Assembly (NCBI RefSeq): GCF_001657475.1
Contig: NZ_LXEY01000021.1
Location: forward strand, 124,001-188,000
DNA length: 64,000 nt
Direction of reading: 5' to 3'
Origin: Enteractinococcus helveticum
Lineage (GTDB): Bacteria; Actinomycetota; Actinomycetes; Actinomycetales; Micrococcaceae
Both the position numbers and the translations under genes were made by a program. This document shows, piece by piece, positions 1-64,000 of this stretch (position 1 is the stretch's first letter; the number at the start of each line of letters is the position of its first letter). Under the pieces are notes generated by a model. The model was not told the origin of the DNA. It searched no databases and worked only from the letters and a program-made list of their open reading frames with translations.

Positions 1-206
1 ATGACGGCGATGACGATGCCGATCCACATAACGATCCAGGCTGAAGCAAGCGAACCGATAGCAGCGATGACCAGGCCGACTAGGACCAGTGCGACCAGTG
101 ACCAACCAGCCGGTGAGTTCCCGTGGCTTGGTGATTCGTCGTGGGTAGGGTCGTTTAGAATACGCCCGTATGCATCGACTTGGATTTCATCTGTGGTGTT
201 AGCCAT
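1..206 (-). CDS. HGxxPAAW-family small membrane protein (C-terminus cut by window edge)
   Basis: Translation from the ATG whose complement lies at 204-206 gives a short polar N-terminus with the signature HGNSPAGW (family consensus HGxxPAAW), followed by a hydrophobic helical hairpin that runs off the window. Proteins of this family are small two-helix membrane proteins of unknown function, found in actinobacteria between the Trp-associated membrane protein and trpC. That is the position here, downstream of trpE and the Trp membrane protein on the same strand. The Ala-to-Gly change at the sixth signature position is a small variation. The identification is good; the function is unknown. Confidence 0.75.
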   Translation of the reverse strand, partial: MANTTDEIQVDAYGRILNDPTHDESPSHGNSPAGWSLVALVLVGLVIAAIGSLASAWIVMWIGIVIAV

Positions 207-328
207 GTGGTGTTGCCTTTCTTACAGCCAGGATATTTCCGGCAGCCTCAAGTTGCTAGCGATGATATGTGTTCCATTGTGCCATTTTTTCTTCTGGCCC
301 ACTGCAGAACACGAACTACTACGTGATT

Positions 329-943
329 TTAGGTTGGATCTTGGCCGCGGGACAATTCATCCCACGTGTCAATCTCATCCAGCGGCCCGTTACGGTCGGT
401 GCGCTGTTGCACACCGACGTCGTATTTTTTCGTTTTGCCCACCGGCCAGTGACCTCCTGCGGTCAGGGCGATGATCCCACCGGCCAGACCAATCAGAGCG
501 CCAATGACCGTCAGCCATGGCAGCATCGAGACTTCGATGCTGGGCGCGATGTCTGCAATACCTGTGGTACCGGTGGTTTCGGCAATTTTCTGGGCGACCG
601 CGTCGGTTGGGTTCAGCGCCACGTTGATGGTGGTCCAGCCCATGGTGATTGCAGCCAGCACGACGACTATGCCGATGATCCAGCGGCCAATGCGACGGGC
701 AATGGACAGTGCCGCACCGGCTGCAACAGTGACAAGTGCCATGGCGGTGATGACCGGGGAGGCTTCCTGGCCGGATAATTCAACGCTGTGGATATGGGCT
801 GCTTCAAAACCGGTGGCCGTCACCCAGGACTGGGTGGCACCGATGAGCGCCAGGACGCCGCCGAGCAGCATGATGATGACGGTTATACCGCGGGTAATGC
901 CGGCAGAGCGCAGTGGCGGTTGGCTTGGTTGTGGTGTCGTCAT
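329..943 (-). CDS. Trp biosynthesis-associated membrane protein
   Basis: A 204-residue integral membrane protein with about four hydrophobic segments: one near the N-terminus (about 17-37), two in the middle (about 63-103), and one about 138-163. A charged tail follows. Its place directly after trpE, with one base between the trpE stop and this start region, and before the HGxxPAAW gene, matches the family named for the trp region of actinobacteria (TIGR02234). The role is unknown; transport or assembly linked to tryptophan synthesis has been guessed only from gene order. It is probably co-transcribed with hisI and trpE. Confidence 0.8.
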   Translation of the reverse strand: MTTPQPSQPPLRSAGITRGITVIIMLLGGVLALIGATQSWVTATGFEAAHIHSVELSGQEASPVITAMALVTVAAGAALSIARRIGRWIIGIVVVLAAITMGWTTINVALNPTDAVAQKIAETTGTTGIADIAPSIEVSMLPWLTVIGALIGLAGGIIALTAGGHWPVGKTKKYDVGVQQRTDRNGPLDEIDTWDELSRGQDPT

Positions 944-2512
944 CTATTGGGGGTCATCCGGTTCAATGGTTTGTAATTGCTGGGCGGCCAACACGGCACG
1001 GATCGCGGCGGTTGCTTTGGTCAGCGTCTCATCAGCTTCCGTGGCGGGCACGGATTCTGCGACGATGCCGGCACCGGCTTGCAGGTAGGCGACCTGGTCT
1101 TTGAGGATCGCGGTACGGATCGTAATGGCCATGTCCATGTTACCGGCCAGATCGAAATAGCCAACCGTGCCGCCGAATGGACCGCGGGCATGTGGTTCCC
1201 ATTCATCCAAGAGTTCCAGGGCCCGGTGCTTCGGGGAGCCAGACAGGGTACCGGCCGGGAAGTTGGCACGCAGCACATCCAGTGCCGTGGTGTTGGCTGC
1301 GATGTCACCTTCGACCGTGGAGACGATGTGCAGAATGTGGGAGAACTGTTGGACGATCATGTAGTCCGACACTTCGACCGTTCCCGGGGCACAAATATTC
1401 GACAGCTCGGATTTTGCTAGATCCACCAGTTGTTGGTGCTCTTCGCGTTCTTTCGGATCGGCTAACAGCTCTTCTGTGATGGCTCGAATACTGCGCGTTG
1501 GATCTTTTGGCTTTGACCCACCGATCGGGTGAGTCAGTACACGCTGGTCTTTGACCGAGACCAGGGTCTCTGGGGAAGCGCCTACGAGGTGGTAGACGCC
1601 TTCGCGGTCCGGGTATTCAAACGTATAGAGGAACATGTACGGGCTGGGGTTAATGGCCCGCAGCACACGATACGTGTCGAGCGCAGTGGCAGTGGTCGGA
1701 GCGGTGAAACGGCGCGAGATGACCAGCTGGGACACTTCGCCGTCGCGAATCGACTGCTGAGTCTTGCGCACGGCATTGAGAAATTCGTGTTCGGGCCAGG
1801 AGTGATCAATGTCTTGGGAGAAATCTCGATCCAACCAGCCGGCCGGGGCGACAGATACTGGATCAGCAATTGGTTCTACCAGGCGCTGGGTCATATCTTG
1901 GAGTCGTGCGACGGCGCGATCATAGGCCGCATCGACGCCACTTGCTTCGCCGTCAAAGTTAATGGCGTTGGCCACCAGGGTCACGGTGCCATCGAAGGCA
2001 TCATGGATGGCTAAGTCGGTTACCAGGTTCATGGCCATGGATGGCAGGTTCAGGTCATCCTGCGGTCCATCGCCAAGTTCAACCCAGGCGCGCACCGTAT
2101 CCCAGCCGAGGAAACCCACAAATCCCGACACCAGGTACGGCAGGGCGTCCGAGATATCGGAGCGGACGTCGGTGGCAAGGTATTTCAGGGATTCTTCGAG
2201 TACCTCAAGTGGTGCGCCAGTGGCGGGGACACCGGCGGGGACTTGGCCCTGCCAAAACGCTTGACCGTTGTGTTCGGTCAGCGTGGCGGCAGTGCCGGCA
2301 CCAATGAACGAGTAGCGTGACCAGTTACCGTCCTGGCCGGCCGATTCCAAGAGGAACGTACCGGGGGCGTCATTAGCTAGACGCCGGTAGATCCCGACCG
2401 GGGTGAGGGCATCGGGTAGCAGCGTCGTGGTTACCGGGATCACCTTGTGATCGGCAGCTGCAAGTTCACGAAACGTTTCTCGAGAAGGAAACACTGGGCC
2501 TATATCACGCAT
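944..2512 (-). CDS. trpE: anthranilate synthase component I
   Basis: Converts chorismate and ammonia (or glutamine with TrpG) to anthranilate, the first step of tryptophan synthesis, in the cytoplasm. The 522-residue length is normal. The N-terminal part carries the LLES motif of the tryptophan feedback site, and the C-terminal half is the chorismate-binding domain, with typical segments such as [19 protein letters not shown] and [14 protein letters not shown]. No trpG lies nearby, so the glutaminase subunit must be encoded elsewhere. The start overlaps the end of hisI by eight bases, indicating translational coupling. This hisI-trpE arrangement is a known actinobacterial trait linking the two amino-acid pathways. 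No Trp-rich leader peptide was seen upstream of hisI. Confidence 0.97.
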
Positions 2513-2918
2513 CGGATTCTTTCATGTGGTCTGAGGAGTCTTGGGTACCGGTGACGGTAAGCTCCCGATCAGTAAAACAGGATGGGGTGCCGGTGTGGCA
2601 GGCGGGTCCAATTTGATGGACCTGGACTAACAGGGTGTCGGCGTCGCAATCTAAGGCAACCGATACAACGTGTTGCACGTTGCCGGAGGTATCGCCCTTG
2701 CGCCAGTATTCGCCTCGGGAGCGCGACCAGTACCAGGCGCGACCGGTGGTCAGCGTCATGTGCAGTGCCTGGTCATTCATGTATCCCAGCATGAGGACCT
2801 CGCGAGTTGCGGCGTCTTGAACGATGGCAGGCAGGAGTCCATCGGGATTACGTTTCAACCGGGCGACGATCTGTGGGTCAAGATCGGATTCGGGCGGCGA
2901 AACTTCAGAAATGTTCAT
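2505..2918 (-). CDS. hisI: phosphoribosyl-AMP cyclohydrolase
   Basis: Opens the purine ring of phosphoribosyl-AMP in step three of histidine synthesis. The 137-residue protein is the monofunctional form without a HisE domain; hisE is a separate gene at 5343-5606. Family features are visible: an [10 protein letters not shown](D)TSGN segment, the metal-binding DCDAD motif, and a cysteine motif around [12 protein letters not shown] that binds zinc. It is the first gene of the run leading into trpE and is divergent from the gene at 2985. Confidence 0.95.
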
Positions 2919-2984
2919 GATGGATCTAGTCTAGGGCGGCCTGTCTACTGTTGCCACTGATCAACACGTGATAATTTCACATAT

Positions 2985-3662
2985 GTGACAAAAATATCTG
3001 CGGGATCCACCAGTTACGACGGCGACGACTTCGTTGCGGCGTCTCGTGATGCGCTGGTGGCAGCCCTGTATGCCGCTGGTCCCAACGAACCGACCCTGGT
3101 CGAGGAGTGGCAAACGCAACATTTAGCTGCGTCAGTGTTTTTGAAGGAAAATCCGCAGCATGTCACAGAACGAGGCTTCGGATCGAAGTCAGCTGCCCGC
3201 CAAGCGGCGATTACCAAACTGGGTGAAGAATCTTCATCGCGCAAGGCATTTTATAATCTCGTGCGCAAGATTGCCGACGGCCCGGAAGAACAGCCTGCAC
3301 CACCACGGCAATCCGTTTTCTCACGTTTGCGTCATGCAGTCTCACCGCGTAAGCCACAAGCTGACAGCATGCTGCTGCATTTCTTTGTGCATACCGAAGA
3401 CATTCGACGCGCCCAGAACCGGTGGGCTCCCAGAAGACTCACCGACGCGTACGCTGATGCGCTCTTTGAGCAACTGCGCGAACAGGCACGCAGCTATTAT
3501 GCCCATGCCAAGACCGGGTACGTGTTGATTCGTACGAATGGTGAACGCATCGTTGCCAAACGCGGCACGGCACAAACATTTGTCACGGGTCCGGCCGGAG
3601 AACTGGTATTACATGCTCTAGGCCGACCGGACCACGCGTTAGTGTTGATTGACCGCCCGTAG
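2985..3662 (+). CDS. TIGR03085-like maleylpyruvate isomerase/DinB-fold protein
   Basis: A 225-residue protein with the pattern of the TIGR03085 family of metal-binding four-helix proteins related to mycothiol-dependent maleylpyruvate isomerases. It has an N-terminal segment with a pro-Thr-Leu-x-Glu-x-Trp-x-Thr-like stretch (residues about 35-45) and a central FFVHTEDIRRAQ motif typical of the family. The substrate is unknown. The chosen GTG start sits inside the palindrome TCACATATGTGA (2977-2988), and a TAATTT -10-like word lies eight bases upstream. The mRNA may therefore be leaderless. It converges on hisF with a 17-base gap. Confidence 0.7.
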   Translation: MTKISAGSTSYDGDDFVAASRDALVAALYAAGPNEPTLVEEWQTQHLAASVFLKENPQHVTERGFGSKSAARQAAITKLGEESSSRKAFYNLVRKIADGPEEQPAPPRQSVFSRLRHAVSPRKPQADSMLLHFFVHTEDIRRAQNRWAPRRLTDAYADALFEQLREQARSYYAHAKTGYVLIRTNGERIVAKRGTAQTFVTGPAGELVLHALGRPDHALVLIDRP

Positions 3663-3679
3663 TAACTGGCGGTTTGTGC

Positions 3680-4447
3680 CTAGCGGCGTACCGGGTAGCC
3701 GGCAGCCTCGATGGCGTCTTTGACCTGCTTGATCATGTCGTCTGGCCCGTAGTGGAACAGTGAGGCCGCCAGCACAGCATTGGCACCGGCCTCGATGGCA
3801 GGTGGGAAGTGTGCAGGCTCGCCCGCTCCCCCGGAGGCAATCAGTGGAACACCGACGGCGGCGCGGATCGCGCGAATCATTGCTAGATCAAATCCATCAC
3901 GGGTGCCATCGGCGTCGATCGAGTTGATCAGGATTTCTCCGACACCGCGTTCTTCAGCTTCCTTGACCCATTCGATAGCGTCTTTGCCGGTACCCTCTTG
4001 ACCACCTTTGATCATGACCTCATAGCCCGAAGGCAACTCAGGATTGGCACGAGCATCCAGTGACAGCACCAGAACCTGGGCGCCCCAGCGCTGTGAAATC
4101 TCGTTGATGAGCTCGGGATTACTTACAGCTGCTGAGCTGACCGACACTTTGTCGGCACCATTGCGCAGCAACTGCTCTACGTGCTCAACGCTACGAATCC
4201 CGCCACCAACGGTCAACGGAATGAATGCTTGCTTTGACGTTGCATTCACCAAGTCATAGGTGGTGTCGCGGTTTTCCGTGGTCGCGGTGACATCGAGGAA
4301 GGTCAATTCATCGGCACCTGCGGCGTTGTATCGATGAGCGAGTTCAACTGGATCGCCTGCATCGCGCAGGTTTTCGAAGTTGACGCCTTTGACGACTCGG
4401 CCATTATTGACATCCAGGCATGGGATGACGCGAATTGCAGTGCTCAT
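3680..4447 (-). CDS. hisF: imidazole glycerol phosphate synthase cyclase subunit
   Basis: The TIM-barrel cyclase partner of HisH. It makes imidazole glycerol phosphate and AICAR, joining histidine and purine metabolism. It has the normal length of 255 residues. Catalytic Asp12 lies in the PCLDV motif and the second Asp in VLSLDAR; phosphate-binding segments VGGGIRS and ASGGAGEP are present. hisH and hisA are not next to it. Hence the his genes in this genome are scattered; hisG and hisE follow upstream on the same strand, with a 23-base gap to hisG. Confidence 0.97.
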
Positions 4448-4470
4448 AATATTCCTCGCGGTTGTTGGTG

Positions 4471-5322
4471 TTATAGGCGGATGGCGTGAATTGCTGAAGC
4501 CAAAATGGCTTTGGCACCCATTTCGTACAGTTCGTCCATGATACGGTTCATGTCCTTTTTCTTTGCCATGGAGCGTACCGCGACCCAGTCATCATCGGCT
4601 AGCGGTGAGATGGTGGGCGACTCCAGACCAGGGGTGACTTTCAGTGCGGCTTCCATGTGTGCACGCGGGACGTCGTAGTCGACCATGACGTATTCGCGAG
4701 CGACCAGGACACCGTGTAGGCGTTGGATGAGCTTATCCAGTCCGGCAGGGTGTTTGCCGGTTTGGCCAATCAGAATAGCCTCGGACCGTAGGATCGGTTC
4801 GCCGAAGATTTCCATGCCGGCGGCCTTCAGCGTTGAACCAGTTTCAACGACGTCGGCAATCGCATCGGCGACCCCGAGCTTGACTGAAGATTCCACAGCA
4901 CCATCAAGGTGAACAATTTTATTCGTGTCGATGGCCGAGGACTTCAGATAGTCCGACAGCAACCCGTCATAGGAGGTTGCGATCCGTTTACCGGCAAGCT
5001 CTGCAACCGAGGTGAACGCTCCGGATGGTGCAGCGAAGTGGAACGTGGACCGAGCAAAGCCTAACGCCATAAGCTCTTCGGCGGCGTCACCAACCTGGGC
5101 GTCTAGGAACAGATCGCGCCCGGTCAGACCGGCATCCAGTGTTCCTTTGGCGACATAGATGGCGATGTCGCGGGGCCGCAGATAGAAAAACTCGACACTA
5201 TTGTCCGGGTCTACGAACACCAGTTCTTTAGAATCACGACGTTGACGGTAGCCCGCTTCGATCAGGGTTTCCCGAGCTGCATCGGACAACGAGCCCTTGT
5301 TGGGCACAGCAATGCGCAACAT
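4471..5322 (-). CDS. hisG: ATP phosphoribosyltransferase, long form
   Basis: First committed step of histidine synthesis: condenses ATP with PRPP. At 283 residues it is the long form, with two periplasmic-binding-protein-like catalytic lobes and a C-terminal ACT-like domain (about residues 210-283) that gives histidine feedback inhibition and needs no HisZ. The start [13 protein letters not shown] and the [17 protein letters not shown]-binding segment are diagnostic. It lies between hisE (20-base gap) and hisF, probably in one transcript hisE-hisG-hisF. Confidence 0.96.
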
Positions 5323-5342
5323 GTTGCGTTCGATTCTCCTAG

Positions 5343-5606
5343 TTAGAGGTACTTGTAGACGTCGTCCAAGGAGATACCTTTGGCCAGCATCATGACTTGG
5401 AGGTGGTAGAGCAGCTGCGAGATTTCCTCGGCTGTCTCGTCGTTGGTTTCGTATCGTGCAGCCATCCAGACTTCGGCAGCCTCTTCGACAACTTTCTTGC
5501 CGATAGCATGCACCCCGGCGTCCAATTGTTGTACCGTTCCGGAGCCTTCCGGGCGGGTGCGCGCTTTTTCAGTCAGTTCAGCAAAGAGTTCTTCGAAGGT
5601 TTTCAC
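5343..5606 (-). CDS. hisE: phosphoribosyl-ATP pyrophosphohydrolase
   Basis: Removes pyrophosphate from phosphoribosyl-ATP in step two of histidine synthesis. The all-alpha MazG-like fold shows in [17 protein letters not shown] with its metal-binding Glu residues. I use the GTG at 5604-5606, giving 87 residues, because the family starts with the [11 protein letters not shown] sequence. The open frame runs further upstream to 5675, but those residues look non-coding and would overlap pnuC. It leads into hisG. Confidence 0.92.
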
Positions 5607-5671
5607 ACCTACTAGCGTAGTTGTTTGTGACCGGCTTTGTGGACAAGCATGCACTTCGTGACAAAGGTGGG

Positions 5672-6397
5672 TCAAGAATTTGCCCGCTGTTCATCGGGTT
5701 CTTGCAACGTCGGATCAGGCATAAGAGTTTCAACGGCGGGCTTTTCGCGAGCTCGTGCCCGTGCCCAAACAAAGAAGCCAATCAGTGTAAAGACCCCGTA
5801 GAACAGATACATGAATGCCGTGGCATAGTACCCGGCTGAGAACAGTAATGGCACTCCAACGATATCGACGGCCACCCAAATGAGCCAGAATTCGACCCAG
5901 CCTTTGGCCATGCCGAAGGTTGCTAGCAGGGAGCCGACAAAGGTCCAGGCATCTGCCCAGACCGGCTCATATGATCCCAGGGTGCGGAACAGTGGTGTTA
6001 TGGCCACTGTCCCGCCGATCAGAATGACAACCAGACCAATACGTGTCGGCCAGGACGCCCATTTCGGCACGATGGCCGTGTTCTTTCCTGTGGCACCTTG
6101 CATGCCACGTGATTTTTGCCACTGTACCCAGCCGTAGATGGAAACGGTGGTGAACATGATTTGGCGTCCGGCCTGTCCCAGCAGATTCGCGGTGTCGGCA
6201 CCACCAAAAATGCTGCTGAGAAAAACGGTAAGCAGCGTGAGGTTACCGATAATCCCAACCGGCCAGGCCCAGACTTTGCGCTGCATCCCACCCAGGGCCG
6301 AGGCCAACCCGAAGATATTGCCAAAGACTTCGCGCATCAGTAGCCCACCGCCAGCAATGGGGATGGTCCAGTTGAACAGGTCAATGAGCCACTGCAT
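5672..6397 (-). CDS. pnuC: nicotinamide riboside/mononucleotide transporter
   Basis: A 241-residue membrane protein with about seven hydrophobic segments and the PnuC-type segment [11 protein letters not shown] around residue 97. PnuC carriers allow facilitated uptake of nicotinamide riboside for NAD salvage. The C-terminus is a hydrophilic tail ending in an Asp/Glu/Gln-rich sequence. It sits 14 bases downstream of rpe and is probably co-transcribed with it. I saw no NAD riboswitch or NiaR-like palindrome directly upstream. Confidence 0.88.
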
Positions 6398-6411
6398 GGT
6401 TTCGGGAGTCC

Positions 6412-7077
6412 TTAGTGTTGTGCGTTGCGTGCCAAAGCGCGCAGCTGGTCAATAGCTTTGGCTGGATCCTCAGCCGAATACACGGCCGATCCGGCAACGA
6501 AAACATCGGCTCCGGCCTCGGCTGCTCGTTCGATCGTGTCAGGGGCAACTCCCCCGTCGACCTGCAGAGCAATTGGCACACCGGCGTCTTCGATGGCCTG
6601 GCGGGCACGACGGATTTTTGGCAGGACGACGTCAAGGAATGATTGGCCCCCGAAGCCGGGTTCTACCGTCATCAATAAAATCATGTCCAGCTCGGTGAGC
6701 ATGTCCATATACGGCTCGATTGGGGTGGCTGGTTTCAGCGCCATAGACGCCTTGGTGTCACGGGCTCGCAGTTCTCGGGCCAAGCGTACTGGTGCTTTGG
6801 AGGCCTCGACGTGGAAGGTCACCGATTCAGCGCCTAAGTCTGCGTAATCTGGTGCCCACCGGTCGGCGTCTTCGATCATCAGGTGAATGTCCAAGGGTTT
6901 ATCGGTCGCAGCACGAATGGCCTTGACCACCGGCACGCCCATGGTCAGATTCGGCACGAAGTGATTGTCCATGACATCCACGTGGATGGCATCAGAAGTG
7001 TGGACGCGTTCGATTTCCTCGGCGAGGCGAGCAAAGTCGGCAGACAGAATAGAGGGGTGGATGTGGATACCGGTCAC
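6412..7077 (-). CDS. rpe: ribulose-phosphate 3-epimerase
   Basis: Interconverts ribulose 5-phosphate and xylulose 5-phosphate in the pentose phosphate pathway. The 221-residue TIM barrel has the family motifs [27 protein letters not shown] (catalytic Asp), DIHLMI (metal His), [12 protein letters not shown] and QVDGGV. It follows rsmB with a 32-base gap, as in many actinobacteria, and precedes pnuC. Confidence 0.97.
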
Positions 7078-7109
7078 GGTCGGGCTCCTTGAGTGTGGTG
7101 TGCGTGTGA

Positions 7110-8624
7110 TCAGTGAGTCAGCAGGGCAAAAAACATGGCGTCAGTTTTGTGCAAGTCAGGCCACAGCTGCGCGGTATTGGATTCGGTGTCGGCACCGGTG
7201 ATGGTGGCTCGATCCAGTGCAGAGGCGCCCTCGTGCTGTAGTGCGGCACCCTGCAGAGCTGTTGCTGAGTCCAGCAGTTTGGCGTCAGCGTTGCGTTTTA
7301 GCAGATCCGAAACCTGCAGTGTGGTCTCAGCGATGTGCGGGGAACAGGTCACATAGGCCAACAGTCCACCGGGTTTCAGCATGGTCATGGCGGCGTCAAG
7401 CAGTTGGGCCTGCAGCTGGGTCAGGGTTGCCAGATCCTGCGGGGTCCGGCGCCAGCGGGATTCCGGACGACGACGCAGCGCGCCCAGCCCGGTACACGGG
7501 GCATCGAGCAAGATGCGGTCAAAACGTTGCACGTTGGCGGGATCCTTGGCCAGTTCCAGACCGTCGGCCACCGACATCGTCCAGACATCCTCATCCACCA
7601 CTCGTAGGGCTTGTGCAACGAGTTTGGTGCGGTGTTCCGAGACGTCGTTGGCCAGCAGGCTGGCGCCTTTGGTCTGGGCCAAGGAAGCCAGCAGTGCGGC
7701 TTTGCCGCCGGGCCCGGCGGACATATCCAACCAGGATTCGTCTGCCTCAATGTCACGTGCGTTCGCCAGGGCGCGAGCCGTCAGTTGCGAGCCAATATCT
7801 TGGACGCGAACGGTACCTTCCGCCACCCCAGGGATGCGGCCGGCATCGCCGCCAACAAAGACAGCAGCATCGGGTGCCAGGTCTGATGGTTGGGCACCGT
7901 AATCCAATACCGGCTGCAAGTCCCCGATGCCGGGGAGGGCGATGAGGTTTAATTCGGGAGCAATGTTGTTGGCGGCCAGTACCGCATGAAAATCTTCCGG
8001 GGGGCGCCCGTTAGTGGCCAGCGATTGCTTAATGGCGCGCAGAATCCAAGTTGGGTGAGCATAGCGGATGGACAGGTCGGTGTCGGATTCTCCTGGTGCC
8101 AAATGATCGAGCCATTCATCCAGGCTGCGGTCGCTGACCTTGCGCAGGACAGCATTGACCAACCCCGACGGCCCGGCTCCGATTTGGTCGCGAACCAGCG
8201 CGACCGTGGTGTCTAAGGCAGCGTGTGGGGGCACTCGCATGTTCAGTAGCTGGTGGGCTCCGATGCGCAGAGCATCTAGCACCGGTTTGTCGAGTTTTTT
8301 CAACGGACGATCAACACATTGGGCCAGGATCGCATCGTAGGTTCCGATGGAGCGCAGCGTCCCGTAGGTCAGTTCGGTGGCAAAGGCCGCATCCTGACGG
8401 TCGAGTTTATTGCGCCGGATGCGCGTGGGCAGAATCAGGTTCGCGTAAGCGTCTTCGTGCGTTACAGCCTGCAGGATTTGGAATGCGGTGAGCCGTGCAG
8501 GGTCGCTGGACCGCTTGCGTTGCGCCGGTGCTGCCGCAGAGTATTTGCGTTGACGTCCCGCCTGTCCACGGTTGCGCTGTCGCCCTTTGGTATTGCGGCG
8601 GTCTTGTGAGGTCTCGTCTGCCAA
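7110..8624 (-). CDS. rsmB: 16S rRNA (cytosine-967-C5)-methyltransferase
   Basis: Uses S-adenosylmethionine to methylate C967 of 16S rRNA. The 504-residue protein has a basic N-terminal tail, a NusB-like RNA-binding domain (about 45-190) and a Rossmann methyltransferase domain. [14 protein letters not shown] is the SAM-binding motif. The two cysteines of the m5C mechanism are in DAPCTGLG and YVTCSPH. It lies 11 bases downstream of fmt, in the order def-fmt-rsmB-rpe common to this phylum. Confidence 0.95.
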
Positions 8625-8635
8625 ATTCTTTGTCC

Positions 8636-9619
8636 TTAGTTGACCTGAAACTCGTCTGGGTGCGTGAGTGACGTTTGTAGTCTCACGGCATCGTCTACGC
8701 CGCGCGCCCAGTCGGTTGCGCGCATCATTTTCTTGCCCGCTGGTTGGACGTCGGTGAGTTCAATAACACCATCTTGACATACCAACAGCACACGCTTGGC
8801 TTCCAGGATGAATTCGCCAGGTTGCAGGTCATATTCGGGCTGGTCTTCAACCGGGCGTGCCCGGCCGATTTTGAATCGTTGTGGTGCGCCGTCAGCGGAT
8901 GCTAACTGGCTCCATGCTCCGGGGGCTGGCGAGGTGCCGTTGATCAGTCCCCGAACCGCTTCGGCGGGTTGTGCCGGATCGATTTTTGCCTGGTGACTGG
9001 TCAGTTTTGGCGCCCAGGTGACCGGGCCTTGTTGCGGCGTGGACTCAGCGGAGCCTGCAGCAATCTCGGTCAACGTGGTGGCCAACAGGTCGGCTCCAGT
9101 TTCGGCCAGATCCGCCAGGACCTCTCCGGCGGTATTGGTTCCGGACAGGGGCCGTGACACAGTGGAGAAGACTGGTCCGGTGTCCAGTCCAGCTTCCAGT
9201 TGGAAGACAGCGGCCCCGGTTTCGGTTTCCTGATTGATGATGGCCCATTGCACCGGGGCTGCACCACGGTATGCGGGGAGCAGGGAAAAGTGGAGATTCA
9301 CCCAACCCTTGGGCAACATATCCAAGACGTGCTGTGGTAGCAGTCCCCCGTAGGCAACGACAGCGCCGATGTCGGGTTGGAGAGCTTTGAGCTGTTCGAT
9401 GGCGGCCTCGCCGTCGTCGGTATGAAACCCATCAGCTTTGATGACAGGCAGTCCCAGTTCTTCAGCGCGTGCAGCGACCGGCGACGGTGTCAGAACACGT
9501 TTGCGGCCGACTTTGGCGTCGGTGCGGGTTAGCACACCCACAACATTGTGACCGGCCTCCACTAGAGCATTCAGAGAGGCCACTGCAGGTTCTGGGGTGC
9601 CAGCAAATACGATTCGCAT
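8636..9619 (-). CDS. fmt: methionyl-tRNA formyltransferase
   Basis: Formylates initiator Met-tRNA using 10-formyltetrahydrofolate. The 327-residue length is normal. The N-terminal catalytic domain starts MRIVFAGTPEPA and contains the signature HFSLLPAYRGAAPVQWAI with the catalytic Asn/His group; the C-terminal tRNA-binding domain follows from about residue 205. The nine-base gap to def fits co-expression of the two enzymes that add and remove the formyl group. Confidence 0.97.
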   Translation of the reverse strand: MRIVFAGTPEPAVASLNALVEAGHNVVGVLTRTDAKVGRKRVLTPSPVAARAEELGLPVIKADGFHTDDGEAAIEQLKALQPDIGAVVAYGGLLPQHVLDMLPKGWVNLHFSLLPAYRGAAPVQWAIINQETETGAAVFQLEAGLDTGPVFSTVSRPLSGTNTAGEVLADLAETGADLLATTLTEIAAGSAESTPQQGPVTWAPKLTSHQAKIDPAQPAEAVRGLINGTSPAPGAWSQLASADGAPQRFKIGRARPVEDQPEYDLQPGEFILEAKRVLLVCQDGVIELTDVQPAGKKMMRATDWARGVDDAVRLQTSLTHPDEFQVN

Positions 9620-9628
9620 GAACTTCCT

Positions 9629-10216
9629 TTACGAGGTTGATGAGCCAAATGCAGCGCCCGACCCAAAGGTCGAACTGGTCTCGCTGGAGCGTTGAGAGTT
9701 GACCCGCTTGGTGGCTTCCATGAATTTCGATGACACCATGGCACGGCGGGCTGCACGGCGTTGTTCGCCCTCGAGCCGGTCGACGAAGAGATAGCCGTTG
9801 AGGTGATCAACTTCATGCTGCAGCATCCTGGCGAAGAGGCCTTCGCCTTCATATTCCACGGGATTGCCCTCGACATCGACGCCCTGGACTTTGGCAAATT
9901 GTGCTCGCGGCGGAGTGTGGTAGAGCTCGGGCACTGACAGGCACCCTTCTTTTGGCTCATGTGTGGTGGGGCCCCAGGTTTCGATGACCGGGTTGATGAC
10001 GTGACCGCGTCGTCCTTCAAGATCAAAAACGAAGATGGCTTGACTGATGCCGACCTGTGGGCCGGCCAGGCCGACTCCTTCAACTGTTTCCATGGTTGTG
10101 TACATGGAGTCGATGAGCCGCTTCAGGCCGGTGGAGCCGAATCGACTGGCATCAACGGGCACAGTTTGACTGCGCAAAACGGGATCTGGGACGGTCCGAA
10201 TAGATAAAACACTCAC
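9629..10216 (-). CDS. def: peptide deformylase
   Basis: Removes the N-formyl group from nascent proteins. The three family motifs are intact: GVGLAGPQVG, EGCLSVPE (metal-binding Cys) and QHEVDHLNG (metal-binding HExxH). The 195-residue protein has a Ser-rich, probably disordered C-terminal tail of about 30 residues. It heads the def-fmt-rsmB-rpe-pnuC run, 22 bases downstream of a nuclease gene on the same strand. Confidence 0.97.
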   Translation of the reverse strand: MSVLSIRTVPDPVLRSQTVPVDASRFGSTGLKRLIDSMYTTMETVEGVGLAGPQVGISQAIFVFDLEGRRGHVINPVIETWGPTTHEPKEGCLSVPELYHTPPRAQFAKVQGVDVEGNPVEYEGEGLFARMLQHEVDHLNGYLFVDRLEGEQRRAARRAMVSSKFMEATKRVNSQRSSETSSTFGSGAAFGSSTS

Positions 10217-10238
10217 GGGATAAGACTACCCAAGCTGA

Positions 10239-11096
10239 TCAGGAATGTTGCGGCACGACAAGTGGTGGGCCAAGGGGCTGGAGTGGTTTGGGTGCAGCCT
10301 CTACTGCTTGCTGGTACTGCCACACTTGACGCAGTGCCCAGAATTTCTGCCAGTACTGTGGCAGTGTCTGCGGGTTGGCTTGATATGCCACGACTTCAGT
10401 CTCCCCGAGTGCTACACCAATAAGCAGTGCGTCATCCCCGTAGGCCCAGGGTTCCCAGGTGCCAGCCTCGGCGTCCACCAGAGATTCTTCTGCTTTGAAT
10501 CCGGCAGCTAATTGCATGACGACGTTGTCGCTGAGCGTTTTGACGCGTCCAAATCGATCTGTCCCGCGGGTCTTGTAGTCGATTAGGCAGACTTTGCCAC
10601 CGATTTCTGCCACGAGGTCCAAGGTGCCGGCGTATCCCACGGTGTGATTCCAAACTGTGATCTCTGCGGCGAGGGGTTTGACCTGATAGGTTTCCCACCA
10701 TTCATCGAATCGGTCAGCGAAACCGACCTCGTTGTGCTGGGCGAGTGCTTCGCGAGCTTCCGCCATGGTGTGTGGTTTACCCAACATACGGAGGGCAACT
10801 TGCTCGGCGTAGTCGTGAACCCTGTCACCTCTAGCTGCTGAATCGTCCCGGAAACGCTCGGCGGCATCATTACATTGCCGCGCCAAAGTCTTGAGTTTTG
10901 CAGGTGACCCTACCGCCTCCGGCAGGCGCGTGTCAGTGATCAACGCGGTGGTGGCCATGTGACTTGCCCAGCCGGTGAGATCAAGGTGCTGTTGCCCGAT
11001 AACAGTGGTGATCGAGGGAACTTCGGGAAGTCCCAGCAATGATCGAGAGTACATTCTTCCGGCGTTTGTTTGATGAGCAAGTTGAGGTTGAGTCAT
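10239..11096 (-). CDS. PD-(D/E)XK family nuclease-like protein
   Basis: A 285-residue protein with the RecB/Cas4-type nuclease core. E145 lies in LAAEITVWN, GTLD (157-160) carries the first metal Asp, and IDYKT (172-176) supplies D173 and K175. An upstream HDYAEQ (His94) resembles the conserved His of RecB-like exonucleases. No four-Cys iron-sulfur cluster typical of AddB or Cas4 is visible, and no helicase or cas gene is near, so it is probably a stand-alone exonuclease of unknown role. It is divergent from the tRNA operon and upstream of def. Confidence 0.7.
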   Translation of the reverse strand: MTQPQLAHQTNAGRMYSRSLLGLPEVPSITTVIGQQHLDLTGWASHMATTALITDTRLPEAVGSPAKLKTLARQCNDAAERFRDDSAARGDRVHDYAEQVALRMLGKPHTMAEAREALAQHNEVGFADRFDEWWETYQVKPLAAEITVWNHTVGYAGTLDLVAEIGGKVCLIDYKTRGTDRFGRVKTLSDNVVMQLAAGFKAEESLVDAEAGTWEPWAYGDDALLIGVALGETEVVAYQANPQTLPQYWQKFWALRQVWQYQQAVEAAPKPLQPLGPPLVVPQHS

Positions 11097-11170
11097 GGTC
11101 TCTATTATTGGTCATTTGGAGGACGCGATAAGTGTTTCCGCCCGACACGAAACGCAACGGTGAATCTAAT

Positions 11171-11200
11171 TTGCACTTTTGAATTTTTGTTGTGTATAGT
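11171..11200 (+). promoter_or_regulatory. probable sigma-70-type promoter of the tRNA operon
   Basis: TTGCAC (11171-11176) and TATAGT (11195-11200) are separated by 18 bases, which suits the housekeeping sigma factor. Transcription would start near 11207, about 50 bases before the first tRNA. The surrounding DNA is clearly AT-richer than the neighbouring genes. Confidence 0.55.
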
Positions 11201-11254
11201 TCTTATCTGTTGGACACACGGTGAACAACTTCGAAACAGAAGTTCACCTCGTCT

Positions 11255-11328
11255 GCGGATGTAGCTCAGCTGGCTAGAGCACCACCTTGCCAAGGTGGGG
11301 GTCGCGGGTTCGAATCCCGTCATCCGCT
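11255..11328 (+). tRNA. tRNA-Gly (GCC anticodon), copy 1
   Basis: A full 74-base cloverleaf: acceptor GCGGATG pairs with CATCCGC (one G-T pair allowed), the anticodon arm CCACC-TTGCCAA-GGTGG presents GCC, and the T arm is GCGGGTTCGAATCCCGT. No CCA is encoded. It reads Gly codons GGC and GGU. It is identical to the copy at 11591. Confidence 0.97.
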
Positions 11329-11342
11329 CGCAACACCCTCAG

Positions 11343-11413
11343 GGTGGGGTGGCCGAGTGGTGAGGCAGCGGCCTGCAAAGCCGCGTACGCGGGTTCGAAT
11401 CCCGTCTCCACCT
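11343..11413 (+). tRNA. tRNA-Cys (GCA anticodon)
   Basis: A 71-base cloverleaf with acceptor GGTGGGG/CTCCACC (one G-T pair), anticodon GCA in GGCCTGCAAAGCC, and T arm GCGGGTTCGAATCCCGT. The compact D arm is normal for tRNA-Cys. It is the second gene of the cluster. Confidence 0.96.
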
Positions 11414-11491
11414 CGATCGGATTTCCGAGATAGTACGAAAGATGCTATCGTAGGAATCTGCAAGACTTGCGTTTCACTTGGTGAAACACAA

Positions 11492-11565
11492 GCGCGATTG
11501 GCGCAGTTGGTTAGCGCGCTTCCCCGACACGGAAGAGGTCACTGGTTCGAGTCCAGTATCGCGCA
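11492..11565 (+). tRNA. tRNA-Val (GAC anticodon)
   Basis: A 74-base cloverleaf: acceptor GCGCGAT pairs with ATCGCGC, the anticodon arm gives GAC (stem CTTCC/GGAAG), and the T arm is ACTGGTTCGAGTCCAGT. The 78-base spacer from tRNA-Cys contains an inverted repeat, GTTTCAC-TTG-GTGAAAC, possibly a processing hairpin. Confidence 0.96.
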
Positions 11566-11590
11566 CAGGATTACTTTCCTAGTAATTCAC

Positions 11591-11664
11591 GCGGATGTAG
11601 CTCAGCTGGCTAGAGCACCACCTTGCCAAGGTGGGGGTCGCGGGTTCGAATCCCGTCATCCGCT
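11591..11664 (+). tRNA. tRNA-Gly (GCC anticodon), copy 2
   Basis: Identical over all 74 bases to the copy at 11255-11328. It is the last gene of the Gly-Cys-Val-Gly operon and is followed directly by an intrinsic terminator. A duplicated tRNA-Gly suggests high demand for GGC/GGU decoding, or a past duplication within the operon. Confidence 0.97.
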
Positions 11665-11672
11665 CGCGATAG

Positions 11673-11701
11673 AAAACCCCGGTATACCAACCGGGGTTTT
11701 T
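11673..11701 (+). terminator. intrinsic terminator of the tRNA operon
   Basis: CCCCGGT (11677-11683) and ACCGGGG (11690-11696) form a GC-rich stem with a six-base loop, flanked by an A run before and a T run after. It lies nine bases after the last tRNA. Confidence 0.9.
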
Positions 11702-11827
11702 GCTTTCCCTTGTAGATGTCACTTCTCAGTAGGTGTGGGTAATATCACGAAGGCTCTACTAGTTTGGATTCACCTGGAAGATAAGTGGACATCAGTCGCC
11801 ATGCTGATTCATTGAAGCAAATCTATG

Positions 11828-12207
11828 TCACTCCCCCAGTAGGGTTCGCATCCGATACTCCGCAGCGCGCTCAATGTCACCAGGGGCATCATATCGGGCG
11901 TAGCACCCTATGCGTCTATCAAGACCAGGCCATAACGGCAAGGTCCTCCCGTCTTGGGGCAGACCAAACTATTGCCATATAAGCTGAGCTTCCGTAACTC
12001 GGTCAGAACGTTTGGTGGGTGGCTGGCTAGGCTCAGGATGTCATCATTGTGTATGGGCCGTCCGACGCCGAGCCAGATAATTTTGGATGACCAGAACCTA
12101 GCGACAGAATAGCCGCTGTGGTCTGTGTTGAGGCGTTCCACGAACCTTACGACGTGGGAAACTTCTTGTCTTTGTTTAGTGCTTGAGATGCTCTGGATCT
12201 GCAGCAA
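11828..12207 (-). pseudogene. DUF1643-like gene remnant, frameshifted and internally deleted
   Basis: The frame from 12207 reads about 99 residues with the segments VVRFVERLNTDHSGYSVA, then NDDILSLA and SLYGNSLVCPKTGGPCRYGL. They resemble the N-terminal, middle and C-terminal (LGxTKxGxPRHPLY) parts of DUF1643 proteins, but the stretch between the first two is too short. After a stop at 11908-11910, another frame continues as YDAPGDIERAAEYRMRTLL to a stop at 11828, which reads like a natural C-terminus. I infer a decayed gene with a frameshift near 11910 and a central deletion. The family assignment is from memory of the motif and is tentative. The rest of the 600-base interval between the tRNAs and zapE holds only the tRNA terminator. 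Confidence 0.4.
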
Positions 12208-12272
12208 GGCGTATCCGATAATCCTGTGACTCCCCGGTTCAACCAGGCACGATAACTACGGGGCGTCGAAGA

Positions 12273-13355
12273 TTAAAGGGCTTTTTCGCCTAGGTGTCCT
12301 TCGCGTGCCAACGCCGTCATACGTGAGACGGTTCGGAAGTATTTTTTCATGTAACCGCCTGCCATCATGTCTTCAGTAAAGAGTTGTTCAAATGGCACAC
12401 CGGAGGCCACCACTGGAACATCTTTATCGTAGAGGCGATCAGCTAGCACAACGAACCGTAGTGCCATGGCTTGCTCGGTAATCGTGGTGACGTTGCTTAG
12501 CACCAAGACATCGATATCTTTGACAAGTTCACGATACCGAGACGGATGAACGCGAGAAAGGTTTTTCGTCAAGGCGGCCCAGTCGTCGACTGCGAAGACT
12601 TTTTCGTCTGGGAAGTTTTCCTTTGCGCTCTGAACTTCAGCACCCACTGGAACTGGTTCAGGAGCGCGTTCTAGGCCGCGGTGACGGAAATCTTCGCCAT
12701 CGACGCGGATCGTTTCAAACTGATCAGCCAGGACTTGAATTTCGCGTTTGAAGTCCTGGGATGCAAAGCGACCTTCCCCGAGTGCACCGGGTAGGGTGTT
12801 TGACGTCGCTGCGAGTTTGACGCCAGCATCGGATAGCTCCCGCATCAGCCGGGACATCAACACGGTGTCGCCGGGGTCATCGAGTTCAAACTCATCAATG
12901 CACACCAGGGTGTATTCCTTTAAGACCTCGACAGTGGTGGTGAAGCTCAGTGCTCCCACCAGGTTGGTGTATTCCACAAAGGTCCCAAAGGCTTTTCGTC
13001 CCGGCGCTGCGTGCCACAGCGACGCCAGCAAGTGAGTCTTGCCGACCCCAAAGCCCCCATCGAGATAGAGCCCATTGGGTTGTCCGTTGCCATTTTTCCC
13101 ATTGGCCTTTTTGGCATCACGACGGAATATCGAAAACAGACCACCCGCTTTTTTGGGTGCTTTCATGGAAGCTGCAAAGGCTTCAAGGCGTTCTACGGCT
13201 CCGGCCTGGGATGGGTATGCTGAATCAGGAATATAGGTGTCGAAGGATACCTCACCGAAGCGATATGACGGATGAAACCCTGCCAGAAGTTCTTCGGAAG
13301 AAACCTGTGGGTTTCGCTCCGATAGAGCTACGATTTCTGTCACGTTGATTCCCAT
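12273..13355 (-). CDS. zapE: cell division protein ZapE (AFG1-like ATPase)
   Basis: A 360-residue P-loop ATPase of the AFG1/ZapE family, which in E. coli associates with the division ring. Walker A is GFGVGKT (101-107) after a short YLDG strand. Walker B is LVCIDEFELDDP, with the family-typical acidic extension. A low-complexity KKANGKNGNGQPNG loop precedes the P-loop. It is divergent from the sulfurtransferase gene across a 214-base intergenic region, as is common in actinobacteria. Confidence 0.88.
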   Translation of the reverse strand: MGINVTEIVALSERNPQVSSEELLAGFHPSYRFGEVSFDTYIPDSAYPSQAGAVERLEAFAASMKAPKKAGGLFSIFRRDAKKANGKNGNGQPNGLYLDGGFGVGKTHLLASLWHAAPGRKAFGTFVEYTNLVGALSFTTTVEVLKEYTLVCIDEFELDDPGDTVLMSRLMRELSDAGVKLAATSNTLPGALGEGRFASQDFKREIQVLADQFETIRVDGEDFRHRGLERAPEPVPVGAEVQSAKENFPDEKVFAVDDWAALTKNLSRVHPSRYRELVKDIDVLVLSNVTTITEQAMALRFVVLADRLYDKDVPVVASGVPFEQLFTEDMMAGGYMKKYFRTVSRMTALAREGHLGEKAL

Positions 13356-13569
13356 CCTTGATTATTGCAACGGTGCGACCATCAGAACAGTCGGCTAACC
13401 CTATACATCCTAAAACGCCCCAGAATCCCGGGCGCACTATTACTTTCACAGCGTGCATAGAAGTACTAGTGTGACGAGAGCCGTGGCAATTAACACACAG
13501 GCTTGTATCCTTAATATTCAGTACGTGTCACCTGCTGACGGTCACCCACTACGAAAGGCACATCCCTTC

Positions 13570-14463
13570 ATGACTACGACAGTCCCCGTGGAACAATCCG
13601 ACTACGCGCACCCGGAAAAACTGGTCTCAACCCAATGGGTCGCCGAGAACAAAGACAACCCAAGTGTTGTTGTACTCGAGTCGAATGAAGACACTCTGCT
13701 GTATTCCACCGGGCATATCCCGGGTGCAGTAAAAATCGACTGGCACACCGAGCTCAATGATCCGGTAACCCGTGATTTCATTGGTGCCGAAGCCTTCGCC
13801 AAAATGGCTGCCTCAAAAGGTATCAGCCGTGATACCACCGTCATTTTTTATGGCGATAAATCCAATTGGTGGGCCGCCTACGCGCTATGGGTTTTCACCC
13901 TCTACGGTCACGAAGACGTTCGCCTGATGAACGGTGGTCGCGACAAATGGATCGCTGAAGGTCGTGAAATCACCCGTGATATCCCAGAGATCACCGACGG
14001 CGTCTACCCTGTTGTTGAGCGCGATGACAACACTGAGCGTGCTGACAAGGCCCAGGTTCTGGACAGCATCGGCCAGGTGCCACTGATTGATGTGCGCTCC
14101 AACCCTGAATACACCGGTGAGACCACCCACATGGCCGGTTACCCACAGGAAGGAACGCTGCGCGGCGGTCACATTCCGACTGCCGAATCTGTTCCATGGG
14201 CAACTGCTGCCAACGAAGATGGCACATTCAAATCGCGTGGAGAACTAAAAAATCTCTACGCTGAGGATGCCAATTTGGGCAAATCGGACAAAGTGATTGC
14301 CTACTGCCGCATTGGTGAGCGCTCAGCGCACACCTGGTTTGTTCTGCGCTACCTGTTGGGCTACGAATCCGTCCGCAACTATGACGGATCGTGGACCGAA
14401 TGGGGCAACAGCGTCGGTGTTCCAATCGTCGTTGGGGCTGAACCAGGTCAAGCACCAAACTAA
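13570..14463 (+). CDS. sseA: thiosulfate sulfurtransferase (tandem rhodanese)
   Basis: Transfers sulfane sulfur, for example from thiosulfate to cyanide or a cysteine acceptor. The 297-residue protein has two rhodanese domains. The N-terminal one is inactive-type ([11 protein letters not shown], no active Cys), and the C-terminal one has catalytic C246 in the loop CRIGERS. I chose the ATG at 13570 because an AAGG-type ribosome site (around 13553-13558) precedes it; the frame upstream is open but does not look coding. It is followed by a strong terminator and then sufE. Confidence 0.9.
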
Positions 14464-14476
14464 CTGATGGACAGTC

Positions 14477-14518
14477 TTCGCCGGTATCGGATGCCTTCCG
14501 ATACCGGCGAAATATTTT
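14477..14518 (+). terminator. strong intrinsic terminator after sseA
   Basis: Perfect 15-base arms (14477-14491 and 14497-14511) around a five-base loop, followed by ATATTTT. It separates sseA from sufE, although the two are usually treated as a pair, so sufE needs its own promoter or readthrough. Confidence 0.9.
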
Positions 14519-14572
14519 GGGGCCCATCCGCGTTAGACTAGAGTGCGGATCTCTTCCACAGAAAGGCTTTCA

Positions 14573-15013
14573 TTGACTGTTAAAACTCCACAGGTTCTGC
14601 AGGAAATCATCGACGATTTCCAGGATATGCACGAACAAGAACGTCTTGAACTGCTTTTGGAGTTCTCGGATAACCTTCCAGAACCACCAGAACGCTATGC
14701 CGGTCACGAAGACGAAATGGAACAGGTCATTGAATGCCAGACTCCCCTGTTCTTAGCTCTAGAATTCTCTGATGACCCAGACCCAGAGGTCACGATTATT
14801 ATTTCGGCGCCACCGGAAGCCCCAACTACTCGTGGTTTTGCCGGTGTCTTGGTTGAAGGACTCTCCGGTCACTCAGCCTCCGTCATTCTTGGCGTCCCAG
14901 ATGACATGCCAAATCAGCTAGGCCTCACGAAGGCTCTGACCCCACTGCGTCTGCGTGGAATGACCGCGCTACTTGGTCGTATCAAGCGCAATATCACCAG
15001 CCACCAGGCATGA
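14573..15013 (+). CDS. sufE: SufE family Fe-S cluster sulfur acceptor
   Basis: Accepts persulfide sulfur from a cysteine desulfurase for Fe-S cluster assembly. The protein has the SufE fold: an N-terminal helix EIIDDFQDM, RYAGHEDEMEQVIECQTPLFLA with the acceptor Cys (C55 from this start), and the C-terminal segment GLTKALTPLRLRGMTALLGRIK. I prefer the TTG at 14573 (146 residues) because AGAAAGG lies about six bases upstream; a GTG at 14543 in the same frame would add ten residues. Its stop overlaps the ybaK start (ATGA). Confidence 0.9.
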   Translation: MTVKTPQVLQEIIDDFQDMHEQERLELLLEFSDNLPEPPERYAGHEDEMEQVIECQTPLFLALEFSDDPDPEVTIIISAPPEAPTTRGFAGVLVEGLSGHSASVILGVPDDMPNQLGLTKALTPLRLRGMTALLGRIKRNITSHQA

Positions 15014-15498
15014 GTACCGCAGCACGGACTGCCACACCTGCCCTGCAACTGCTCCTCGATGCTGACATTTGGCATCGGGTCTATACCTACGATCACAAAG
15101 CTTCCGATCAGGGTTTTGGTCTCGAGGCAGCCGAAAAACTTCAGATTGCACCTGAGCGTATCTATAAGACGCTGCTGGTGGAATCTTCTGAGCGCAAGCT
15201 AGCCAATGCGGTCGTAGCGGTTGCCGATATGTTAAATCTCAAACGCCTGGCCGCAGCGCTTGGCACCAAGCGGGTAGAGATAGCAAATCCAAACCTCGCG
15301 CAGCAAAAGACGGGGTATGTGCTTGGTGGTATTTCGCCACTAGGCCAGAAAACTCAGCTGCCGCTCGTGGTGGATACATCCGTTAAGCATCATGAGACCA
15401 TCTGGGTTTCTGGTGGACGCCGCGGTCTTTCAGTCGAAATGCGTACTGATGATTTTCTAAGCATCACGGCGGCGACCGTAGCTGACATCAGCCGATAG
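15010..15498 (+). CDS. ybaK: Cys-tRNA(Pro)/aminoacyl-tRNA deacylase YbaK
   Basis: A 162-residue YbaK/EbsC-type trans-editing protein that hydrolyses mischarged Cys-tRNA(Pro). Typical segments are GLEAAEKLQIAPERIYKTLLVE, the catalytic-lysine region (around KRLAAALGTKRVEIA), GYVLGGISPLGQK, and a C-terminal RRGLSVEMRTDDFL. Translational coupling with sufE is suggested by the four-base ATGA overlap. It converges on the GPP34 gene with a seven-base gap and no terminator. Confidence 0.92.
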   Translation: MSTAARTATPALQLLLDADIWHRVYTYDHKASDQGFGLEAAEKLQIAPERIYKTLLVESSERKLANAVVAVADMLNLKRLAAALGTKRVEIANPNLAQQKTGYVLGGISPLGQKTQLPLVVDTSVKHHETIWVSGGRRGLSVEMRTDDFLSITAATVADISR

Positions 15499-15505
15499 GT
15501 ATCCT

Positions 15506-16210
15506 CTAGCCTCGCATGCCGGTGGCTTGACCGCGCGTGGCGGTCAGCGATTCCGCGATCGCATTTTCAACTGCTTGCAGCGACTCCGCAATTGCTGGCT
15601 CTTGCTGGGCTGCTTCGGCATGAAACGCATCGAGGCGTTCTTTGACCATTTTATTCTGTAGCCCAGGGAATAATCTCGTCAGAACATCCGTGGAGTACAG
15701 CAGTTGTACCAGTGGCCAGGTGCTGGCATCAAGCGCGGTGTCCCGACCAAGCAACGTGGCTCGCAGGCGCACATACATATCCATCCGACCATAGGATTCG
15801 TCTGGTACATAGCGGGTGCGTGGCACGAGACCTAAGAAGCGTTTCGTCATGACCGTGATGTCGCCGCGAGTTTGCAAGGATTCAAGAATGGCATCCATAA
15901 GCGCTGGTCGTGAGAACCGATTAATCCATTGCTCAGCGTCTTGGTTTTCGGGTGCATCTTTCATGATCTGCAAGACGGATGCCAGGGGCTCTTCTAATAC
16001 AATATCTGGTGCCGATTTCACGATCACCAAATCCCGGGTGACGTACAGGCACCCTCGACGTGCAAGGTCTGTCAGGACGGCACCTGCGATACCAACCCGA
16101 ACCGTGTGTGTTTGGGTCAGCAGTTTGCCATGCTGATCAAGACACGTCAGCAGATAGTACTCCGCGATATTTAGTGGTCGATTTTTCGTGCCCTGTGTTT
16201 CCGACATCAT
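15506..16210 (-). CDS. GPP34/GOLPH3-family protein
   Basis: A 234-residue protein resembling the GPP34 (GOLPH3) domain. It has an N-terminal AEYYLLTCLDQHGKL helix, then IAGAVLTDLARRGCLYVTRDLVIV, a central RGDITVMTKRFLGLVPRTRY segment, and the C-terminal helix with VQLLYSTDVLTRLFPG. In eukaryotes the domain binds PI4P; in actinobacteria its function is unknown, though a membrane-lipid role is possible. It is on the same strand as the HIT gene 60 bases upstream. Confidence 0.8.
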   Translation of the reverse strand: MMSETQGTKNRPLNIAEYYLLTCLDQHGKLLTQTHTVRVGIAGAVLTDLARRGCLYVTRDLVIVKSAPDIVLEEPLASVLQIMKDAPENQDAEQWINRFSRPALMDAILESLQTRGDITVMTKRFLGLVPRTRYVPDESYGRMDMYVRLRATLLGRDTALDASTWPLVQLLYSTDVLTRLFPGLQNKMVKERLDAFHAEAAQQEPAIAESLQAVENAIAESLTATRGQATGMRG

Positions 16211-16271
16211 GTCTCTATTGTCTCGACTTTTCTGGCTGGAGTTGGGAACTGAGACTTACCGCTGAAGCGTG

Positions 16272-16889
16272 TCACGCCTCACGCTCATTCATTGGTCGAG
16301 CTTGTTGCTCTCGAAAGCGTTGGGCTCCAGTTTCCCAAGCGTCTGCAATGATCTGTCGCATATCCCCGATGGTTCCGGTGACGTTTTTCGTTTGGGCAAT
16401 AATTGGCAAGAAGTTGCCGTCGCCACCCCAACGCGGCACGATATGTTGATGCAAGTGCGCGGCAATGCCTGCTCCCCCGGCGTTGCCCTGGTTCATGCCG
16501 AGGTTGAATCCAGCAGCGTTTGAAACGTCGCGCAACACTTCCATACCGATCTGGGTCAGCTGTGCGAACTCGGCGGTTTCCTCAACTGTCAGATCGGTGT
16601 AATCCGGGATGTGCCGGTATGGGCAGACCAGTAAGTGCCCGGGATTATAGGGATATAAATTCATCACCACATAACAGGTGATCCCCCGGGCAACGATCAG
16701 CGACGTCTCGTCGTCGCGCTGCGGTGCAACACAAAACGGGCAGGACGCCTCATCGGTGACCTGACCTTGTCCCTTGGACACGTAGGCCAACCGATGAGGG
16801 GTCCATAGCCGTTGGAAGGCATCTGGCGTACCTGCTAATGCAAAATCATCAGTGAATTCTGCATCACGATCTGCATCGCGGTTCGCCAT
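16272..16889 (-). CDS. HIT family protein, probable Ap4A phosphorylase
   Basis: A 205-residue histidine-triad protein with HLHQHI (145-150) as the catalytic triad and a CPFC pair (50-53) that probably binds zinc with later His residues. The actinobacterial relatives next to thrS, such as M. tuberculosis Rv2613c, are diadenosine tetraphosphate phosphorylases. The gap to thrS is six bases, so the enzyme may clear Ap4A made by the synthetase. This pairing is inferred from family knowledge and gene order. Confidence 0.88.
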   Translation of the reverse strand: MANRDADRDAEFTDDFALAGTPDAFQRLWTPHRLAYVSKGQGQVTDEASCPFCVAPQRDDETSLIVARGITCYVVMNLYPYNPGHLLVCPYRHIPDYTDLTVEETAEFAQLTQIGMEVLRDVSNAAGFNLGMNQGNAGGAGIAAHLHQHIVPRWGGDGNFLPIIAQTKNVTGTIGDMRQIIADAWETGAQRFREQQARPMNEREA

Positions 16890-16895
16890 GACGAG

Positions 16896-18908
16896 CTACA
16901 CCTGCTGACGCTGCTCGACAGCTGAGACAATGCGTTCAATGGCCTCATCTACTGGGACACCATTGTCTTGTGAACCGTCCCGGAAGCGGAAGGACACAGC
17001 GTTTGCCTCGGCGTCTTCTCCACCTGCAATCAGCACGAATGGTGCTTTATGTTTGGCTGCGGTACGGATTTTCTTCGGGAACCGGTCGGTGGAATCATCC
17101 ACGCGGGCACGGATTCCGCGAGCCTTGAGCTTGCCCACAATGTCAAAGAGGTAGTCGTTGAATGCTTCAGCAACCGGAATAGCAATCACCTGTTCGGGTG
17201 CCAGCCACGCTGGAAACGCCCCGGCATAGTGTTCGGTCAGCACACCCATGAAGCGTTCGATGGAGCCAAATAGTGCACGGTGAATCATCACCGGACGTTG
17301 GCGGGTACCGTCAGCGGCCTGGTATTCCAGATCGAAACGTTCTGGCAAGTTGAAGTCCAACTGAATGGTCGACATCTGCCAGGTACGGCCCAAAGCATCA
17401 CGAGCCTGGACCGAGATCTTTGGCCCATAGAATGCGGCACCGCCTGGATCATCGACGAGTTCAAGTTTGGATTCTTCGGCTACCTCCGCTAACACGCGGG
17501 TTGCGTTGTCCCAAACTTCCTCACTGCCAACATATTTTTCCGGATCGCGGGTCGACAGTTCAAGGTAGAAATCATCGAGACCGTAGTCTTTGAGCAGGTC
17601 CAGAATGAAGTTCAGAGTGTTCGTCAGCTCATCTTTCATCTGGTCTTCAGTGCAGTAGATGTGCGCGTCGTCCTGGGTCATGCCGCGCACTCGAGTCAGA
17701 CCGTGGACCACACCGGATTTTTCATACCGGTAGACCGACCCGAACTCGAACATCCGCAGCGGCAGTTCGCGGTAGGAACGGCCACGGGATGCAAAGATCA
17801 GGTTGTGCATCGGGCAGTTCATGGGCTTGAGATAGTAATCTGCCCCGGCCCGGGTGACTTCACCGGTTTCTTCATCACGGATCTCGTCGATGTGCATCGG
17901 TGGGAACATGCCATCGGCATACCATTCCAGGTGGCCTGAGGTTTCATACAGGTTCTGTTTGGTGATGTGCGGGGTGTAGACGAACTCGTAGCCGGCTTCT
18001 TCGTGACGACGGCGTGAGTAGTCTTCCATTTCCTTGCGGATGATCCCACCCTTGGGGTGGAAGACGGGCAGGCCTGAGCCCAGTTCATCTGGGAAGGAGA
18101 ACAGGTCCATTTCGGCCCCGAGTTTGCGGTGATCACGGCGTTCTGCTTCAGCGATGCGTTCCTGGTAGGCGACCAGATCGTCTTTAGATGCCCATGCGGT
18201 ACCGTAGATGCGCTGCAGCTGCGGGTTGTTTTCGGATCCCAACCAGTAAGCTCCGGCGGCACGGGTCAGTGAGAAACCGTTGGCGATGAGTTTGGTTGAT
18301 GGGATGTGCGGTCCACGGCAGAGGTCGTACCAGACGACTTCACCTTTGCGATCAAGGTTGTCGTAAATGGTGATCTCACCGGCACCGATTTCCACGGCAG
18401 CACCTTCGGCGGCGGCTTCTTCGTCATGTTGACGATCAAGCAGCTGCAATTTATATGGCTCGTTGGAGAGTTCATCACGGGCCTGGGCCTCATCCACGGC
18501 ACGGCGGTTAAAAGTCTGACCTGCCTTGACGATGCGCATCATGCGCTTTTGGATCTCTTTGAGATCGTCAGGGGTGAAGGGTTCATCGACGTCAAAATCA
18601 TAGTAGAAGCCGTCTGTAATGAACGGCCCGATGCCCAGTTTGGCGTCCGGGTGAAGCTCTTGGACAGCCTGTGCGAGGACGTGTGCGGTCGAGTGACGCA
18701 GGACTTCCAGTCCCTCTTGGTCAGTAATGTCGACGCGTTCAACGGTGGCACCGGCTGGGATGACGCGGAATAAATCCTGCAAGACGCCATCGACCTTCAT
18801 CACTACCGTAGTTTTTTCATCTGCAAACAGGTCATTGCCTGTGGTTCCTTCAGCGACCTGGGTAGTTTGATCGTCTACGGTAATGGTTATTTCTTTAGGT
18901 TCGGCCAC
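16896..18908 (-). CDS. thrS: threonyl-tRNA synthetase
   Basis: Class II synthetase of 670 residues: TGS domain, editing domain starting with the [11 protein letters not shown] motif, catalytic core (motif 2 [23 protein letters not shown] split across the frame, zinc ligands in MNCPMHN), motif 3 in [10 protein letters not shown], and a C-terminal anticodon domain. I use the GTG at 18906-18908 because AGGAGG lies about nine bases upstream and the protein then starts at the TGS domain. An ATG at 18971 would add an unlikely 21 residues. It is followed by the HIT gene. Confidence 0.96.
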
Positions 18909-18965
18909 GTGCCAGTTCCTCCTTGTGTCAGGCTGTGAATTCGGTGGCATACTGGACCACCGATA

Positions 18966-19011
18966 AGCCACCCGCCATTCTATCTGCTTGGCAGATTGTT
19001 TGCAGGTGGCT
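18966..19011 (-). other. two-step stem-loop between lipoprotein gene and thrS
   Basis: Outer arms AGCCACC (18966-18972) and GGTGGCT (19005-19011) enclose an inner hairpin, ATCTGC-TTG-GCAGAT (18982-18996). No T run follows in the direction of transcription. It starts 14 bases after the lipoprotein stop and ends about 58 bases before the thrS start. It could be a weak terminator or a thrS leader structure; I do not see T-box sequence elements. Confidence 0.45.
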
Positions 19012-19024
19012 CGCGGCGATGTGC

Positions 19025-19708
19025 TTAGTCGGTTTGGATATCCACAACAAGACGTACCGGGTCTTGCAGAATCGTCACGGCATATGGGCGTTGCTCATCG
19101 AGTCCAATGAAGTAGTTTGAGGTTGCCTCAAAGGGAGGGAACACGACCACGCTCTGGGCCGCGGTGGTGTTTAGATCGGTGATCGGGTCGTTGACCTGCA
19201 TGAGTTCATCGACATCCATATCGTCAATGCTTGAGGTACCTGACCAGACGACTTCCAGTACGGCGTCTTGATCAATGCCTAAGTCAGCGCCTGATCCGGG
19301 TGCCATGGGCTCATCGGTGTAGCGCACCAGCATGCTCGGGGTACCGGTTCCGGCGTGTTCGATGACAATGCGTTCGAAGCCGTCGTGGACCGCTGAGCGC
19401 ATCGCTACCGGATACACGCCTTTAGCGTCGCCGAAATCAGGCCAGTTGTCTGATTCATAGCTGCCCGTCCTGAACTCTCCCACCGGCTGGGTGCCGGGTT
19501 CAGACTGTTGCTGGGTTGGTTCTGACTGTTGTTGTGTTGGTGAGGTTTGCGGACTTGAAGCTGCCGAAGCATCGGGTGGTGTGGCATCGGGGCGCTCATA
19601 GGTACTGCAACCTGTGGCAGTCAATCCGACGATACATGTTGCGAAAACAAATCGCAGCACGACGGTGGGTGTACGGTGGTATTTCATGTTGGGCTCCGCC
19701 TTGGTCAC
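19025..19708 (-). CDS. AMIN-like domain lipoprotein
   Basis: A 227-residue exported protein. A hydrophobic signal segment ends in a lipobox, LTATGC, so the mature protein would be anchored to the membrane outer face by its Cys. A Pro/Ser/Thr/Gln linker with the repeat [15 protein letters not shown] follows, then a domain of about 150 residues with the pattern [24 protein letters not shown] and PVRLVVDIQ, typical of AMIN-like beta domains in actinobacterial lipoproteins. The role may be envelope binding. An ATG at 19687 is an alternative start. It follows dnaE2 on the same strand. Confidence 0.72.
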
Positions 19709-19725
19709 GCATTAACAGCTATGGA

Positions 19726-22700
19726 TTAATGATATCCCAGCACCCGTGCACCAGAGCCGGTGTTATGGGGTTTTCCTAGTTGGCTTTGATGCCGAATAGT
19801 TGGCAGTGGGGCGTTGCGAGTAAACCAGTTAGCCCAGTGGTCGCGTTCGGTATCGAAGTAGTCGGGATCCGGTAGCGACGTCGGGTCGTGCAAATCCCAG
19901 GCTCGTGTGGCTTGCAGCGTGATACCGCGGGCCCCGGTGCGCCGGGTTGTGCCTTCAATTAAGAGCAGTCGTGCCGAGAACAGGATATCGCCGGTGGCGT
20001 GTTGGGCTTGGGCAAAAAATGACGTGTCGATCACCCCGGCGCCGTCGTCGATGGAAATAAAGACGACGCGGTCCCCGGAACGCATCGGTGGGGTCTGGGT
20101 TGCCACCCGGACGCCTGCTACCAGTACCCGAGTGTGGTTGCGCAACGTGATGAGCTGATCTGCCGGGGTGATGCCCAGGGCTTCGAGATACGGTTTGTGA
20201 GATTGCATCAAATGCCCGGTGGTATCGATTGCGGTCAGGTCCAGTTCGGTGCGGATTTTTTGTTCTTTGCTGGGTTCCGGGAACAGTGCGGGGAGGGTGT
20301 CTAGTTCGGTGTCGCCGAGGCAGAAGGCTTGTTGGCCATCGATTTGTGGGCTGCCGGTGCGCAGGGTGCGTCCGGTGCGATCGCGTTTGGTCGGTGAGTG
20401 TAAAAATTCTAGGTGGTGGACGACGTCGGTGCGGCTGATGCCGGTATCGGGAAAGATACTATCGAGGGCTCCCAGTTGAGCGAGGTTTTCGAAACTCTTT
20501 TTGCTCAGCCGTGCCCGGTCGCGCACATCGGCCAGGCTGTCAAAGGGTTGGGCGCGTTCGATGCGTTGTTTTTCTTTCTGCGTCAGACCTAACACGGTTT
20601 CTAAGGACAGTCGGATCCCCCACGGGTGCCGCGAGGTGTTGTTGGTTTCGGCAAGGCGTTCTAAACGCATGTGCGTGGTGGAAGTATTAATATCGACCGG
20701 TAAAATTTCTATGCCCATGCGACGGGCCTCGGCAACCATGAGCCGTTGCGGATACATGCCCGGATCGTGTTCCAGTACCGCGGCCATAAATGCTGCCGGG
20801 TAGTGGGTTTTTAGCCAGGCGGATTCAAATGTTGGGATGGCAAAGGCTGCCCCGTGTGCCTTGCAGAAACCAAATGAGCCGAAGGCGGCCAAGGTATCCC
20901 AGACTTCGTCGATTACATCGAGTTCCCAGCCGTTGGCCATGGCTTTGGCACGAAAGTATGTTTCGACGTCGTCTTGGGTTTCAGAGCCTAACCTGCGGCG
21001 AAACTCATCGGCCTTTGCTAATCCACACCGGGTCATTTCATCAAAGGTGCGCAACAGTTGTTCGTGAAAGACGGTGACCCCGTGGGTTTCTTCCAGGATA
21101 GGTTTCAGTTTTGGGTGTGGGTAGCGGGCTGGGGCCAGCTGGTGTCGGTAGTCCAAGAAGGGTCGGACCATGTCGGATTTCATGGGTCCGGGTCGAAACA
21201 GTGAGATGTCGATGATCAGATCGGTAATGGATTCGGGTTCTAATTTGCCAATGAGTTCACGCTGGCCTGGCGATTCGATTTGGAAACACCCCAGGGTGTG
21301 GGTGGTTTGGATCATCGCATAGGTGTCCGGGTCATCATGGGCAATGTCTTCAAGGTTGATGGATTCACCGGTGGTGCGTTGGATCTCTTGTTGTGCATAG
21401 GCGATGGTGGACTGCATTCGCACACCTAGAACATCGAGTTTCAGCATGCCCATCGGGTCCATATCATGTTTATCAAATTGACTCATGGCCAGGCCCATGC
21501 CGGAAGCCTCAACCGGGGTCCGGTCCAACAGGGTTTGATCGCCCAGAATCACCCCGCAGGGGTGCATGGAAATGTGGCGTGGTAATCGGTCGAGCCGTTC
21601 GGTCAGATCTACTAACAGATCCAGTTGCTGGTTGCCGGCTTTGCGGTTGCTGTGCACTTGGGCGGCGAAGGTTTGCAGTTCTGGCATGTGTTCTAGGGCT
21701 TGGCGAAAATCGGATGCCGAGAATCGCCAGAGTTTTTTGGCCAGGTGGTCGACTTGTTCGCGTTCTAGTCCCAGTGCCCGTCCGGCGTCACGCACCGCAC
21801 CGCGAACCCGGTAGCCGTTTTGCATGCTCATTAACGTGGTGCGTTCGGCCCCGAAGCGGTCAAAAATGGCGTGATAGATCTCGTGTCGGCGGGCAGATTC
21901 GACGTCGATATCAATATCCGGCAGTGTGGAGCGGTCCTGCGATAAGAACCGTTCAAAGATCAGGTTGTGTTCGATCGGGTCGACATGCGAGATTCGCAGG
22001 GCGTAGTTCACTAACGACGACGCCCCGGAGCCGCGGGCGGACACTCGCACGTTGCGGTCTTCGATCATTGCCACGACCTCGGCAACGGTCAGAAAATAAC
22101 TGGAAAAACCTAGATCTTGGATGATGCCCAGTTCGTGATCCAGTTGACGGTGGATCCGGTCGTAGAGTCCCCCGCCGGGATCCAGGTGGCCAAAGCGCAG
22201 CGCTAATCCGGCTCGGGCGCGCTGGGTGAGCACGGTGGCCGGGTCGCCGTCGATACCGATGATGTCGAATTCGGGCACTCGGGGTTGTCCCCATCCCAGA
22301 TCCTGAGCCGGGTCCAGCGCGCAGGTTTCGGCCAGTTGTTGGGTGGTCTCAAGTAGTTGCCGGGCCGCTGCGGTGCCCAGGCCGGCTTCGTACGTGATTT
22401 CATGGGCCAGGGCGTGCATGGTCTCGGCAGTTTTCAACCAGCCCTGCCCGTTGGGTTGGATATCAGTGAGTTTATCCAGGCTCGATAAGGCGCGGGCGGC
22501 GTCGACGACGTCTGCGGTGGCGGCCCCGTCCGGGGTCGCGTACCGGACCGCATTGGTTAACACCGCGTCCAGACCCAGCTCTGCACTGGCTCGCAACATG
22601 CGCACGGCGTGGGACGTTGCGAGCCGCTCGGTGGGTAATGACAGGTGGGAGACAATTTCTACGTGTGCGCTGGCTGCGGGCAGGACCTGTTTCCACAATT

Positions 22701-23223
22701 TCAGCCGTGTTCGACCTGCGGTGTATTTGCGCTGGGTCATCAACCCACCGACATCAGATTCTGGTCCCAGCAGCACGTGTAACACGGGCTTGTTGCCGGC
22801 AGCTTTGGCCAGCTGGGAGACCAGAATATAGGGGCGCTGATCGCGGGTGAGTTGGGTGTGGGCGCACGAGATGAGTCGCACTAGCGCCTGATACCCGGCC
22901 CCGAGGTTGCGGGCTTGACCGTACCCAACGTTGGCGGCGCTGGCAGCCAGGATCGTGACCCGCCCGGCAGGTAGCGGGTTGCCGTCCACGGTGTATTTTG
23001 GGTCCCACATGACCGCAAGATTCACCCCGACCACCGGGGCAATGCCGTGGGCAATGCAGGCTTTGAGGTGTTTGGCCATCCCGTAGAGCCCGTCTCGATC
23101 CGTGCAACCCAGCATCTGGGCGCCATCGGCCACCGCGACCTCGACGAGTTCTTCGGGCCAAGAGACTCCAAAGTGTGCCGAGTACGCGGTGGTGACGTTG
23201 AGATGGGCAAAAGACGGCGCCAT
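19726..23223 (-). CDS. dnaE2: error-prone DNA polymerase III alpha subunit
   Basis: The DnaE2/ImuC polymerase used in translesion mutagenesis. The 1165-residue protein has an N-terminal PHP domain (about 1-280), a C-family polymerase core with catalytic Asps in PDIDID (435-440), a fingers region and helix-hairpin-helix segment (about 870-930), and a C-terminal OB-fold. RGSGASSLVNYAL (397-409) fits the family. Partners are usually ImuA' and ImuB with DUF6504; only DUF6504 (three-base gap) is here. I found no convincing LexA box upstream of the pair. Confidence 0.93.
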   Translation of the reverse strand: MAPSFAHLNVTTAYSAHFGVSWPEELVEVAVADGAQMLGCTDRDGLYGMAKHLKACIAHGIAPVVGVNLAVMWDPKYTVDGNPLPAGRVTILAASAANVGYGQARNLGAGYQALVRLISCAHTQLTRDQRPYILVSQLAKAAGNKPVLHVLLGPESDVGGLMTQRKYTAGRTRLKLWKQVLPAASAHVEIVSHLSLPTERLATSHAVRMLRASAELGLDAVLTNAVRYATPDGAATADVVDAARALSSLDKLTDIQPNGQGWLKTAETMHALAHEITYEAGLGTAAARQLLETTQQLAETCALDPAQDLGWGQPRVPEFDIIGIDGDPATVLTQRARAGLALRFGHLDPGGGLYDRIHRQLDHELGIIQDLGFSSYFLTVAEVVAMIEDRNVRVSARGSGASSLVNYALRISHVDPIEHNLIFERFLSQDRSTLPDIDIDVESARRHEIYHAIFDRFGAERTTLMSMQNGYRVRGAVRDAGRALGLEREQVDHLAKKLWRFSASDFRQALEHMPELQTFAAQVHSNRKAGNQQLDLLVDLTERLDRLPRHISMHPCGVILGDQTLLDRTPVEASGMGLAMSQFDKHDMDPMGMLKLDVLGVRMQSTIAYAQQEIQRTTGESINLEDIAHDDPDTYAMIQTTHTLGCFQIESPGQRELIGKLEPESITDLIIDISLFRPGPMKSDMVRPFLDYRHQLAPARYPHPKLKPILEETHGVTVFHEQLLRTFDEMTRCGLAKADEFRRRLGSETQDDVETYFRAKAMANGWELDVIDEVWDTLAAFGSFGFCKAHGAAFAIPTFESAWLKTHYPAAFMAAVLEHDPGMYPQRLMVAEARRMGIEILPVDINTSTTHMRLERLAETNNTSRHPWGIRLSLETVLGLTQKEKQRIERAQPFDSLADVRDRARLSKKSFENLAQLGALDSIFPDTGISRTDVVHHLEFLHSPTKRDRTGRTLRTGSPQIDGQQAFCLGDTELDTLPALFPEPSKEQKIRTELDLTAIDTTGHLMQSHKPYLEALGITPADQLITLRNHTRVLVAGVRVATQTPPMRSGDRVVFISIDDGAGVIDTSFFAQAQHATGDILFSARLLLIEGTTRRTGARGITLQATRAWDLHDPTSLPDPDYFDTERDHWANWFTRNAPLPTIRHQSQLGKPHNTGSGARVLGYH

Positions 23224-23226
23224 GGT

Positions 23227-23550
23227 TTAGGCGGCTTCTTCTAACCGCAGCGCGTCGTGGACCTGAACCAGACGCCAGCGGCCAGATTCGATGTGGTGGG
23301 AAATATCCAGGGTCAACATCGGAGCATTGGCGGCTCGAGTGAGGCTGACCTGGACACGCCAGACCTGATAATCCACCAGGCCGGGGCCGTGGCCCAGCGC
23401 GGCGCGGTATTCTTCGGCCCACCAGCGACGTCGTACGTACCAGCGTTGTGGTTGGGCTTTGACCGTATAAGACCGGCCCCCGTAGTTCAGGTGCAGCGGG
23501 ATCCCGGCGGTAGTGCAGGTAACGTGAACTGATTGTGTGAGTGTGCCCAT
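23227..23550 (-). CDS. DUF6504 family protein
   Basis: A 107-residue protein that occurs next to dnaE2 or imuB in actinobacteria. The sequence has GRSYTVKAQPQRWYVRRRWW and YQVWRVQVSL segments; the function is unknown. I use the ATG at 23548-23550, preceded by AAGGGGAA. The frame remains open to 23661 but the extension overlaps the promoter region of the divergent peptidase gene. The stop is three bases before dnaE2. Confidence 0.7.
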   Translation of the reverse strand: MGTLTQSVHVTCTTAGIPLHLNYGGRSYTVKAQPQRWYVRRRWWAEEYRAALGHGPGLVDYQVWRVQVSLTRAANAPMLTLDISHHIESGRWRLVQVHDALRLEEAA

Positions 23551-23666
23551 GAAAATTCCCCTTCTGATCAGCGGCGTCAGTGCCAAACGGTTGTTCGCGC
23601 TTTCAGCATAAAAATCTGCGCGGACACGATAAGCGAACCTGTCGCCGGTGCATGACAGCATTCATA

Positions 23667-25733
23667 ATGGGGAAGATGACCAACACTGCTTTTGATGCCG
23701 TATTGACCACGCTGCTGGATTCGCCTCGGTTGACCGGATTGACGGTGAAATCGGGCCGAATCCTCACGACCGTACAACAATTAAAACAAGACGGCACCGG
23801 GTATGTCAGCCAGCTGTGGGATGTGACCGACACACCAGTGCAACTGACATACGGTGATGACTCCGTGAGCGCTGTTGAACAAGCCGAGGACGGTCAGGTG
23901 TTCTTTTTGTCCTCGCGTGCTGGCACAGCCAATGACCCCGATGCCCCGTCCGAAGCAGGGGCGAAACTCTGGGTGTTGCCGCCCGCCGGCGAGCCTAGGG
24001 TTGTTGCTCAGCGGACCTGGGGTTTTACCGGGCTGAAGGTTGCTAACACCAAGCTGGTGGTCACAATGCAGTGGCACAGTGGTGCTACCACTCACGACGA
24101 GCACGAGGAGCTGGCCGCCACGCGCAATGATGCCAAGGTCACCGGCGTGCTGTACTCCACGTTTCCCACCCGCTACTGGGATCACGACCTGCCGGCCGGT
24201 CGTACGGTCTTGGGCATCGCACCGATCCCCAAACCCGGGCAGCTTCCTGAGTTTATTCGTATCAATCTGCCTCCCGGGCGCTTGTTGAACTGGCATCTGG
24301 ATACCGCGGCGACCTTCGCGCTGGTGACCATGTCCCAGCACCGCGGCAACACTCCCGATGAGGTGGAAACCCAGGTGATCTATCGGGTGGATTTCATGAC
24401 CGGACAGGCCATCGAACTGCTGGCCTCCACCCCGCAGCACGAATACAGTGCAGGGGCCATCAGCCCGGATAGCATGCGCGCCGTCGTCAGTATCAGCACC
24501 CCGTGGCGCGAGGGCACCAACCTGGCGGTCACCGCTGGCCTCATGGAGTTGCCATCGGGTCAGGTGCAACCGTTGTGGTCACAGTTAGATCGTTGGGTCT
24601 GGCCCGATTGGTTGACCAACGCGCATCTGGTGGCCGCGTGTGACGACCAGGGCGCCGGCGCGATCTATGTGGGCCACCGCGATGAACATCTCCCCACCCG
24701 ACTGACCGCACCGGTGGATACTTGGCAGGCCCACGACGCCCTGGATGCCGCCCGGGTCTATGACGCCGTCACCACGGATACCGATGCCAATACCGACGAC
24801 GAAGCCACCGTGTATGCAATCGCATCGGGAATTGCCGCCAGTCCGCAGTTGGTGCGGTTTTCGTTCAGCCCGGCAGCGCCCGTTGCGACCGATCCGGTGG
24901 TCGTGGACACCGCGGTGGACGCCCTGGACTCCCCCGGCCGACTCGACACTTTGAGTACCACCGCACAGGACGGTACGACGGTGCGTTCCTGGTTGCGTCT
25001 GCCCGACGGCGATGGCCCATTTCCGCTGTTGGTCATGGTGCACGGCGGGCCGTGGGGGTCCTGGAATGCTTGGACCTACCGGTGGAATTCTGATCCATTC
25101 GTGGCCGCAGGTTATGCGGTGCTACTCCCGGACCCGGCGATCTCCACCGGCTACGGTCAGCACATGATCGAGCGCGGCAATCAACAACTTGGCGGTACCC
25201 CGTTCACCGATCTGCTGGCGCTGATTGATGCTGCCGAGGCTCGCCAGGATATCGACGCGACCAAAACCGCCCTGGCCGGTGGTTCCTACGGCGGGTACAT
25301 GGCCAACTGGGTTGCCGGGCACACCGGCGACCGCTTCCGCTGCATCGTCACACACGCCTCGCTGTGGGATACCATCGCGATGGGTCAGACCACCGATAAT
25401 GCGGTCTGGGATCGGGCCATGGCTCCGCAGTCCCAGTACTCACCGCACCTACACGCCGGTGAGATCGCCGTCCCCATGTTGGTGATTCACGGGGATAAGG
25501 ATTACCGGGTGCCTATTGGCCAGGCCCAGCAGTTATGGCACGCCCTACACACGGTCACCCCGCCCATTGCCGACGACGACGGCAACACCGCACACCGGTA
25601 CCTCTACTTCCCGGATGAGGGTCACTGGATTCTGAGCCGAGGCAATGCCGAAGCCTGGTATCGCGTGTTCTGTAACTTCTTGGATGTCCACGTGCATGGC
25701 GCATCCGAGCAGTTGCCATCGCAATTGGGCTAG
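23667..25733 (+). CDS. S9 family (prolyl oligopeptidase-like) serine peptidase
   Basis: A cytoplasmic acylaminoacyl-peptidase-type enzyme of about 688 residues. An N-terminal beta-propeller region (about 1-430) precedes a C-terminal alpha/beta hydrolase domain with the oxyanion segment MVHGGPWGSWNAW, nucleophile Ser in GGSYGGYMANW, catalytic Asp in HGDKDYRVP and His in DEGHWI. No signal peptide is evident. The start is uncertain: ATGs at 23652, 23667 and 23676 are in frame without a clear ribosome site. It is divergent from the dnaE2 pair and converges on the HMCES gene. Confidence 0.88.
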   Translation: MGKMTNTAFDAVLTTLLDSPRLTGLTVKSGRILTTVQQLKQDGTGYVSQLWDVTDTPVQLTYGDDSVSAVEQAEDGQVFFLSSRAGTANDPDAPSEAGAKLWVLPPAGEPRVVAQRTWGFTGLKVANTKLVVTMQWHSGATTHDEHEELAATRNDAKVTGVLYSTFPTRYWDHDLPAGRTVLGIAPIPKPGQLPEFIRINLPPGRLLNWHLDTAATFALVTMSQHRGNTPDEVETQVIYRVDFMTGQAIELLASTPQHEYSAGAISPDSMRAVVSISTPWREGTNLAVTAGLMELPSGQVQPLWSQLDRWVWPDWLTNAHLVAACDDQGAGAIYVGHRDEHLPTRLTAPVDTWQAHDALDAARVYDAVTTDTDANTDDEATVYAIASGIAASPQLVRFSFSPAAPVATDPVVVDTAVDALDSPGRLDTLSTTAQDGTTVRSWLRLPDGDGPFPLLVMVHGGPWGSWNAWTYRWNSDPFVAAGYAVLLPDPAISTGYGQHMIERGNQQLGGTPFTDLLALIDAAEARQDIDATKTALAGGSYGGYMANWVAGHTGDRFRCIVTHASLWDTIAMGQTTDNAVWDRAMAPQSQYSPHLHAGEIAVPMLVIHGDKDYRVPIGQAQQLWHALHTVTPPIADDDGNTAHRYLYFPDEGHWILSRGNAEAWYRVFCNFLDVHVHGASEQLPSQLG

Positions 25734-25746
25734 ACCGGCACATTGG

Positions 25747-26538
25747 CTAGACCAGGGTGTCTTGGCCTCCGGTTGGATCAAACGGTTCGATGAGTTCCGG
25801 ACCGTTATTGCGCACCGACCCGACGGCCGGGTCTACCGGATACATTTCCCATTGAGTCGCCACGTCAAAGGCCTGGGTAACGACGGCATCGACCAACTGC
25901 GAAGCCTCGTCTTTGGAGACCTCTCCTGCGCCCAGCCACTGGTCCATCATCTCGCTGCTCATCGGCAGTGGGAGTCGGTCGTGCAAGGCGGATAAGTCAT
26001 TGAGGATCTCCGGCTGATCTCCGGGTTGCGGGGAGGCGCCGGTCAGGATCGTCGTCGAGAGCACCCATGGGGCGTCATCTTCGGCGGCCGGATCCTTCCA
26101 CCATTCATAAAGTCCGGCAAAGAAAATCGGTGAGCCATCTTTGGGTCGGACAAAATATGGTTGTTTGCGTTCACCCTTGGTTTCTGGGGCTAACCACTCG
26201 TAGTAACCATCCACGGGCACAACTGCACGGCGAGCTTTGACGGCCGAACGGAACGAGGGTTTTTCGACCACGGACTCGGACCGGGCGTTAAACGTGCGTT
26301 GACCAAAGGACAGATCTTTGGCCCACACTGGAACCAGGCCCCAGCGTGCCATATAGAGGTTGCGTTGCCACGGGGTGGTGGTGTCTTTGGGGTCTTGATA
26401 ATGCTCCACGACCACGGGCACATCTTTGGTCGGGGCCACGTTATAGTCCGGGCGCAGCTCTTCGAAATGCACTGCATCGGCACCTGTGGCTGCCATGAGA
26501 TCACCAATTGCTCTGGCCATTACGTATCGTCCACACAT
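25747..26538 (-). CDS. yedK: SOS response-associated peptidase, YedK/HMCES family
   Basis: Forms a covalent crosslink with abasic sites in single-stranded DNA, protecting them. The protein of 263 residues begins MCGRYV, and after Met removal Cys2 is the catalytic nucleophile; therefore I start at 26538 and not at 26610. Other family residues are visible in RPDYNVAPT (Asn), NARSESV, PVDGYYEW (Glu) and the C-terminal HDRLPLPM (His). It is close to dnaE2, suggesting a small DNA-damage neighbourhood, but on the opposite side of the peptidase gene. Confidence 0.93.
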   Translation of the reverse strand: MCGRYVMARAIGDLMAATGADAVHFEELRPDYNVAPTKDVPVVVEHYQDPKDTTTPWQRNLYMARWGLVPVWAKDLSFGQRTFNARSESVVEKPSFRSAVKARRAVVPVDGYYEWLAPETKGERKQPYFVRPKDGSPIFFAGLYEWWKDPAAEDDAPWVLSTTILTGASPQPGDQPEILNDLSALHDRLPLPMSSEMMDQWLGAGEVSKDEASQLVDAVVTQAFDVATQWEMYPVDPAVGSVRNNGPELIEPFDPTGGQDTLV

Positions 26539-26732
26539 GCTTCCAGTATGCCTCAGACAGAAACGATTATGCAGCCTTCCGGGAATCTGGAGTGGTTTGG
26601 TGACGGTCAATCATTCTTGGAACGCTAGCCTCCACCTGGTCCAGTTCATCATCAAACGATTTCACGCACATGTTCAGTGTTTCGGTCAACGTGGGATACC
26701 AAAGACTAGACCGCCGAGAGGACTAACGAGAA

Positions 26733-27221
26733 CTATGCGGCTGTTTTGGTCGCTCGTTTCTTTTCTACTCTCTTCCTAGCCGCTTCTTCGATCTCTTCCT
26801 CAGACTTAAAAATCGTCGTCGCACCAGCCGCCAGAAAAACAACAGAGACAATCGTAAGTGGCAGAGCAACGAGCCACGTATACCATTCGCCATTTTGGAA
26901 TACCCACAACCAAGCTGGATACATAGCGCAAAACACAATGACCGCTACGATAACCATCGCTACCAAGCTAGAGCTATCCAGCCTCTGTCGCATAGTTTCG
27001 CTCAATTTCTTTGCCACCGACTCAATTGCCCTGTCCAGCCTTTGACCTGCAAGGCTTTCATCGTCGCACCGCTCGCGTAGATCTAACAACGTGTCGAGCT
27101 CGGCCATTACACGTTTTTTACGATTTGCAAACAAGCTAATAGACGCAACACCAAGACTCGGAAGTAAAGCCAAAACTTGCGGCAACCATGCACCAATATT
27201 CAATCGTCTACTCAACCCCAC
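26733..27221 (-). CDS. small membrane protein with coiled-coil region
   Basis: A 162-residue protein I do not recognise. It has an N-terminal hydrophobic segment (about 10-31), then a charged helix-rich region (about 35-84, RERCDDESLAGQRLDRAIESVAK), two adjacent transmembrane segments (about 87-109 and 117-139), and a highly charged Lys/Arg/Glu C-terminus. Its start lies 14 bases inside the end of the DUF4145 gene, so translation is probably coupled. The base composition is AT-richer than the flanking housekeeping genes, suggesting acquisition. Function unknown. Confidence 0.65.
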   Translation of the reverse strand: MGLSRRLNIGAWLPQVLALLPSLGVASISLFANRKKRVMAELDTLLDLRERCDDESLAGQRLDRAIESVAKKLSETMRQRLDSSSLVAMVIVAVIVFCAMYPAWLWVFQNGEWYTWLVALPLTIVSVVFLAAGATTIFKSEEEIEEAARKRVEKKRATKTAA

Positions 27222-27888
27222 CAGATTTGCGAACTTCCAGGCTGATTCCGACCTCGCCCATCACTCCCACTACTTCATATGAATCTTCAAAGACCATCGT
27301 AAGCAGTCTCAGTATTTGAGCAGAGTCGTTCTCAGTGGCTTCAATCTCGATATCCCCGTGCGCCATGTCGTTACCAAACAAACGGACCTGGTGCGCAGCA
27401 TCTTTTATCGTTTTGCGAATCAACCCATCATCGGCAAGTTTGTCAATCTTTGTTGCGAGACTGCCCGATTCCACCTTATTATCTTTAGCAGCGGCTTCGA
27501 TGGAAGTGCGAGCCATCAAGATTGCGGACATATAAGCGCCAATACCGTGGCATTTGTAAGCTTCGCTCGCAGCTTTTGCAATGTACTTAGGCACATGCTT
27601 AAATATTTTTCCTTCCACCCATTGCGGGGCGACGTCAGCCGGTTTATTCTCTCTCCAAAATTCCTCTACGTCATCAAGCTGGGCAGCACGCGCTGGCGAC
27701 TCTCCAATAACAGTGAACGCAATCGACCGCCCTAAACAAGCAGAACACTGCATTGTGGTGTATACACGAGAAATTGGCGGCACCGATTTCTCTTGTTGCT
27801 CTTTACGGGTAAGCGGAACTACCCACCCTTGATCCGTAGGTTGCATGTATGCATGTTCCCCACACCAGCCACAGTTCCAGGCAGCCAT
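27208..27888 (-). CDS. DUF4145 domain protein with N-terminal zinc ribbon
   Basis: A 226-residue protein. An N-terminal pair of CxxC motifs (CGWC at 6-9 and CSAC at 48-51) suggests a zinc ribbon. The helical domain after residue 100 has AKAASEAYKCHGIGAYMSAILMARTSIEAAA and RLFGNDMAHG, the pattern of DUF4145 (HEPN-like helical bundle with a GNxxAH-type motif). DUF4145 domains are often found in restriction and other defence loci, but no partner enzyme is here, only the overlapping membrane protein. A defence role is an inference. Codon use is AT-richer than neighbours. Confidence 0.72.
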   Translation of the reverse strand: MAAWNCGWCGEHAYMQPTDQGWVVPLTRKEQQEKSVPPISRVYTTMQCSACLGRSIAFTVIGESPARAAQLDDVEEFWRENKPADVAPQWVEGKIFKHVPKYIAKAASEAYKCHGIGAYMSAILMARTSIEAAAKDNKVESGSLATKIDKLADDGLIRKTIKDAAHQVRLFGNDMAHGDIEIEATENDSAQILRLLTMVFEDSYEVVGVMGEVGISLEVRKSGGVE

Positions 27889-28598
27889 TATTCTCCCTTT
27901 TCGGAGTGCGAGTTTTACGCCCCCATTATGCCTACATCTCTCGAAACCGAGTCGGCATGACTACTAATGTGACTTCATTCATGCCCACACAGGATAGGTC
28001 GCATGGCTGTTTATGGTTACTCATTTATGACAAGCCTGCCGCCCATCATCTGATAGGCATCGTTTTGCTTGCAAACAGCATATGCAAGGCTTTCCAGACC
28101 CCTACGTGGCAGGAGGAGAATGATGGCATGGAATTTTGCGAAGCTTTATACTGAGCCCTAGCTTAATGACCGGTCCAAAGTATTGTCATCGCATACGCAC
28201 CCTTTGTTTATGCAAATTTTTAGTCAGTAACGTTTAGATAATGCCAACACCCCGTTATGACAGCTCACGGTAGCAGCCAGGTCAGCACCGGACCTGAGTC
28301 CGGGCGTCGTGGGCGATCGCTGCCCCGACCCAACGCAACTGCCTCTCCGCTCCGCACATGGAAAACCGTTGAATAATTCCTGAGTTAAAAACACTTTGCT
28401 GCAAAGCAATGAGAAGCCAGTATGTACACCACAAAAATAAAAAGTTGAGAACCTAGCCACAGACCGAGCACTAAGACCACCGCTTCTTATATATCAGCGT
28501 GTTGTCAACCATGGTCAGGGGCCTTACCGATATGGTCAGATAGTGTGTGACCGCCCACGATAGCTGGTGGGCGCAACCGTGATTTCAAGGAGAGATTA
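27889..28598. other. 700-base gene-poor interval with a 13-codon ORF
   Basis: No open frame here has convincing coding character. At 28120-28161 a strong AGGAGGAG ribosome site precedes a 13-codon ORF starting ATGATG and encoding MMAWNFAKLYTEP. It could be a leader peptide, a microprotein, or the stump of a truncated gene. Near 28290-28305 a short palindrome, CCGGACCTGAGTCCGG, occurs. The DNA from 28360 to 28500 is AT-rich. A 22-base hairpin CGCCCAC/GTGGGCG (28552-28573) lies in the probable 5' leader of the following dehydrogenase gene. Confidence 0.4.
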
Positions 28599-29693
28599 AT
28601 GGCGTATAAGGTTCAGGCCGCCGTCGTGCGGGCCAAAGATGCACCAGTGACCATCGAAACGATCATCGTGCCAAAACCTGGCCCCGGTGAGGTGGTTGTT
28701 GATGTATCCACCTGCGGTGTCTGCCACACCGACTACCTGTATGTCGAAGGCGGGGTCGGCGATAACTACCCGTACCTGCTGGGCCACGAATCCACCGCCG
28801 TCGTCGCCGAGATTGGCGAAGGGGTCACCAACGTTGCCGTGGGTGACAAGGTCATCTTGAACTGGCGCGCCGTGTGTGGTGAATGCCGCGCTTGCAAGAA
28901 GGGCCAGCTGCAGTACTGCTTTGCTACCCACAATGCCACCCAGAAAATGACCCTGGAAGACGGTACCGAACTGGAAGCCGCCCTGGGCATTGGCTCATTT
29001 GCCGAAAAGACCCTGGTTGCCGCTGGCCAGTGCACCAAGGTCGAAGCCGATCTGGAAGATCACCAGGATGCCGCCGTTGGCCTGCTGGGCTGTGGTGTCA
29101 TGGCCGGTATCGGTGCCGCCATCAACACCGGTGAACTCAAGCGCGGTGAATCCGCCGCTGTGATTGGCTGTGGTGGTGTCGGGATGGCTGCCATTCAGGG
29201 CGCCAAGCTGGCCGGTGCGACCACGATCATCGCCGTCGACATTGACGACGCCAAACTGGAACAGGCCAAGACCCTGGGCGCAACCCACACCGTGAACTCC
29301 AAACAGGTTGATGCCGTGGAGACCATTCGCGAACTCACCGATGGTTTCGGCGCCGACCTGGTGGTTGAAGCCGTGGGTCACCCAGAAACCTATAAGCAAG
29401 CCTTCTACGCACGCGACCTCGCCGGCCGCGTCGTCCTGGTGGGTGTACCGCACCCGGATATGAATCTGGAACTGCCATTTCAGGATGTGTTCAGCCGCGG
29501 TGGTTCGTTGAAGTCGTCGTGGTACGGCGATACCCTGCCATCACGGGACTTCCCAATGTTGGTTGAACAATACCTGCTGGGTAGGTTGGACCTGGATGCA
29601 TTCGTATCCGAGCGCATCGAACTGAACGATATTAACGAAGCTTTCGACAAAATGAACGCAGGCAAAGTCTTGCGCTCAGTGGTGGAGTTGTAA
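28599..29693 (+). CDS. mscR: S-(hydroxymethyl)mycothiol dehydrogenase
   Basis: Oxidises the adduct of formaldehyde and mycothiol to S-formylmycothiol with NAD; the same enzyme may reduce S-nitrosomycothiol. The 364-residue zinc-dependent medium-chain dehydrogenase has catalytic zinc ligands C39 (or C42) and H63 (GHES), the structural zinc motif [15 protein letters not shown] and the NAD-binding [13 protein letters not shown]. An AAGGAGAG ribosome site precedes the ATG. The four-base gap to the MBL hydrolase fits a two-gene formaldehyde detoxification operon. It supports a mycothiol-producing actinobacterium. Confidence 0.93.
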
Positions 29694-29697
29694 ATCC

Positions 29698-30330
29698 ATG
29701 GCCAAGATTGAAAATATTGTAACCTCAGGAACGTTCTCCCTGGACGGTGGCACCTGGGATGTAGACAACAACGTCTACATCGTGGGTGATGACACCTCGG
29801 TGATCGTCATTGACCCGGCCCACGAGGTCGAAAAAGTCCGTGACGCGATCGGTGGTCGCAACGTGACAGCGATCCTGCTGACCCACGGCCACGACGACCA
29901 CATTTCGGAAGTCATGAAACTGCGCGAAATGGTCGATGCACCAGTCCTGATCCATAAAGATGATCAGATGCTCTGGGACGCAACCCACCCCAACGATCAA
30001 CCAGATGGTTACATCAGCGACGGCGATACTTTCGAAATCGCTGGCGTGACCCTGACCGCCATCCACACCCCGGGCCACTCGCCTGGTTGTGTGGTCTTCC
30101 ACGCCCCTGAGCTGGAAGGCGGTGTGCTGTTCTCCGGTGACACCTTATTCAACGGTGGCCCCGGTGCAACTGGCCGTTCGTATTCGGATTTCGATGTCAT
30201 CATCGAGTCCATTAAGAACAAGATCTTCCCGCTGCCCGAGCACACCAAGGTGTTGACCGGTCATGGTGATTCCACGGTGATCGGTGAAGAAAAACCGCAC
30301 CTGGATGAATGGATTGCCCGCGGTCACTAA
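29698..30330 (+). CDS. MBL-fold hydrolase, partner of mycothiol dehydrogenase
   Basis: A 210-residue metallo-beta-lactamase-fold protein with metal motifs LTHGHDDH, HTPGHSPG and SGDTLF plus a late LTGHGDST. It resembles the glyoxalase II branch. Its position four bases after mscR and the actinobacterial conservation of this pair suggest that it hydrolyses S-formylmycothiol to formate and mycothiol; this is inference from context. It ends at a bidirectional terminator. Confidence 0.88.
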   Translation: MAKIENIVTSGTFSLDGGTWDVDNNVYIVGDDTSVIVIDPAHEVEKVRDAIGGRNVTAILLTHGHDDHISEVMKLREMVDAPVLIHKDDQMLWDATHPNDQPDGYISDGDTFEIAGVTLTAIHTPGHSPGCVVFHAPELEGGVLFSGDTLFNGGPGATGRSYSDFDVIIESIKNKIFPLPEHTKVLTGHGDSTVIGEEKPHLDEWIARGH

Positions 30331-30344
30331 GCCGCATTTAAACG

Positions 30345-30386
30345 ACTCGGGGCTCCACAATCGCAACAGATTGTGGCGCCCCGAGT
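30345..30386. terminator. bidirectional terminator between convergent genes
   Basis: 18-base arms (30345-30362 and 30369-30386) pair except for one T/C mismatch around a six-base loop. The outer flanks are AT-rich on both sides. It lies between the MBL gene and the convergent thioesterase gene. Confidence 0.8.
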
Positions 30387-30402
30387 GCATTTAATACAGG
30401 AC

Positions 30403-31245
30403 TTATACGTCAGCGAGTCGAACCGTCTGGGATTGTTCGCTGCGACCCAGGACGCCGTCGGCGTCGTACAAGATGGCCGATGTGATACCGCCACCCGTTT
30501 GGCCAATATTGGCCGAGATCGCAAACCCGAGCCATTCACCAACCGGTGGACGCAAGAAGTGGATCGTTAGATCAACGTTGGCAAAAAAGACATTTTCTTC
30601 GGAGGGCTCTGCCAGCGGAGCCAACCCATTAGCGGTATCAGCCAGGCCAATGAGCTTGGCGAAGGAGGAGGTCTTTTCGCCTTCGATAATGTCCAGCTCG
30701 GTGGTGATCCACACGCGACCGTGGCCCGGTGCATGGTCCGGGAACTTTCGTGCCTGGATGGAACGAATAAACCCGCCGGGCCAACGCGTAGACATCTCAT
30801 CCCAAGGTTTGGCCTCTTCAACCGGTGGCAGGTGCTCATCGCAAATATTTGCGACCCGGGACGTGTCAGAGGTGATGATCTTCCAGGTACGACCAACCAG
30901 TACGGCCCGACCTTGGGCATACACGGTGGACTGAATCAATTCGATGGTGCGTCCGGGGCGAATGGTTTCGGTAACGACTTTGACCTCACCGGCGTGCAGC
31001 TTGCCCAGAATATCGAAACTGATCCGCGACGTCAGAAAATCCTTGCGCGGATGATACGCTTCCAGTTCTGCAGCCACCAGACCCGAAACCGGAGCCATGT
31101 GCAGTTCATCTTCTTGCCACGCGCCCTGCGCGTGCTGTGTTGAGACAAAAAACGACGTCCGGACGTCTTCACTAATTTCGATAGGTTTAGTCCGGCGAAA
31201 ATACGCAGTCTCGTGTGGTTGAGTTGCTTGGGGTGATGAGGTCAT
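30403..31245 (-). CDS. TesB-like acyl-CoA thioesterase family protein
   Basis: A 280-residue double-hotdog protein. The N-terminal half has a hot-dog strand and helix around GLVAAELEAYHPRKDFLTSRISFDILGKL and the C-terminal half around DLTIHFLRPPVGEWLGFAISANIG, both typical of acyl-CoA thioesterase II-like proteins in actinobacteria. The substrate is unknown. It converges with the MBL gene. Confidence 0.78.
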   Translation of the reverse strand: MTSSPQATQPHETAYFRRTKPIEISEDVRTSFFVSTQHAQGAWQEDELHMAPVSGLVAAELEAYHPRKDFLTSRISFDILGKLHAGEVKVVTETIRPGRTIELIQSTVYAQGRAVLVGRTWKIITSDTSRVANICDEHLPPVEEAKPWDEMSTRWPGGFIRSIQARKFPDHAPGHGRVWITTELDIIEGEKTSSFAKLIGLADTANGLAPLAEPSEENVFFANVDLTIHFLRPPVGEWLGFAISANIGQTGGGITSAILYDADGVLGRSEQSQTVRLADV

Positions 31246-31325
31246 GAGCCTATCTTGCCAGAAACCTCAGTACCTTGTGAGATGTGGCACGGCAATGTTT
31301 CGTTGTTCGGTGACTGACTGCGAAC

Positions 31326-32078
31326 TCAAATGAGTAACGGGATAAATTCGCTTCCGATAACGGAGATTCCCATGACTAGGACGAACCAACCGAATCCGGT
31401 TCGCAATGTGCTGGCTGGTATTTTGGCAGCAAGACGTGCCCCAAGCAGCGAACCGACAACGGCCAATGCCGTAAAAGCCAGAGTCAATGGCCAGTTGATA
31501 CTTACAGCAAAGAGGTGTCCACCAAGTGCAGCGGCGTTTTTCATCACGATGGCTAGCAGCGAGGTACCGATCGCGAGGTGGACTGATAACCCGCCAAACA
31601 TCACAAGCGCTGGCACAATCAGGAAGCCACCGCCGGCTCCGACCAACCCCGTAACAGCACCGACCCCTGCCCCAATCAGCAATGAGGCCCAGAGCTTCGG
31701 CATTGCCTTATCATCAGCTACACGTTGCTTTTTTCTGATCATATTGAACGAGGTGGCAATCATGATGACAGCAAAGAGACTCATCAGCAGGAACCCTGGA
31801 AGGAATTGCGCTGTCAAACCACCAAGAAAGGCTCCCACCATCGACGCCAGACCAAACGGTAGCCCCACGCGGAACGAGACGTGTTTGCCTTTCCAGTGTG
31901 GGATGAGAGCTGCTAAGGACGTCAGCGCGACGATGACCAGCGAGGAGGCGATGGCTTCCTGCGCTTCCATTCCCATGATGTATTTGAGAATGGGCACCGT
32001 CAGGATCGAGCCACCACCCCCTAACAGGCCAAGCGACAGACCTACCAGTATGGCGAGGACATAACCGGCAATGATCAT
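31326..32078 (-). CDS. TauE/SafE-family sulfite/sulfonate exporter
   Basis: A 250-residue membrane protein with about seven to eight hydrophobic segments. It has the duplicated family motif: GLLGGGGSILTVPIL (about 18-32) and GLVGAGGGFLIVPALVMFGG (about 138-157). Three bases separate the preceding MBL-rhodanese gene from it. In staphylococcal cst operons a TauE-like protein exports sulfite made by persulfide oxidation. The same role is likely here. Confidence 0.88.
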   Translation of the reverse strand: MIIAGYVLAILVGLSLGLLGGGGSILTVPILKYIMGMEAQEAIASSLVIVALTSLAALIPHWKGKHVSFRVGLPFGLASMVGAFLGGLTAQFLPGFLLMSLFAVIMIATSFNMIRKKQRVADDKAMPKLWASLLIGAGVGAVTGLVGAGGGFLIVPALVMFGGLSVHLAIGTSLLAIVMKNAAALGGHLFAVSINWPLTLAFTALAVVGSLLGARLAAKIPASTLRTGFGWFVLVMGISVIGSEFIPLLI

Positions 32079-32081
32079 GGT

Positions 32082-33500
32082 TTATGCCCTCGGGCGGGCT
32101 GGCACATTGCCGGGCTTGGCTGCCCAGGAATTGAAGTTTCCGTCGAGTTCGGCCACATCATAACCATATCGCCGCAGCGCCGAGGCTCCCACGGCAGCTC
32201 GTCGCCCGGAAGCGCAATACGTCACGATCGTGGCGTCGTCGGGTAGTTTCGATAAGTCCCAGATGACGCGGCTAACCGGCACTCGTTCGGCCCCCGGGAT
32301 GTACCCTTCGGCAAATTCAGTGTTGTTTCGCACATCTAATAGGAACACGTCATCGTTCTCGGCCAGTTCATCCACACTCATGACCGGTACGCCCTGCCCC
32401 AACAATCCGTCAAGCGAGGTGGTGAATCCAGTGAGCCCATCCACACCAACCCGAATAAAGTGGTCACGATACCGTGCGGCGTCTTCGGCATCCTGTGCCA
32501 GAATCACCAGGTCGCGATGTTCGTCTTCGGGGTTGTACGCCCACGCAATGTGGGTGGCGGCTTTGGAAGCATCAGCAATGGAGAGGGCCCCGGCAACGGC
32601 GGCATCATATCGTTCGGTGTGATGCCGAGTGTCGACGAAGATCTTGTCGTCGTGGTCTAGCAGTGGTTTGAGCTCTGCAGGCGTATATTCGGTCAGTTCT
32701 GGCAGTTCGCCAAGAATTGCCGGACCTTGACGGTTTTGGACTTTCATCCGTGCAAAATACGCGTGGGCATCAGGCTGAGAGTTCAACAGCTCATTGACGA
32801 ACCCGCCAATATCATTGTTTTGTACAAAAGGTGCCCACCATGAGAAATTGCGTTCGTATCCCACGGTTGTGGTGGGTACTGCACCAAGGGCCTTGCCACA
32901 TGCAGAGCCCGCACCGTGTGCTGGCAAGACCTGCACATAATCGGGCAGCGGGAGAAAATGTTCACGTAGCGAAGCAAAGAGCTGCTGGGCGCCAACGAAG
33001 CGCGTATCTACGCCACCGGCTGCTTCATCCAGAAGATCTGGGCGACCCAGGTCGCCCACAAAAACGAAGTCGCCGCTGAGCATGAAGCCTGGTTCTGAGG
33101 CTTGCGCACCGTCAGTGACAAGGAAAGCCATGTGCTCTGGAGTATGGCCAGGAGTATGAACGGCTTCGAAAGTGATGTTTCCTATAGAAATTTTGTGGCC
33201 GTGCTTCATACGAACCGCGTCATCGAAGCCCTCACCGTAGAGCCAATCGGGCCCGCCTTCGTCTGAGACATAGACTTGTGCCCCGGTTGCATTGGCTAGT
33301 TCAAGGGTTCCCGAGAGATAATCCGCATGGATGTGGGTCTCGGTTACACCGATAATCTCCATACCTTCTGCTTCCGCCATATCGAGGTAGACCTGGATAT
33401 CACGTCGCGGATCGACCACAATAGCGGTGTTGTTGGCCTGACAACCAAAGAAATAGCTGCCTTGGGCAAGATCTGGATCGTAGATGTGTTCAAGTAACAT
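32082..33500 (-). CDS. MBL-fold persulfide dioxygenase-like protein with rhodanese domains
   Basis: A CstB/ETHE1-like protein of 472 residues. The N-terminal MBL domain (1-240) has H56, H58 and D60 in THIHAD, then HTPGHTPEH, SGDFVFVGDLGRPD and LPAHG: the mononuclear iron site of persulfide dioxygenases. Two rhodanese-like domains follow. The first (about 265-360) lacks an active Cys. The second has C429 in CASGRRA. It is likely to oxidise low-molecular-weight persulfides to sulfite or thiosulfate. The ribosome site AAGGAG precedes the ATG. The gene is read with the small Cys protein upstream and tauE downstream. Confidence 0.9.
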   Translation of the reverse strand: MLLEHIYDPDLAQGSYFFGCQANNTAIVVDPRRDIQVYLDMAEAEGMEIIGVTETHIHADYLSGTLELANATGAQVYVSDEGGPDWLYGEGFDDAVRMKHGHKISIGNITFEAVHTPGHTPEHMAFLVTDGAQASEPGFMLSGDFVFVGDLGRPDLLDEAAGGVDTRFVGAQQLFASLREHFLPLPDYVQVLPAHGAGSACGKALGAVPTTTVGYERNFSWWAPFVQNNDIGGFVNELLNSQPDAHAYFARMKVQNRQGPAILGELPELTEYTPAELKPLLDHDDKIFVDTRHHTERYDAAVAGALSIADASKAATHIAWAYNPEDEHRDLVILAQDAEDAARYRDHFIRVGVDGLTGFTTSLDGLLGQGVPVMSVDELAENDDVFLLDVRNNTEFAEGYIPGAERVPVSRVIWDLSKLPDDATIVTYCASGRRAAVGASALRRYGYDVAELDGNFNSWAAKPGNVPARPRA

Positions 33501-33532
33501 ATTGGCTCCTTGTACTTCGTTGCAGGTGAGTT

Positions 33533-33718
33533 CTAGCGTCCGAATAACCGGGCCAAAATGCCCGGATTAGCTGCCCGAGCGGCAGCAATTTCTTGTTGAG
33601 AGTGCTTGCCGTTGCACCACTGCGCGGCTGGCACGGATGCCTTCACAACGTCAATGTGCTGGCCGCAACCAGCCCACGTCGTTTTTCCGCAAACATCACA
33701 TTTCACTGATCGACACAT
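33533..33718 (-). CDS. small Cys-rich protein of the persulfide locus
   Basis: A 61-residue protein with CxxxxCxxC (C2, C7, C10), a further Cys at 18, His21 and a C-terminal Cys35-x-x-x-H39, suggesting a metal-binding or redox knuckle. Its tail is basic. GAGGAAG lies upstream of the ATG. I recognise it only as a conserved small protein, without a known role. It is the first gene of the persulfide-detoxification transcript, under the CstR-like operators, so it may handle sulfane sulfur or metal. Confidence 0.7.
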   Translation of the reverse strand: MCRSVKCDVCGKTTWAGCGQHIDVVKASVPAAQWCNGKHSQQEIAAARAANPGILARLFGR

Positions 33719-33757
33719 TTATATCTTCCTCATACTGTTACGGGAGTTTACCTGTAA

Positions 33758-33797
33758 ATACCCCCTGGGGTATACGAGACTATACTCCCTGGGGTAT
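33758..33797. promoter_or_regulatory. double CstR/CsoR-type operator
   Basis: Two near-identical palindromes: ATACCCCCTGGGGTAT (33758-33773, arms perfect) and ATACTCCCTGGGGTAT (33782-33797, one arm change). Their centres are 24 bases apart. They fall between the divergent small-protein/persulfide genes and the CstR-like gene, the position for coordinate repression and autoregulation. The form (A/T-flanked run of C and G) matches known operators of the CsoR family. Confidence 0.85.
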
Positions 33798-33830
33798 GCT
33801 GGAGGCAAGTTAACATCGATTTTTGGAGTG

Positions 33831-34112
33831 ATGATGGTTCAGTCAACTGGATTAGAGAACGACCCCCAGGCTAAAAAGAAGGTAGTCAACCGCCTGCGTC
33901 GGGCACACGGTCAACTTGCGGCCGTTATTAGCGCAGTCGAAGATGACGCGCATTGCACAGAAATCATCCAGCAGCTGTCGGCCGTCTCGAAGGCCTTAGA
34001 CCGTGCGGGCTTCTTGGTCATTTCTTCCGCACTTCAGGAATGTTTGACAGTCGGCAAGGTGCAAGAGGAAGATGTAGCACAGTTGGAAAAATTGTTCCTG
34101 TCGTTTGCTTAG
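33831..34112 (+). CDS. cstR: CstR-like persulfide-sensing repressor (CsoR family)
   Basis: A 93-residue helical repressor. The two family cysteines are C42 (HCTEIIQQLSAV) and C71 (ALQECL), 29 residues apart as in CstR. The His that completes the copper site of CsoR, four residues before the second Cys, is Ala (A67). This points to persulfide rather than Cu(I) sensing. The start at 33831 or 33834 follows TTGGAG. The adjacent double operator and persulfide genes support the assignment. Binding of persulfides would crosslink the cysteines and release DNA. Confidence 0.85.
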   Translation: MMVQSTGLENDPQAKKKVVNRLRRAHGQLAAVISAVEDDAHCTEIIQQLSAVSKALDRAGFLVISSALQECLTVGKVQEEDVAQLEKLFLSFA

Positions 34113-34388
34113 GTTCAGGTCCATCTCACTACACTGTCGCCATGCTCCTGGACACCTCAACTCTGGTGAGAGACGGCAGTCAGCCAATAACTTGTGGAGG
34201 GCACCGCACTTCCCTAGTCCACGTCCTCTAACTTAAGCTGAGGTATGGTTTCTTGCTGCCCCGGGGCCCATATCTGAAGCGCATGAAGGCGTGTTCAATA
34301 GGCGATACGCCTGAAAACTGGCGAGCCAATACCCCTCCGTGGATTGACTCCTGCTGCCTCACGCATTGTTGAGGTTGTAACCGCAGCA

Positions 34389-35213
34389 GGGATGGATGCT
34401 TGTCTCTGATTGCTTGATGCAGGCGTTGAACTTGACCGCATCCGTTGGATTCGACCACGTGAAGCATGGTTCATCGACGGTGCCCAACTGCAACCGCTCA
34501 AGCAGGTCGGTGCTCTCATTGAGGGCGCAGCACACGAAGCTGAAGCGGGTGCTAAGGCGAGTGACGTCACCGATCTTTTCCGCCGCCTAGAAGACGCCGG
34601 GCGGGTCATGCGTTTGGATGAACATCTCGAACCAAAAATGTATCGCGTGACCATGCTCAGTCGTGCTGAGCTCATGGATTTACGACAGATTACCGGGGTG
34701 ATCCGCCGCGGTCACGTGCGGGCGGTCGAGCAGAGGCGCGTCATGCTCGATGACGGCGAGCTGAGCATCTCAATCGATGAGCTCCTCATCGATAGTTCCG
34801 CTTATGGGCTCGCTGCCTCGCCGAAGGTGCAGATTTTCCAAGACAATAAAATTATCCTGCAGCAGATCAGACATGCCTCGCCTACCTTCAATGCAGCGCT
34901 TATTGCCTTTCTGGAAGTACACCGAGACGATAACAATGAACGAAACCGACTAGCGCCACCGAACGTCTCTACCAATAAACCCTCCGATATTCTCATGATG
35001 CTCGTCCGTACGTGGGTCGCCGCCGATCATTGGAGAAGTGAACCTGATGTGAAGAGCTAGATAGCGCACAGCCGACTGAAGCTGACGCGAGGTGTTAGCA
35101 CGAGAATGGACGATCCGCTGGGGCGCGCCGCGGTTGAGCGATACGTCGCGCATCTACCTAAGACAATACAAATATGCGAGCCCTTGCGAAAGTGTAGCAG
35201 TGCTATTCATTAA
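34389..35213 (+). pseudogene. FAD/NAD(P)-dependent oxidoreductase remnant, 5'-truncated with two in-frame stops
   Basis: One frame reads like the C-terminal half of a family of about 500-residue FAD/NAD(P)-binding proteins: GMDACL-stop-LLDAGVELDRIRWIRPREAW, then HASPTFNAALIAFLEVHRDD and NRLAPPN. TGA at 34407-34409 stands where a Trp is expected, and TAG at 35058-35060 again where a Trp would fit before IAHSRLKL. Reading continues in frame to TAA at 35211-35213. Each stop is one G-to-A change from TGG. The N-terminal FAD-binding half is missing; upstream of about 34389 the frame is open but unlike the family. The gene is therefore probably a fairly young, truncated pseudogene. The interval 34113-34388 holds no gene I can support. 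Confidence 0.7.
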
Positions 35214-35317
35214 TATGCTCCGAGACCGGATGGGCAGATACAGCGGGATCGGTAGGGCTTCATCGTTTCAGCATATTGCGCAGAGTGAGGGTCTCGAAAG
35301 CGAACAAGACTAAAATA

Positions 35318-35902
35318 CTATTCATAACAAGTTTTTTTCAGAATCTCATAGTCTGGGTGTGCATGGAGCCCATATTTTTCGGTGATCGGATCGATGAAGA
35401 CGTCTGGTTCACTCGGCGGTCGAAGAGTAAAACGAAGAAACGCAACGAGTAACCCGCCGAGAAACACGACCGCAAATACAACTGTCACCCATGAAGGATC
35501 GAGTTGTTCTAAGACCAATACGAATAATGTCTGGGCGACGGCGATGATCACGAAGAAGGTAGCGATGTCCAACCAAAGGATGTTCCGCTTTGTGATGCTC
35601 TTGTAAAGAAATACGATGCCAATCATGCTGATCGGCAATGAATAAAGCGCGATCGTCGCGGCAGGGAGGAATGCAGGATACTGATAGCCGCCAGCTGCGA
35701 ATAAGATTATCTGCAGGAGTACCACGGGCCAGATAGCGATTTTAATGTGTTCCCAGTAGCTCTCGTTGACCGCGCTGAAAATTGCAGCAAGTCTATTATG
35801 CCCTGTCCAATCAAACGTGAAGTGAAGTAAACTCCCCACAAAACTCAGCGGTAGGATCATCCACCAACTGACAGTAACCAGGGTTTCAAACGCCATGCAC
35901 AC
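35318..35902 (-). CDS. DUF6512-like membrane protein
   Basis: A 194-residue membrane protein with about five to six hydrophobic segments. HFTFDWTGHNRLAAIFSAVNESYWEHIK (residues about 27-54) has the polar pattern of a family I recall as DUF6512, with conserved Asn, Glu, Trp and His. The C-terminal 35 residues are hydrophilic. Function is unknown. The base composition is AT-rich and the gene is isolated between a pseudogene and nrdF, suggesting acquired DNA. Confidence 0.6.
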   Translation of the reverse strand: MCMAFETLVTVSWWMILPLSFVGSLLHFTFDWTGHNRLAAIFSAVNESYWEHIKIAIWPVVLLQIILFAAGGYQYPAFLPAATIALYSLPISMIGIVFLYKSITKRNILWLDIATFFVIIAVAQTLFVLVLEQLDPSWVTVVFAVVFLGGLLVAFLRFTLRPPSEPDVFIDPITEKYGLHAHPDYEILKKTCYE

Positions 35903-36000
35903 ACCGTAGCACCCTTCGGTGTAGAGCGTCTATTGGTGGTTCAAGTGACTTTTCCGTCACCAATACATGGTCTCTGCGATTGTGAAGAAGTCGCTAAAGA

Positions 36001-36036
36001 CGCCCCGGACCTGCCAGAGATCGCAGATCCGGGGCG
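36001..36036 (-). terminator. probable terminator after nrdF
   Basis: CGCCCCGGA (36001-36009) pairs with TCCGGGGCG (36028-36036) over an 18-base loop. It lies about 40 bases downstream of the nrdF stop in its direction and is followed by TCTTT. The T run is short, so termination may be partial. Confidence 0.6.
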
Positions 36037-36074
36037 TGATCAGGTTTTATAGCAGAAGCTTCAAAGAGCGGTTC

Positions 36075-37067
<993 letters not shown>

Positions 37068-37107
37068 CTACGATTTTAATTTCAGACGCTGATGCTTACC
37101 TGAGAAA

Positions 37108-37144
37108 GTGTGCCGCTTGACGCGTCGTCGGTCAAACGGCACAC
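37108..37144 (-). other. intercistronic hairpin between nrdE and nrdF
   Basis: GTGTGCCG (37108-37115) pairs with CGGCACAC (37137-37144), with an inner TTGAC/GTCAA stem. No T run follows. It lies 14 bases after the nrdE stop, and could stabilise the upstream RNA or attenuate nrdF. Confidence 0.55.
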
Positions 37145-37158
37145 CCTCGTGTGTTGGC

Positions 37159-39333
37159 TTACAGCATGCAGGATACGCAGCCTTCGATTTCAGTTCCTTC
37201 AAGCGCCAGCTGGCGGACCCGGACGTAGTAAAGGGTTTTGATGCCCTGGGTCCAGGCGTAGATCTGGGCTTTGTTGACGTCACGTGTGGTGGCGGTGTCT
37301 TTGAAGAAGAGTGTCAACGACAGACCTTGGTCAACGTGCTGGGTTGCAGCAGCGTAGGTGTCGATGATTTTCTTGTAACCGATTTCGTAGGCGTCTTCGA
37401 AGTATTCGAGGTTGTCGTTGGTCAGGTACGGAGCTGGGTAGTAGACACGACCCAGGCGTCCTTCTTTGCGAATCTCTACCTTCGAAGCCACCGGGTGAAT
37501 CGACGAGGTCGAGTTATTGATGTATGAAATCGAACCCGTTGGTGGTACTGCCTGCAAGTTCTGGTTGTAGATCCCGTGCTCCATGACGGAGGCTTTGAGC
37601 TCTTGCCAGTCCTGCTGAGTCGGAATGTGGACATTGGCATCGATAAAGAGCTGTGCAACTTTATCGGTGGCTGGTTTCCATTCCTGATCGGTGTATTTGT
37701 CGAAGAATTCACCGGATGCGTATTTGGAGTCTTCGAATCCGCCGAAGGTCTCGTCGCGCTCGATGGCAATCTTATTGGATGCGCGCAGTGCGTGATAGAC
37801 CACGGTGTAGAAGTACATGTTCGTGAAGTCGATGCCTTCTTCAGAACCGTAATGGACTTGTTCACGAGCAAGGTAGCCGTGCAAGTTCATCTGACCGAGA
37901 CCAATTGCGTGAGACTGGGAGTTGCCTTTAGCAATCGATGGGACAGAGGAGATATCTGACAGGTCAGATACTGCGGTCAATGCGCGGACTGCCGTTTCGA
38001 TGGAGCCACCGAAGTCTTCGGAGTCCATGGTCTTGGCAATGTTCATTGATCCTAGGTTGCACGAAATGTCTTTTCCGACGTGGTCGTAGGACAGATCTGC
38101 GTTATAGGTCGATGGGTCAGAGACCTGCAAGATTTCCGAGCACAGGTTCGACATCGAGATGCGACCCTTGATCGGGTTGGCTGCGTTGACGTGATCTTCG
38201 AAGACCATGTAGGGGTAACCAGATTCGAACTGGAGTTCAGCAACGGTTTGGAAGAAGTCACGCGGTTTGATCTTGGTTTTCTTGATCCGTGGATCGTCAA
38301 CCATTTCGTAGTACTTCTCGGTGACCGAGATTTCGCTGAATGGCATACCGTAGACGCGTTCAACATCGTATGGGCTGAACAGGTACATTGGTTCGTTCTT
38401 TTTGGCCAGTTCAAAGGTGATGTCTGGGATGACGACACCCAGCGAGAGCGTCTTGATGCGAATCTTTTCATCAGCGTTTTCGCGTTTGGTGTCCAAGAAC
38501 GTCATGATGTCTGGGTGGTGTGCGTTCAGGTACGCTGCACCTGCTCCCTGACGTGCACCAAGCTGGTTGGCGTAGGAGAAGGAGTCTTCTAGCAGTTTCA
38601 TGACAGGCACGACACCGGAAGACTGGTTTTCAATCTTCTTAATAGGTGCACCTTGTTCACGCAGGTTGGTGAGGTTTAGTGCGACCCCGCCACCACGTTT
38701 GGACAGCTGCAGCGAGGAGTTAATACCGCGTGCAATGGATTCCATGTTGTCTTCGACACGTAGCAAGAAGCATGAGACCAGTTCGCCACGCTGTTGTTTA
38801 CCAGCGTTCAGGAAGGTCGGGGTGGCCGGCTGGAAGCGGCCCAGGATGATTTCATCCACCAGGCTGCTTGCCATGGCTTGGTCACCGCGCGCTAGGTACA
38901 AAGCGTTCATAACGACGCGATCTTCGTAGCGTTCCAGGTAGCGTTCGCCGTCAAAAGTCTTTAGCGCGTAAGAAGTGTAGAACTTGAAAGCGCCCAAGAA
39001 TGATGGGAACCGGAATTTGTGAGCGTATGCCTGATCGTAGAGGCCAAAGACGAACTCTTCCGGGTACTGTTCGAAGGTTTCTGCTTCGTAGTAGTCGTTT
39101 TCGATGAGGTAATCGATCTGTTCGCGACGACTGTGGAAGAATACCGTGTTCTTGTTAACGTGCTGCAAGAAGTATTGACGTGCAGCAGCATGATCGGCTT
39201 CGAACTGGATCTCACCGTTTGAACCATAGAGGTTCAAAATAGCGTTCAGTTCGTGGTATCCGAGGCCTTTCCAGGCCTCAGGAAGCTTCTTAGCCGACTG
39301 AATTAGTTCTGCTTCAGTGAGTGTTGTTGCCAA
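37159..39333 (-). CDS. nrdE: class Ib ribonucleotide reductase alpha subunit
   Basis: Reduces ribonucleoside diphosphates with a thiyl radical. The 724-residue length is usual. Radical and substrate-site motifs are present: [25 protein letters not shown] and [14 protein letters not shown], with the C-terminal redox pair in CVSCML that is recharged by NrdH. The start codon is TTG at 39333, lying 31 bases inside the end of nrdI. No other start gives the typical [10 protein letters not shown] beginning. Confidence 0.97.
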
Positions 39334-39794
39334 AATGCATCCAATCCTTCACGAACTTTGGTGACATCCGTAGGGGTGCCCATGAGTTCGAATCTATACA
39401 TAACCGGGACGTTAGTCTTAGCCGAAATGATGTCGCCGGCAAGACAGTAGGCGTCGTAAAAGTTTGTGTTTCCAGCAGCGATGACGCCTTGAATCAGCTC
39501 TCTGTTGTTTTTGACGTTCAGGAACTTAATGACCTGTTTGGGTACAACCCCTGGCCCTTTTCCTGCACCGTAGGTCGGTAGCATCAGAACGAATGGTTCT
39601 CGTGCGTACAGTGTGGGGTCTCGGGTAATCAACGGCAACCTTGCGGTGTCGCCTTCTTCTAACCCGAGCTTCTCCACGAAACGATGAGTGTAACCGGACA
39701 CCGAGGAGAAGTAGATCAGATTCGCATGAGTCTCGACCATATCTTGCGATTCTGGAGACTTAACGAATGATCTATCCTGCACCTGGGCAGTCAT
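39303..39794 (-). CDS. nrdI: class Ib RNR flavodoxin-like activator
   Basis: The flavodoxin-like protein that makes superoxide for the manganese cofactor of NrdF. The 163-residue sequence has [19 protein letters not shown] (FMN phosphate-binding), [22 protein letters not shown] and [19 protein letters not shown]. An ATG at 39792-39794 is the proper start; the open frame upstream of it overlaps nrdH. The N-terminal about 25 residues form an extension with low conservation. Its stop is inside nrdE. Confidence 0.94.
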
Positions 39795-39828
39795 TAGATC
39801 CCTGCTTTCAAAAAAGTTAAAGAAAAGC

Positions 39829-40077
39829 TTATGCAACGGTCGAGGCGGCGACGGCGGCCTCGAGGGTGGCGATTTTGTCAGGGCGGAAGCCTGACCAGTG
39901 ATCAGAGCCTGCCATGACAACCGGAGCCTGCATGTAACCCAGGGCGCGGACACGTTCTAAAGCATCCATGTCCTGCGACATGTCGATGACGTTATATTCG
40001 ATGCCTTTTTTATCCAATGCGCGCACGGTTGCGTTGCACTGGACACATGCTGGTTTGCTGTAAACGGTTACGGTCAT
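39829..40077 (-). CDS. nrdH: glutaredoxin-like NrdH
   Basis: The electron donor of class Ib ribonucleotide reductase, itself reduced by thioredoxin reductase. The 82-residue protein starts MTVTVYSKPACVQCNAT with the redox CVQC (11-14), then GYMQAPVVMAGSDHWSGFRPDKI, the NrdH family pattern. It leads the nrdH-nrdI-nrdE-nrdF operon; NrdR-type boxes and DnaA-like words lie upstream. Confidence 0.96.
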   Translation of the reverse strand: MTVTVYSKPACVQCNATVRALDKKGIEYNVIDMSQDMDALERVRALGYMQAPVVMAGSDHWSGFRPDKIATLEAAVAASTVA

Positions 40078-40202
40078 GATCTCTCCCTAAGTCGTTGCCT
40101 TCGTGCCGGTCTACGCCGCCGTCCTCAAGAAAGTCGAAGGGGCTCTCGGCTGTTCTGTTGAATTCTTGGTGAACGCCTTATCGGGCTCAACCACTGTATT
40201 AA

Positions 40203-40248
40203 TACTACATCTAGGGATTGAGAACGCAAGGCACAACTAGATGTTGTG
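40203..40248 (-). promoter_or_regulatory. nrdR-box: two NrdR-type boxes upstream of nrdHIEF
   Basis: CACAACTAGATGTTGTG (40232-40248) is close to the palindromic NrdR box of actinobacterial nrd genes. A weaker copy sharing ACATCTAG, TACTACATCTAGGGATT (40203-40219), lies about 30 bases away, which is close to three helical turns and typical of paired NrdR sites. NrdR would repress the operon when ATP/dATP levels signal sufficient dNTP. The site identity is an inference from the motif and the position. Confidence 0.7.
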
Positions 40249-40276
40249 CTCACGTGTTTGACATTCACCCACAGGG

Positions 40277-40468
40277 TTCTCCACAGCCTTGTCACCAGAA
40301 TTCCACAAGTACCCCCATTGATACTTCGGCATCCTGGTGCGGGACTAGTGCAGCGTGCAAAAAGTTCTCCACATTCCCACATCAAGGACAAAACCCGTCA
40401 ATCCACAGAAAAAGAAATTTTCGACACGGCGTGTTGCGCCCCGAAATCACCAGTGATTGTGTTCCACA
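40277..40468. promoter_or_regulatory. cluster of five TCCACA (DnaA-box-like) words
   Basis: TTCTCCACA (40277-40285), AATTCCACA (40299-40307), TTCTCCACA (40365-40373), CAATCCACA (40399-40407) and TGTTCCACA (40460-40468) all share TCCACA in the same orientation. They differ from the DnaA consensus TTATCCACA at one to two or three positions. Further CCACA words lie between them. They fall within the 530-base gene-free interval between nrdH and the DUF1846 gene, so DnaA may act here on nrd transcription or be titrated. Single TCCACA words occur by chance; the clustering and orientation are what make this notable. Confidence 0.4.
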
Positions 40469-40607
40469 ACCGTGACAACCACAACAAATTGTGGTGTACG
40501 GGATATTAAGGGCGTCGGTCAACAGATGGGATCTTAGTTTCCGAAAGGCAAATTGAGCGCCTCTTCTCCGTGATGTTTGACCCACAACTGGGATCTGACC
40601 ATGGTCC

Positions 40608-42155
40608 ATGGAACAATGGTGTCTCGTGGACGCTGAGAACTTGACTAGAACGACATCATTTCGCCCCAATATCGGTTTCGACTCGCAAAAATACATTAAA
40701 TTGCAGTCGCAATTCATCTCTCAGCGACGTCAGCAGATCGGCAACAAGCTGTATCTGGAAATGGGCGGCAAACTCTTTGACGACCTGCACGCCTCGCGCG
40801 TCCTGCCCGGTTTTACCCCGAATAATAAGATTTCCATGCTCCAGCAGCTCAAAGATGAGCTAGAAATCATGATGGTCCTCAACGCCAAGGATCTGGAATA
40901 CGAAAAAGTTCGGGCCGATCTCGGCATTACGTACCAAGATGAAGCCATGCGTCTCATTGATATCTTCCGCGATGAGGGCTTCATGATCGAACATCTGGTC
41001 ATCACGCAATTATCGGCAGATTTTTCCAACGCCCTGGCATTTAGTGATCGTATGCAACGTGCCGGGCTGAAGGTAACGCATCACTACCCTACCGCTGGGT
41101 ATCCCACTGACACCGAGACCATCATCTCGCCTGAAGGCTTTGGCCAGAACGAGCACGCGCAAACGACCCGTTCACTCGTTGTCGTGACTGGCCCTGGGCC
41201 TGGTTCAGGCAAACTGTCTGCTTCGTTGTCTCAGATTTATCACGATTATCAACATGGGATTCGTTCGGGGTATGCAAAATTTGAGACATTCCCCATCTGG
41301 AATCTACCCCTGCAGCATCCGGTGAATCAGGCCTACGAGGCTGCAACCGCAGATCTTGACGACAACAACATCATCGACCCCTACCACCTTGCGGCGTATC
41401 ACGAACAAGCCGTCAGCTATAACCGCGACGTCGAAGCGTTTCCGCTGTTAAAAGCGATGTTAGAGAAACTGTATGGGGAATCTCCCTATCAATCGCCGAC
41501 CGATATGGGAGTCAACATGGTCGGGCATTGCATCAGCGATGATGCAGTGTGTGCTGAGGCTGCCCGGCAGGAAGTCATCCGGCGCTGGTATAAGGCTCGC
41601 GTTGAAGAGCGTCGCGAAGACACCGCCGATCACACCGTGTCGTCGCGTATCGAAGTCATCATGAAACGCATCGGCGTCACCAAAGAAGATCGTCCAGTGG
41701 TGACGCCTGCCATAGAACTGGCCGAGCGCACTGAACAGCCGGCAAGCGCGGTGCAATTACCCGATGGCACCATCTTGACGGGCAAGACCTCGGATCTTTT
41801 AGGCTGTTCTGCAGCCATGTTGCTCAATGCGTTGAAGTACATGGCCGGCATTGACGAAGATGTCCATCTGCTGCGTCCTCAGGCGATCGAACCCATCCAA
41901 ACGCTGAAGACACGACACCTGGGTTCGGTCAACCCCCGGTTGCATACCGACGAAGTCCTGATTGCGCTGTCGGTGTCGGCTGCTGAATCCGATGACGCTC
42001 GCAAAGCGATCGCCGAGCTGCAGTATCTGCGAGGCTGCGACGTCCACACCACCACGATTCTCGGTTCGGTAGATGAATCTATGTTCCGCCAGTTAGGCAT
42101 GCTGATCACTGCTGAGCCAATATACTGGCGGAAATCGCTGTATCACCGCAGTTAG
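40608..42155 (+). CDS. DUF1846 family protein
   Basis: A 515-residue protein of the DUF1846 family, known from structural genomics but without an assigned function. The N-terminus has [17 protein letters not shown] (about residues 21-37), as expected. A P-loop-like stretch, [12 protein letters not shown] (191-202), is present but lacks Ser/Thr after the Lys, so nucleotide binding is only possible. The start is uncertain: ATG at 40608 or a TTG/GTG further in. It is divergent from nrdHIEF, with a shared 530-base control region. Confidence 0.85.
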
Positions 42156-42280
42156 CCACCCGCTGTAAGGCCCATTTCGAAGCTGTGGCGTAGATACGAT
42201 CTGTTCAGTTCGTGAGGTGGCGGGCACTACCATAGGCGGGATAACCGTTTCTCGCAGTTCAGTCATAGGAGGCATGGTTC

Positions 42281-44053
42281 ATGAAAGCGGCCATGGCACG
42301 CTTATGGCGGATCATCAAGCCCATCCGACCTCGTCTATATATGGGATTGGTCGTCACGATTGCAGCATCCATCGTGGGGCTGATGATCCCCCAGGTGCTC
42401 GAATTCTTGGTCAACAGTCTCAACACTTCCCCGACCGCCACCACAGTGTGGATTGCTGGTGCCGTTGTGATCGCACTGGGTCTGGTGGAAGCCGTGTTGT
42501 TGTGGTTGCGTCGGATCTTTGCTGTTGGTCCCTCAACGGAAACCGAACGGCAAATGCGAGTCAGGTTTTATACCCGCATCCTGGATATGCCGGTGGCGTT
42601 TCATAACGACTGGGGTTCCGGACAATTATTATCGCGTTCCCAACAAGATGTGACACAGATCCGTCGCTGGATTGCATTTGGCATGATCATGACGGTCTCC
42701 TCGGCCGCGACCGTGTTGGTAGGAATTTTCATGATGTCGCGATCCTCAATGCTGCTGGCGCTGATTTTTTTGATCATCGTCCTTCCCATTGTGGTGTTGA
42801 CGTATCGTTTTCAGCGCGATTATTCGGTGTTGACGCGTCGTTCCCAGGATCTCAATGGTGAAATCTCGACGACGGTAGAGCAGTCCGTGCAAGGTATTCG
42901 CGTGCTCAAAGCATTTGGCCGCAGCGAGCAAGCCTTATCGAATTTTGAAACCGATGCGGTCGCACTGCGAAATAACGAAATTCGGAAGGCCACCACGCTG
43001 GCCCGATTCGATATGTTCATGTTGGCACTGCCCGAAACGATGCTGGGGATTTGTCTGTTGTTGGGCCTGTTGCAGGTCAATGCCGGTGCGATGAATGTCG
43101 GTGAGCTGGCTAGTTTCTTTGCCACTGCCACACTGGTGGTCGGGCCTACCCGGATGTTAGGGATGCTCTTCGGTCAGGCTGTGCAATCTACTACCGCTTT
43201 GGAACGGTACTTCGAAGTCATGGACACCGATAACACGATCGTCTCCCCCAAGGATCCAGCTGCGGTGGACTTCGAAAATGCCACCGGTGAATTGGTCATG
43301 GACGACGTTCACTTTCGTTTCCACGATGCCCCAGAAGACTCTCCTGACTTATTCCGTGGCGTGAATCTGCATATTCGTCCCGGCGAAACACTAGCTTTGG
43401 TTGGTGTGACAGGCAATGGAAAATCCACCCTGTTACAGCTGGTGCCACGCATCTTTGATATCACCGGCGGCCGCATCACGATTGATGGGGTTTCCGTGCA
43501 CGACATGGACCTAGACGATCTGCGCCGGCTGACAGCTTTTGCCTTCGAAGACACGACACTGTTTTCTTTCTCCGTGCGCGAGAACGTGCTGCTGGGTGTC
43601 GATCCATCACTACCGGACGACGTGAAAGAAGACATCGCCTGGGAGGCCCTGCACGCCGCCGACGCAGGCTTTGTTGCTGACCTCGCCCAGGGACTCGACA
43701 CACCTATCGGGGAACAAGGCTTCTCGTTATCCGGTGGCCAGCGACAACGCATTGCGTTGGCTCGAGCTATTGCTTCTCGGCCGGCATTGCTATTGCTGGA
43801 TGATCCACTCTCGGCGTTGGACACCAAAACCGAGGAACGCGTCATCGCCCAATTGCGCGAGGTGTTGGATAACACCACGACCTTTATCATCGCCCACCGG
43901 TCCTCTACAGTCGCGCTGGCAGATCGTGTTGCCCTGCTGGATGATGGCCAGATCGCGGCGGTCGGCACCCACCAAGAATTGCTTCGAACCTCGGCTCGGT
44001 ATCGCTATATCATGGCCAGCCAAACCGAGGACGCTTGGGAGGTGCAATCATGA
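42281..44053 (+). CDS. ABC exporter subunit A (degenerate catalytic site)
   Basis: A type IV ABC half-transporter of 590 residues with six predicted helices (about 20-300) and a C-terminal ATPase. It has Walker A GVTGNGKST (375-383), a canonical signature LSGGQ (483-487), and Walker B LLLLDD, where D508 stands at the catalytic Glu position. The Q-loop also has Glu (FEDT) in place of Gln. H539 of the switch is present. This is the pattern of the non-catalytic half of heterodimeric exporters such as TmrA or BmrC types. It overlaps the partner gene by four bases (ATGA). Confidence 0.9.
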   Translation: MKAAMARLWRIIKPIRPRLYMGLVVTIAASIVGLMIPQVLEFLVNSLNTSPTATTVWIAGAVVIALGLVEAVLLWLRRIFAVGPSTETERQMRVRFYTRILDMPVAFHNDWGSGQLLSRSQQDVTQIRRWIAFGMIMTVSSAATVLVGIFMMSRSSMLLALIFLIIVLPIVVLTYRFQRDYSVLTRRSQDLNGEISTTVEQSVQGIRVLKAFGRSEQALSNFETDAVALRNNEIRKATTLARFDMFMLALPETMLGICLLLGLLQVNAGAMNVGELASFFATATLVVGPTRMLGMLFGQAVQSTTALERYFEVMDTDNTIVSPKDPAAVDFENATGELVMDDVHFRFHDAPEDSPDLFRGVNLHIRPGETLALVGVTGNGKSTLLQLVPRIFDITGGRITIDGVSVHDMDLDDLRRLTAFAFEDTTLFSFSVRENVLLGVDPSLPDDVKEDIAWEALHAADAGFVADLAQGLDTPIGEQGFSLSGGQRQRIALARAIASRPALLLLDDPLSALDTKTEERVIAQLREVLDNTTTFIIAHRSSTVALADRVALLDDGQIAAVGTHQELLRTSARYRYIMASQTEDAWEVQS

Positions 44054-45873
44054 GTGGGCCAGGACGCGCACGCGGTGCAGGATCCGCGGACTACCAGCGC
44101 ATGACGCGTGCCGAACGGCGAGCCTCACTGCGGTTGCTGGGCACACTGCTGAAACCGTTCCGGTGGCAGCTGGTGGGGCTGTCGATCGTCGTCGTCATTG
44201 CCCAAATGGCATCCGTGGCCGGTCCGGCCATCATTGCTTGGGGTATTGATAACGGCATTCCGGCCTTACTTGAGGGCAATGCCACGCCCGCGATTGCAGC
44301 CTCGGTGGCACATATCGTCGCAGCGCTTGTTGCCGGCGGGCTCATGTATGTGTTCATTCGCTGGAACATGACCCTGGGTCAGACCATGCTGTATGGGTTA
44401 CGGCGAAGGCTGTTTTTGCACAGTCAGCGCCTGGATATGAAGTTCCATGAGTCCTATGCCTCCGGACGTACCGTCGCCCGGCAGACCTCGGATATGGACG
44501 CGCTAGCCCAGCTGCTGAACTCTGGCCTGGATATTATGGTCGGGTCGGTGTTGCAAATGGTGTTCACCATGGTGCTGATTCTGACCATGGACCTGCCCTC
44601 TGGTGTGGTCATGGCCGGGCTGTTGGTACCAGCCACCATGCTGACCGTTTGGTTCCAGAAACGCTCGTCGGTGATTTACCGCCAGATCCAGACCAACTCT
44701 GCCCGGCTGATTTCACATTTCGTTGAGACCGTCTCGGGTATTCGCGCGGTTAAAACGTATCGTCGCCAACAGGCAAACGGTGAACGCTACGAACAACTTG
44801 CCGAAGATCACCGTCAGTCGGCACTGCGCTCAATTCAGCTGTTTGGTATCTACCAACCCACGCTGCGCTGGTTATCGTCGATCACAATTGCTGCGGTGCT
44901 CATGGTCGGTGGTTTCCGTGTTCTGGGCGGCGAGCTGCAAGTCGGTGTGCTCATTGCCCTGGTGCTCTATGCGCGCCGTTTCTTCCAACCGATTGATGAG
45001 ATTGCCAACTTCTACAACACTTTCCAGTCTGCTGTTGCCGCGTTGGAAAAGATCTCAGGTCTGTTGGCAGAAAAGCCTTCGGTGACCGATCCAGAAGAGC
45101 CCGTGGAACTGGATGAGGCGTCCGGTGAGATCGTCTTCGACGACGTCTCGTTCCGGTATCAAGATGAGCTGCCCCTGTCGCTACAGCCAACCTCGCTCCA
45201 CGTCCCAGCGGGACAAACCGTGGCCATTGTTGGCTCAACAGGTGCGGGCAAATCGACGATCGCCAAGCTGATGGCTCGATTCTATGACGTCACCGATGGG
45301 ACGATCACCTTGGATGGGATCAATCTCAAGGACCTCGAGTTAGACACCCTGACCAAACACATCGTCATGGTCACCCAAGAGTCCTATCTGTTTTCTGGTT
45401 CGGTGGCCCAGAATATTGCGATCGGCAATCCGGAAGCTTCTCGAGAAGAAATCCGAGCGGCTGCGGCAATCATCGGCGCTGATACGTTCATTGACCGGCT
45501 GCCAGAGGGGTTTGATACCGATGTGCGAGCCAAGGGTGGTCGCATGTCTGCCGGGCAACGACAACTGGTCTCGTTCGCACGGGCATTTCTCGCCGATCCG
45601 ACGGTGTTGATTCTGGATGAGGCGACGTCATCACTTGATGCGCCGACTGAGGCACTCGTTCAAGAGGGCCTGAAAGAACTGCTCGGTGAGCGCACCTCCT
45701 TTATCATCGCCCACCGCCTGTCCACGGTGATGATTGCCGATCGTGTGTTGGTGGTCGAAGGCGGGCAAATTATTGAAGACGGCACACCGGCTGAACTCAT
45801 TGAAGCCGGTGGACAGTTTGCCCAGCTGCACCAGGCTTGGCAGGATTCCCTCAGCGATGCTGAACAGTATTAG
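44050..45873 (+). CDS. ABC exporter subunit B (catalytic half)
   Basis: The partner half-transporter of 607 residues. Walker A GSTGAGKST (395-403), Q-loop VTQE, Walker B VLILDE with catalytic E524, and H555 switch are intact, but the signature is degenerate (MSAGQ, 499-503). Pairing the intact Walker motifs here with the LSGGQ of subunit A gives one working site. The ATG at 44050 forms ATGA with the end of subunit A. The substrate is unknown; multidrug or lipid export is usual for this type. A small membrane protein follows. Confidence 0.9.
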   Translation: MSGPGRARGAGSADYQRMTRAERRASLRLLGTLLKPFRWQLVGLSIVVVIAQMASVAGPAIIAWGIDNGIPALLEGNATPAIAASVAHIVAALVAGGLMYVFIRWNMTLGQTMLYGLRRRLFLHSQRLDMKFHESYASGRTVARQTSDMDALAQLLNSGLDIMVGSVLQMVFTMVLILTMDLPSGVVMAGLLVPATMLTVWFQKRSSVIYRQIQTNSARLISHFVETVSGIRAVKTYRRQQANGERYEQLAEDHRQSALRSIQLFGIYQPTLRWLSSITIAAVLMVGGFRVLGGELQVGVLIALVLYARRFFQPIDEIANFYNTFQSAVAALEKISGLLAEKPSVTDPEEPVELDEASGEIVFDDVSFRYQDELPLSLQPTSLHVPAGQTVAIVGSTGAGKSTIAKLMARFYDVTDGTITLDGINLKDLELDTLTKHIVMVTQESYLFSGSVAQNIAIGNPEASREEIRAAAAIIGADTFIDRLPEGFDTDVRAKGGRMSAGQRQLVSFARAFLADPTVLILDEATSSLDAPTEALVQEGLKELLGERTSFIIAHRLSTVMIADRVLVVEGGQIIEDGTPAELIEAGGQFAQLHQAWQDSLSDAEQY

Positions 45874-45901
45874 TTTCTCAACACGTCAGGAGTACACAGA
45901 C

Positions 45902-46150
45902 ATGCATGGCAAACTCAAGGCCGCCCTGGTTGGTGGGATGATTGGCGCTATCGTTGTCGTCTTTGTCGAATTATTGGCGGTGCTGATTAATGACGAAGCA
46001 TTTTTTGGTTCCGACCGGTCGTGGCTGATTTTGCTGTTTGCCGTGGTGCTTTTTGCCTGGAGTCAGATGCGTTCGTATGACCGCAAGCAGAACGAAGCTG
46101 CCAAGCGCGATGGTGCCCAGAATGGACCACAGGACCCGCATCGCCCATAG
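45902..46150 (+). CDS. small two-helix membrane protein after ABC exporter
   Basis: An 82-residue protein with hydrophobic segments at about 8-28 and 41-53 and a charged Lys/Arg/Asp-rich tail. AGGAG precedes the ATG. It begins 28 bases after the exporter subunit B stop, on the same strand, so it may belong to that operon. I do not recognise a family. It converges on putA with a 24-base gap. Confidence 0.65.
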   Translation: MHGKLKAALVGGMIGAIVVVFVELLAVLINDEAFFGSDRSWLILLFAVVLFAWSQMRSYDRKQNEAAKRDGAQNGPQDPHRP

Positions 46151-46174
46151 TGCTCTGCGGGTCCTGGACCAGCA

Positions 46175-49100
46175 TTATCCGAACTGGATGTCTCCGAGGG
46201 CTCGTTGTGGCAGGTCATTGATCGTGCCAAAGCGGTGAGCTGTCATGGTGACGGCCTGTTCTCGAAGAAACGGTAGCATTTCCAACCGACCGGCCGAGGT
46301 GACCGGTTGACGATACACGGCGATCTCGGGTGTCTGGGCTGTGGCTTTGATCGTCTCGTCGGTTTCGTCGTCACCGATCAGTCGAATCCGCTGCGACCCT
46401 TTCGTAGGGTCTGCTTGTGCCAGCCGCCGGGCGCGTTCTAACCATGACGTCGTATCATCAAAGACCACGCGCACATTTGTAGCATTGAATACTTTGGTAA
46501 TGGCTTCGGGAGTATCGGCGGGTAGCGACACAGTGTTCATTGGTAGAGCTCCGGTCCCCTGGCCGCTGGCAACAGCCCGCTGTGCACGGATTCCGGCGTA
46601 TCCGACTCGAATCGCTTGCGCGAGGGTCGTGGAACCGGTGTCGGTGACACGCATCGTGACGGGTACCGGACGATAGCGTAGCACGTTGATTTCGACGTGC
46701 AGATTCGAGATGTCGCGCTGACCAGTATAAGTTTCGACCGCCGTAGCGTCGTGAGCAACAGCCTGGGTCAACCATTTGAGATCCGCAGAGTCAAGTACAG
46801 ATCCGATGGTGGCCTCGAGCTGGTCAGCAATGTCGTCTTGGGCCGCGGAGACTGTGTCGGGGGCATCGGTCCAGTCCGTGAGGCTCAGGAGGTAGTTCGG
46901 TCCCCCGGCTTTGGCACCGGGACCGATCGCTGAGCGTTTCCACCCGCCAAATGGTTGGCGTTGAACGATCGCGCCGGTGATGCCGCGATTAATGTAGAGA
47001 TTGCCCGCTGCGACATGTTCGGTCCAGAGGGCAATTTCATCAGGGTCTAGGGAATGGATGCCGGAGGTGAGCCCAAACGGTACTGCGTTGACGTACTCGA
47101 TGGCCTCGTCGAGAGTTTCGGCTGACATGACACCAAGCACGGGACCGAAGTACTCGGTCATGTGATACTCGGACCCGGGTTGTACACCCGAGCGGACCCC
47201 TGGCGAATAGAGCTGTCCTGAGTCATCGAGCAATCGAGGTCGCAGGTGCCAGCGCTGCCCATGCTCTAATGTGGTCAACCCTCGGGTGAGTTTTTCTCCG
47301 GGCGGTTCAATGACGGGACCCATCTGAGCCTCTGGGTTCGTTGGATAGTCGACCACCAGAGAATTCACGGCGTCTAACAGTTGCCGATGAAAGCGTTTAC
47401 TGCGAGCCGTTTGCCCCACCAGAATCACCAGGGAAGCCGCCGAACATTTTTGTCCAGCGTGGCCAAATGCTGAGTTCACGACGTCGGCGACTGCAAGATC
47501 CAGGTCGGCTGACGGGGTGACGATGATGGCATTTTTTCCGGAGGTTTCGCCAAACAGCGGCATATCTGGGCGAAGGTCGGTAAATAGCTTGGCGGTTTCG
47601 TATCCACCGGTCAGAATGACGCGTTCAACGCGCTGGTCAGTGACCAGGTTGGAACCAAGCGAATTCTCTTCCGCGATAACAAAAGTAAGAATCTCATGTG
47701 GGAGCTCAAACTCATCGAAGGCGTCCCAAATGGCTTGGACGATGACGGCGGCAGTGCGCTGCGCTTGTGGTGCCGGTTTGATAATGACCGGTGACCCGGT
47801 GGCCAGGGCGGAGGTCATGGAGCCGGTGGGAATCGCCATCGGAAAATTCCACGGCGGTGTCACGACGGTCAAGCCCACAGGATGCGGCTTAGCACCTGCG
47901 ATGTTGTCCAATTCCAGACACTGCTGGCCGTAATACCGGGCAAAGTCGATGCCCTCGGATACTTCGGGATCGGCCTGGTCGATGGTCTTGCCGGTTTCTG
48001 AGCCCATGACTTCAATGAGTCGGCCCCGATTGGCAGCCAGGTGATCGCCGATACGGATCAGAACTCGGCTTCGAGTCTCCAGCGGCAGCTTCCGCCAGGT
48101 TTCCCCTGCTGCGATTGCCGAGTCTATTACCTCGTCGAGCTGTTTCTGATTGGTCACCTGATGCGAGGAAACCAGGTCGTCGCCCAGCTCAGAATCGGCC
48201 ATGCGACCCAGTATGGCCCCGGCCCAGTCACGGTTCTGCGGGAGGTCGGGATCGGTATCAGCGGCATTGTGAAACTCCACTGGCGACGCTTTTTCGAAGT
48301 GTTCCGTTGCACGATTTTGTTGTCGGCGAGGTTGCGGCACCAGGTCTGCTTCAGCCTCGAGCTGTGCCAGCGATGCTTGGAATCGTTGAGTCTCGCGGTC
48401 AAAGATCACTGGATTGTCGAGGTCAAAGACCGCTGACATGAAGTTCTCGTGCGAGGCACCTTCTTCAAGACGTCGCACCAAATACGAGATAGCAACATCA
48501 AATTCATCCGGATGCACCACCGGGGTGTATAACAACAAGCGGCCGACGTCGGCTCGAATGGCTTGCGCTTGAGTAGTGGCCATGCCGAGCAGCATCTCAA
48601 AATCCACCGGCCCATCTATCGGAATGTTGCGGTGCTGCATGAGCAAATAGGCCAGCGCGATATCAAAGAGGTTCTGGCCGGCCACGCCAATCTCAACATT
48701 GGTCAGGCGCTCGGGAGTCAGAGCGTGGTTGAGGATGCGTTTGTAGTTGGTGTCTGTATCTTGTTTTGTGGGCCACACGGTTTGTGGCCAGTGGTGCATG
48801 GCGGCCTTCACCTTTTCCATCGGCAGATTGGCGCCTTTGACGACGCGCACTTTGATGGGTGCTCCCCCGGCCGCAACGCGCTGGGCGGCAAACTCCTGCA
48901 GGCCAACCATGGCCTGATAGGCATCCGGCAGATAGGCCTGCAAGACGATACCGGTTCGGAAGTGTTTGAATTCGGGTTCCGAAATCAGCCGGCGGTAGAC
49001 ATCGATCGTCAGATCAAGATCCTTGTACTCTTCCATGTCCAGGTTGATAAACGTGACCGGGTCAGAGGTCATTGCCGCGCGATACAGCGGACGCAGCTGT

Positions 49101-49717
49101 TGGACGATGTTTTCAACTGCTTCGTCATGTGCCCAGTGGTTATGTGGGGCGACCGTTGCTGAGACTTTGATCGAAACATAATCAACATCGTGGCGGTGGA
49201 TCAGAGCCAAGGTAGCGGCAACGCGGTTATCGGCTTCACCTTGACCAAGAATGGCTTCGCCCAGCAGGTTGATATTGAGATCAATGCCGTCGGTACGTAG
49301 GCGTTTGATGGCTTTGCCGAGTTGTTTATCGCGTGAGTCGATGATCAAATGCCCGACCATGGCACGCAAGGCGGCTTGTGCCGCAGGAACGACAACCCCC
49401 GGAGCGACTTCGGCGAGTTTCCCACCGGTGCGAACAGCACTTTGAAGATACCAGGGTAGAAACGCTGGGACGTCGTAGGCAATGTGAGCTAGGGCGGAAG
49501 CCGCGGCATGATGATCCTCGGGTCGCACGACGCGATCGACAAAGCCGACGGTAAAATCGAGTCCGTTTGGATCTTTCAGCACACCCGCCAGTTGTTGGGC
49601 TGATGCATCCGGCTTGATGTTGGCGGCCTGAGCCAACCACGTGCGAACCTGTTCAATGGCCTGGTCGCCGAGTTGCCACGGGGTGATCTCGGAGGTGGCA
49701 TGTGCTGGGGTTTGCAT
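46175..49717 (-). CDS. putA: bifunctional proline dehydrogenase/P5C dehydrogenase
   Basis: Oxidises proline to glutamate in two steps. The 1180-residue protein has an N-terminal FAD-dependent PRODH barrel (about 100-440, with LEEGASHENFMSAV and a YLVRRLEEG motif). An aldehyde dehydrogenase domain follows (about 520-980), with catalytic Cys in GHAGQKCSAASL and Glu in the TGGYETAK region. A C-terminal extension completes it. No ribbon-helix-helix DNA-binding domain is present, so regulation is external, probably through the divergent LysR gene. I prefer the ATG at 49717, which follows GGGAG, over the ATG at 49756. Confidence 0.94.
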   Translation of the reverse strand: MQTPAHATSEITPWQLGDQAIEQVRTWLAQAANIKPDASAQQLAGVLKDPNGLDFTVGFVDRVVRPEDHHAAASALAHIAYDVPAFLPWYLQSAVRTGGKLAEVAPGVVVPAAQAALRAMVGHLIIDSRDKQLGKAIKRLRTDGIDLNINLLGEAILGQGEADNRVAATLALIHRHDVDYVSIKVSATVAPHNHWAHDEAVENIVQQLRPLYRAAMTSDPVTFINLDMEEYKDLDLTIDVYRRLISEPEFKHFRTGIVLQAYLPDAYQAMVGLQEFAAQRVAAGGAPIKVRVVKGANLPMEKVKAAMHHWPQTVWPTKQDTDTNYKRILNHALTPERLTNVEIGVAGQNLFDIALAYLLMQHRNIPIDGPVDFEMLLGMATTQAQAIRADVGRLLLYTPVVHPDEFDVAISYLVRRLEEGASHENFMSAVFDLDNPVIFDRETQRFQASLAQLEAEADLVPQPRRQQNRATEHFEKASPVEFHNAADTDPDLPQNRDWAGAILGRMADSELGDDLVSSHQVTNQKQLDEVIDSAIAAGETWRKLPLETRSRVLIRIGDHLAANRGRLIEVMGSETGKTIDQADPEVSEGIDFARYYGQQCLELDNIAGAKPHPVGLTVVTPPWNFPMAIPTGSMTSALATGSPVIIKPAPQAQRTAAVIVQAIWDAFDEFELPHEILTFVIAEENSLGSNLVTDQRVERVILTGGYETAKLFTDLRPDMPLFGETSGKNAIIVTPSADLDLAVADVVNSAFGHAGQKCSAASLVILVGQTARSKRFHRQLLDAVNSLVVDYPTNPEAQMGPVIEPPGEKLTRGLTTLEHGQRWHLRPRLLDDSGQLYSPGVRSGVQPGSEYHMTEYFGPVLGVMSAETLDEAIEYVNAVPFGLTSGIHSLDPDEIALWTEHVAAGNLYINRGITGAIVQRQPFGGWKRSAIGPGAKAGGPNYLLSLTDWTDAPDTVSAAQDDIADQLEATIGSVLDSADLKWLTQAVAHDATAVETYTGQRDISNLHVEINVLRYRPVPVTMRVTDTGSTTLAQAIRVGYAGIRAQRAVASGQGTGALPMNTVSLPADTPEAITKVFNATNVRVVFDDTTSWLERARRLAQADPTKGSQRIRLIGDDETDETIKATAQTPEIAVYRQPVTSAGRLEMLPFLREQAVTMTAHRFGTINDLPQRALGDIQFG

Positions 49718-49777
49718 AAGACTCCCGGATAGACGGACAAAACTGTGTTGTGCCACACAGCTTACGCCTCAACGGGT

Positions 49778-49824
49778 ATTCGGGTATAGCGAATAATATC
49801 GAAGTACACCATTCATAATATTCG
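49778..49824. promoter_or_regulatory. putative LysR operators between putA and lysR
   Basis: ATTCGGGTATAGCGAAT (49778-49794) is an inverted repeat with the T-N11-A core typical of LysR sites. CATAATATTCG (49814-49824) recurs exactly at 50727-50737, at the end of the lysR gene upstream of putP. A shared word at two sites around the regulator gene fits control of putA, itself and putP. Confidence 0.55.
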
Positions 49825-49834
49825 AAAGGTCGTC

Positions 49835-50731
49835 ATGCTGGATCTACATCGCTTGAGCTTACTGAGGGAACTTGCACTCCGCGGCACCATCACGGAAGTG
49901 GCCGCTGCGTTGAATTTCGCGCCATCGACCGTGTCGGCTCAGTTGACGCGTCTGGAGAAGGAAGCTGGCACAACCTTGTTGGTGTCCTCAGGTCGACGGC
50001 TCATGCTCACGACGGCCGCGCTAGGGTTAGTAAAACACGCCAATCAGATGTTGGCAATCATGGAAGAGGCCACCGCCGAGTTAGCTGCCGCGGCTGACAC
50101 AGTGGCTGGAACGGTGCGCTTATCAATGTTTCAGACTTCGGCACTAGCGCTGCTGCCAGGAACCTTACGATTATTGAGCCAGAAGCACCCTGATGTACGC
50201 GTGGAAATGACACAACGAGAGCCAGAACAAGCCCTGCACGATACTTGGTCTGGCGATTTCGACATCGTAGTCGCTGAACAATACCCCGGTCATGCCGTCC
50301 CGCAGCTGCCAGACATGATTTCCACTGCACTGGTTGAGGATCCACTGCGACTCGCAGTTCCGAAGAACCTTGCCGCAAACATCGCAGATATTGGTGGGGC
50401 TGCGGATCTACCGTGGATTATGGAACCAGCACCTGCAGCATCGCGTCACTGGGCTCTGCAGCAATGTCGCGTCGCAGGGTTTGAACCCGATATCCGGTAT
50501 TCATCGGCGGATCTCCAAACGCACGTGCAGCTGATCGAGGCCGGCGAAGGTGTGGCGATCCTGCCGGGTATCCTCGGTGGATATCGTCCACCAGATGTTG
50601 CCTGGGTACCCCTGGCAGACAAACCGAGGCGACAAGTGTTTCTGGCAATGCGCCAGGCTTCAGCCCAACATCCAGCCGTCGTGGCGGTTGCAACAGCCCT
50701 GCAACGACACGCGCAACACGCCGCTGCATAA
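49835..50731 (+). CDS. LysR-type regulator, probably of proline catabolism
   Basis: A 298-residue LysR protein. The winged HTH is at residues 1-60 (RLSLLRELALRGTITEVAAALNFAPSTVSAQLTRLEKEAG), followed by a substrate-binding domain. It lies between divergent putA and co-directional putP, so it is probably the proline-responsive regulator of both; this is inferred from context. An AAGG ribosome site precedes the ATG. Confidence 0.85.
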   Translation: MLDLHRLSLLRELALRGTITEVAAALNFAPSTVSAQLTRLEKEAGTTLLVSSGRRLMLTTAALGLVKHANQMLAIMEEATAELAAAADTVAGTVRLSMFQTSALALLPGTLRLLSQKHPDVRVEMTQREPEQALHDTWSGDFDIVVAEQYPGHAVPQLPDMISTALVEDPLRLAVPKNLAANIADIGGAADLPWIMEPAPAASRHWALQQCRVAGFEPDIRYSSADLQTHVQLIEAGEGVAILPGILGGYRPPDVAWVPLADKPRRQVFLAMRQASAQHPAVVAVATALQRHAQHAAA

Positions 50732-50810
50732 TATTCGTTATAACTCACGACCCTAAAACCAGCCTTTCAGGTTGTGACCAGGCTTTCTACAGGTTTCAAC
50801 CAGGTTATAA
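50727..50810 (+). promoter_or_regulatory. putP upstream region with operator word and imperfect repeats
   Basis: The word CATAATATTCG (50727-50737) matches the one near putA. Three copies of ACCAG follow, at 50758, 50777 and 50799. The first two are each followed by (C/G)CTTTC and AGGTT and the third directly by GTT, giving an imperfect repeat of about 19-22 bases. They could be binding sites for a dimeric or tandem-bound regulator in the putP leader. Confidence 0.45.
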
Positions 50811-50882
50811 ACTTATGTATTTTGAAGTTCATTCCAAATGTGATTTGGTGATTTGGCTGACAGTGGCGAATAATTGTTTGCT

Positions 50883-52391
50883 ATGAGTGAAGAACACGCC
50901 TTTCAATTGGCAGCAATCGTTGTATACCTGATCGGAATGCTCGTGATCGGCTACTATGCCTATCGACGAACTAAGACAGGTCGAGACTTCCTCCTGGCAG
51001 GCCGTGATCTCTCACCGCGCGTCGCAGCGCTGTCAGCCGGTGCCTCCGATATGTCAGGCTGGTTGCTGATGGGGCTTCCCGGTGCACTGTATGCCACAGG
51101 GCTAATTGAAGCCTGGATCGCCATCGGCCTCACTCTGGGTACATGGTTGAACTGGATGATCGTCGCACCACGATTGCGCGTCTATTCGGAGATCACCAGT
51201 GACTCGATCACGATGCCGGCGTTTTTCGAATTCCGATTCCGAGACAGAACTCGTCTGATCCGTTCCGTATCAGCAATCATTATCCTGGTCTTCTTTGTCT
51301 TCTATGTGGCCTCGATGATGGTTGCTTCCGGTGCATTCTTTGAGTCAGCGTTCGGGTGGAACTACATGACCGGGGTTCTGGTTGTAGGCGGAGTGACCCT
51401 GACCTATACAGCATTCGGTGGCTTCCTTGGGGCATCACTGACTGACGTCGCTCAGGGTCTATTGATGATGGCAGCTTTGGTGTCAGTACCCATTATCGCC
51501 ACGATCCAACTGGGCGGCCCCGGCCGCGTCGTGAGCTTGATTGACGAAGCTGACATTCAAGTTGGTCTGGATCACCTGTCTTTTACCGGTGGTGGACTCT
51601 CCTGGGCATCGATGCTCGTGATCATCTCTGGTTTGGCGTGGGGTCTGGGCTACTTTGGACAACCACACATTCTGGCACGTTTCTTTGCGATCCGCAGCCA
51701 CTCGGATGTCAAGACCGCACGTCGTATCGGAACGGGCTGGGTCATCCTGTGTATGGGTGGCGCGGTGTTGACTGGTCTGATCGGTGTGGCCTGGTTCCAT
51801 GAAGCCGGTCAGCCACTGGACAACCCGGAAACCGTATTCTTGCTCCTGTCGCAGACACTATTTCATCCATTTGTTGCTGGATTGGTGTTAGCGGCAGTCA
51901 TCGCTTCCATCATGTCGACCATGTCGTCACAACTGCTTGTCTCGGCGTCTGCCCTGGTTGAAGATATCTACGGACTGTTCAAACACGATCCAGGTGAGAA
52001 ACAGCAATTATGGCTGGGACGTCTTGCCGTTGTGGTGGTCACTATCATTGCGATTCTCATTGCCCAAGATCCAGATTCCACTGTCCTAGACTTAGTTGGT
52101 TTCGCATGGGCCGGATTCGGTGCCGCCTTTGGTCCGATGATTCTCATGTCGCTGTACTGGAAGAGGGTCACCGCGATGGGGGCCCTGGCCGGTATGATCG
52201 CCGGCGCAGCCGTCTCCTATATATGGGGCACGGTGCCAGCAATCAAAGAAACCATCGATCTCTATGAAATCATTCCTGGGGTCATTGCCCACTTCGTGAT
52301 AGCAATCATCGTGTCACGCTTGACCAAAAAGCCCGACCCAGAGGTCGCAGAAGAGTTCGAGCAGATGCGCGAAACGGTCTCTTCCAAGTAA
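50883..52391 (+). CDS. putP: sodium/proline symporter
   Basis: A 502-residue sodium:solute symporter with about 13 hydrophobic segments. The PutP signature appears in GRDLSPRVAALSAGASDMSGWLLMGLPG (split across the first helices) and GLGYFGQPHILARFFAIRS. Next to putA and a LysR gene, the substrate is most likely proline. The start ATG at 50883 has no strong ribosome site. A TTG three codons upstream is an alternative. An intrinsic terminator follows. Confidence 0.93.
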   Translation: MSEEHAFQLAAIVVYLIGMLVIGYYAYRRTKTGRDFLLAGRDLSPRVAALSAGASDMSGWLLMGLPGALYATGLIEAWIAIGLTLGTWLNWMIVAPRLRVYSEITSDSITMPAFFEFRFRDRTRLIRSVSAIIILVFFVFYVASMMVASGAFFESAFGWNYMTGVLVVGGVTLTYTAFGGFLGASLTDVAQGLLMMAALVSVPIIATIQLGGPGRVVSLIDEADIQVGLDHLSFTGGGLSWASMLVIISGLAWGLGYFGQPHILARFFAIRSHSDVKTARRIGTGWVILCMGGAVLTGLIGVAWFHEAGQPLDNPETVFLLLSQTLFHPFVAGLVLAAVIASIMSTMSSQLLVSASALVEDIYGLFKHDPGEKQQLWLGRLAVVVVTIIAILIAQDPDSTVLDLVGFAWAGFGAAFGPMILMSLYWKRVTAMGALAGMIAGAAVSYIWGTVPAIKETIDLYEIIPGVIAHFVIAIIVSRLTKKPDPEVAEEFEQMRETVSSK

Positions 52392-52412
52392 TCCGATTTC
52401 TGTTTACAATTT

Positions 52413-52454
52413 GGTTGGCGGCGACTCATATGCAGAGTCGCTGCCAACCTTTTT
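52413..52454 (+). terminator. intrinsic terminator after putP
   Basis: GGTTGGCGGCGACTC (52413-52427) pairs with GAGTCGCTGCCAACC (52435-52449) with one mismatch around a seven-base loop, followed by five T. Confidence 0.92.
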
Positions 52455-52478
52455 GTTTAACGGGTCTACGATGGTCAC

Positions 52479-53849
52479 ATGGGCTTTTCGCGGACACAAA
52501 CGATATATTTGGCACTTTCCACAGACATGGTTTGGGACCTGCTGGCTTCTCCCAGCGCGTGGCTGCAGTTTGACGACCAACTACAAAAATTCACACCGGT
52601 CAAAATGGTCGGCAACCGGTTGCAAGTCGGCGATACCGTCAAAGTGGTCCCCAAGGCTTTAGTCCGGGGGTTCGTCCATGCGATCACCGCTCCTGCAGCC
52701 ACGATTGTGACCGCACGAGAAAACCAGGAAATCGCCTGGCGACAAAATCAACCAGGAGGTCATACCCAACAGCGTTGGATTATTCATTCCGCTGACGACG
52801 GCGGCACGAATCTAACCCGTCACACCGAAGTTGTCGGACCACTTGCCGCTCCCCTGGGTGTTGCCCTGGCTGATCCGCTTGCCGGTGATTTAGGTGCCGT
52901 TGGAGCGCGTATGTTCAAGATGGCCGGCAAACCGGATCTTAGTCAGCCGTTGAATATCATTGCCGGTGGATCCGGGTACCTGGGATCTCGTTTGGCTACC
53001 CGGATGCTTGCCGCCGGAAAACGCGTCATGGTGCTGTCACGCAACCCGAAATCCGGTGCGCCTTTCCCTCAGACCCGGTGGGGTCACGACGATCTGGTGG
53101 CACTGCATGAACAACTCATGGATGATGCCGGATTCAATATCATCAACCTGGTCGGCCGCCGGATCGGCGCAAAATTCACTGCCCAAGAAGTCGACGCCCT
53201 AGCCGCCTCACGTATCCCGCCCACAGAAACATTAAGCAGAGCGGTCAGGACCGCAGAGCATCAGGGAGGCAAACTCCATCGGTGGATCCAGGGCAGCGCT
53301 GTGCCAATGTGGGATCCTAAATCCACCGCCGAATTCACAGAGGAAACCTCTCCCACCGCGGCACAAGATGGACCAGACGGTATGGGACAGCTGGTGGATG
53401 ATTGGGAAGCAGCCGCACCAAAGGGCGCAATCATCGTACGGAGCGGGGTTGTCTTAGGACCGCAAACCGAAATCATCATGGGACTGGCCGCTATGGCGAT
53501 GTCCAAGACGCGACCTAATATTGACGGGTTCCTGCCCTGGATCCACGAGGATGACTGGGTTGGAATTATCGAGCATTTATTGACGATGCCTCGTCCACCC
53601 AAGGTCATAGTGGCCGTTGCACCCCAACAAACGCGTCTATCAGAAGTTATTACAGCGTTGGCCCCCGGTCTTGGCACACGCAGCGTCCCGGTTCCGGCCA
53701 CAGTGTTGTCCATTGGGATGAATATCATTCGGATGGAGCCCGGCATGTTGATGGGCAGCACGCGGGCACGATCGGAAGTACTGGAAGACTCTGGATATCA
53801 CTTCAAGTACCCCACGATTGCTGAGGCTGCTGACGCAGTTACGCTGTAG
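52479..53849 (+). CDS. TIGR01777-family epimerase fused to SRPBCC domain
   Basis: A 456-residue two-domain protein. The N-terminal about 150 residues form a START/SRPBCC lipid-type fold (ending near TRHTEVVGPLAAPLG). The C-terminal part is an extended SDR of the TIGR01777 (YfcH-like) family, with IIAGGSGYLGSRLATRML (NAD(P) binding) and NLVGRRI. Function is unknown; these proteins are common in actinobacteria. The 3' end overlaps the convergent gene at 53839 by 11 bases. Confidence 0.85.
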   Translation: MGFSRTQTIYLALSTDMVWDLLASPSAWLQFDDQLQKFTPVKMVGNRLQVGDTVKVVPKALVRGFVHAITAPAATIVTARENQEIAWRQNQPGGHTQQRWIIHSADDGGTNLTRHTEVVGPLAAPLGVALADPLAGDLGAVGARMFKMAGKPDLSQPLNIIAGGSGYLGSRLATRMLAAGKRVMVLSRNPKSGAPFPQTRWGHDDLVALHEQLMDDAGFNIINLVGRRIGAKFTAQEVDALAASRIPPTETLSRAVRTAEHQGGKLHRWIQGSAVPMWDPKSTAEFTEETSPTAAQDGPDGMGQLVDDWEAAAPKGAIIVRSGVVLGPQTEIIMGLAAMAMSKTRPNIDGFLPWIHEDDWVGIIEHLLTMPRPPKVIVAVAPQQTRLSEVITALAPGLGTRSVPVPATVLSIGMNIIRMEPGMLMGSTRARSEVLEDSGYHFKYPTIAEAADAVTL

Positions 53850-54585
53850 GCGGCGCATGCTCGGCCAGCCACCGGCTATACAGCGGTCCGATCCGTTGTG
53901 CCTGCGGCCCGGGAACACAAATACCTTTACGGAACGCCCGTCCTAGTTTCCCAGGCATCGGTAACGGCAAGATAACTTGGCGTCTGGTGGGTAATTGTTT
54001 CGTCATATCCCAAAGCGTCATGGTTTCTGGACCCGCCAGCTCTACTGAGTCGCCGATCCGCCCGCCAACAGCAACGTCAGCGATCACCTCGGCGACCGCC
54101 TCCAGGGCCACCGGTTGGATGGTCATCTGTGGCACCAATGAAACTGGGCCGACTTTGAGTCGGACGAGATTCTGTGCGGCAAATTCAAACCACTGCGTGC
54201 TGCGAATAATGGTCAGCTTGTCGCTTTCGCTTCGAGCGACGCGTTCCTGGGCGGCTTTGCCCGCGAAGTATCCGTATCCTTGAACCTCTGGTCGCTCGCA
54301 ATTGACGATGGACAGCAAAATATGGTGAGCCCCATGATGTTGTGCTGCCGCGGCTAGGGCCCGTGTCGAACGAGTGAAGAACTCGGTAGCAGTTTTCCTG
54401 CTCGTGGTAAATCGCCCAGTGGCTTCAATAACGACGTCGAATCCCGCCAGACGCAGGGTGGCGTTGTCCTGGAGCACGTCGAATCCGGTAGAACGTGATA
54501 ATAATTCGGCTGTTGCTCCACGATCGAGCAGGGCTTGTTTGATGGCCTTGCCTGATATTCCTCCACCAACGACCGCGACTCGCAT
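53839..54585 (-). CDS. NAD(P)-binding NmrA-like oxidoreductase
   Basis: A 248-residue Rossmann-fold protein starting MRVAVVGGGISGKAIKQALLDRG, which binds NAD(P). The central part (ILLSIVNCERPEVQGYGYFAGKAAQERVARSESD) resembles NmrA/SDR-like nucleoside-diphosphate-sugar epimerases; no catalytic YxxxK is obvious. GGGAGGAACC is the ribosome site, which fixes the start at 54585. It converges on the TIGR01777 gene. Confidence 0.75.
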   Translation of the reverse strand: MRVAVVGGGISGKAIKQALLDRGATAELLSRSTGFDVLQDNATLRLAGFDVVIEATGRFTTSRKTATEFFTRSTRALAAAAQHHGAHHILLSIVNCERPEVQGYGYFAGKAAQERVARSESDKLTIIRSTQWFEFAAQNLVRLKVGPVSLVPQMTIQPVALEAVAEVIADVAVGGRIGDSVELAGPETMTLWDMTKQLPTRRQVILPLPMPGKLGRAFRKGICVPGPQAQRIGPLYSRWLAEHAPPTA

Positions 54586-54671
54586 GGTTGGTTCCTCCCA
54601 CCAAAGCAAACACTTCTATGCACCGCAGATGGTGTTTATCCTAGGAGATCACTGGCAGATGAACAATGCAT

Positions 54672-54712
54672 TCAGCGCCACTACCGAAGCCGACCGTCGG
54701 TAATGGCGCTGA
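54672..54712 (-). terminator. hairpin downstream of the alcohol dehydrogenase gene
   Basis: TCAGCGCC/GGCGCTGA outer arms (54672-54679, 54705-54712) and TACCGA/TCGGTA inner arms (54682-54687, 54697-54702). No T run follows, so this may be a factor-dependent or RNA-stabilising structure rather than a simple terminator. Confidence 0.6.
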
Positions 54713-54732
54713 AGCCACAGTGGGTTACAGAC

Positions 54733-55677
54733 TTACTCGGCGACCTTTGCGACGAGTCGGCCGGTCACTTCGCCGCGCTTGAGGCGATCAACGCCGTCGG
54801 CGATTTCTTCAAAATCAATCAGCGTCAACGTTGGCTCTAGATCACCGGATGCGATCCATTTCATGACGGAAGCGATGTCATCTTTGGAGCCACCGTTGGA
54901 TCCGACCAGTTCGACCTGGCCGAGAATCATGGCGTTGGTGTCGATGTTGGCTTCAAGTTTGCCCATGCCGACCAGCACAACGCGGCCCTGGAATTTTACG
55001 GTCTGAACGGCTTCATTGGTGGTGGTACCGAATCCGGCGAAGTCGATGATGACATCGAGTTCATCGTCTTTGAATTCGGAGATCGATTTGGCGACTTTGA
55101 CCGCACCGCCAGCTTTGGCCTGGTCCCAGACCTCTTCTTTAATCTCGGCAACATAAACTTCGGCACCTTCGAGGTGTGCCAAACGGGCACCGATCTGGCC
55201 GAGTCCACCAAATCCGATGATGCCGACCTTCATGCCGGCTTTGACGCGGCCTTTGCCGAAGACTGCTCCGGCGGACGTCATCCCGGCGTCGGTGGCAGCA
55301 GCGGCTTGTTCAAAGGAAATGCCTTCTGGCATGGCGACCAGCTGATCTGGGTCGACTTCGGCTTTAGCTTCCCAGCCACCGTTGACGCCGTAGCCGAATG
55401 GGCCGATCATTGGCCAAACAGCGACTTTATCGCCGACTTTCCAGTCGGTGACGCCTTCGCCAACCTCGGAAACAGTGCCGGAGGTTTCGTGGCCTGGCAC
55501 AACCGGCATCTCTTTCATCAGGCCCATCCAGCCTTCATCTTCGAGAATACCGACGTCGGAGTGGCACAGGCCTGCGGCCTGCACATCGATGACAACCTTG
55601 CCCGCCGAGGCTTTTGGCTCGTCGATGTCAACGCGTTCAAATGGTTTACCGGTTCCGTGGAAATGCCAAGCTTTCAT
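54733..55677 (-). CDS. zinc-type alcohol dehydrogenase lacking the structural-zinc lobe
   Basis: A 314-residue medium-chain dehydrogenase. Catalytic zinc ligands appear in GLCHSDV and GHETSG, and the NAD fold in IGFGGLGQIGARLA. The usual four-Cys structural zinc loop is replaced by a short Gly-rich VWPMIGPFGYGVNGGWEAKAEV, so the protein is shorter than AdhP (about 340). The start at 55677 follows AAGGAG. The upstream promoter contains a large palindrome (55714-55740). The substrate is unknown; an alcohol or quinone oxidoreductase role is possible. Confidence 0.85.
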   Translation of the reverse strand: MKAWHFHGTGKPFERVDIDEPKASAGKVVIDVQAAGLCHSDVGILEDEGWMGLMKEMPVVPGHETSGTVSEVGEGVTDWKVGDKVAVWPMIGPFGYGVNGGWEAKAEVDPDQLVAMPEGISFEQAAAATDAGMTSAGAVFGKGRVKAGMKVGIIGFGGLGQIGARLAHLEGAEVYVAEIKEEVWDQAKAGGAVKVAKSISEFKDDELDVIIDFAGFGTTTNEAVQTVKFQGRVVLVGMGKLEANIDTNAMILGQVELVGSNGGSKDDIASVMKWIASGDLEPTLTLIDFEEIADGVDRLKRGEVTGRLVAKVAE

Positions 55678-55713
55678 GCTGAACTCCTTCATAGAGCCAA
55701 TGCTCTGGTCATC

Positions 55714-55754
55714 AATGGTTGCATGATTTATCCAACCATTCTCATGCTAGTCAA
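55714..55754 (-). promoter_or_regulatory. promoter with embedded palindromic operator for the dehydrogenase gene
   Basis: On the minus strand, -35 TTGACT (55754-55749) and a -10-like TAAATC (55730-55725) are 18 bases apart. The inverted repeat AATGGTTG (55714-55721)/CAACCATT (55733-55740) is perfect with an 11-base gap and covers part of the spacer and the -10, the classical place for a repressor. The cognate regulator is not obvious from its neighbours. Confidence 0.6.
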
Positions 55755-55813
55755 TGCGCATACCGGGATTCCAAGGTTGGGGCGCTTACGGTTGGTCACA
55801 TTGGGACCTGGGA

Positions 55814-56809
55814 CTAGGAATGCTGCTGCAGAAGGTGCTTGGCCGTCAAGGCAACACCGCGATCCTGGTCATTGGTCATGCCGCAAAGTACATGCATCGC
55901 CGATTCGCTGGCAATCTCGGCTAAGGCAGCAGCCAGTCGTTGCCGAGCTGCGGGATCCACGAGTGTCAGAGCGTTGCCGATTGCCGCAATGACCTCGTCG
56001 GTGAGTCCAAAGGCTGCACATAGTTCAGCCAGTACCTCGGCGGCTTCAACGTCGTCGTCACCGTCGACGATCAGATCCACCAGTGTTGGGATCGCACTAT
56101 GGCCACCTCGGCGTGCATGGGCAAGGGCTGCTCGGCGGTGCACGAACGGATCGGCGTGCGGGTAGGCGTCGGCTAACGCAGTATTTGCGGCAGCCGATCC
56201 GAGCTTCGACAAAATGGTCACGGCACGGTGACGTCGCTGAGCACTGGGCGCTTGCAGTGCTTGTTGGACGGGTGGGATGGCCTCGTCGCCGATCTGTACC
56301 AGCGTCCAGTCCAGCGCCCCGGCGGCGTTGGTGTCGGTTTCTTGCAGGGCTGCGTCAATCAGCACGGTCACGTTGCGCGAGTGCTCTGGTGCTTGTAGGG
56401 AGAGCGCGAGGCGGAGGCGTTCGGATGGGTTGGTGGTGTTGAGTCCGTGCATCAGATCGATGGTCCCTAAGACGTCGGACCAGTCGGCGGGCTCGCTGTC
56501 TTTGATGCTCAGCAGGTGGTCGCGCAGGGCTTGCTGCTGGGCGATGCTGTCTTCGGTGCGTTGAAGGAGCCCGTCAAGTGTGGCTTGGGCATCAAAGGTG
56601 AGATTGTCGATGATGTCGGCGATCTCTCGAAGCCCGAGACCCAGCGAACGCAGGGCTTCGACTTGAAAGAGACGACGAATGTCATCCGAGGAGTAGCTTC
56701 GGTATCCGTTTGAGGTTCGGGTGGAAGCAGATACCAGCCCGAGGGACTCGTAGTGTCGCAGCATGCGAGTGCTGATGCCGGATCGTTCGGCAACCTCACC
56801 GATCAGCAT
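55814..56809 (-). CDS. MerR-type regulator with C-terminal HEAT repeats
   Basis: A 331-residue regulator. The MerR HTH (1-70) is MLIGEVAERSGISTRMLRHYESLGLV plus a wing with NGYRSYSSDDIRRL; a dimerisation helix runs to about 120. The C-terminal 200 residues are alpha-helical HEAT-like repeats with segments such as AVTILSKLGSAAANTALADAYPHADPFVHRRAALAHARRGG spread over positions 195-245. This fusion, instead of a Cys metal-binding loop, suggests a protein or cofactor ligand. It is three bases after the HEAT partner gene in one operon. Confidence 0.88.
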   Translation of the reverse strand: MLIGEVAERSGISTRMLRHYESLGLVSASTRTSNGYRSYSSDDIRRLFQVEALRSLGLGLREIADIIDNLTFDAQATLDGLLQRTEDSIAQQQALRDHLLSIKDSEPADWSDVLGTIDLMHGLNTTNPSERLRLALSLQAPEHSRNVTVLIDAALQETDTNAAGALDWTLVQIGDEAIPPVQQALQAPSAQRRHRAVTILSKLGSAAANTALADAYPHADPFVHRRAALAHARRGGHSAIPTLVDLIVDGDDDVEAAEVLAELCAAFGLTDEVIAAIGNALTLVDPAARQRLAAALAEIASESAMHVLCGMTNDQDRGVALTAKHLLQQHS

Positions 56810-56812
56810 GAT

Positions 56813-57487
56813 TTACTCCTTGCGTGGTGATCCCGAATGTTCTTCTTCGACACGTTGGGCTTGGTCCAGGAGCGTTTCGAAGGCGGCCTCCGGATTGGCC
56901 ATGAGTAATAGCGTCGCTGTTGCATGAATCCGCACCCGGGCATCATCGCTGTGCTGGGCTTGTTCTATGACCGACGATACTGGATCACCCAGCGTGACAA
57001 AAGCGGCACTGAGGCTGCGCTGTACGTCGTGGTCGCCGCGACCAAATTGGGTGGCGAGGATGCTAGCCAAATTGAGCTGTTGTTCAGGGGGTACAAGACC
57101 TGCTGCGGTGCGCCATGCGGTTCTGGCGACCTCGTCGTCATCAGCGACCAGATGGTCTGTGGTGATGGCTTGCCAGGTGGTGGGTTCGCCGAGTTTCGAC
57201 AGCGTGTGCAGGGCCTGACTTTGTGCCTGGGCCACCGGTGAGCTCAGGGCTGCGACGAGGTGCGGGACGACCTGGTCGTGATCGTGGCGGGTGAGCGCCC
57301 AGGTGATCATGTCACGAACGAAGAAGTCGGATTCGGCCGCGACGTGACGCATCAGGATGGTAATAAAGGTTGGATCAGGCGTGGTGCCTGCCGTCAAGGC
57401 GGCTTGTAATCGAGTGGATGGGTTGTGGCTGTCCAGACCGCTCTGCAGCCTGTCGGCAAGACTCATCACGTTTGGTGTATTGGTCAT
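56813..57487 (-). CDS. HEAT-repeat protein, operon partner of the MerR regulator
   Basis: A 224-residue all-helical protein with HEAT-like units. One is DMITWALTRHDHDQVVPHLVAALSSP, about residues 58-83; another follows at ALHTLSKLGEPTTWQAI, about 92-108. It resembles the C-terminal half of the adjacent MerR protein, so the two may share a common ancestor and possibly bind each other. GGAGGT is the ribosome site. A MerR-type operator lies 22 bases upstream of the start. Confidence 0.8.
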   Translation of the reverse strand: MTNTPNVMSLADRLQSGLDSHNPSTRLQAALTAGTTPDPTFITILMRHVAAESDFFVRDMITWALTRHDHDQVVPHLVAALSSPVAQAQSQALHTLSKLGEPTTWQAITTDHLVADDDEVARTAWRTAAGLVPPEQQLNLASILATQFGRGDHDVQRSLSAAFVTLGDPVSSVIEQAQHSDDARVRIHATATLLLMANPEAAFETLLDQAQRVEEEHSGSPRKE

Positions 57488-57508
57488 TGGTATCTACCTC
57501 CAGTGGCC

Positions 57509-57539
57509 AGTCAACACCTTGACACAGTGTGAAGGTCAA
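57509..57539 (-). promoter_or_regulatory. MerR-type promoter/operator of the HEAT-merR operon
   Basis: The palindrome ACCTTGACACAGTGTGAAGGT (57516-57536; inner ACAC/GTGT, outer ACCTT/AAGGT) lies between -35 TTGACC (57539-57534) and a -10-like TTGACT (57514-57509), with a 19-base spacer. The overlong spacer and its central palindrome are the hallmark of MerR-activated promoters. The operon starts 22 bases downstream, implying autoregulation. Confidence 0.8.
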
Positions 57540-57579
57540 CAACCCTGGCGGACTGTTCAATCGGCCGCCAATACATCAG

Positions 57580-57624
57580 CAGGTCGAAGCCCTCTCAACG
57601 GTTCGTTGAAAGGGCATCGACCTG
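57580..57624 (-). terminator. long hairpin after the P-type ATPase gene
   Basis: CAGGTCGA, GCCCT and TCAAC (57580-57599) pair with GTTGA, AGGGC and TCGACCTG (57605-57624), with single-base bulges and a five-base loop. It lies 21 bases after the ATPase stop. No T run follows, so termination may be weak or factor-dependent. Confidence 0.65.
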
Positions 57625-57645
57625 TGGAGTGCTCCGAGCCGTGAT

Positions 57646-59661
57646 CTATGAGATCTGTGAGGCTTGTGCCTTGTCGGTACTGGTGGGCAGGTCTTGGACC
57701 TGTGCCGCCTGGTGCGATCCGGACTGGCGACCGTTTCGCAGCAGCCGCATGGCGTTGAGGATGACGATCAGTACCGATCCTTCGTGGACCAGCATGCCAA
57801 GTGCCATGGTGACGTTGCCGGCAAAGACACCGACCAGCAGCACGGCCACCGTGGCCAGTGCGATGACGATGTTTTGTTTCATCACGCGGTTGGTGCGCTT
57901 GGCGAGGCTGATGGCCTCGGGCAGTTTCAGCAGGTTATCCCCCATCAGGGCAATATCTGCTGTTTCAATGGCCACTGCCGAACCGGCAGCACCCATGGCA
58001 ACACCGATGTCTGCTGTCGCAAGGGCAGGTGCGTCGTTGACGCCGTCACCAACCATTGCCACGGTGTGACCCTGTTGCTGCAGTTCCACGACCGCATCGA
58101 GTTTGTCTTCTGGAAGTAACGAGGCATGAATTTCGTCGATCCCGGTGGCTTTCCCAATGGCTTCGGCCACTAGATGGGTGTCACCGGTGAGCATGACGAC
58201 TTTCGATACGCCTGCATCGTGAAGTTGCGCGATCATCGCAGGGGCATCTGCCCGGATTTGATCTGCCACGGCGACGACGCCAATGATGTGCTCATCGACG
58301 GCGACGATCATCGGAGTCTTCCCCGCGCTTGCAAAAGAATCTGCCGCAGCTGTCGCTTCGAGCAGTCCCTCGACCTCATGGTCAGCCATAAGGGCTGGGT
58401 TTCCGATCAGAATCTGGTGACCGTCAACGTCAGCGACAACACCTTTACCGACCACTGGTGTGACATCTTCCGGTAGGTTTACTGGTGCTACACCGTGTTC
58501 GGCTGCGGCCTGCAGAATCGGGGTTGCCAGCGGGTGCTCAGAACCCGCTTCGGCGGCGGCAGCCCACGCCAAGACCTCGTCCTTCGTCATAGTGGGGCTC
58601 AGCACGAACACATCAGTGAGTTTGGGCTTTCCTGCGGTCAGCGTACCGGTCTTATCTACAGCGACCGCAGAGATCTTCCCGGAGGTCTCCAGGTACTCGC
58701 CACCCTTGATCAGGATGCCGTTGCGTGCGGCTCGACCGATACCGGCCACGATCGCGACGGGAATCGAAATGACGAGGGCACCCGGGCAACCGATCACTAA
58801 TAAGGTCAGTGCCAACACGACGTCCTGGGTGATCAGTCCGGCAAGTAGTGCCAGAATCATGACCGCCGGGGTGTACCACGTAGAAAACCGGTCAATAAAC
58901 GCTTGGGTCTTTGCCTTCGCGTCTTGGGCTTCTTCGACCCGGTGAATGATGCGTGCCAAGGTGGTATCGGCACCAATGCCGGTGGCCTCAACCTGGAGAA
59001 ACCCTCCGTTTGAAATGGTCCCCGCATACACTAAGTCCCCTTGGGATTTTTCAACAGGAATGGATTCGCCGGTGATCGAGGCTTCATCGATCGAACCGGT
59101 TCCGGCAAGCACTACGCCATCGACCGGTACTTTGGCACCGTTTTTGACTAACACGGTTTCGCCGCTTGCTACCTCGTGTGCAGGGATTTCATATTGCGTT
59201 CCCTCACGTAGTACTACCGCGGTATCTGGAGCGACCGCGACCAATTCGGCCAGGGCGGAACGAGTCTTATTCATGGTGCCAGCCTCAAGAGCATGACCAA
59301 TCGAGAATAAGAAGGTGACGGCGGCGGCTTCCCAGAAGTTCCCGATGATAATCGCACCGATGGCAGCGACGGAAACGAGCAGGTCAATACTGATCATCTT
59401 GGTGCTGAGCGCTCGAACTGCCGAGATAAGAATTTGATAGCCGGCTACCACAGCTGCAATGAGCATGAAGAGGTTTGCCAAGGTGAATTCATCTAGGCCA
59501 TGGTGTGCGTGAGCGCCGGCATCTACCCACCAGCGTGGTCCAAAGATAACGTTGAATGCGCCGTCGGCCAGGTGCTCAACCGCAAATGATGCGATGATCA
59601 ACAACCCTGAGATGGCCGGGATGGCCCATTTCCCGCGCAACCATGCTTGAAGCTTGTGCAA
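57646..59661 (-). CDS. P1B-type heavy-metal ATPase with CPG motif
   Basis: A 671-residue metal-transporting P-type ATPase. The transmembrane metal motif is CPG (292-294) in VIGCPGALVI, rather than the usual CPC. The phosphorylation site is D336 in DKTGTLT. SEHPL (P1B HP motif) and GDGVNDAPAL are present. There is no N-terminal HMA domain, but His-rich AHAHHG occurs at 50-55 and a separate HMA protein is encoded upstream. The metal is not predictable from the sequence; the CPG type needs testing. An HMA chaperone and Crp/Fnr regulator are next to it. Confidence 0.92.
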   Translation of the reverse strand: MHKLQAWLRGKWAIPAISGLLIIASFAVEHLADGAFNVIFGPRWWVDAGAHAHHGLDEFTLANLFMLIAAVVAGYQILISAVRALSTKMISIDLLVSVAAIGAIIIGNFWEAAAVTFLFSIGHALEAGTMNKTRSALAELVAVAPDTAVVLREGTQYEIPAHEVASGETVLVKNGAKVPVDGVVLAGTGSIDEASITGESIPVEKSQGDLVYAGTISNGGFLQVEATGIGADTTLARIIHRVEEAQDAKAKTQAFIDRFSTWYTPAVMILALLAGLITQDVVLALTLLVIGCPGALVISIPVAIVAGIGRAARNGILIKGGEYLETSGKISAVAVDKTGTLTAGKPKLTDVFVLSPTMTKDEVLAWAAAAEAGSEHPLATPILQAAAEHGVAPVNLPEDVTPVVGKGVVADVDGHQILIGNPALMADHEVEGLLEATAAADSFASAGKTPMIVAVDEHIIGVVAVADQIRADAPAMIAQLHDAGVSKVVMLTGDTHLVAEAIGKATGIDEIHASLLPEDKLDAVVELQQQGHTVAMVGDGVNDAPALATADIGVAMGAAGSAVAIETADIALMGDNLLKLPEAISLAKRTNRVMKQNIVIALATVAVLLVGVFAGNVTMALGMLVHEGSVLIVILNAMRLLRNGRQSGSHQAAQVQDLPTSTDKAQASQIS

Positions 59662-59706
59662 GTTCCTCGCCCCTTTCGTAGTAAGTCAACAGTGTGTAGT
59701 CAGAAA

Positions 59707-59739
59707 TCGGGTGGCTAGCTGGTTGAGCAAGCCACCCGA
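59707..59739 (-). other. hairpin between HMA protein and ATPase genes
   Basis: TCGGGTGGCT (59707-59716) pairs with AGCCACCCGA (59730-59739) over a 13-base loop, with ATTTCT after it. It could be a partial terminator that gives more HMA protein than ATPase. Confidence 0.6.
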
Positions 59740-59748
59740 GATTGGTTG

Positions 59749-59979
59749 TTAGAACGCTGATGGTTTCGCGGTGTAGCCCGCTTTGGCTACCGCATCGACC
59801 AGATCATCCACCGAGGATTGCGCCTCGTCATGGTCAACTTCGATGCGCGAGCTGGCGAAATGCACGGTGACGTCGTTGACGCCGGGGAGTTTGCTGACGC
59901 GCTTTTCGATCTTGGTGACACATGATGGGCAGGAGAAGCCTTCGGCACGAAGCAGAGTGTGAGTGTTTGGGGTGGTCAT
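59749..59979 (-). CDS. HMA-domain metal chaperone (CopZ-like)
   Basis: A 76-residue heavy-metal-associated domain with the metal loop FSCPSC (CxxC), then ITKIEKRVSKLPGVNDVTVHFASSRIEVDHDEAQ (spread over residues about 22-55) and a C-terminal AGYTAKP. It has the ferredoxin-like HMA fold. A Thr is not present before the CxxC (GFSCPSC), unlike MTCxxC copper chaperones, so Cu(I) is likely but not certain. It is 87 bases upstream of the ATPase, and divergent from the Crp/Fnr gene. Confidence 0.88.
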   Translation of the reverse strand: MTTPNTHTLLRAEGFSCPSCVTKIEKRVSKLPGVNDVTVHFASSRIEVDHDEAQSSVDDLVDAVAKAGYTAKPSAF

Positions 59980-60067
59980 GGTGTGTTCCTTTCCACATAC
60001 TTTCGAATTCTTTTCCTCAACTTCTGAGGATTTATCTTTAGATTATCCGGTGGCTGATCAAAGAGCC

Positions 60068-60081
60068 TTGACGAACGTCAA
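60068..60081. promoter_or_regulatory. FNR/Crp-type box TTGAC-N4-GTCAA
   Basis: TTGACGAACGTCAA (60068-60081) is a perfect palindrome with one extra base pair on each side (C/G). It is between the divergent HMA gene (start 59979) and the crp/fnr gene (start 60115). The regulator's recognition helix carries E-x-x-SR (TTPESFSRA), the residue type that reads TTGA half-sites. The box therefore probably serves autoregulation and control of the metal genes. Confidence 0.75.
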
Positions 60082-60114
60082 GCCGGATGTGCTGGGCTGT
60101 TGTAGCCTGTCAGC

Positions 60115-60831
60115 ATGCGGGAATTACCGATTCGAGATATTACTGTCCACGACGACAACTGTGTTCGTCGAGTTCCGATTTTTGCCGGGCTGACTGCGAC
60201 CCAACAAGATTTAGTGGCGACCATGGCGCGCCCGCAGTTTTTAGATGACGGCGAACTCGTCCACCGCGTTGGGGAACGCACGGGCAAGATGTTCGTGGTG
60301 CATTCGGGGCAAGTGAAATTGCATCGAGTCTTACCGACCGGCAGGAAATTATTGATCCGGGTGGCACAGCCCGGCGAGACCGTGGGCGAGCATGCGTTCT
60401 TGACGAGCAGCCCCACACTTGATGAAGCCGAGGCCATGGATGGCACCCGGTTATGTGTATTTGTCCATGATGATCTGGCAGGTCTGATTCAGCGCTACCC
60501 CGACATTGCCCATCGCATGCTGGTCACCCTGGGTGAGCGACTGGCACAGACCGAACATCAACTGACGTTAAATACCCAGAGTGTGGACGTGCGGATCGCG
60601 GATTATCTGCTCCAGCAGCCATTGCTACGCGACGGTCAGTCCAGCGAGTCGATGCGGGTGCGTTTGCCCCTGGATAAAAAGGATGTAGCGTCCCTGTTGG
60701 GGACGACGCCGGAGTCCTTTAGCCGAGCCTTGGCACGGCTTCGGACCAAAGGACTGATCAGTGTCGACGACGACACGGTGACCCTGTCAGACCCCGATGC
60801 GCTGGAAGCTCTCGTGGCCGGGGCCGCCTAG
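60115..60831 (+). CDS. Crp/Fnr-family regulator beside metal ATPase genes
   Basis: A 238-residue regulator. The cyclic-nucleotide-binding fold (about 20-130) contains GTRLCVFV, and a helix-turn-helix at about 185-210 has DVASLLGTTPESFSRALARLRTKGL. The N-terminal Cys cluster of oxygen-sensing FNR is missing (only one Cys, C16), so it is not an obvious Fe-S FNR; heme or redox sensing cannot be told from sequence. Its 3' end overlaps the convergent Old Yellow Enzyme gene by four bases. Confidence 0.88.
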   Translation: MRELPIRDITVHDDNCVRRVPIFAGLTATQQDLVATMARPQFLDDGELVHRVGERTGKMFVVHSGQVKLHRVLPTGRKLLIRVAQPGETVGEHAFLTSSPTLDEAEAMDGTRLCVFVHDDLAGLIQRYPDIAHRMLVTLGERLAQTEHQLTLNTQSVDVRIADYLLQQPLLRDGQSSESMRVRLPLDKKDVASLLGTTPESFSRALARLRTKGLISVDDDTVTLSDPDALEALVAGAA

Positions 60832-61904
60832 CGATATGCCCGGTGATACTGGATCGGGGTTGGTGGGGTCTTGTGGCGCAACACCTGGGCGGCATGGATT
60901 GGGAAATCTGCATTACGTAGGGATTCGCGACCTACCAACACGACGTCGGCTTGCTCAGTGGCCAGGATGTGCTCGGCCTGGAATGGTTGAGTGATCAGAC
61001 CAACTGCGGCGGTGGGAACGCCGGTGCGCTCTCGGATGGTTTCGGCAAATTTCACCTGGTAGCCAGGCCCGGCAGGGATTTTGGCGGGCAGGTTTGACCC
61101 CGAGGACACATCGATCAGGTCCACACCGTGTTCGCTCAACCATTGGACAACCTGGACGGTGTCATCAATTGTCAGCCCGTCATCAATCCAGTCCACCGCA
61201 GACAGGCGCACCAGGAGCGGCATGTCTGATGGGATCTCGTTGCGGATGGCATCGACAACCTGCAGCAAGAATCGTGCTCGGTTTTCCAGCGAGCCGCCGT
61301 GGTCGTCGTCACGGGTATTGCTCAGTGGCGAGAGGAATTCGTGTAACAGGTAGCCATGCGCCCCGTGGATCTCGATGAAATCAAATCCTGCTTGCACGGC
61401 ACGACGCGCAGAGGTCTGAAACGCAGCGATGAGCTCTTCGATACCGGTGCGGTCCAGGGCTTTGGGAACAGCGAGTTCTGGGTAGGCCAGAGCAGAAGGG
61501 CCAACGGTTTCCCAGCCACCGTCGGCAACTGGCACGGTGCCGGATTTGTCAGGCTCGAATGTTCGATAGGTACTGGCTTTTCGTCCGGCGTGGGCCAACT
61601 GGATGCCGGCTTTGACGCCTTGTGACTGCATGAAGGCAACCGTCGGTGCCAGCGCGTCGCGTTGTGCATCGTTCCATAGGCCAAGGTCTTGCGGAGAAAT
61701 GCGTCCTTCGGGCGTGACGGCGGTGGCTTCGACGATCACGGCCCCTGCTCCCCCGCGGGCTAGGCCACCCAGGTGGACCATGTGCCAGTCTGTGGCCACA
61801 CCGTCTTGGGCTTCGACGCTGTATTGGCACATCGGCGGAACCCACAGTCGGTTGCGTGCTGTCATGCCGCGCAGGGTGATGGGTTCAAAAACGAGTCGTG
61901 ACAC
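60828..61904 (-). CDS. Old Yellow Enzyme (YqjM-type) flavoprotein
   Basis: An FMN-dependent NADH:flavin oxidoreductase of 358 residues that reduces activated C=C bonds. The TIM-barrel has PMCQYS (YqjM-type Cys), the active-site IHGAHGYLLHEFLSPLSN, and the loop RDDDHGGSLENRARFLLQVV. Physiological substrate is unknown; oxidative or electrophile stress roles are common. It converges on the Crp/Fnr gene. Confidence 0.92.
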   Translation of the reverse strand: MSRLVFEPITLRGMTARNRLWVPPMCQYSVEAQDGVATDWHMVHLGGLARGGAGAVIVEATAVTPEGRISPQDLGLWNDAQRDALAPTVAFMQSQGVKAGIQLAHAGRKASTYRTFEPDKSGTVPVADGGWETVGPSALAYPELAVPKALDRTGIEELIAAFQTSARRAVQAGFDFIEIHGAHGYLLHEFLSPLSNTRDDDHGGSLENRARFLLQVVDAIRNEIPSDMPLLVRLSAVDWIDDGLTIDDTVQVVQWLSEHGVDLIDVSSGSNLPAKIPAGPGYQVKFAETIRERTGVPTAAVGLITQPFQAEHILATEQADVVLVGRESLRNADFPIHAAQVLRHKTPPTPIQYHRAYR

Positions 61905-62016
61905 TTGGGAAAACTACCTCACGTGGTTGTGGCGTTGCATTGCAGGTCTGAAGCGGATGTTACCAGGCGCACGGCGATGGCTGTGGCGCATGCGTAGCAC
62001 GCGTTGATATGCGGCA

Positions 62017-63174
62017 TCAGCTCATCAGCGTCAGGATGTAGACGGAAAAAATCATCAGGTGTGCCATGCCGTGGACGGCGGTGGCACGTCCGCCCAAAAA
62101 TGATGCGAAGGTCAGCAGCAGGCTGACCGCTAGCAATATCATGTGCGCGGGGCTTTCACCCAGAATCACGGATTGACCGGTGACCATCCCGATGATCAGG
62201 ACCACCGGGATGGTCAGGCCGACCGTGGAGACCAATGCACCGTGGCACAGATTGCTCACGCGTTGCATTTCCCCGGCGGCGGCCGCGCGCACTGTGGTGA
62301 CGGTTTCGGGTAGGAACACGATCGTGGCAATCACAATGCCCGACAGTGCTACGGGAGCGCCCGCCCGATCCAGCAGGGTATCCAGGTAGGTGGCCATGTC
62401 GTGGGATAGCAGCACGATGGGTAGGACGGTGGCGACGAGTAGTAGCGTGCGGGCGAGGATTTCGCTTCGATGTACCCGAAGAATCTGACCGATGCTGGAG
62501 CGTTGCTCGGTCGTTACAGTGCCGCGCTCAGCCGGGTCGAGATTCGCAGAAACCGTGGGTTCTTGGAAATCTGTGCGCTGGCGTCCAGTTTGGAAATACA
62601 GGAACAACCCATAAACCAGGATCGTCATCGCCACGATTGGGATAGCTTGACCCACCGAGTACTGGCCGTCGTCGCCGATGAAAGCTGGCAACACCAGCCC
62701 CACGGTGAGCAGCGGCAACAAGATGCCGAGATAGGCCCCGACACCCGTGCGATTGACACGCAGTTTGGCGTGTCGCAACCCGCCGACGATCAGTGCCAAG
62801 CCCACCACGAGGTTCAGAATGATCATGGACACGGCCATGACTGAGTCGCGGGCAATCGTTGGGTGTTCGCCGGGACCCAGCATTACGGCGGCAATCAAGA
62901 TGACTTCGATCATGACGATCGACATGGTCAGAATCAGGGTGCCGTAGGGATCGCCGAGCCGTCGTGCTAGGTGTTCTGCCTGAGTAACCACGCCGAAGGC
63001 AGCACAAATAATGACGGCGACGATAGCCACCAGGATGATCACGAGCGCGACCGTTTTCTGGGGTGGTTGAAAAAATGTTGAACCGAGCCGGAAGAATACT
63101 ACTGCCGCCCAACCGATGATGAATTGCAGTATGGCACTGGGGGTCAGAATGCTGCGAAGCAGTGCAGAGGTCAT
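62017..63174 (-). CDS. chaA: ChaA-type calcium/sodium:proton antiporter
   Basis: A 385-residue membrane protein with about 11 hydrophobic segments and two copies of the cation/proton exchanger motif: VTQAEHLARRLGDPYGTLILTMSIVMIEV in helix two to three, and IVFLPETVTTVRAAAAGEMQR in the C-terminal half, each with a conserved Glu. This fits the ChaA branch of the CaCA family, giving salt or alkaline tolerance. It stands alone on the minus strand. Confidence 0.88.
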   Translation of the reverse strand: MTSALLRSILTPSAILQFIIGWAAVVFFRLGSTFFQPPQKTVALVIILVAIVAVIICAAFGVVTQAEHLARRLGDPYGTLILTMSIVMIEVILIAAVMLGPGEHPTIARDSVMAVSMIILNLVVGLALIVGGLRHAKLRVNRTGVGAYLGILLPLLTVGLVLPAFIGDDGQYSVGQAIPIVAMTILVYGLFLYFQTGRQRTDFQEPTVSANLDPAERGTVTTEQRSSIGQILRVHRSEILARTLLLVATVLPIVLLSHDMATYLDTLLDRAGAPVALSGIVIATIVFLPETVTTVRAAAAGEMQRVSNLCHGALVSTVGLTIPVVLIIGMVTGQSVILGESPAHMILLAVSLLLTFASFLGGRATAVHGMAHLMIFSVYILTLMS

Positions 63175-63288
63175 GAAGAGGCCAGAATATTTCTGCGGGC
63201 CGTCCCGGCACTGAGGTCATCGTCCGGGTCGTCCCGGACGTGTTTTGCACACGATACGATGCTAGCCCAGTGACCTCGAATTCGCGAG

Positions 63289-63696
63289 TTACCGCCTATT
63301 GTTGATCTCAACCAGATAGCTGCGGATCGTTTTGATCTTGGCCGTCTTGGAGTGTCCGGCAAAGATGAAGACGTGATTAAACGCGATCTCCGTGCCGTCG
63401 GTATACGTCACGCGCCCATCTGCGCCACAGTCAGTGCCGTGGGTAATCACGGTGTGTAGGTGCAAGGCTGTTGCTGACGGTTGGGATTCCACCCACGAGG
63501 TGGAGTCGTCCCCGCCCTGCAACTGGGCTGGCCCAAGGATGTCCCAGTCAACATCGTCTTTCAAGCTTTCTTGTACTTGCGGTATGTCGCGTTGACACAG
63601 CGCGATGAGAAAGTCCCGTATCACCGCTTTGCGTGGTGCATTGCCACAGTGTTCGGGAATATCGATGACGTCCAAGGTGCCAGCTGATTGGGTCAT
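63289..63696 (-). CDS. NTF2/limonene-epoxide hydrolase-like protein
   Basis: A 135-residue alpha+beta protein with the NTF2-like fold: an N-terminal helix VIRDFLIALCQRD, a WDILGP turn, and strands ending in VFIFAGHSKTAKIKTIRSYLVEIN. It resembles LEH/SnoaL-like enzymes; the catalytic Asp-Arg-Asp of limonene epoxide hydrolase is not clear. It has no informative neighbour. Confidence 0.7.
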   Translation of the reverse strand: MTQSAGTLDVIDIPEHCGNAPRKAVIRDFLIALCQRDIPQVQESLKDDVDWDILGPAQLQGGDDSTSWVESQPSATALHLHTVITHGTDCGADGRVTYTDGTEIAFNHVFIFAGHSKTAKIKTIRSYLVEINNRR

Positions 63697-63724
63697 GGGA
63701 TCGTGTCTCCTGGAGCAAATAGCA

Positions 63725-63758
63725 AAGGTCAGGGGGCGTGTGCTCCCCTGACCTTATT
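63725..63758 (-). terminator. terminator downstream of the sugar ABC ATPase gene
   Basis: AAGGTCAGGGG (63725-63735) pairs perfectly with CCCCTGACCTT (63745-63755) over a nine-base loop. The AT-rich sequence after it on the minus strand suits rho-independent ending. Confidence 0.75.
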
Positions 63759-63807
63759 CCTAGCAATTCTATGCGCTCATTGCTAGACGCTTCTTGAAGA
63801 TGCTGGC

Positions 63808-64000
63808 TTATGCTCCTGCACCGATGAGTTTTTCGGTCTTGGCGTCAAAGAACAACACGCGCTGGCGATCGGCGAGCAGTGAGATGCGCTCACCGGCCGC
63901 TGGATCTTGGTCTTTACCGATCCGGGCCACCATTTGGGTACCCTCTGGTGAGCCATGAACCGAACCGTACACGTAGGTATCGGACCCCACGGATTCGACG
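63808..64000 (-). CDS. sugar ABC transporter ATP-binding protein, C-terminus only
   Basis: Only the last about 64 residues lie in the window: VESVGSDTYVYGSV, then GTQMVARIGKDQDPAAGERISLLADRQRVLFFDAKTEKLIGAGA. This is the C-terminal regulatory (TOBE) domain of MsmK/UgpC-type ATPases that power carbohydrate uptake. The ATPase core lies beyond the right edge. Confidence 0.85.
   Translation of the reverse strand, partial: VESVGSDTYVYGSVHGSPEGTQMVARIGKDQDPAAGERISLLADRQRVLFFDAKTEKLIGAGA

What the first reader, a model, noticed from the sequence alone, without database searches (positions are those of the whole stretch)
33533..34112. Complete persulfide-responsive switch: CstR-like repressor with A in place of the copper His, two ATACCCCCTGGGGTAT-type operators
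The CsoR-family protein has two cysteines 29 residues apart (C42, C71) and Ala67 at the copper-His position. It is divergent from TauE, MBL-rhodanese and a small Cys protein. Two near-perfect 16-base palindromes with centres 24 bases apart lie in the shared promoter. This combination predicts a Cu-independent, persulfide-sensing autoregulated system in an actinobacterium, with the 61-residue Cys protein as an undescribed member.
Basis: partly seen in the sequence, partly recalled or inferred. Interest (0 to 1): 0.7.

Follow-up and report, generated by a model that had tools for sequence, protein, structure and literature searches.

The report
Persulfide switch with undescribed cysteine protein
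This stretch holds a repressor-controlled gene set for removing reactive sulfur of a kind already shown in Streptomyces, plus a small cysteine-histidine protein that no searched family library describes but whose gene carries the same repressor site in many actinobacteria.

Summary
A DUF156 repressor with C-A-C instead of the copper C-H-C motif faces an operon: 61-residue Cys protein, persulfide dioxygenase-rhodanese, TauE. Two 16-bp palindromes lie between. The switch is not new: S. coelicolor ScCsoR/ScPDO/TauE with operator ATACCn6GGTAT was shown in 2020 (PMC7533328).

Two things go further. (1) The Cys protein has no Pfam, NCBIfam or PHROG family, yet is a core member of this regulon: in 149 family genomes it occurs in 90, of which 87 hold a window-like repressor (Fisher p 5e-22, relatedness uncorrected). 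Copies over 5 kb from the repressor mostly keep their own operator (24 of 32 examined); the three genomes lacking such a repressor lack it. (2) One base of spacing separates paralogues: C-H-C repressors sit by ATACC-N7-GGTAT (23 of 41, never N6), non-His ones by N6 (14 of 24 and 37 of 47, never N7). Genome-wide, N6 sites follow the window-like repressor (97 of 101 versus 2 of 48); N7 sites are in 147 of 149. Cys genes carry N6 (108 of 178), never N7, so they side with persulfide, not copper. What the Cys protein does is inferred only.

The parts
33831..34112 (+). DUF156 repressor of the CstR type (C-A-C); start may be 33834
33782..33797 (.). operator 2, ATACTCCCTGGGGTAT, inside the -35/-10 spacer of the predicted Cys-operon promoter and overlapping the first 3 bases of its -10
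33758..33773 (.). operator 1, ATACCCCCTGGGGTAT, near the expected start of the Cys-operon transcript (start inferred from the predicted -10)
33779..33808 (-). predicted sigma-70-type promoter TTGCCT-18-TATAGT for the Cys-PDO-TauE operon (consensus match only)
33533..33718 (-). 61-aa Cys/His protein, first gene of the operon; C2 C7 C10 W15 GCG H21 C35 invariant in 16 wide members
32082..33500 (-). persulfide dioxygenase-rhodanese fusion (type III PDO / CstB-like)
31326..32078 (-). TauE/SafE family sulfite exporter, last gene of the operon

Best explanation
A persulfide-responsive, autoregulated divergon. Without reactive sulfur, the C-A-C repressor sits on two N6 operators, one of which lies between the predicted -35 and -10 of the operon promoter, and shuts off both directions. 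When persulfides or polysulfides rise, the two cysteines are modified, the repressor lets go, and the cell makes a persulfide dioxygenase-rhodanese (persulfide to sulfite), a sulfite exporter, more repressor, and a 61-residue Cys/His protein. Shown by sequence: genes, operators, conservation, regulon membership by operator across genomes. Inferred from S. coelicolor: binding and sensing chemistry. Inferred only: that the Cys protein is a small zinc-site domain with an N-terminal Cys2 that carries or buffers sulfane sulfur for the dioxygenase-rhodanese. A one-base difference in operator spacing (N6 against N7) keeps this circuit apart from the copper CsoR circuit in the same cell.
For: Same gene set, same two-Cys repressor and same ATACCn6GGTAT operator as the tested S. 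coelicolor circuit. None of 47 repressors typed at the named Cys-protein loci has the copper His. Own genome: the two other DUF156 proteins are C-H-C beside a metal P-type ATPase gene (judged from the sequence), and the one on C16 has two N7 sites. N6/N7 counts 0:23 for C-H-C and 51:0 for non-His loci. Genome-wide N6 presence follows the window-like repressor, 97 of 101 against 2 of 48; one genome per genus 17 of 18 against 0 of 14. Cys gene with the repressor: 87 of 90 genomes, 66 of 90 within 5 kb. Strict operator within 200 bp upstream of the Cys gene in 56 of 80 named loci, against 0.004 expected from the rest of the same loci. Predicted promoter overlaps operator 2. The PDO matches solved beta-lactamase-rhodanese chains over most of its length, 3tp9 E 3.6e-98 and 3r2u E 8.3e-76.
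Against: No binding, expression or chemistry was measured. The Cys protein has no fold neighbour in the PDB at E<=0.001, so its role rests on company and conserved residues. 11 of 29 phylum loci show neither operator nor a query sulfur gene in the +-1.5 kb held. Four family genomes have the repressor but no strict N6 site (G019, G063, G071, G105) and two have a site without it (G079, G118). 18 of 41 C-H-C and 10 of 24 non-His loci show no strict site at all, the own genome's second C-H-C repressor among them. NCBIfam gave no CstR model, only sub-cut-off FrmR, RicR and RcnR matches and one chance-level match.
Confidence: 0.82

Rival explanations
1. The Cys protein is a copper-binding, metallothionein-like protein under a copper CsoR/RicR-type repressor, and the circuit answers to copper.
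For: Operator half-sites are the same as copper CsoR sites; the S. coelicolor authors note the likeness to RicR and Geobacillus CsoR sites. Small Cys-rich proteins in copper regulons exist (recalled).
Against: Spacing: Cys genes carry N6 in 108 of 178 loci and N7 in 0 (sets overlap in a few contigs), while C-H-C repressors carry N7 in 23 of 41 and N6 in 0. Three genomes with the Cys gene have only one DUF156 protein, C-H-C with an N7 site, and no strict N6 site anywhere. Recurrent neighbours are sulfur genes.
Confidence: 0.06
2. The Cys protein is regulatory, for example an adaptor or zinc-finger-like cofactor that modulates the repressor or the dioxygenase, not a sulfur carrier.
For: Small beta-hairpin plus helix with CxxC at the turn, as in small zinc domains (likeness judged by eye); no known catalytic motif seen; C-terminal tail near GFxxRLFGR in most close members, suited to docking.
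Against: Often encoded far from its regulator with its own operator, which fits a product needed under persulfide stress as well as it fits a modulator. No direct evidence either way.
Confidence: 0.25
3. The repressor senses another thiol-reactive signal (nitroxyl, hypochlorous acid, electrophiles) rather than persulfide.
For: In S. aureus, nitroxyl can cross-link CstR and lower operator affinity (PMC5480029, passages).
Against: The regulated genes look persulfide-oxidising and sulfite-exporting; the S. coelicolor counterpart responds to polysulfide.
Confidence: 0.08
4. Sporadic neighbourhood: the Cys protein is a housekeeping protein that happens to lie in the operon.
For: 11 of 29 phylum loci show no sulfur gene or operator in the stretch held.
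Against: Co-occurrence 87 of 90, p 5e-22, and 13 of 13 with one genome per genus; unlinked copies mostly keep the operator; different gene orders keep the link.
Confidence: 0.04

Closest known systems
Streptomyces coelicolor ScCsoR (SCO0620) - ScPDO (SCO0618) - TauE (SCO0619) - rhodanese (SCO0621) circuit, PMC7533328
   Same: Two-Cys DUF156 repressor (C37, C66, same 29-residue distance), PDO-rhodanese co-transcribed with TauE, two binding sites of the form ATACCn6GGTAT at the pdo promoter, autoregulation
   Different: The four-gene circuit described there includes no small Cys protein; here it is the first gene of the operon, and no separate rhodanese gene was found among the neighbours searched
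Staphylococcus CstR / CstA / CstB (locus of an S. saprophyticus plasmid)
   Same: Non-His two-Cys DUF156 repressor, PDO-sulfurtransferase, TauE, an N6 site
   Different: C-N-C instead of C-A-C, 38% identity over 66 residues, CstA present, no Cys protein annotated in the 5.2 kb
Copper CsoR of actinobacteria (S. lividans; own-genome copies on contigs C16 and C19)
   Same: DUF156 family, same half-sites ATACC/GGTAT
   Different: C-H-C motif, metal-ATPase neighbours, operator one base longer (N7; consensus ATATACCCCTNAGGGGTATAT in PMC3902906, passage; two N7 sites at C16)
Solved metallo-beta-lactamase-rhodanese chains 3tp9 and 3r2u
   Same: Align with window PDO residues 1-463 and 2-448
   Different: Their genomic neighbourhoods were not looked at

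Membership tests
CstR (persulfide-sensing DUF156 repressor) | DUF156 / Trns_repr_metal domain | tested here: met
   PF02583 E 9.8e-22, 77.6 bits, cut-off 22.8
CstR (persulfide-sensing DUF156 repressor) | Two Cys at CsoR positions, copper His absent | tested here: met
   C42, C71, A67; 7mq3 (listed as csoR; recalled to be a streptococcal CstR) also has Ala there, 2hh7 CsoR has His; non-His in 47 of 47 typed at named loci
CstR (persulfide-sensing DUF156 repressor) | Persulfide dioxygenase, rhodanese or sulfite exporter genes under a shared promoter region | tested here: met
   (by position and operator; expression not measured)
CstR (persulfide-sensing DUF156 repressor) | ATACC-N6-GGTAT operator as in S. 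coelicolor | tested here: met
   operator 1 exactly, operator 2 with one C-to-T change
CstR (persulfide-sensing DUF156 repressor) | Release from DNA by persulfide/polysulfide through both Cys | not testable with these tools
   shown for ScCsoR
CstR (persulfide-sensing DUF156 repressor) | Hit to an NCBIfam CstR naming model | tested here: inconclusive
   no such model among matches at E<=0.1; whether the library holds one was not checked
Copper CsoR | C-H-C copper ligands | tested here: not met
   Ala in place of His
Copper CsoR | ATACC-N7-GGTAT operator and copper export genes | tested here: not met
   N6 sites; PDO and TauE neighbours
Type III persulfide dioxygenase (MBL-rhodanese fusion) | MBL plus C-terminal rhodanese with active-site Cys, near full-length match | tested here: met
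   PF00753, PF00581; 3tp9 residues 1-463, CASGRR loop
Type III persulfide dioxygenase (MBL-rhodanese fusion) | Fe(II)-dependent oxidation of GSSH or an analogue | not testable with these tools
   not measured
Known family for the 61-aa Cys protein | Match in Pfam, NCBIfam, PHROGs or PDB | tested here: not met
   no Pfam or NCBIfam hit at E<=0.1; of 16 wide members no family is matched by more than one, best E 0.19 in Pfam and 0.0093 in PHROGs; PDB best E 0.014, partial

The most novel reading that the evidence does not exclude
Two linked novelties. (a) The Cys protein founds an undescribed family of dedicated persulfide-handling proteins, a zinc-site mini-domain with an N-terminal Cys2 that carries or buffers sulfane sulfur; across Actinomycetota it is often encoded alone with its own operator. 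(b) Cells holding both paralogues insulate copper from persulfide signalling by one base pair: CsoR reads ATACC-N7-GGTAT, CstR reads ATACC-N6-GGTAT, a rule that also held in the seven plasmid loci I looked at, six of them from Bacillota.
Probability: 0.45. Interest if true: 0.78.

Novelty: new variant of a known kind. Interest (0 to 1): 0.6.

Why it matters
Persulfide sensing is an active field, yet a regulon member found in 90 of 149 sampled family genomes has no family name in the libraries searched. If it handles sulfane sulfur, the known pathway (sense, oxidise, export) lacks a part. The spacing rule gives a cheap, genome-wide way to tell persulfide from copper operators, so orphan regulon members can be found by sequence, and it turns the question of how CsoR paralogues avoid cross-talk into a single insertion or deletion experiment.

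Tried and rejected
Pattern TAYNCCCNNNGGGNRTA was wrong for this operator and found nothing; replaced. A copper role for the Cys protein was considered seriously and set aside on the spacing evidence. A string search of the papers for the Cys motif gave one unrelated-looking paper, seen in the listing only. Listings from searches aimed at a published spacing rule or small regulon protein showed none, but three key papers on CstR are not held (two look-ups of one paper and one of another), so either may be in print there.

Limits of the counts. Genomes are related, so Fisher p-values overstate; one genome per genus keeps both patterns. 'Window-like repressor' means P0001 at E<=1e-12; the Cu-His position was typed only in the loci. 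The orphan test used 26 of 38 Cys places that were over 5 kb from a repressor hit or on another contig; six more were already held (two with, four without the site); the six weakest were left out. Of the 32, 24 have the site. Of the eight without, three are the genomes lacking a window-like repressor (22 of 23 versus 0 of 3 in the 26, p 0.0015; 24 of 29 versus 0 of 3 in the 32), one has TauE nearby and an operator 1 kb upstream (L165), three have the PDO nearby and one a rhodanese-like match (L021, L022, L025, L017). Two of the three repressor-less genomes are of one genus. The seven annotated plasmid loci were picked by me from 60 rows listed of 589 records; in at least two of them (L272, L273) the N6 site lies about 2 kb from the repressor. 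The loci sets share at least three contigs. In one search one repressor (L101) was misread by my pattern and one (L047) is cut; redid the typing with a profile. The own assembly is listed with 6.1% contamination.

Full report
What is there. Between 31326 and 34112 the window holds a divergon. On the plus strand lies a 92-93-residue DUF156 repressor (PF02583 E 9.8e-22). On the minus strand lies a run of three genes with short gaps: a 61-residue Cys/His protein, a metallo-beta-lactamase-rhodanese fusion that aligns with solved 3tp9 over residues 1-463, and a TauE exporter. Two 16-base palindromes at 33758 and 33782 lie between the start codons. A consensus scan finds TTGCCT-18-TATAGT on the minus strand at 33808-33779 (two promoter-like sites found in the stretch, 0.5 expected), so operator 2 fills the spacer and touches the -10, and operator 1 lies about where transcription should start. 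In an alignment of eight near relatives, window included, both operators are present in all. The nearest named Cys protein, 95% identical, is in an Enteractinococcus MAG; the next is E. coprophilus at 92%, so the genome is near Enteractinococcus/Yaniella.

The switch is already known in kind. In S. coelicolor the two-Cys repressor ScCsoR represses a PDO-rhodanese gene co-transcribed with tauE; it also binds between its own gene and a rhodanese gene; two ATACCn6GGTAT sites lie in the pdo promoter; polysulfide releases it and both Cys are needed (PMC7533328; results section read in full). The window repressor has the same distance between its Cys and Ala in place of the copper His. In the same genome the two other DUF156 proteins are C-H-C and sit by a metal P-type ATPase gene, named from its sequence by eye. 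So 'persulfide-sensing, copper-independent' is the best reading by homology; I could not test either ligand.

It belongs to this regulon. In 149 genomes of the family it occurs in 90, a window-like repressor (P0001 at E<=1e-12) in 101, both in 87, only the Cys gene in 3, only the repressor in 14, neither in 45; Fisher p 5e-22, and 66 of 90 genomes have the two within 5 kb. With one genome per genus: 13 both, 5 repressor only, 0 Cys only, 14 neither. In 296 genomes of the phylum it occurs in 36. Of the 30 best family loci, window included, 21 have the repressor and 28 at least one of repressor, PDO/rhodanese or TauE in the flanks of up to 1.5 kb. In 5 of 29 phylum loci the operator overlaps the Cys start codon. 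Against: 11 of those 29 show neither operator nor a query sulfur gene in the stretch held.

Orphan copies are the telling case. Of 38 Cys places more than 5 kb from a repressor hit or on another contig, 32 were examined: 24 have the N6 site upstream (22 of 26; 2 of 6). Of the 22, 20 show none of the query sulfur genes in about 6 kb. The three genomes that have the Cys gene but no window-like repressor (G041, G088, G126; two of one genus) lack the site at that gene and lack ATACCCN4GGGTAT anywhere; each holds one DUF156 protein, C-H-C with an N7 site.

Spacing rule. Typing 66 DUF156 loci with a profile: 41 C-H-C, of which 23 have ATACC-N7-GGTAT within 400 bases and none has N6; 24 non-His, of which 14 have N6 and none N7; one other. 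Spacings 3 to 10 were all counted; 18 C-H-C and 10 non-His loci have no strict site. At the named Cys loci, 47 of 47 typed repressors are non-His: 37 with N6, one with N5, none with N7, nine with no site. Upstream of Cys genes, 178 loci (one further locus gave no domain): N6 in 108, N5 in 3, N7 in none; the rest of those loci, 1,238,866 bases, hold 39 N6 and 2 N7 sites. Genome-wide in the family, ATACCCN4GGGTAT occurs in 97 of 101 genomes with the window-like repressor and 2 of 48 without; ATACCCN5GGGTAT in 101 of 101 and 46 of 48. The own genome shows both: two N7 sites before the C16 csoR and two N6-spaced sites here, besides a few weaker matches of either spacing elsewhere. In seven annotated plasmid loci that I picked, six of Bacillota and one of Clavibacter, six non-His repressors have an N6 site in the stretch and no N7, and the one C-H-C repressor has N7 and no N6. 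Published copper sites agree: S. lividans ATATACCCCTNAGGGGTATAT (PMC3902906, passages) and S. aureus copX ATACCctggGTGGGTAT, in a promoter tested by gel shift (PMC5947656, passage), are N7. I saw no paper that states the rule in the listings, but the main S. aureus paper on the two paralogues is not held.

Verdict. Observation confirmed; interpretation supported; the switch is a new member of a known kind, and what lifts it is the undescribed, operator-tagged Cys protein and the one-base operator code that assigns it to the persulfide side. Its function is the open step.

Noticed in passing
own genome C8:44854-44869 (L034:1501-1516): A perfect N6 operator stands about 50 bp before a 313-aa ORF with no Pfam hit at E<=0.001; no sulfur gene recognised by eye in the 3 kb: possible further regulon member.
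   Followed up: partly
own genome C20:161912-161927 (L037:1501-1516): An N6 site between a ferrochelatase-like ORF and an aldehyde-dehydrogenase-like ORF (names judged by eye, not searched).
   Followed up: no
L137, L141, L146, L148, L151: In five distant actinobacterial loci the last two bases of the operator are the first two of the Cys gene's ATG, which suggests leaderless transcripts repressed at the start codon.
   Followed up: no
window 34410-35060 +: A 216-residue ORF behind the repressor has no Pfam or NCBIfam hit at E<=0.1; by eye it may be a remnant.
   Followed up: no
BFVD A0A5K0U7B3, Yasminevirus: A giant-virus predicted structure shares the core at 42% identity over 36 columns, E 0.018, hinting that the family reaches eukaryotes or their viruses.
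   Followed up: no
L080, L109, L059, L104 and other named loci: Thioredoxin (19 loci), single rhodanese (29 loci), a pyridine-nucleotide-disulfide oxidoreductase-rhodanese (5 loci) and another such oxidoreductase (6 loci) recur near the Cys gene.
   Followed up: partly
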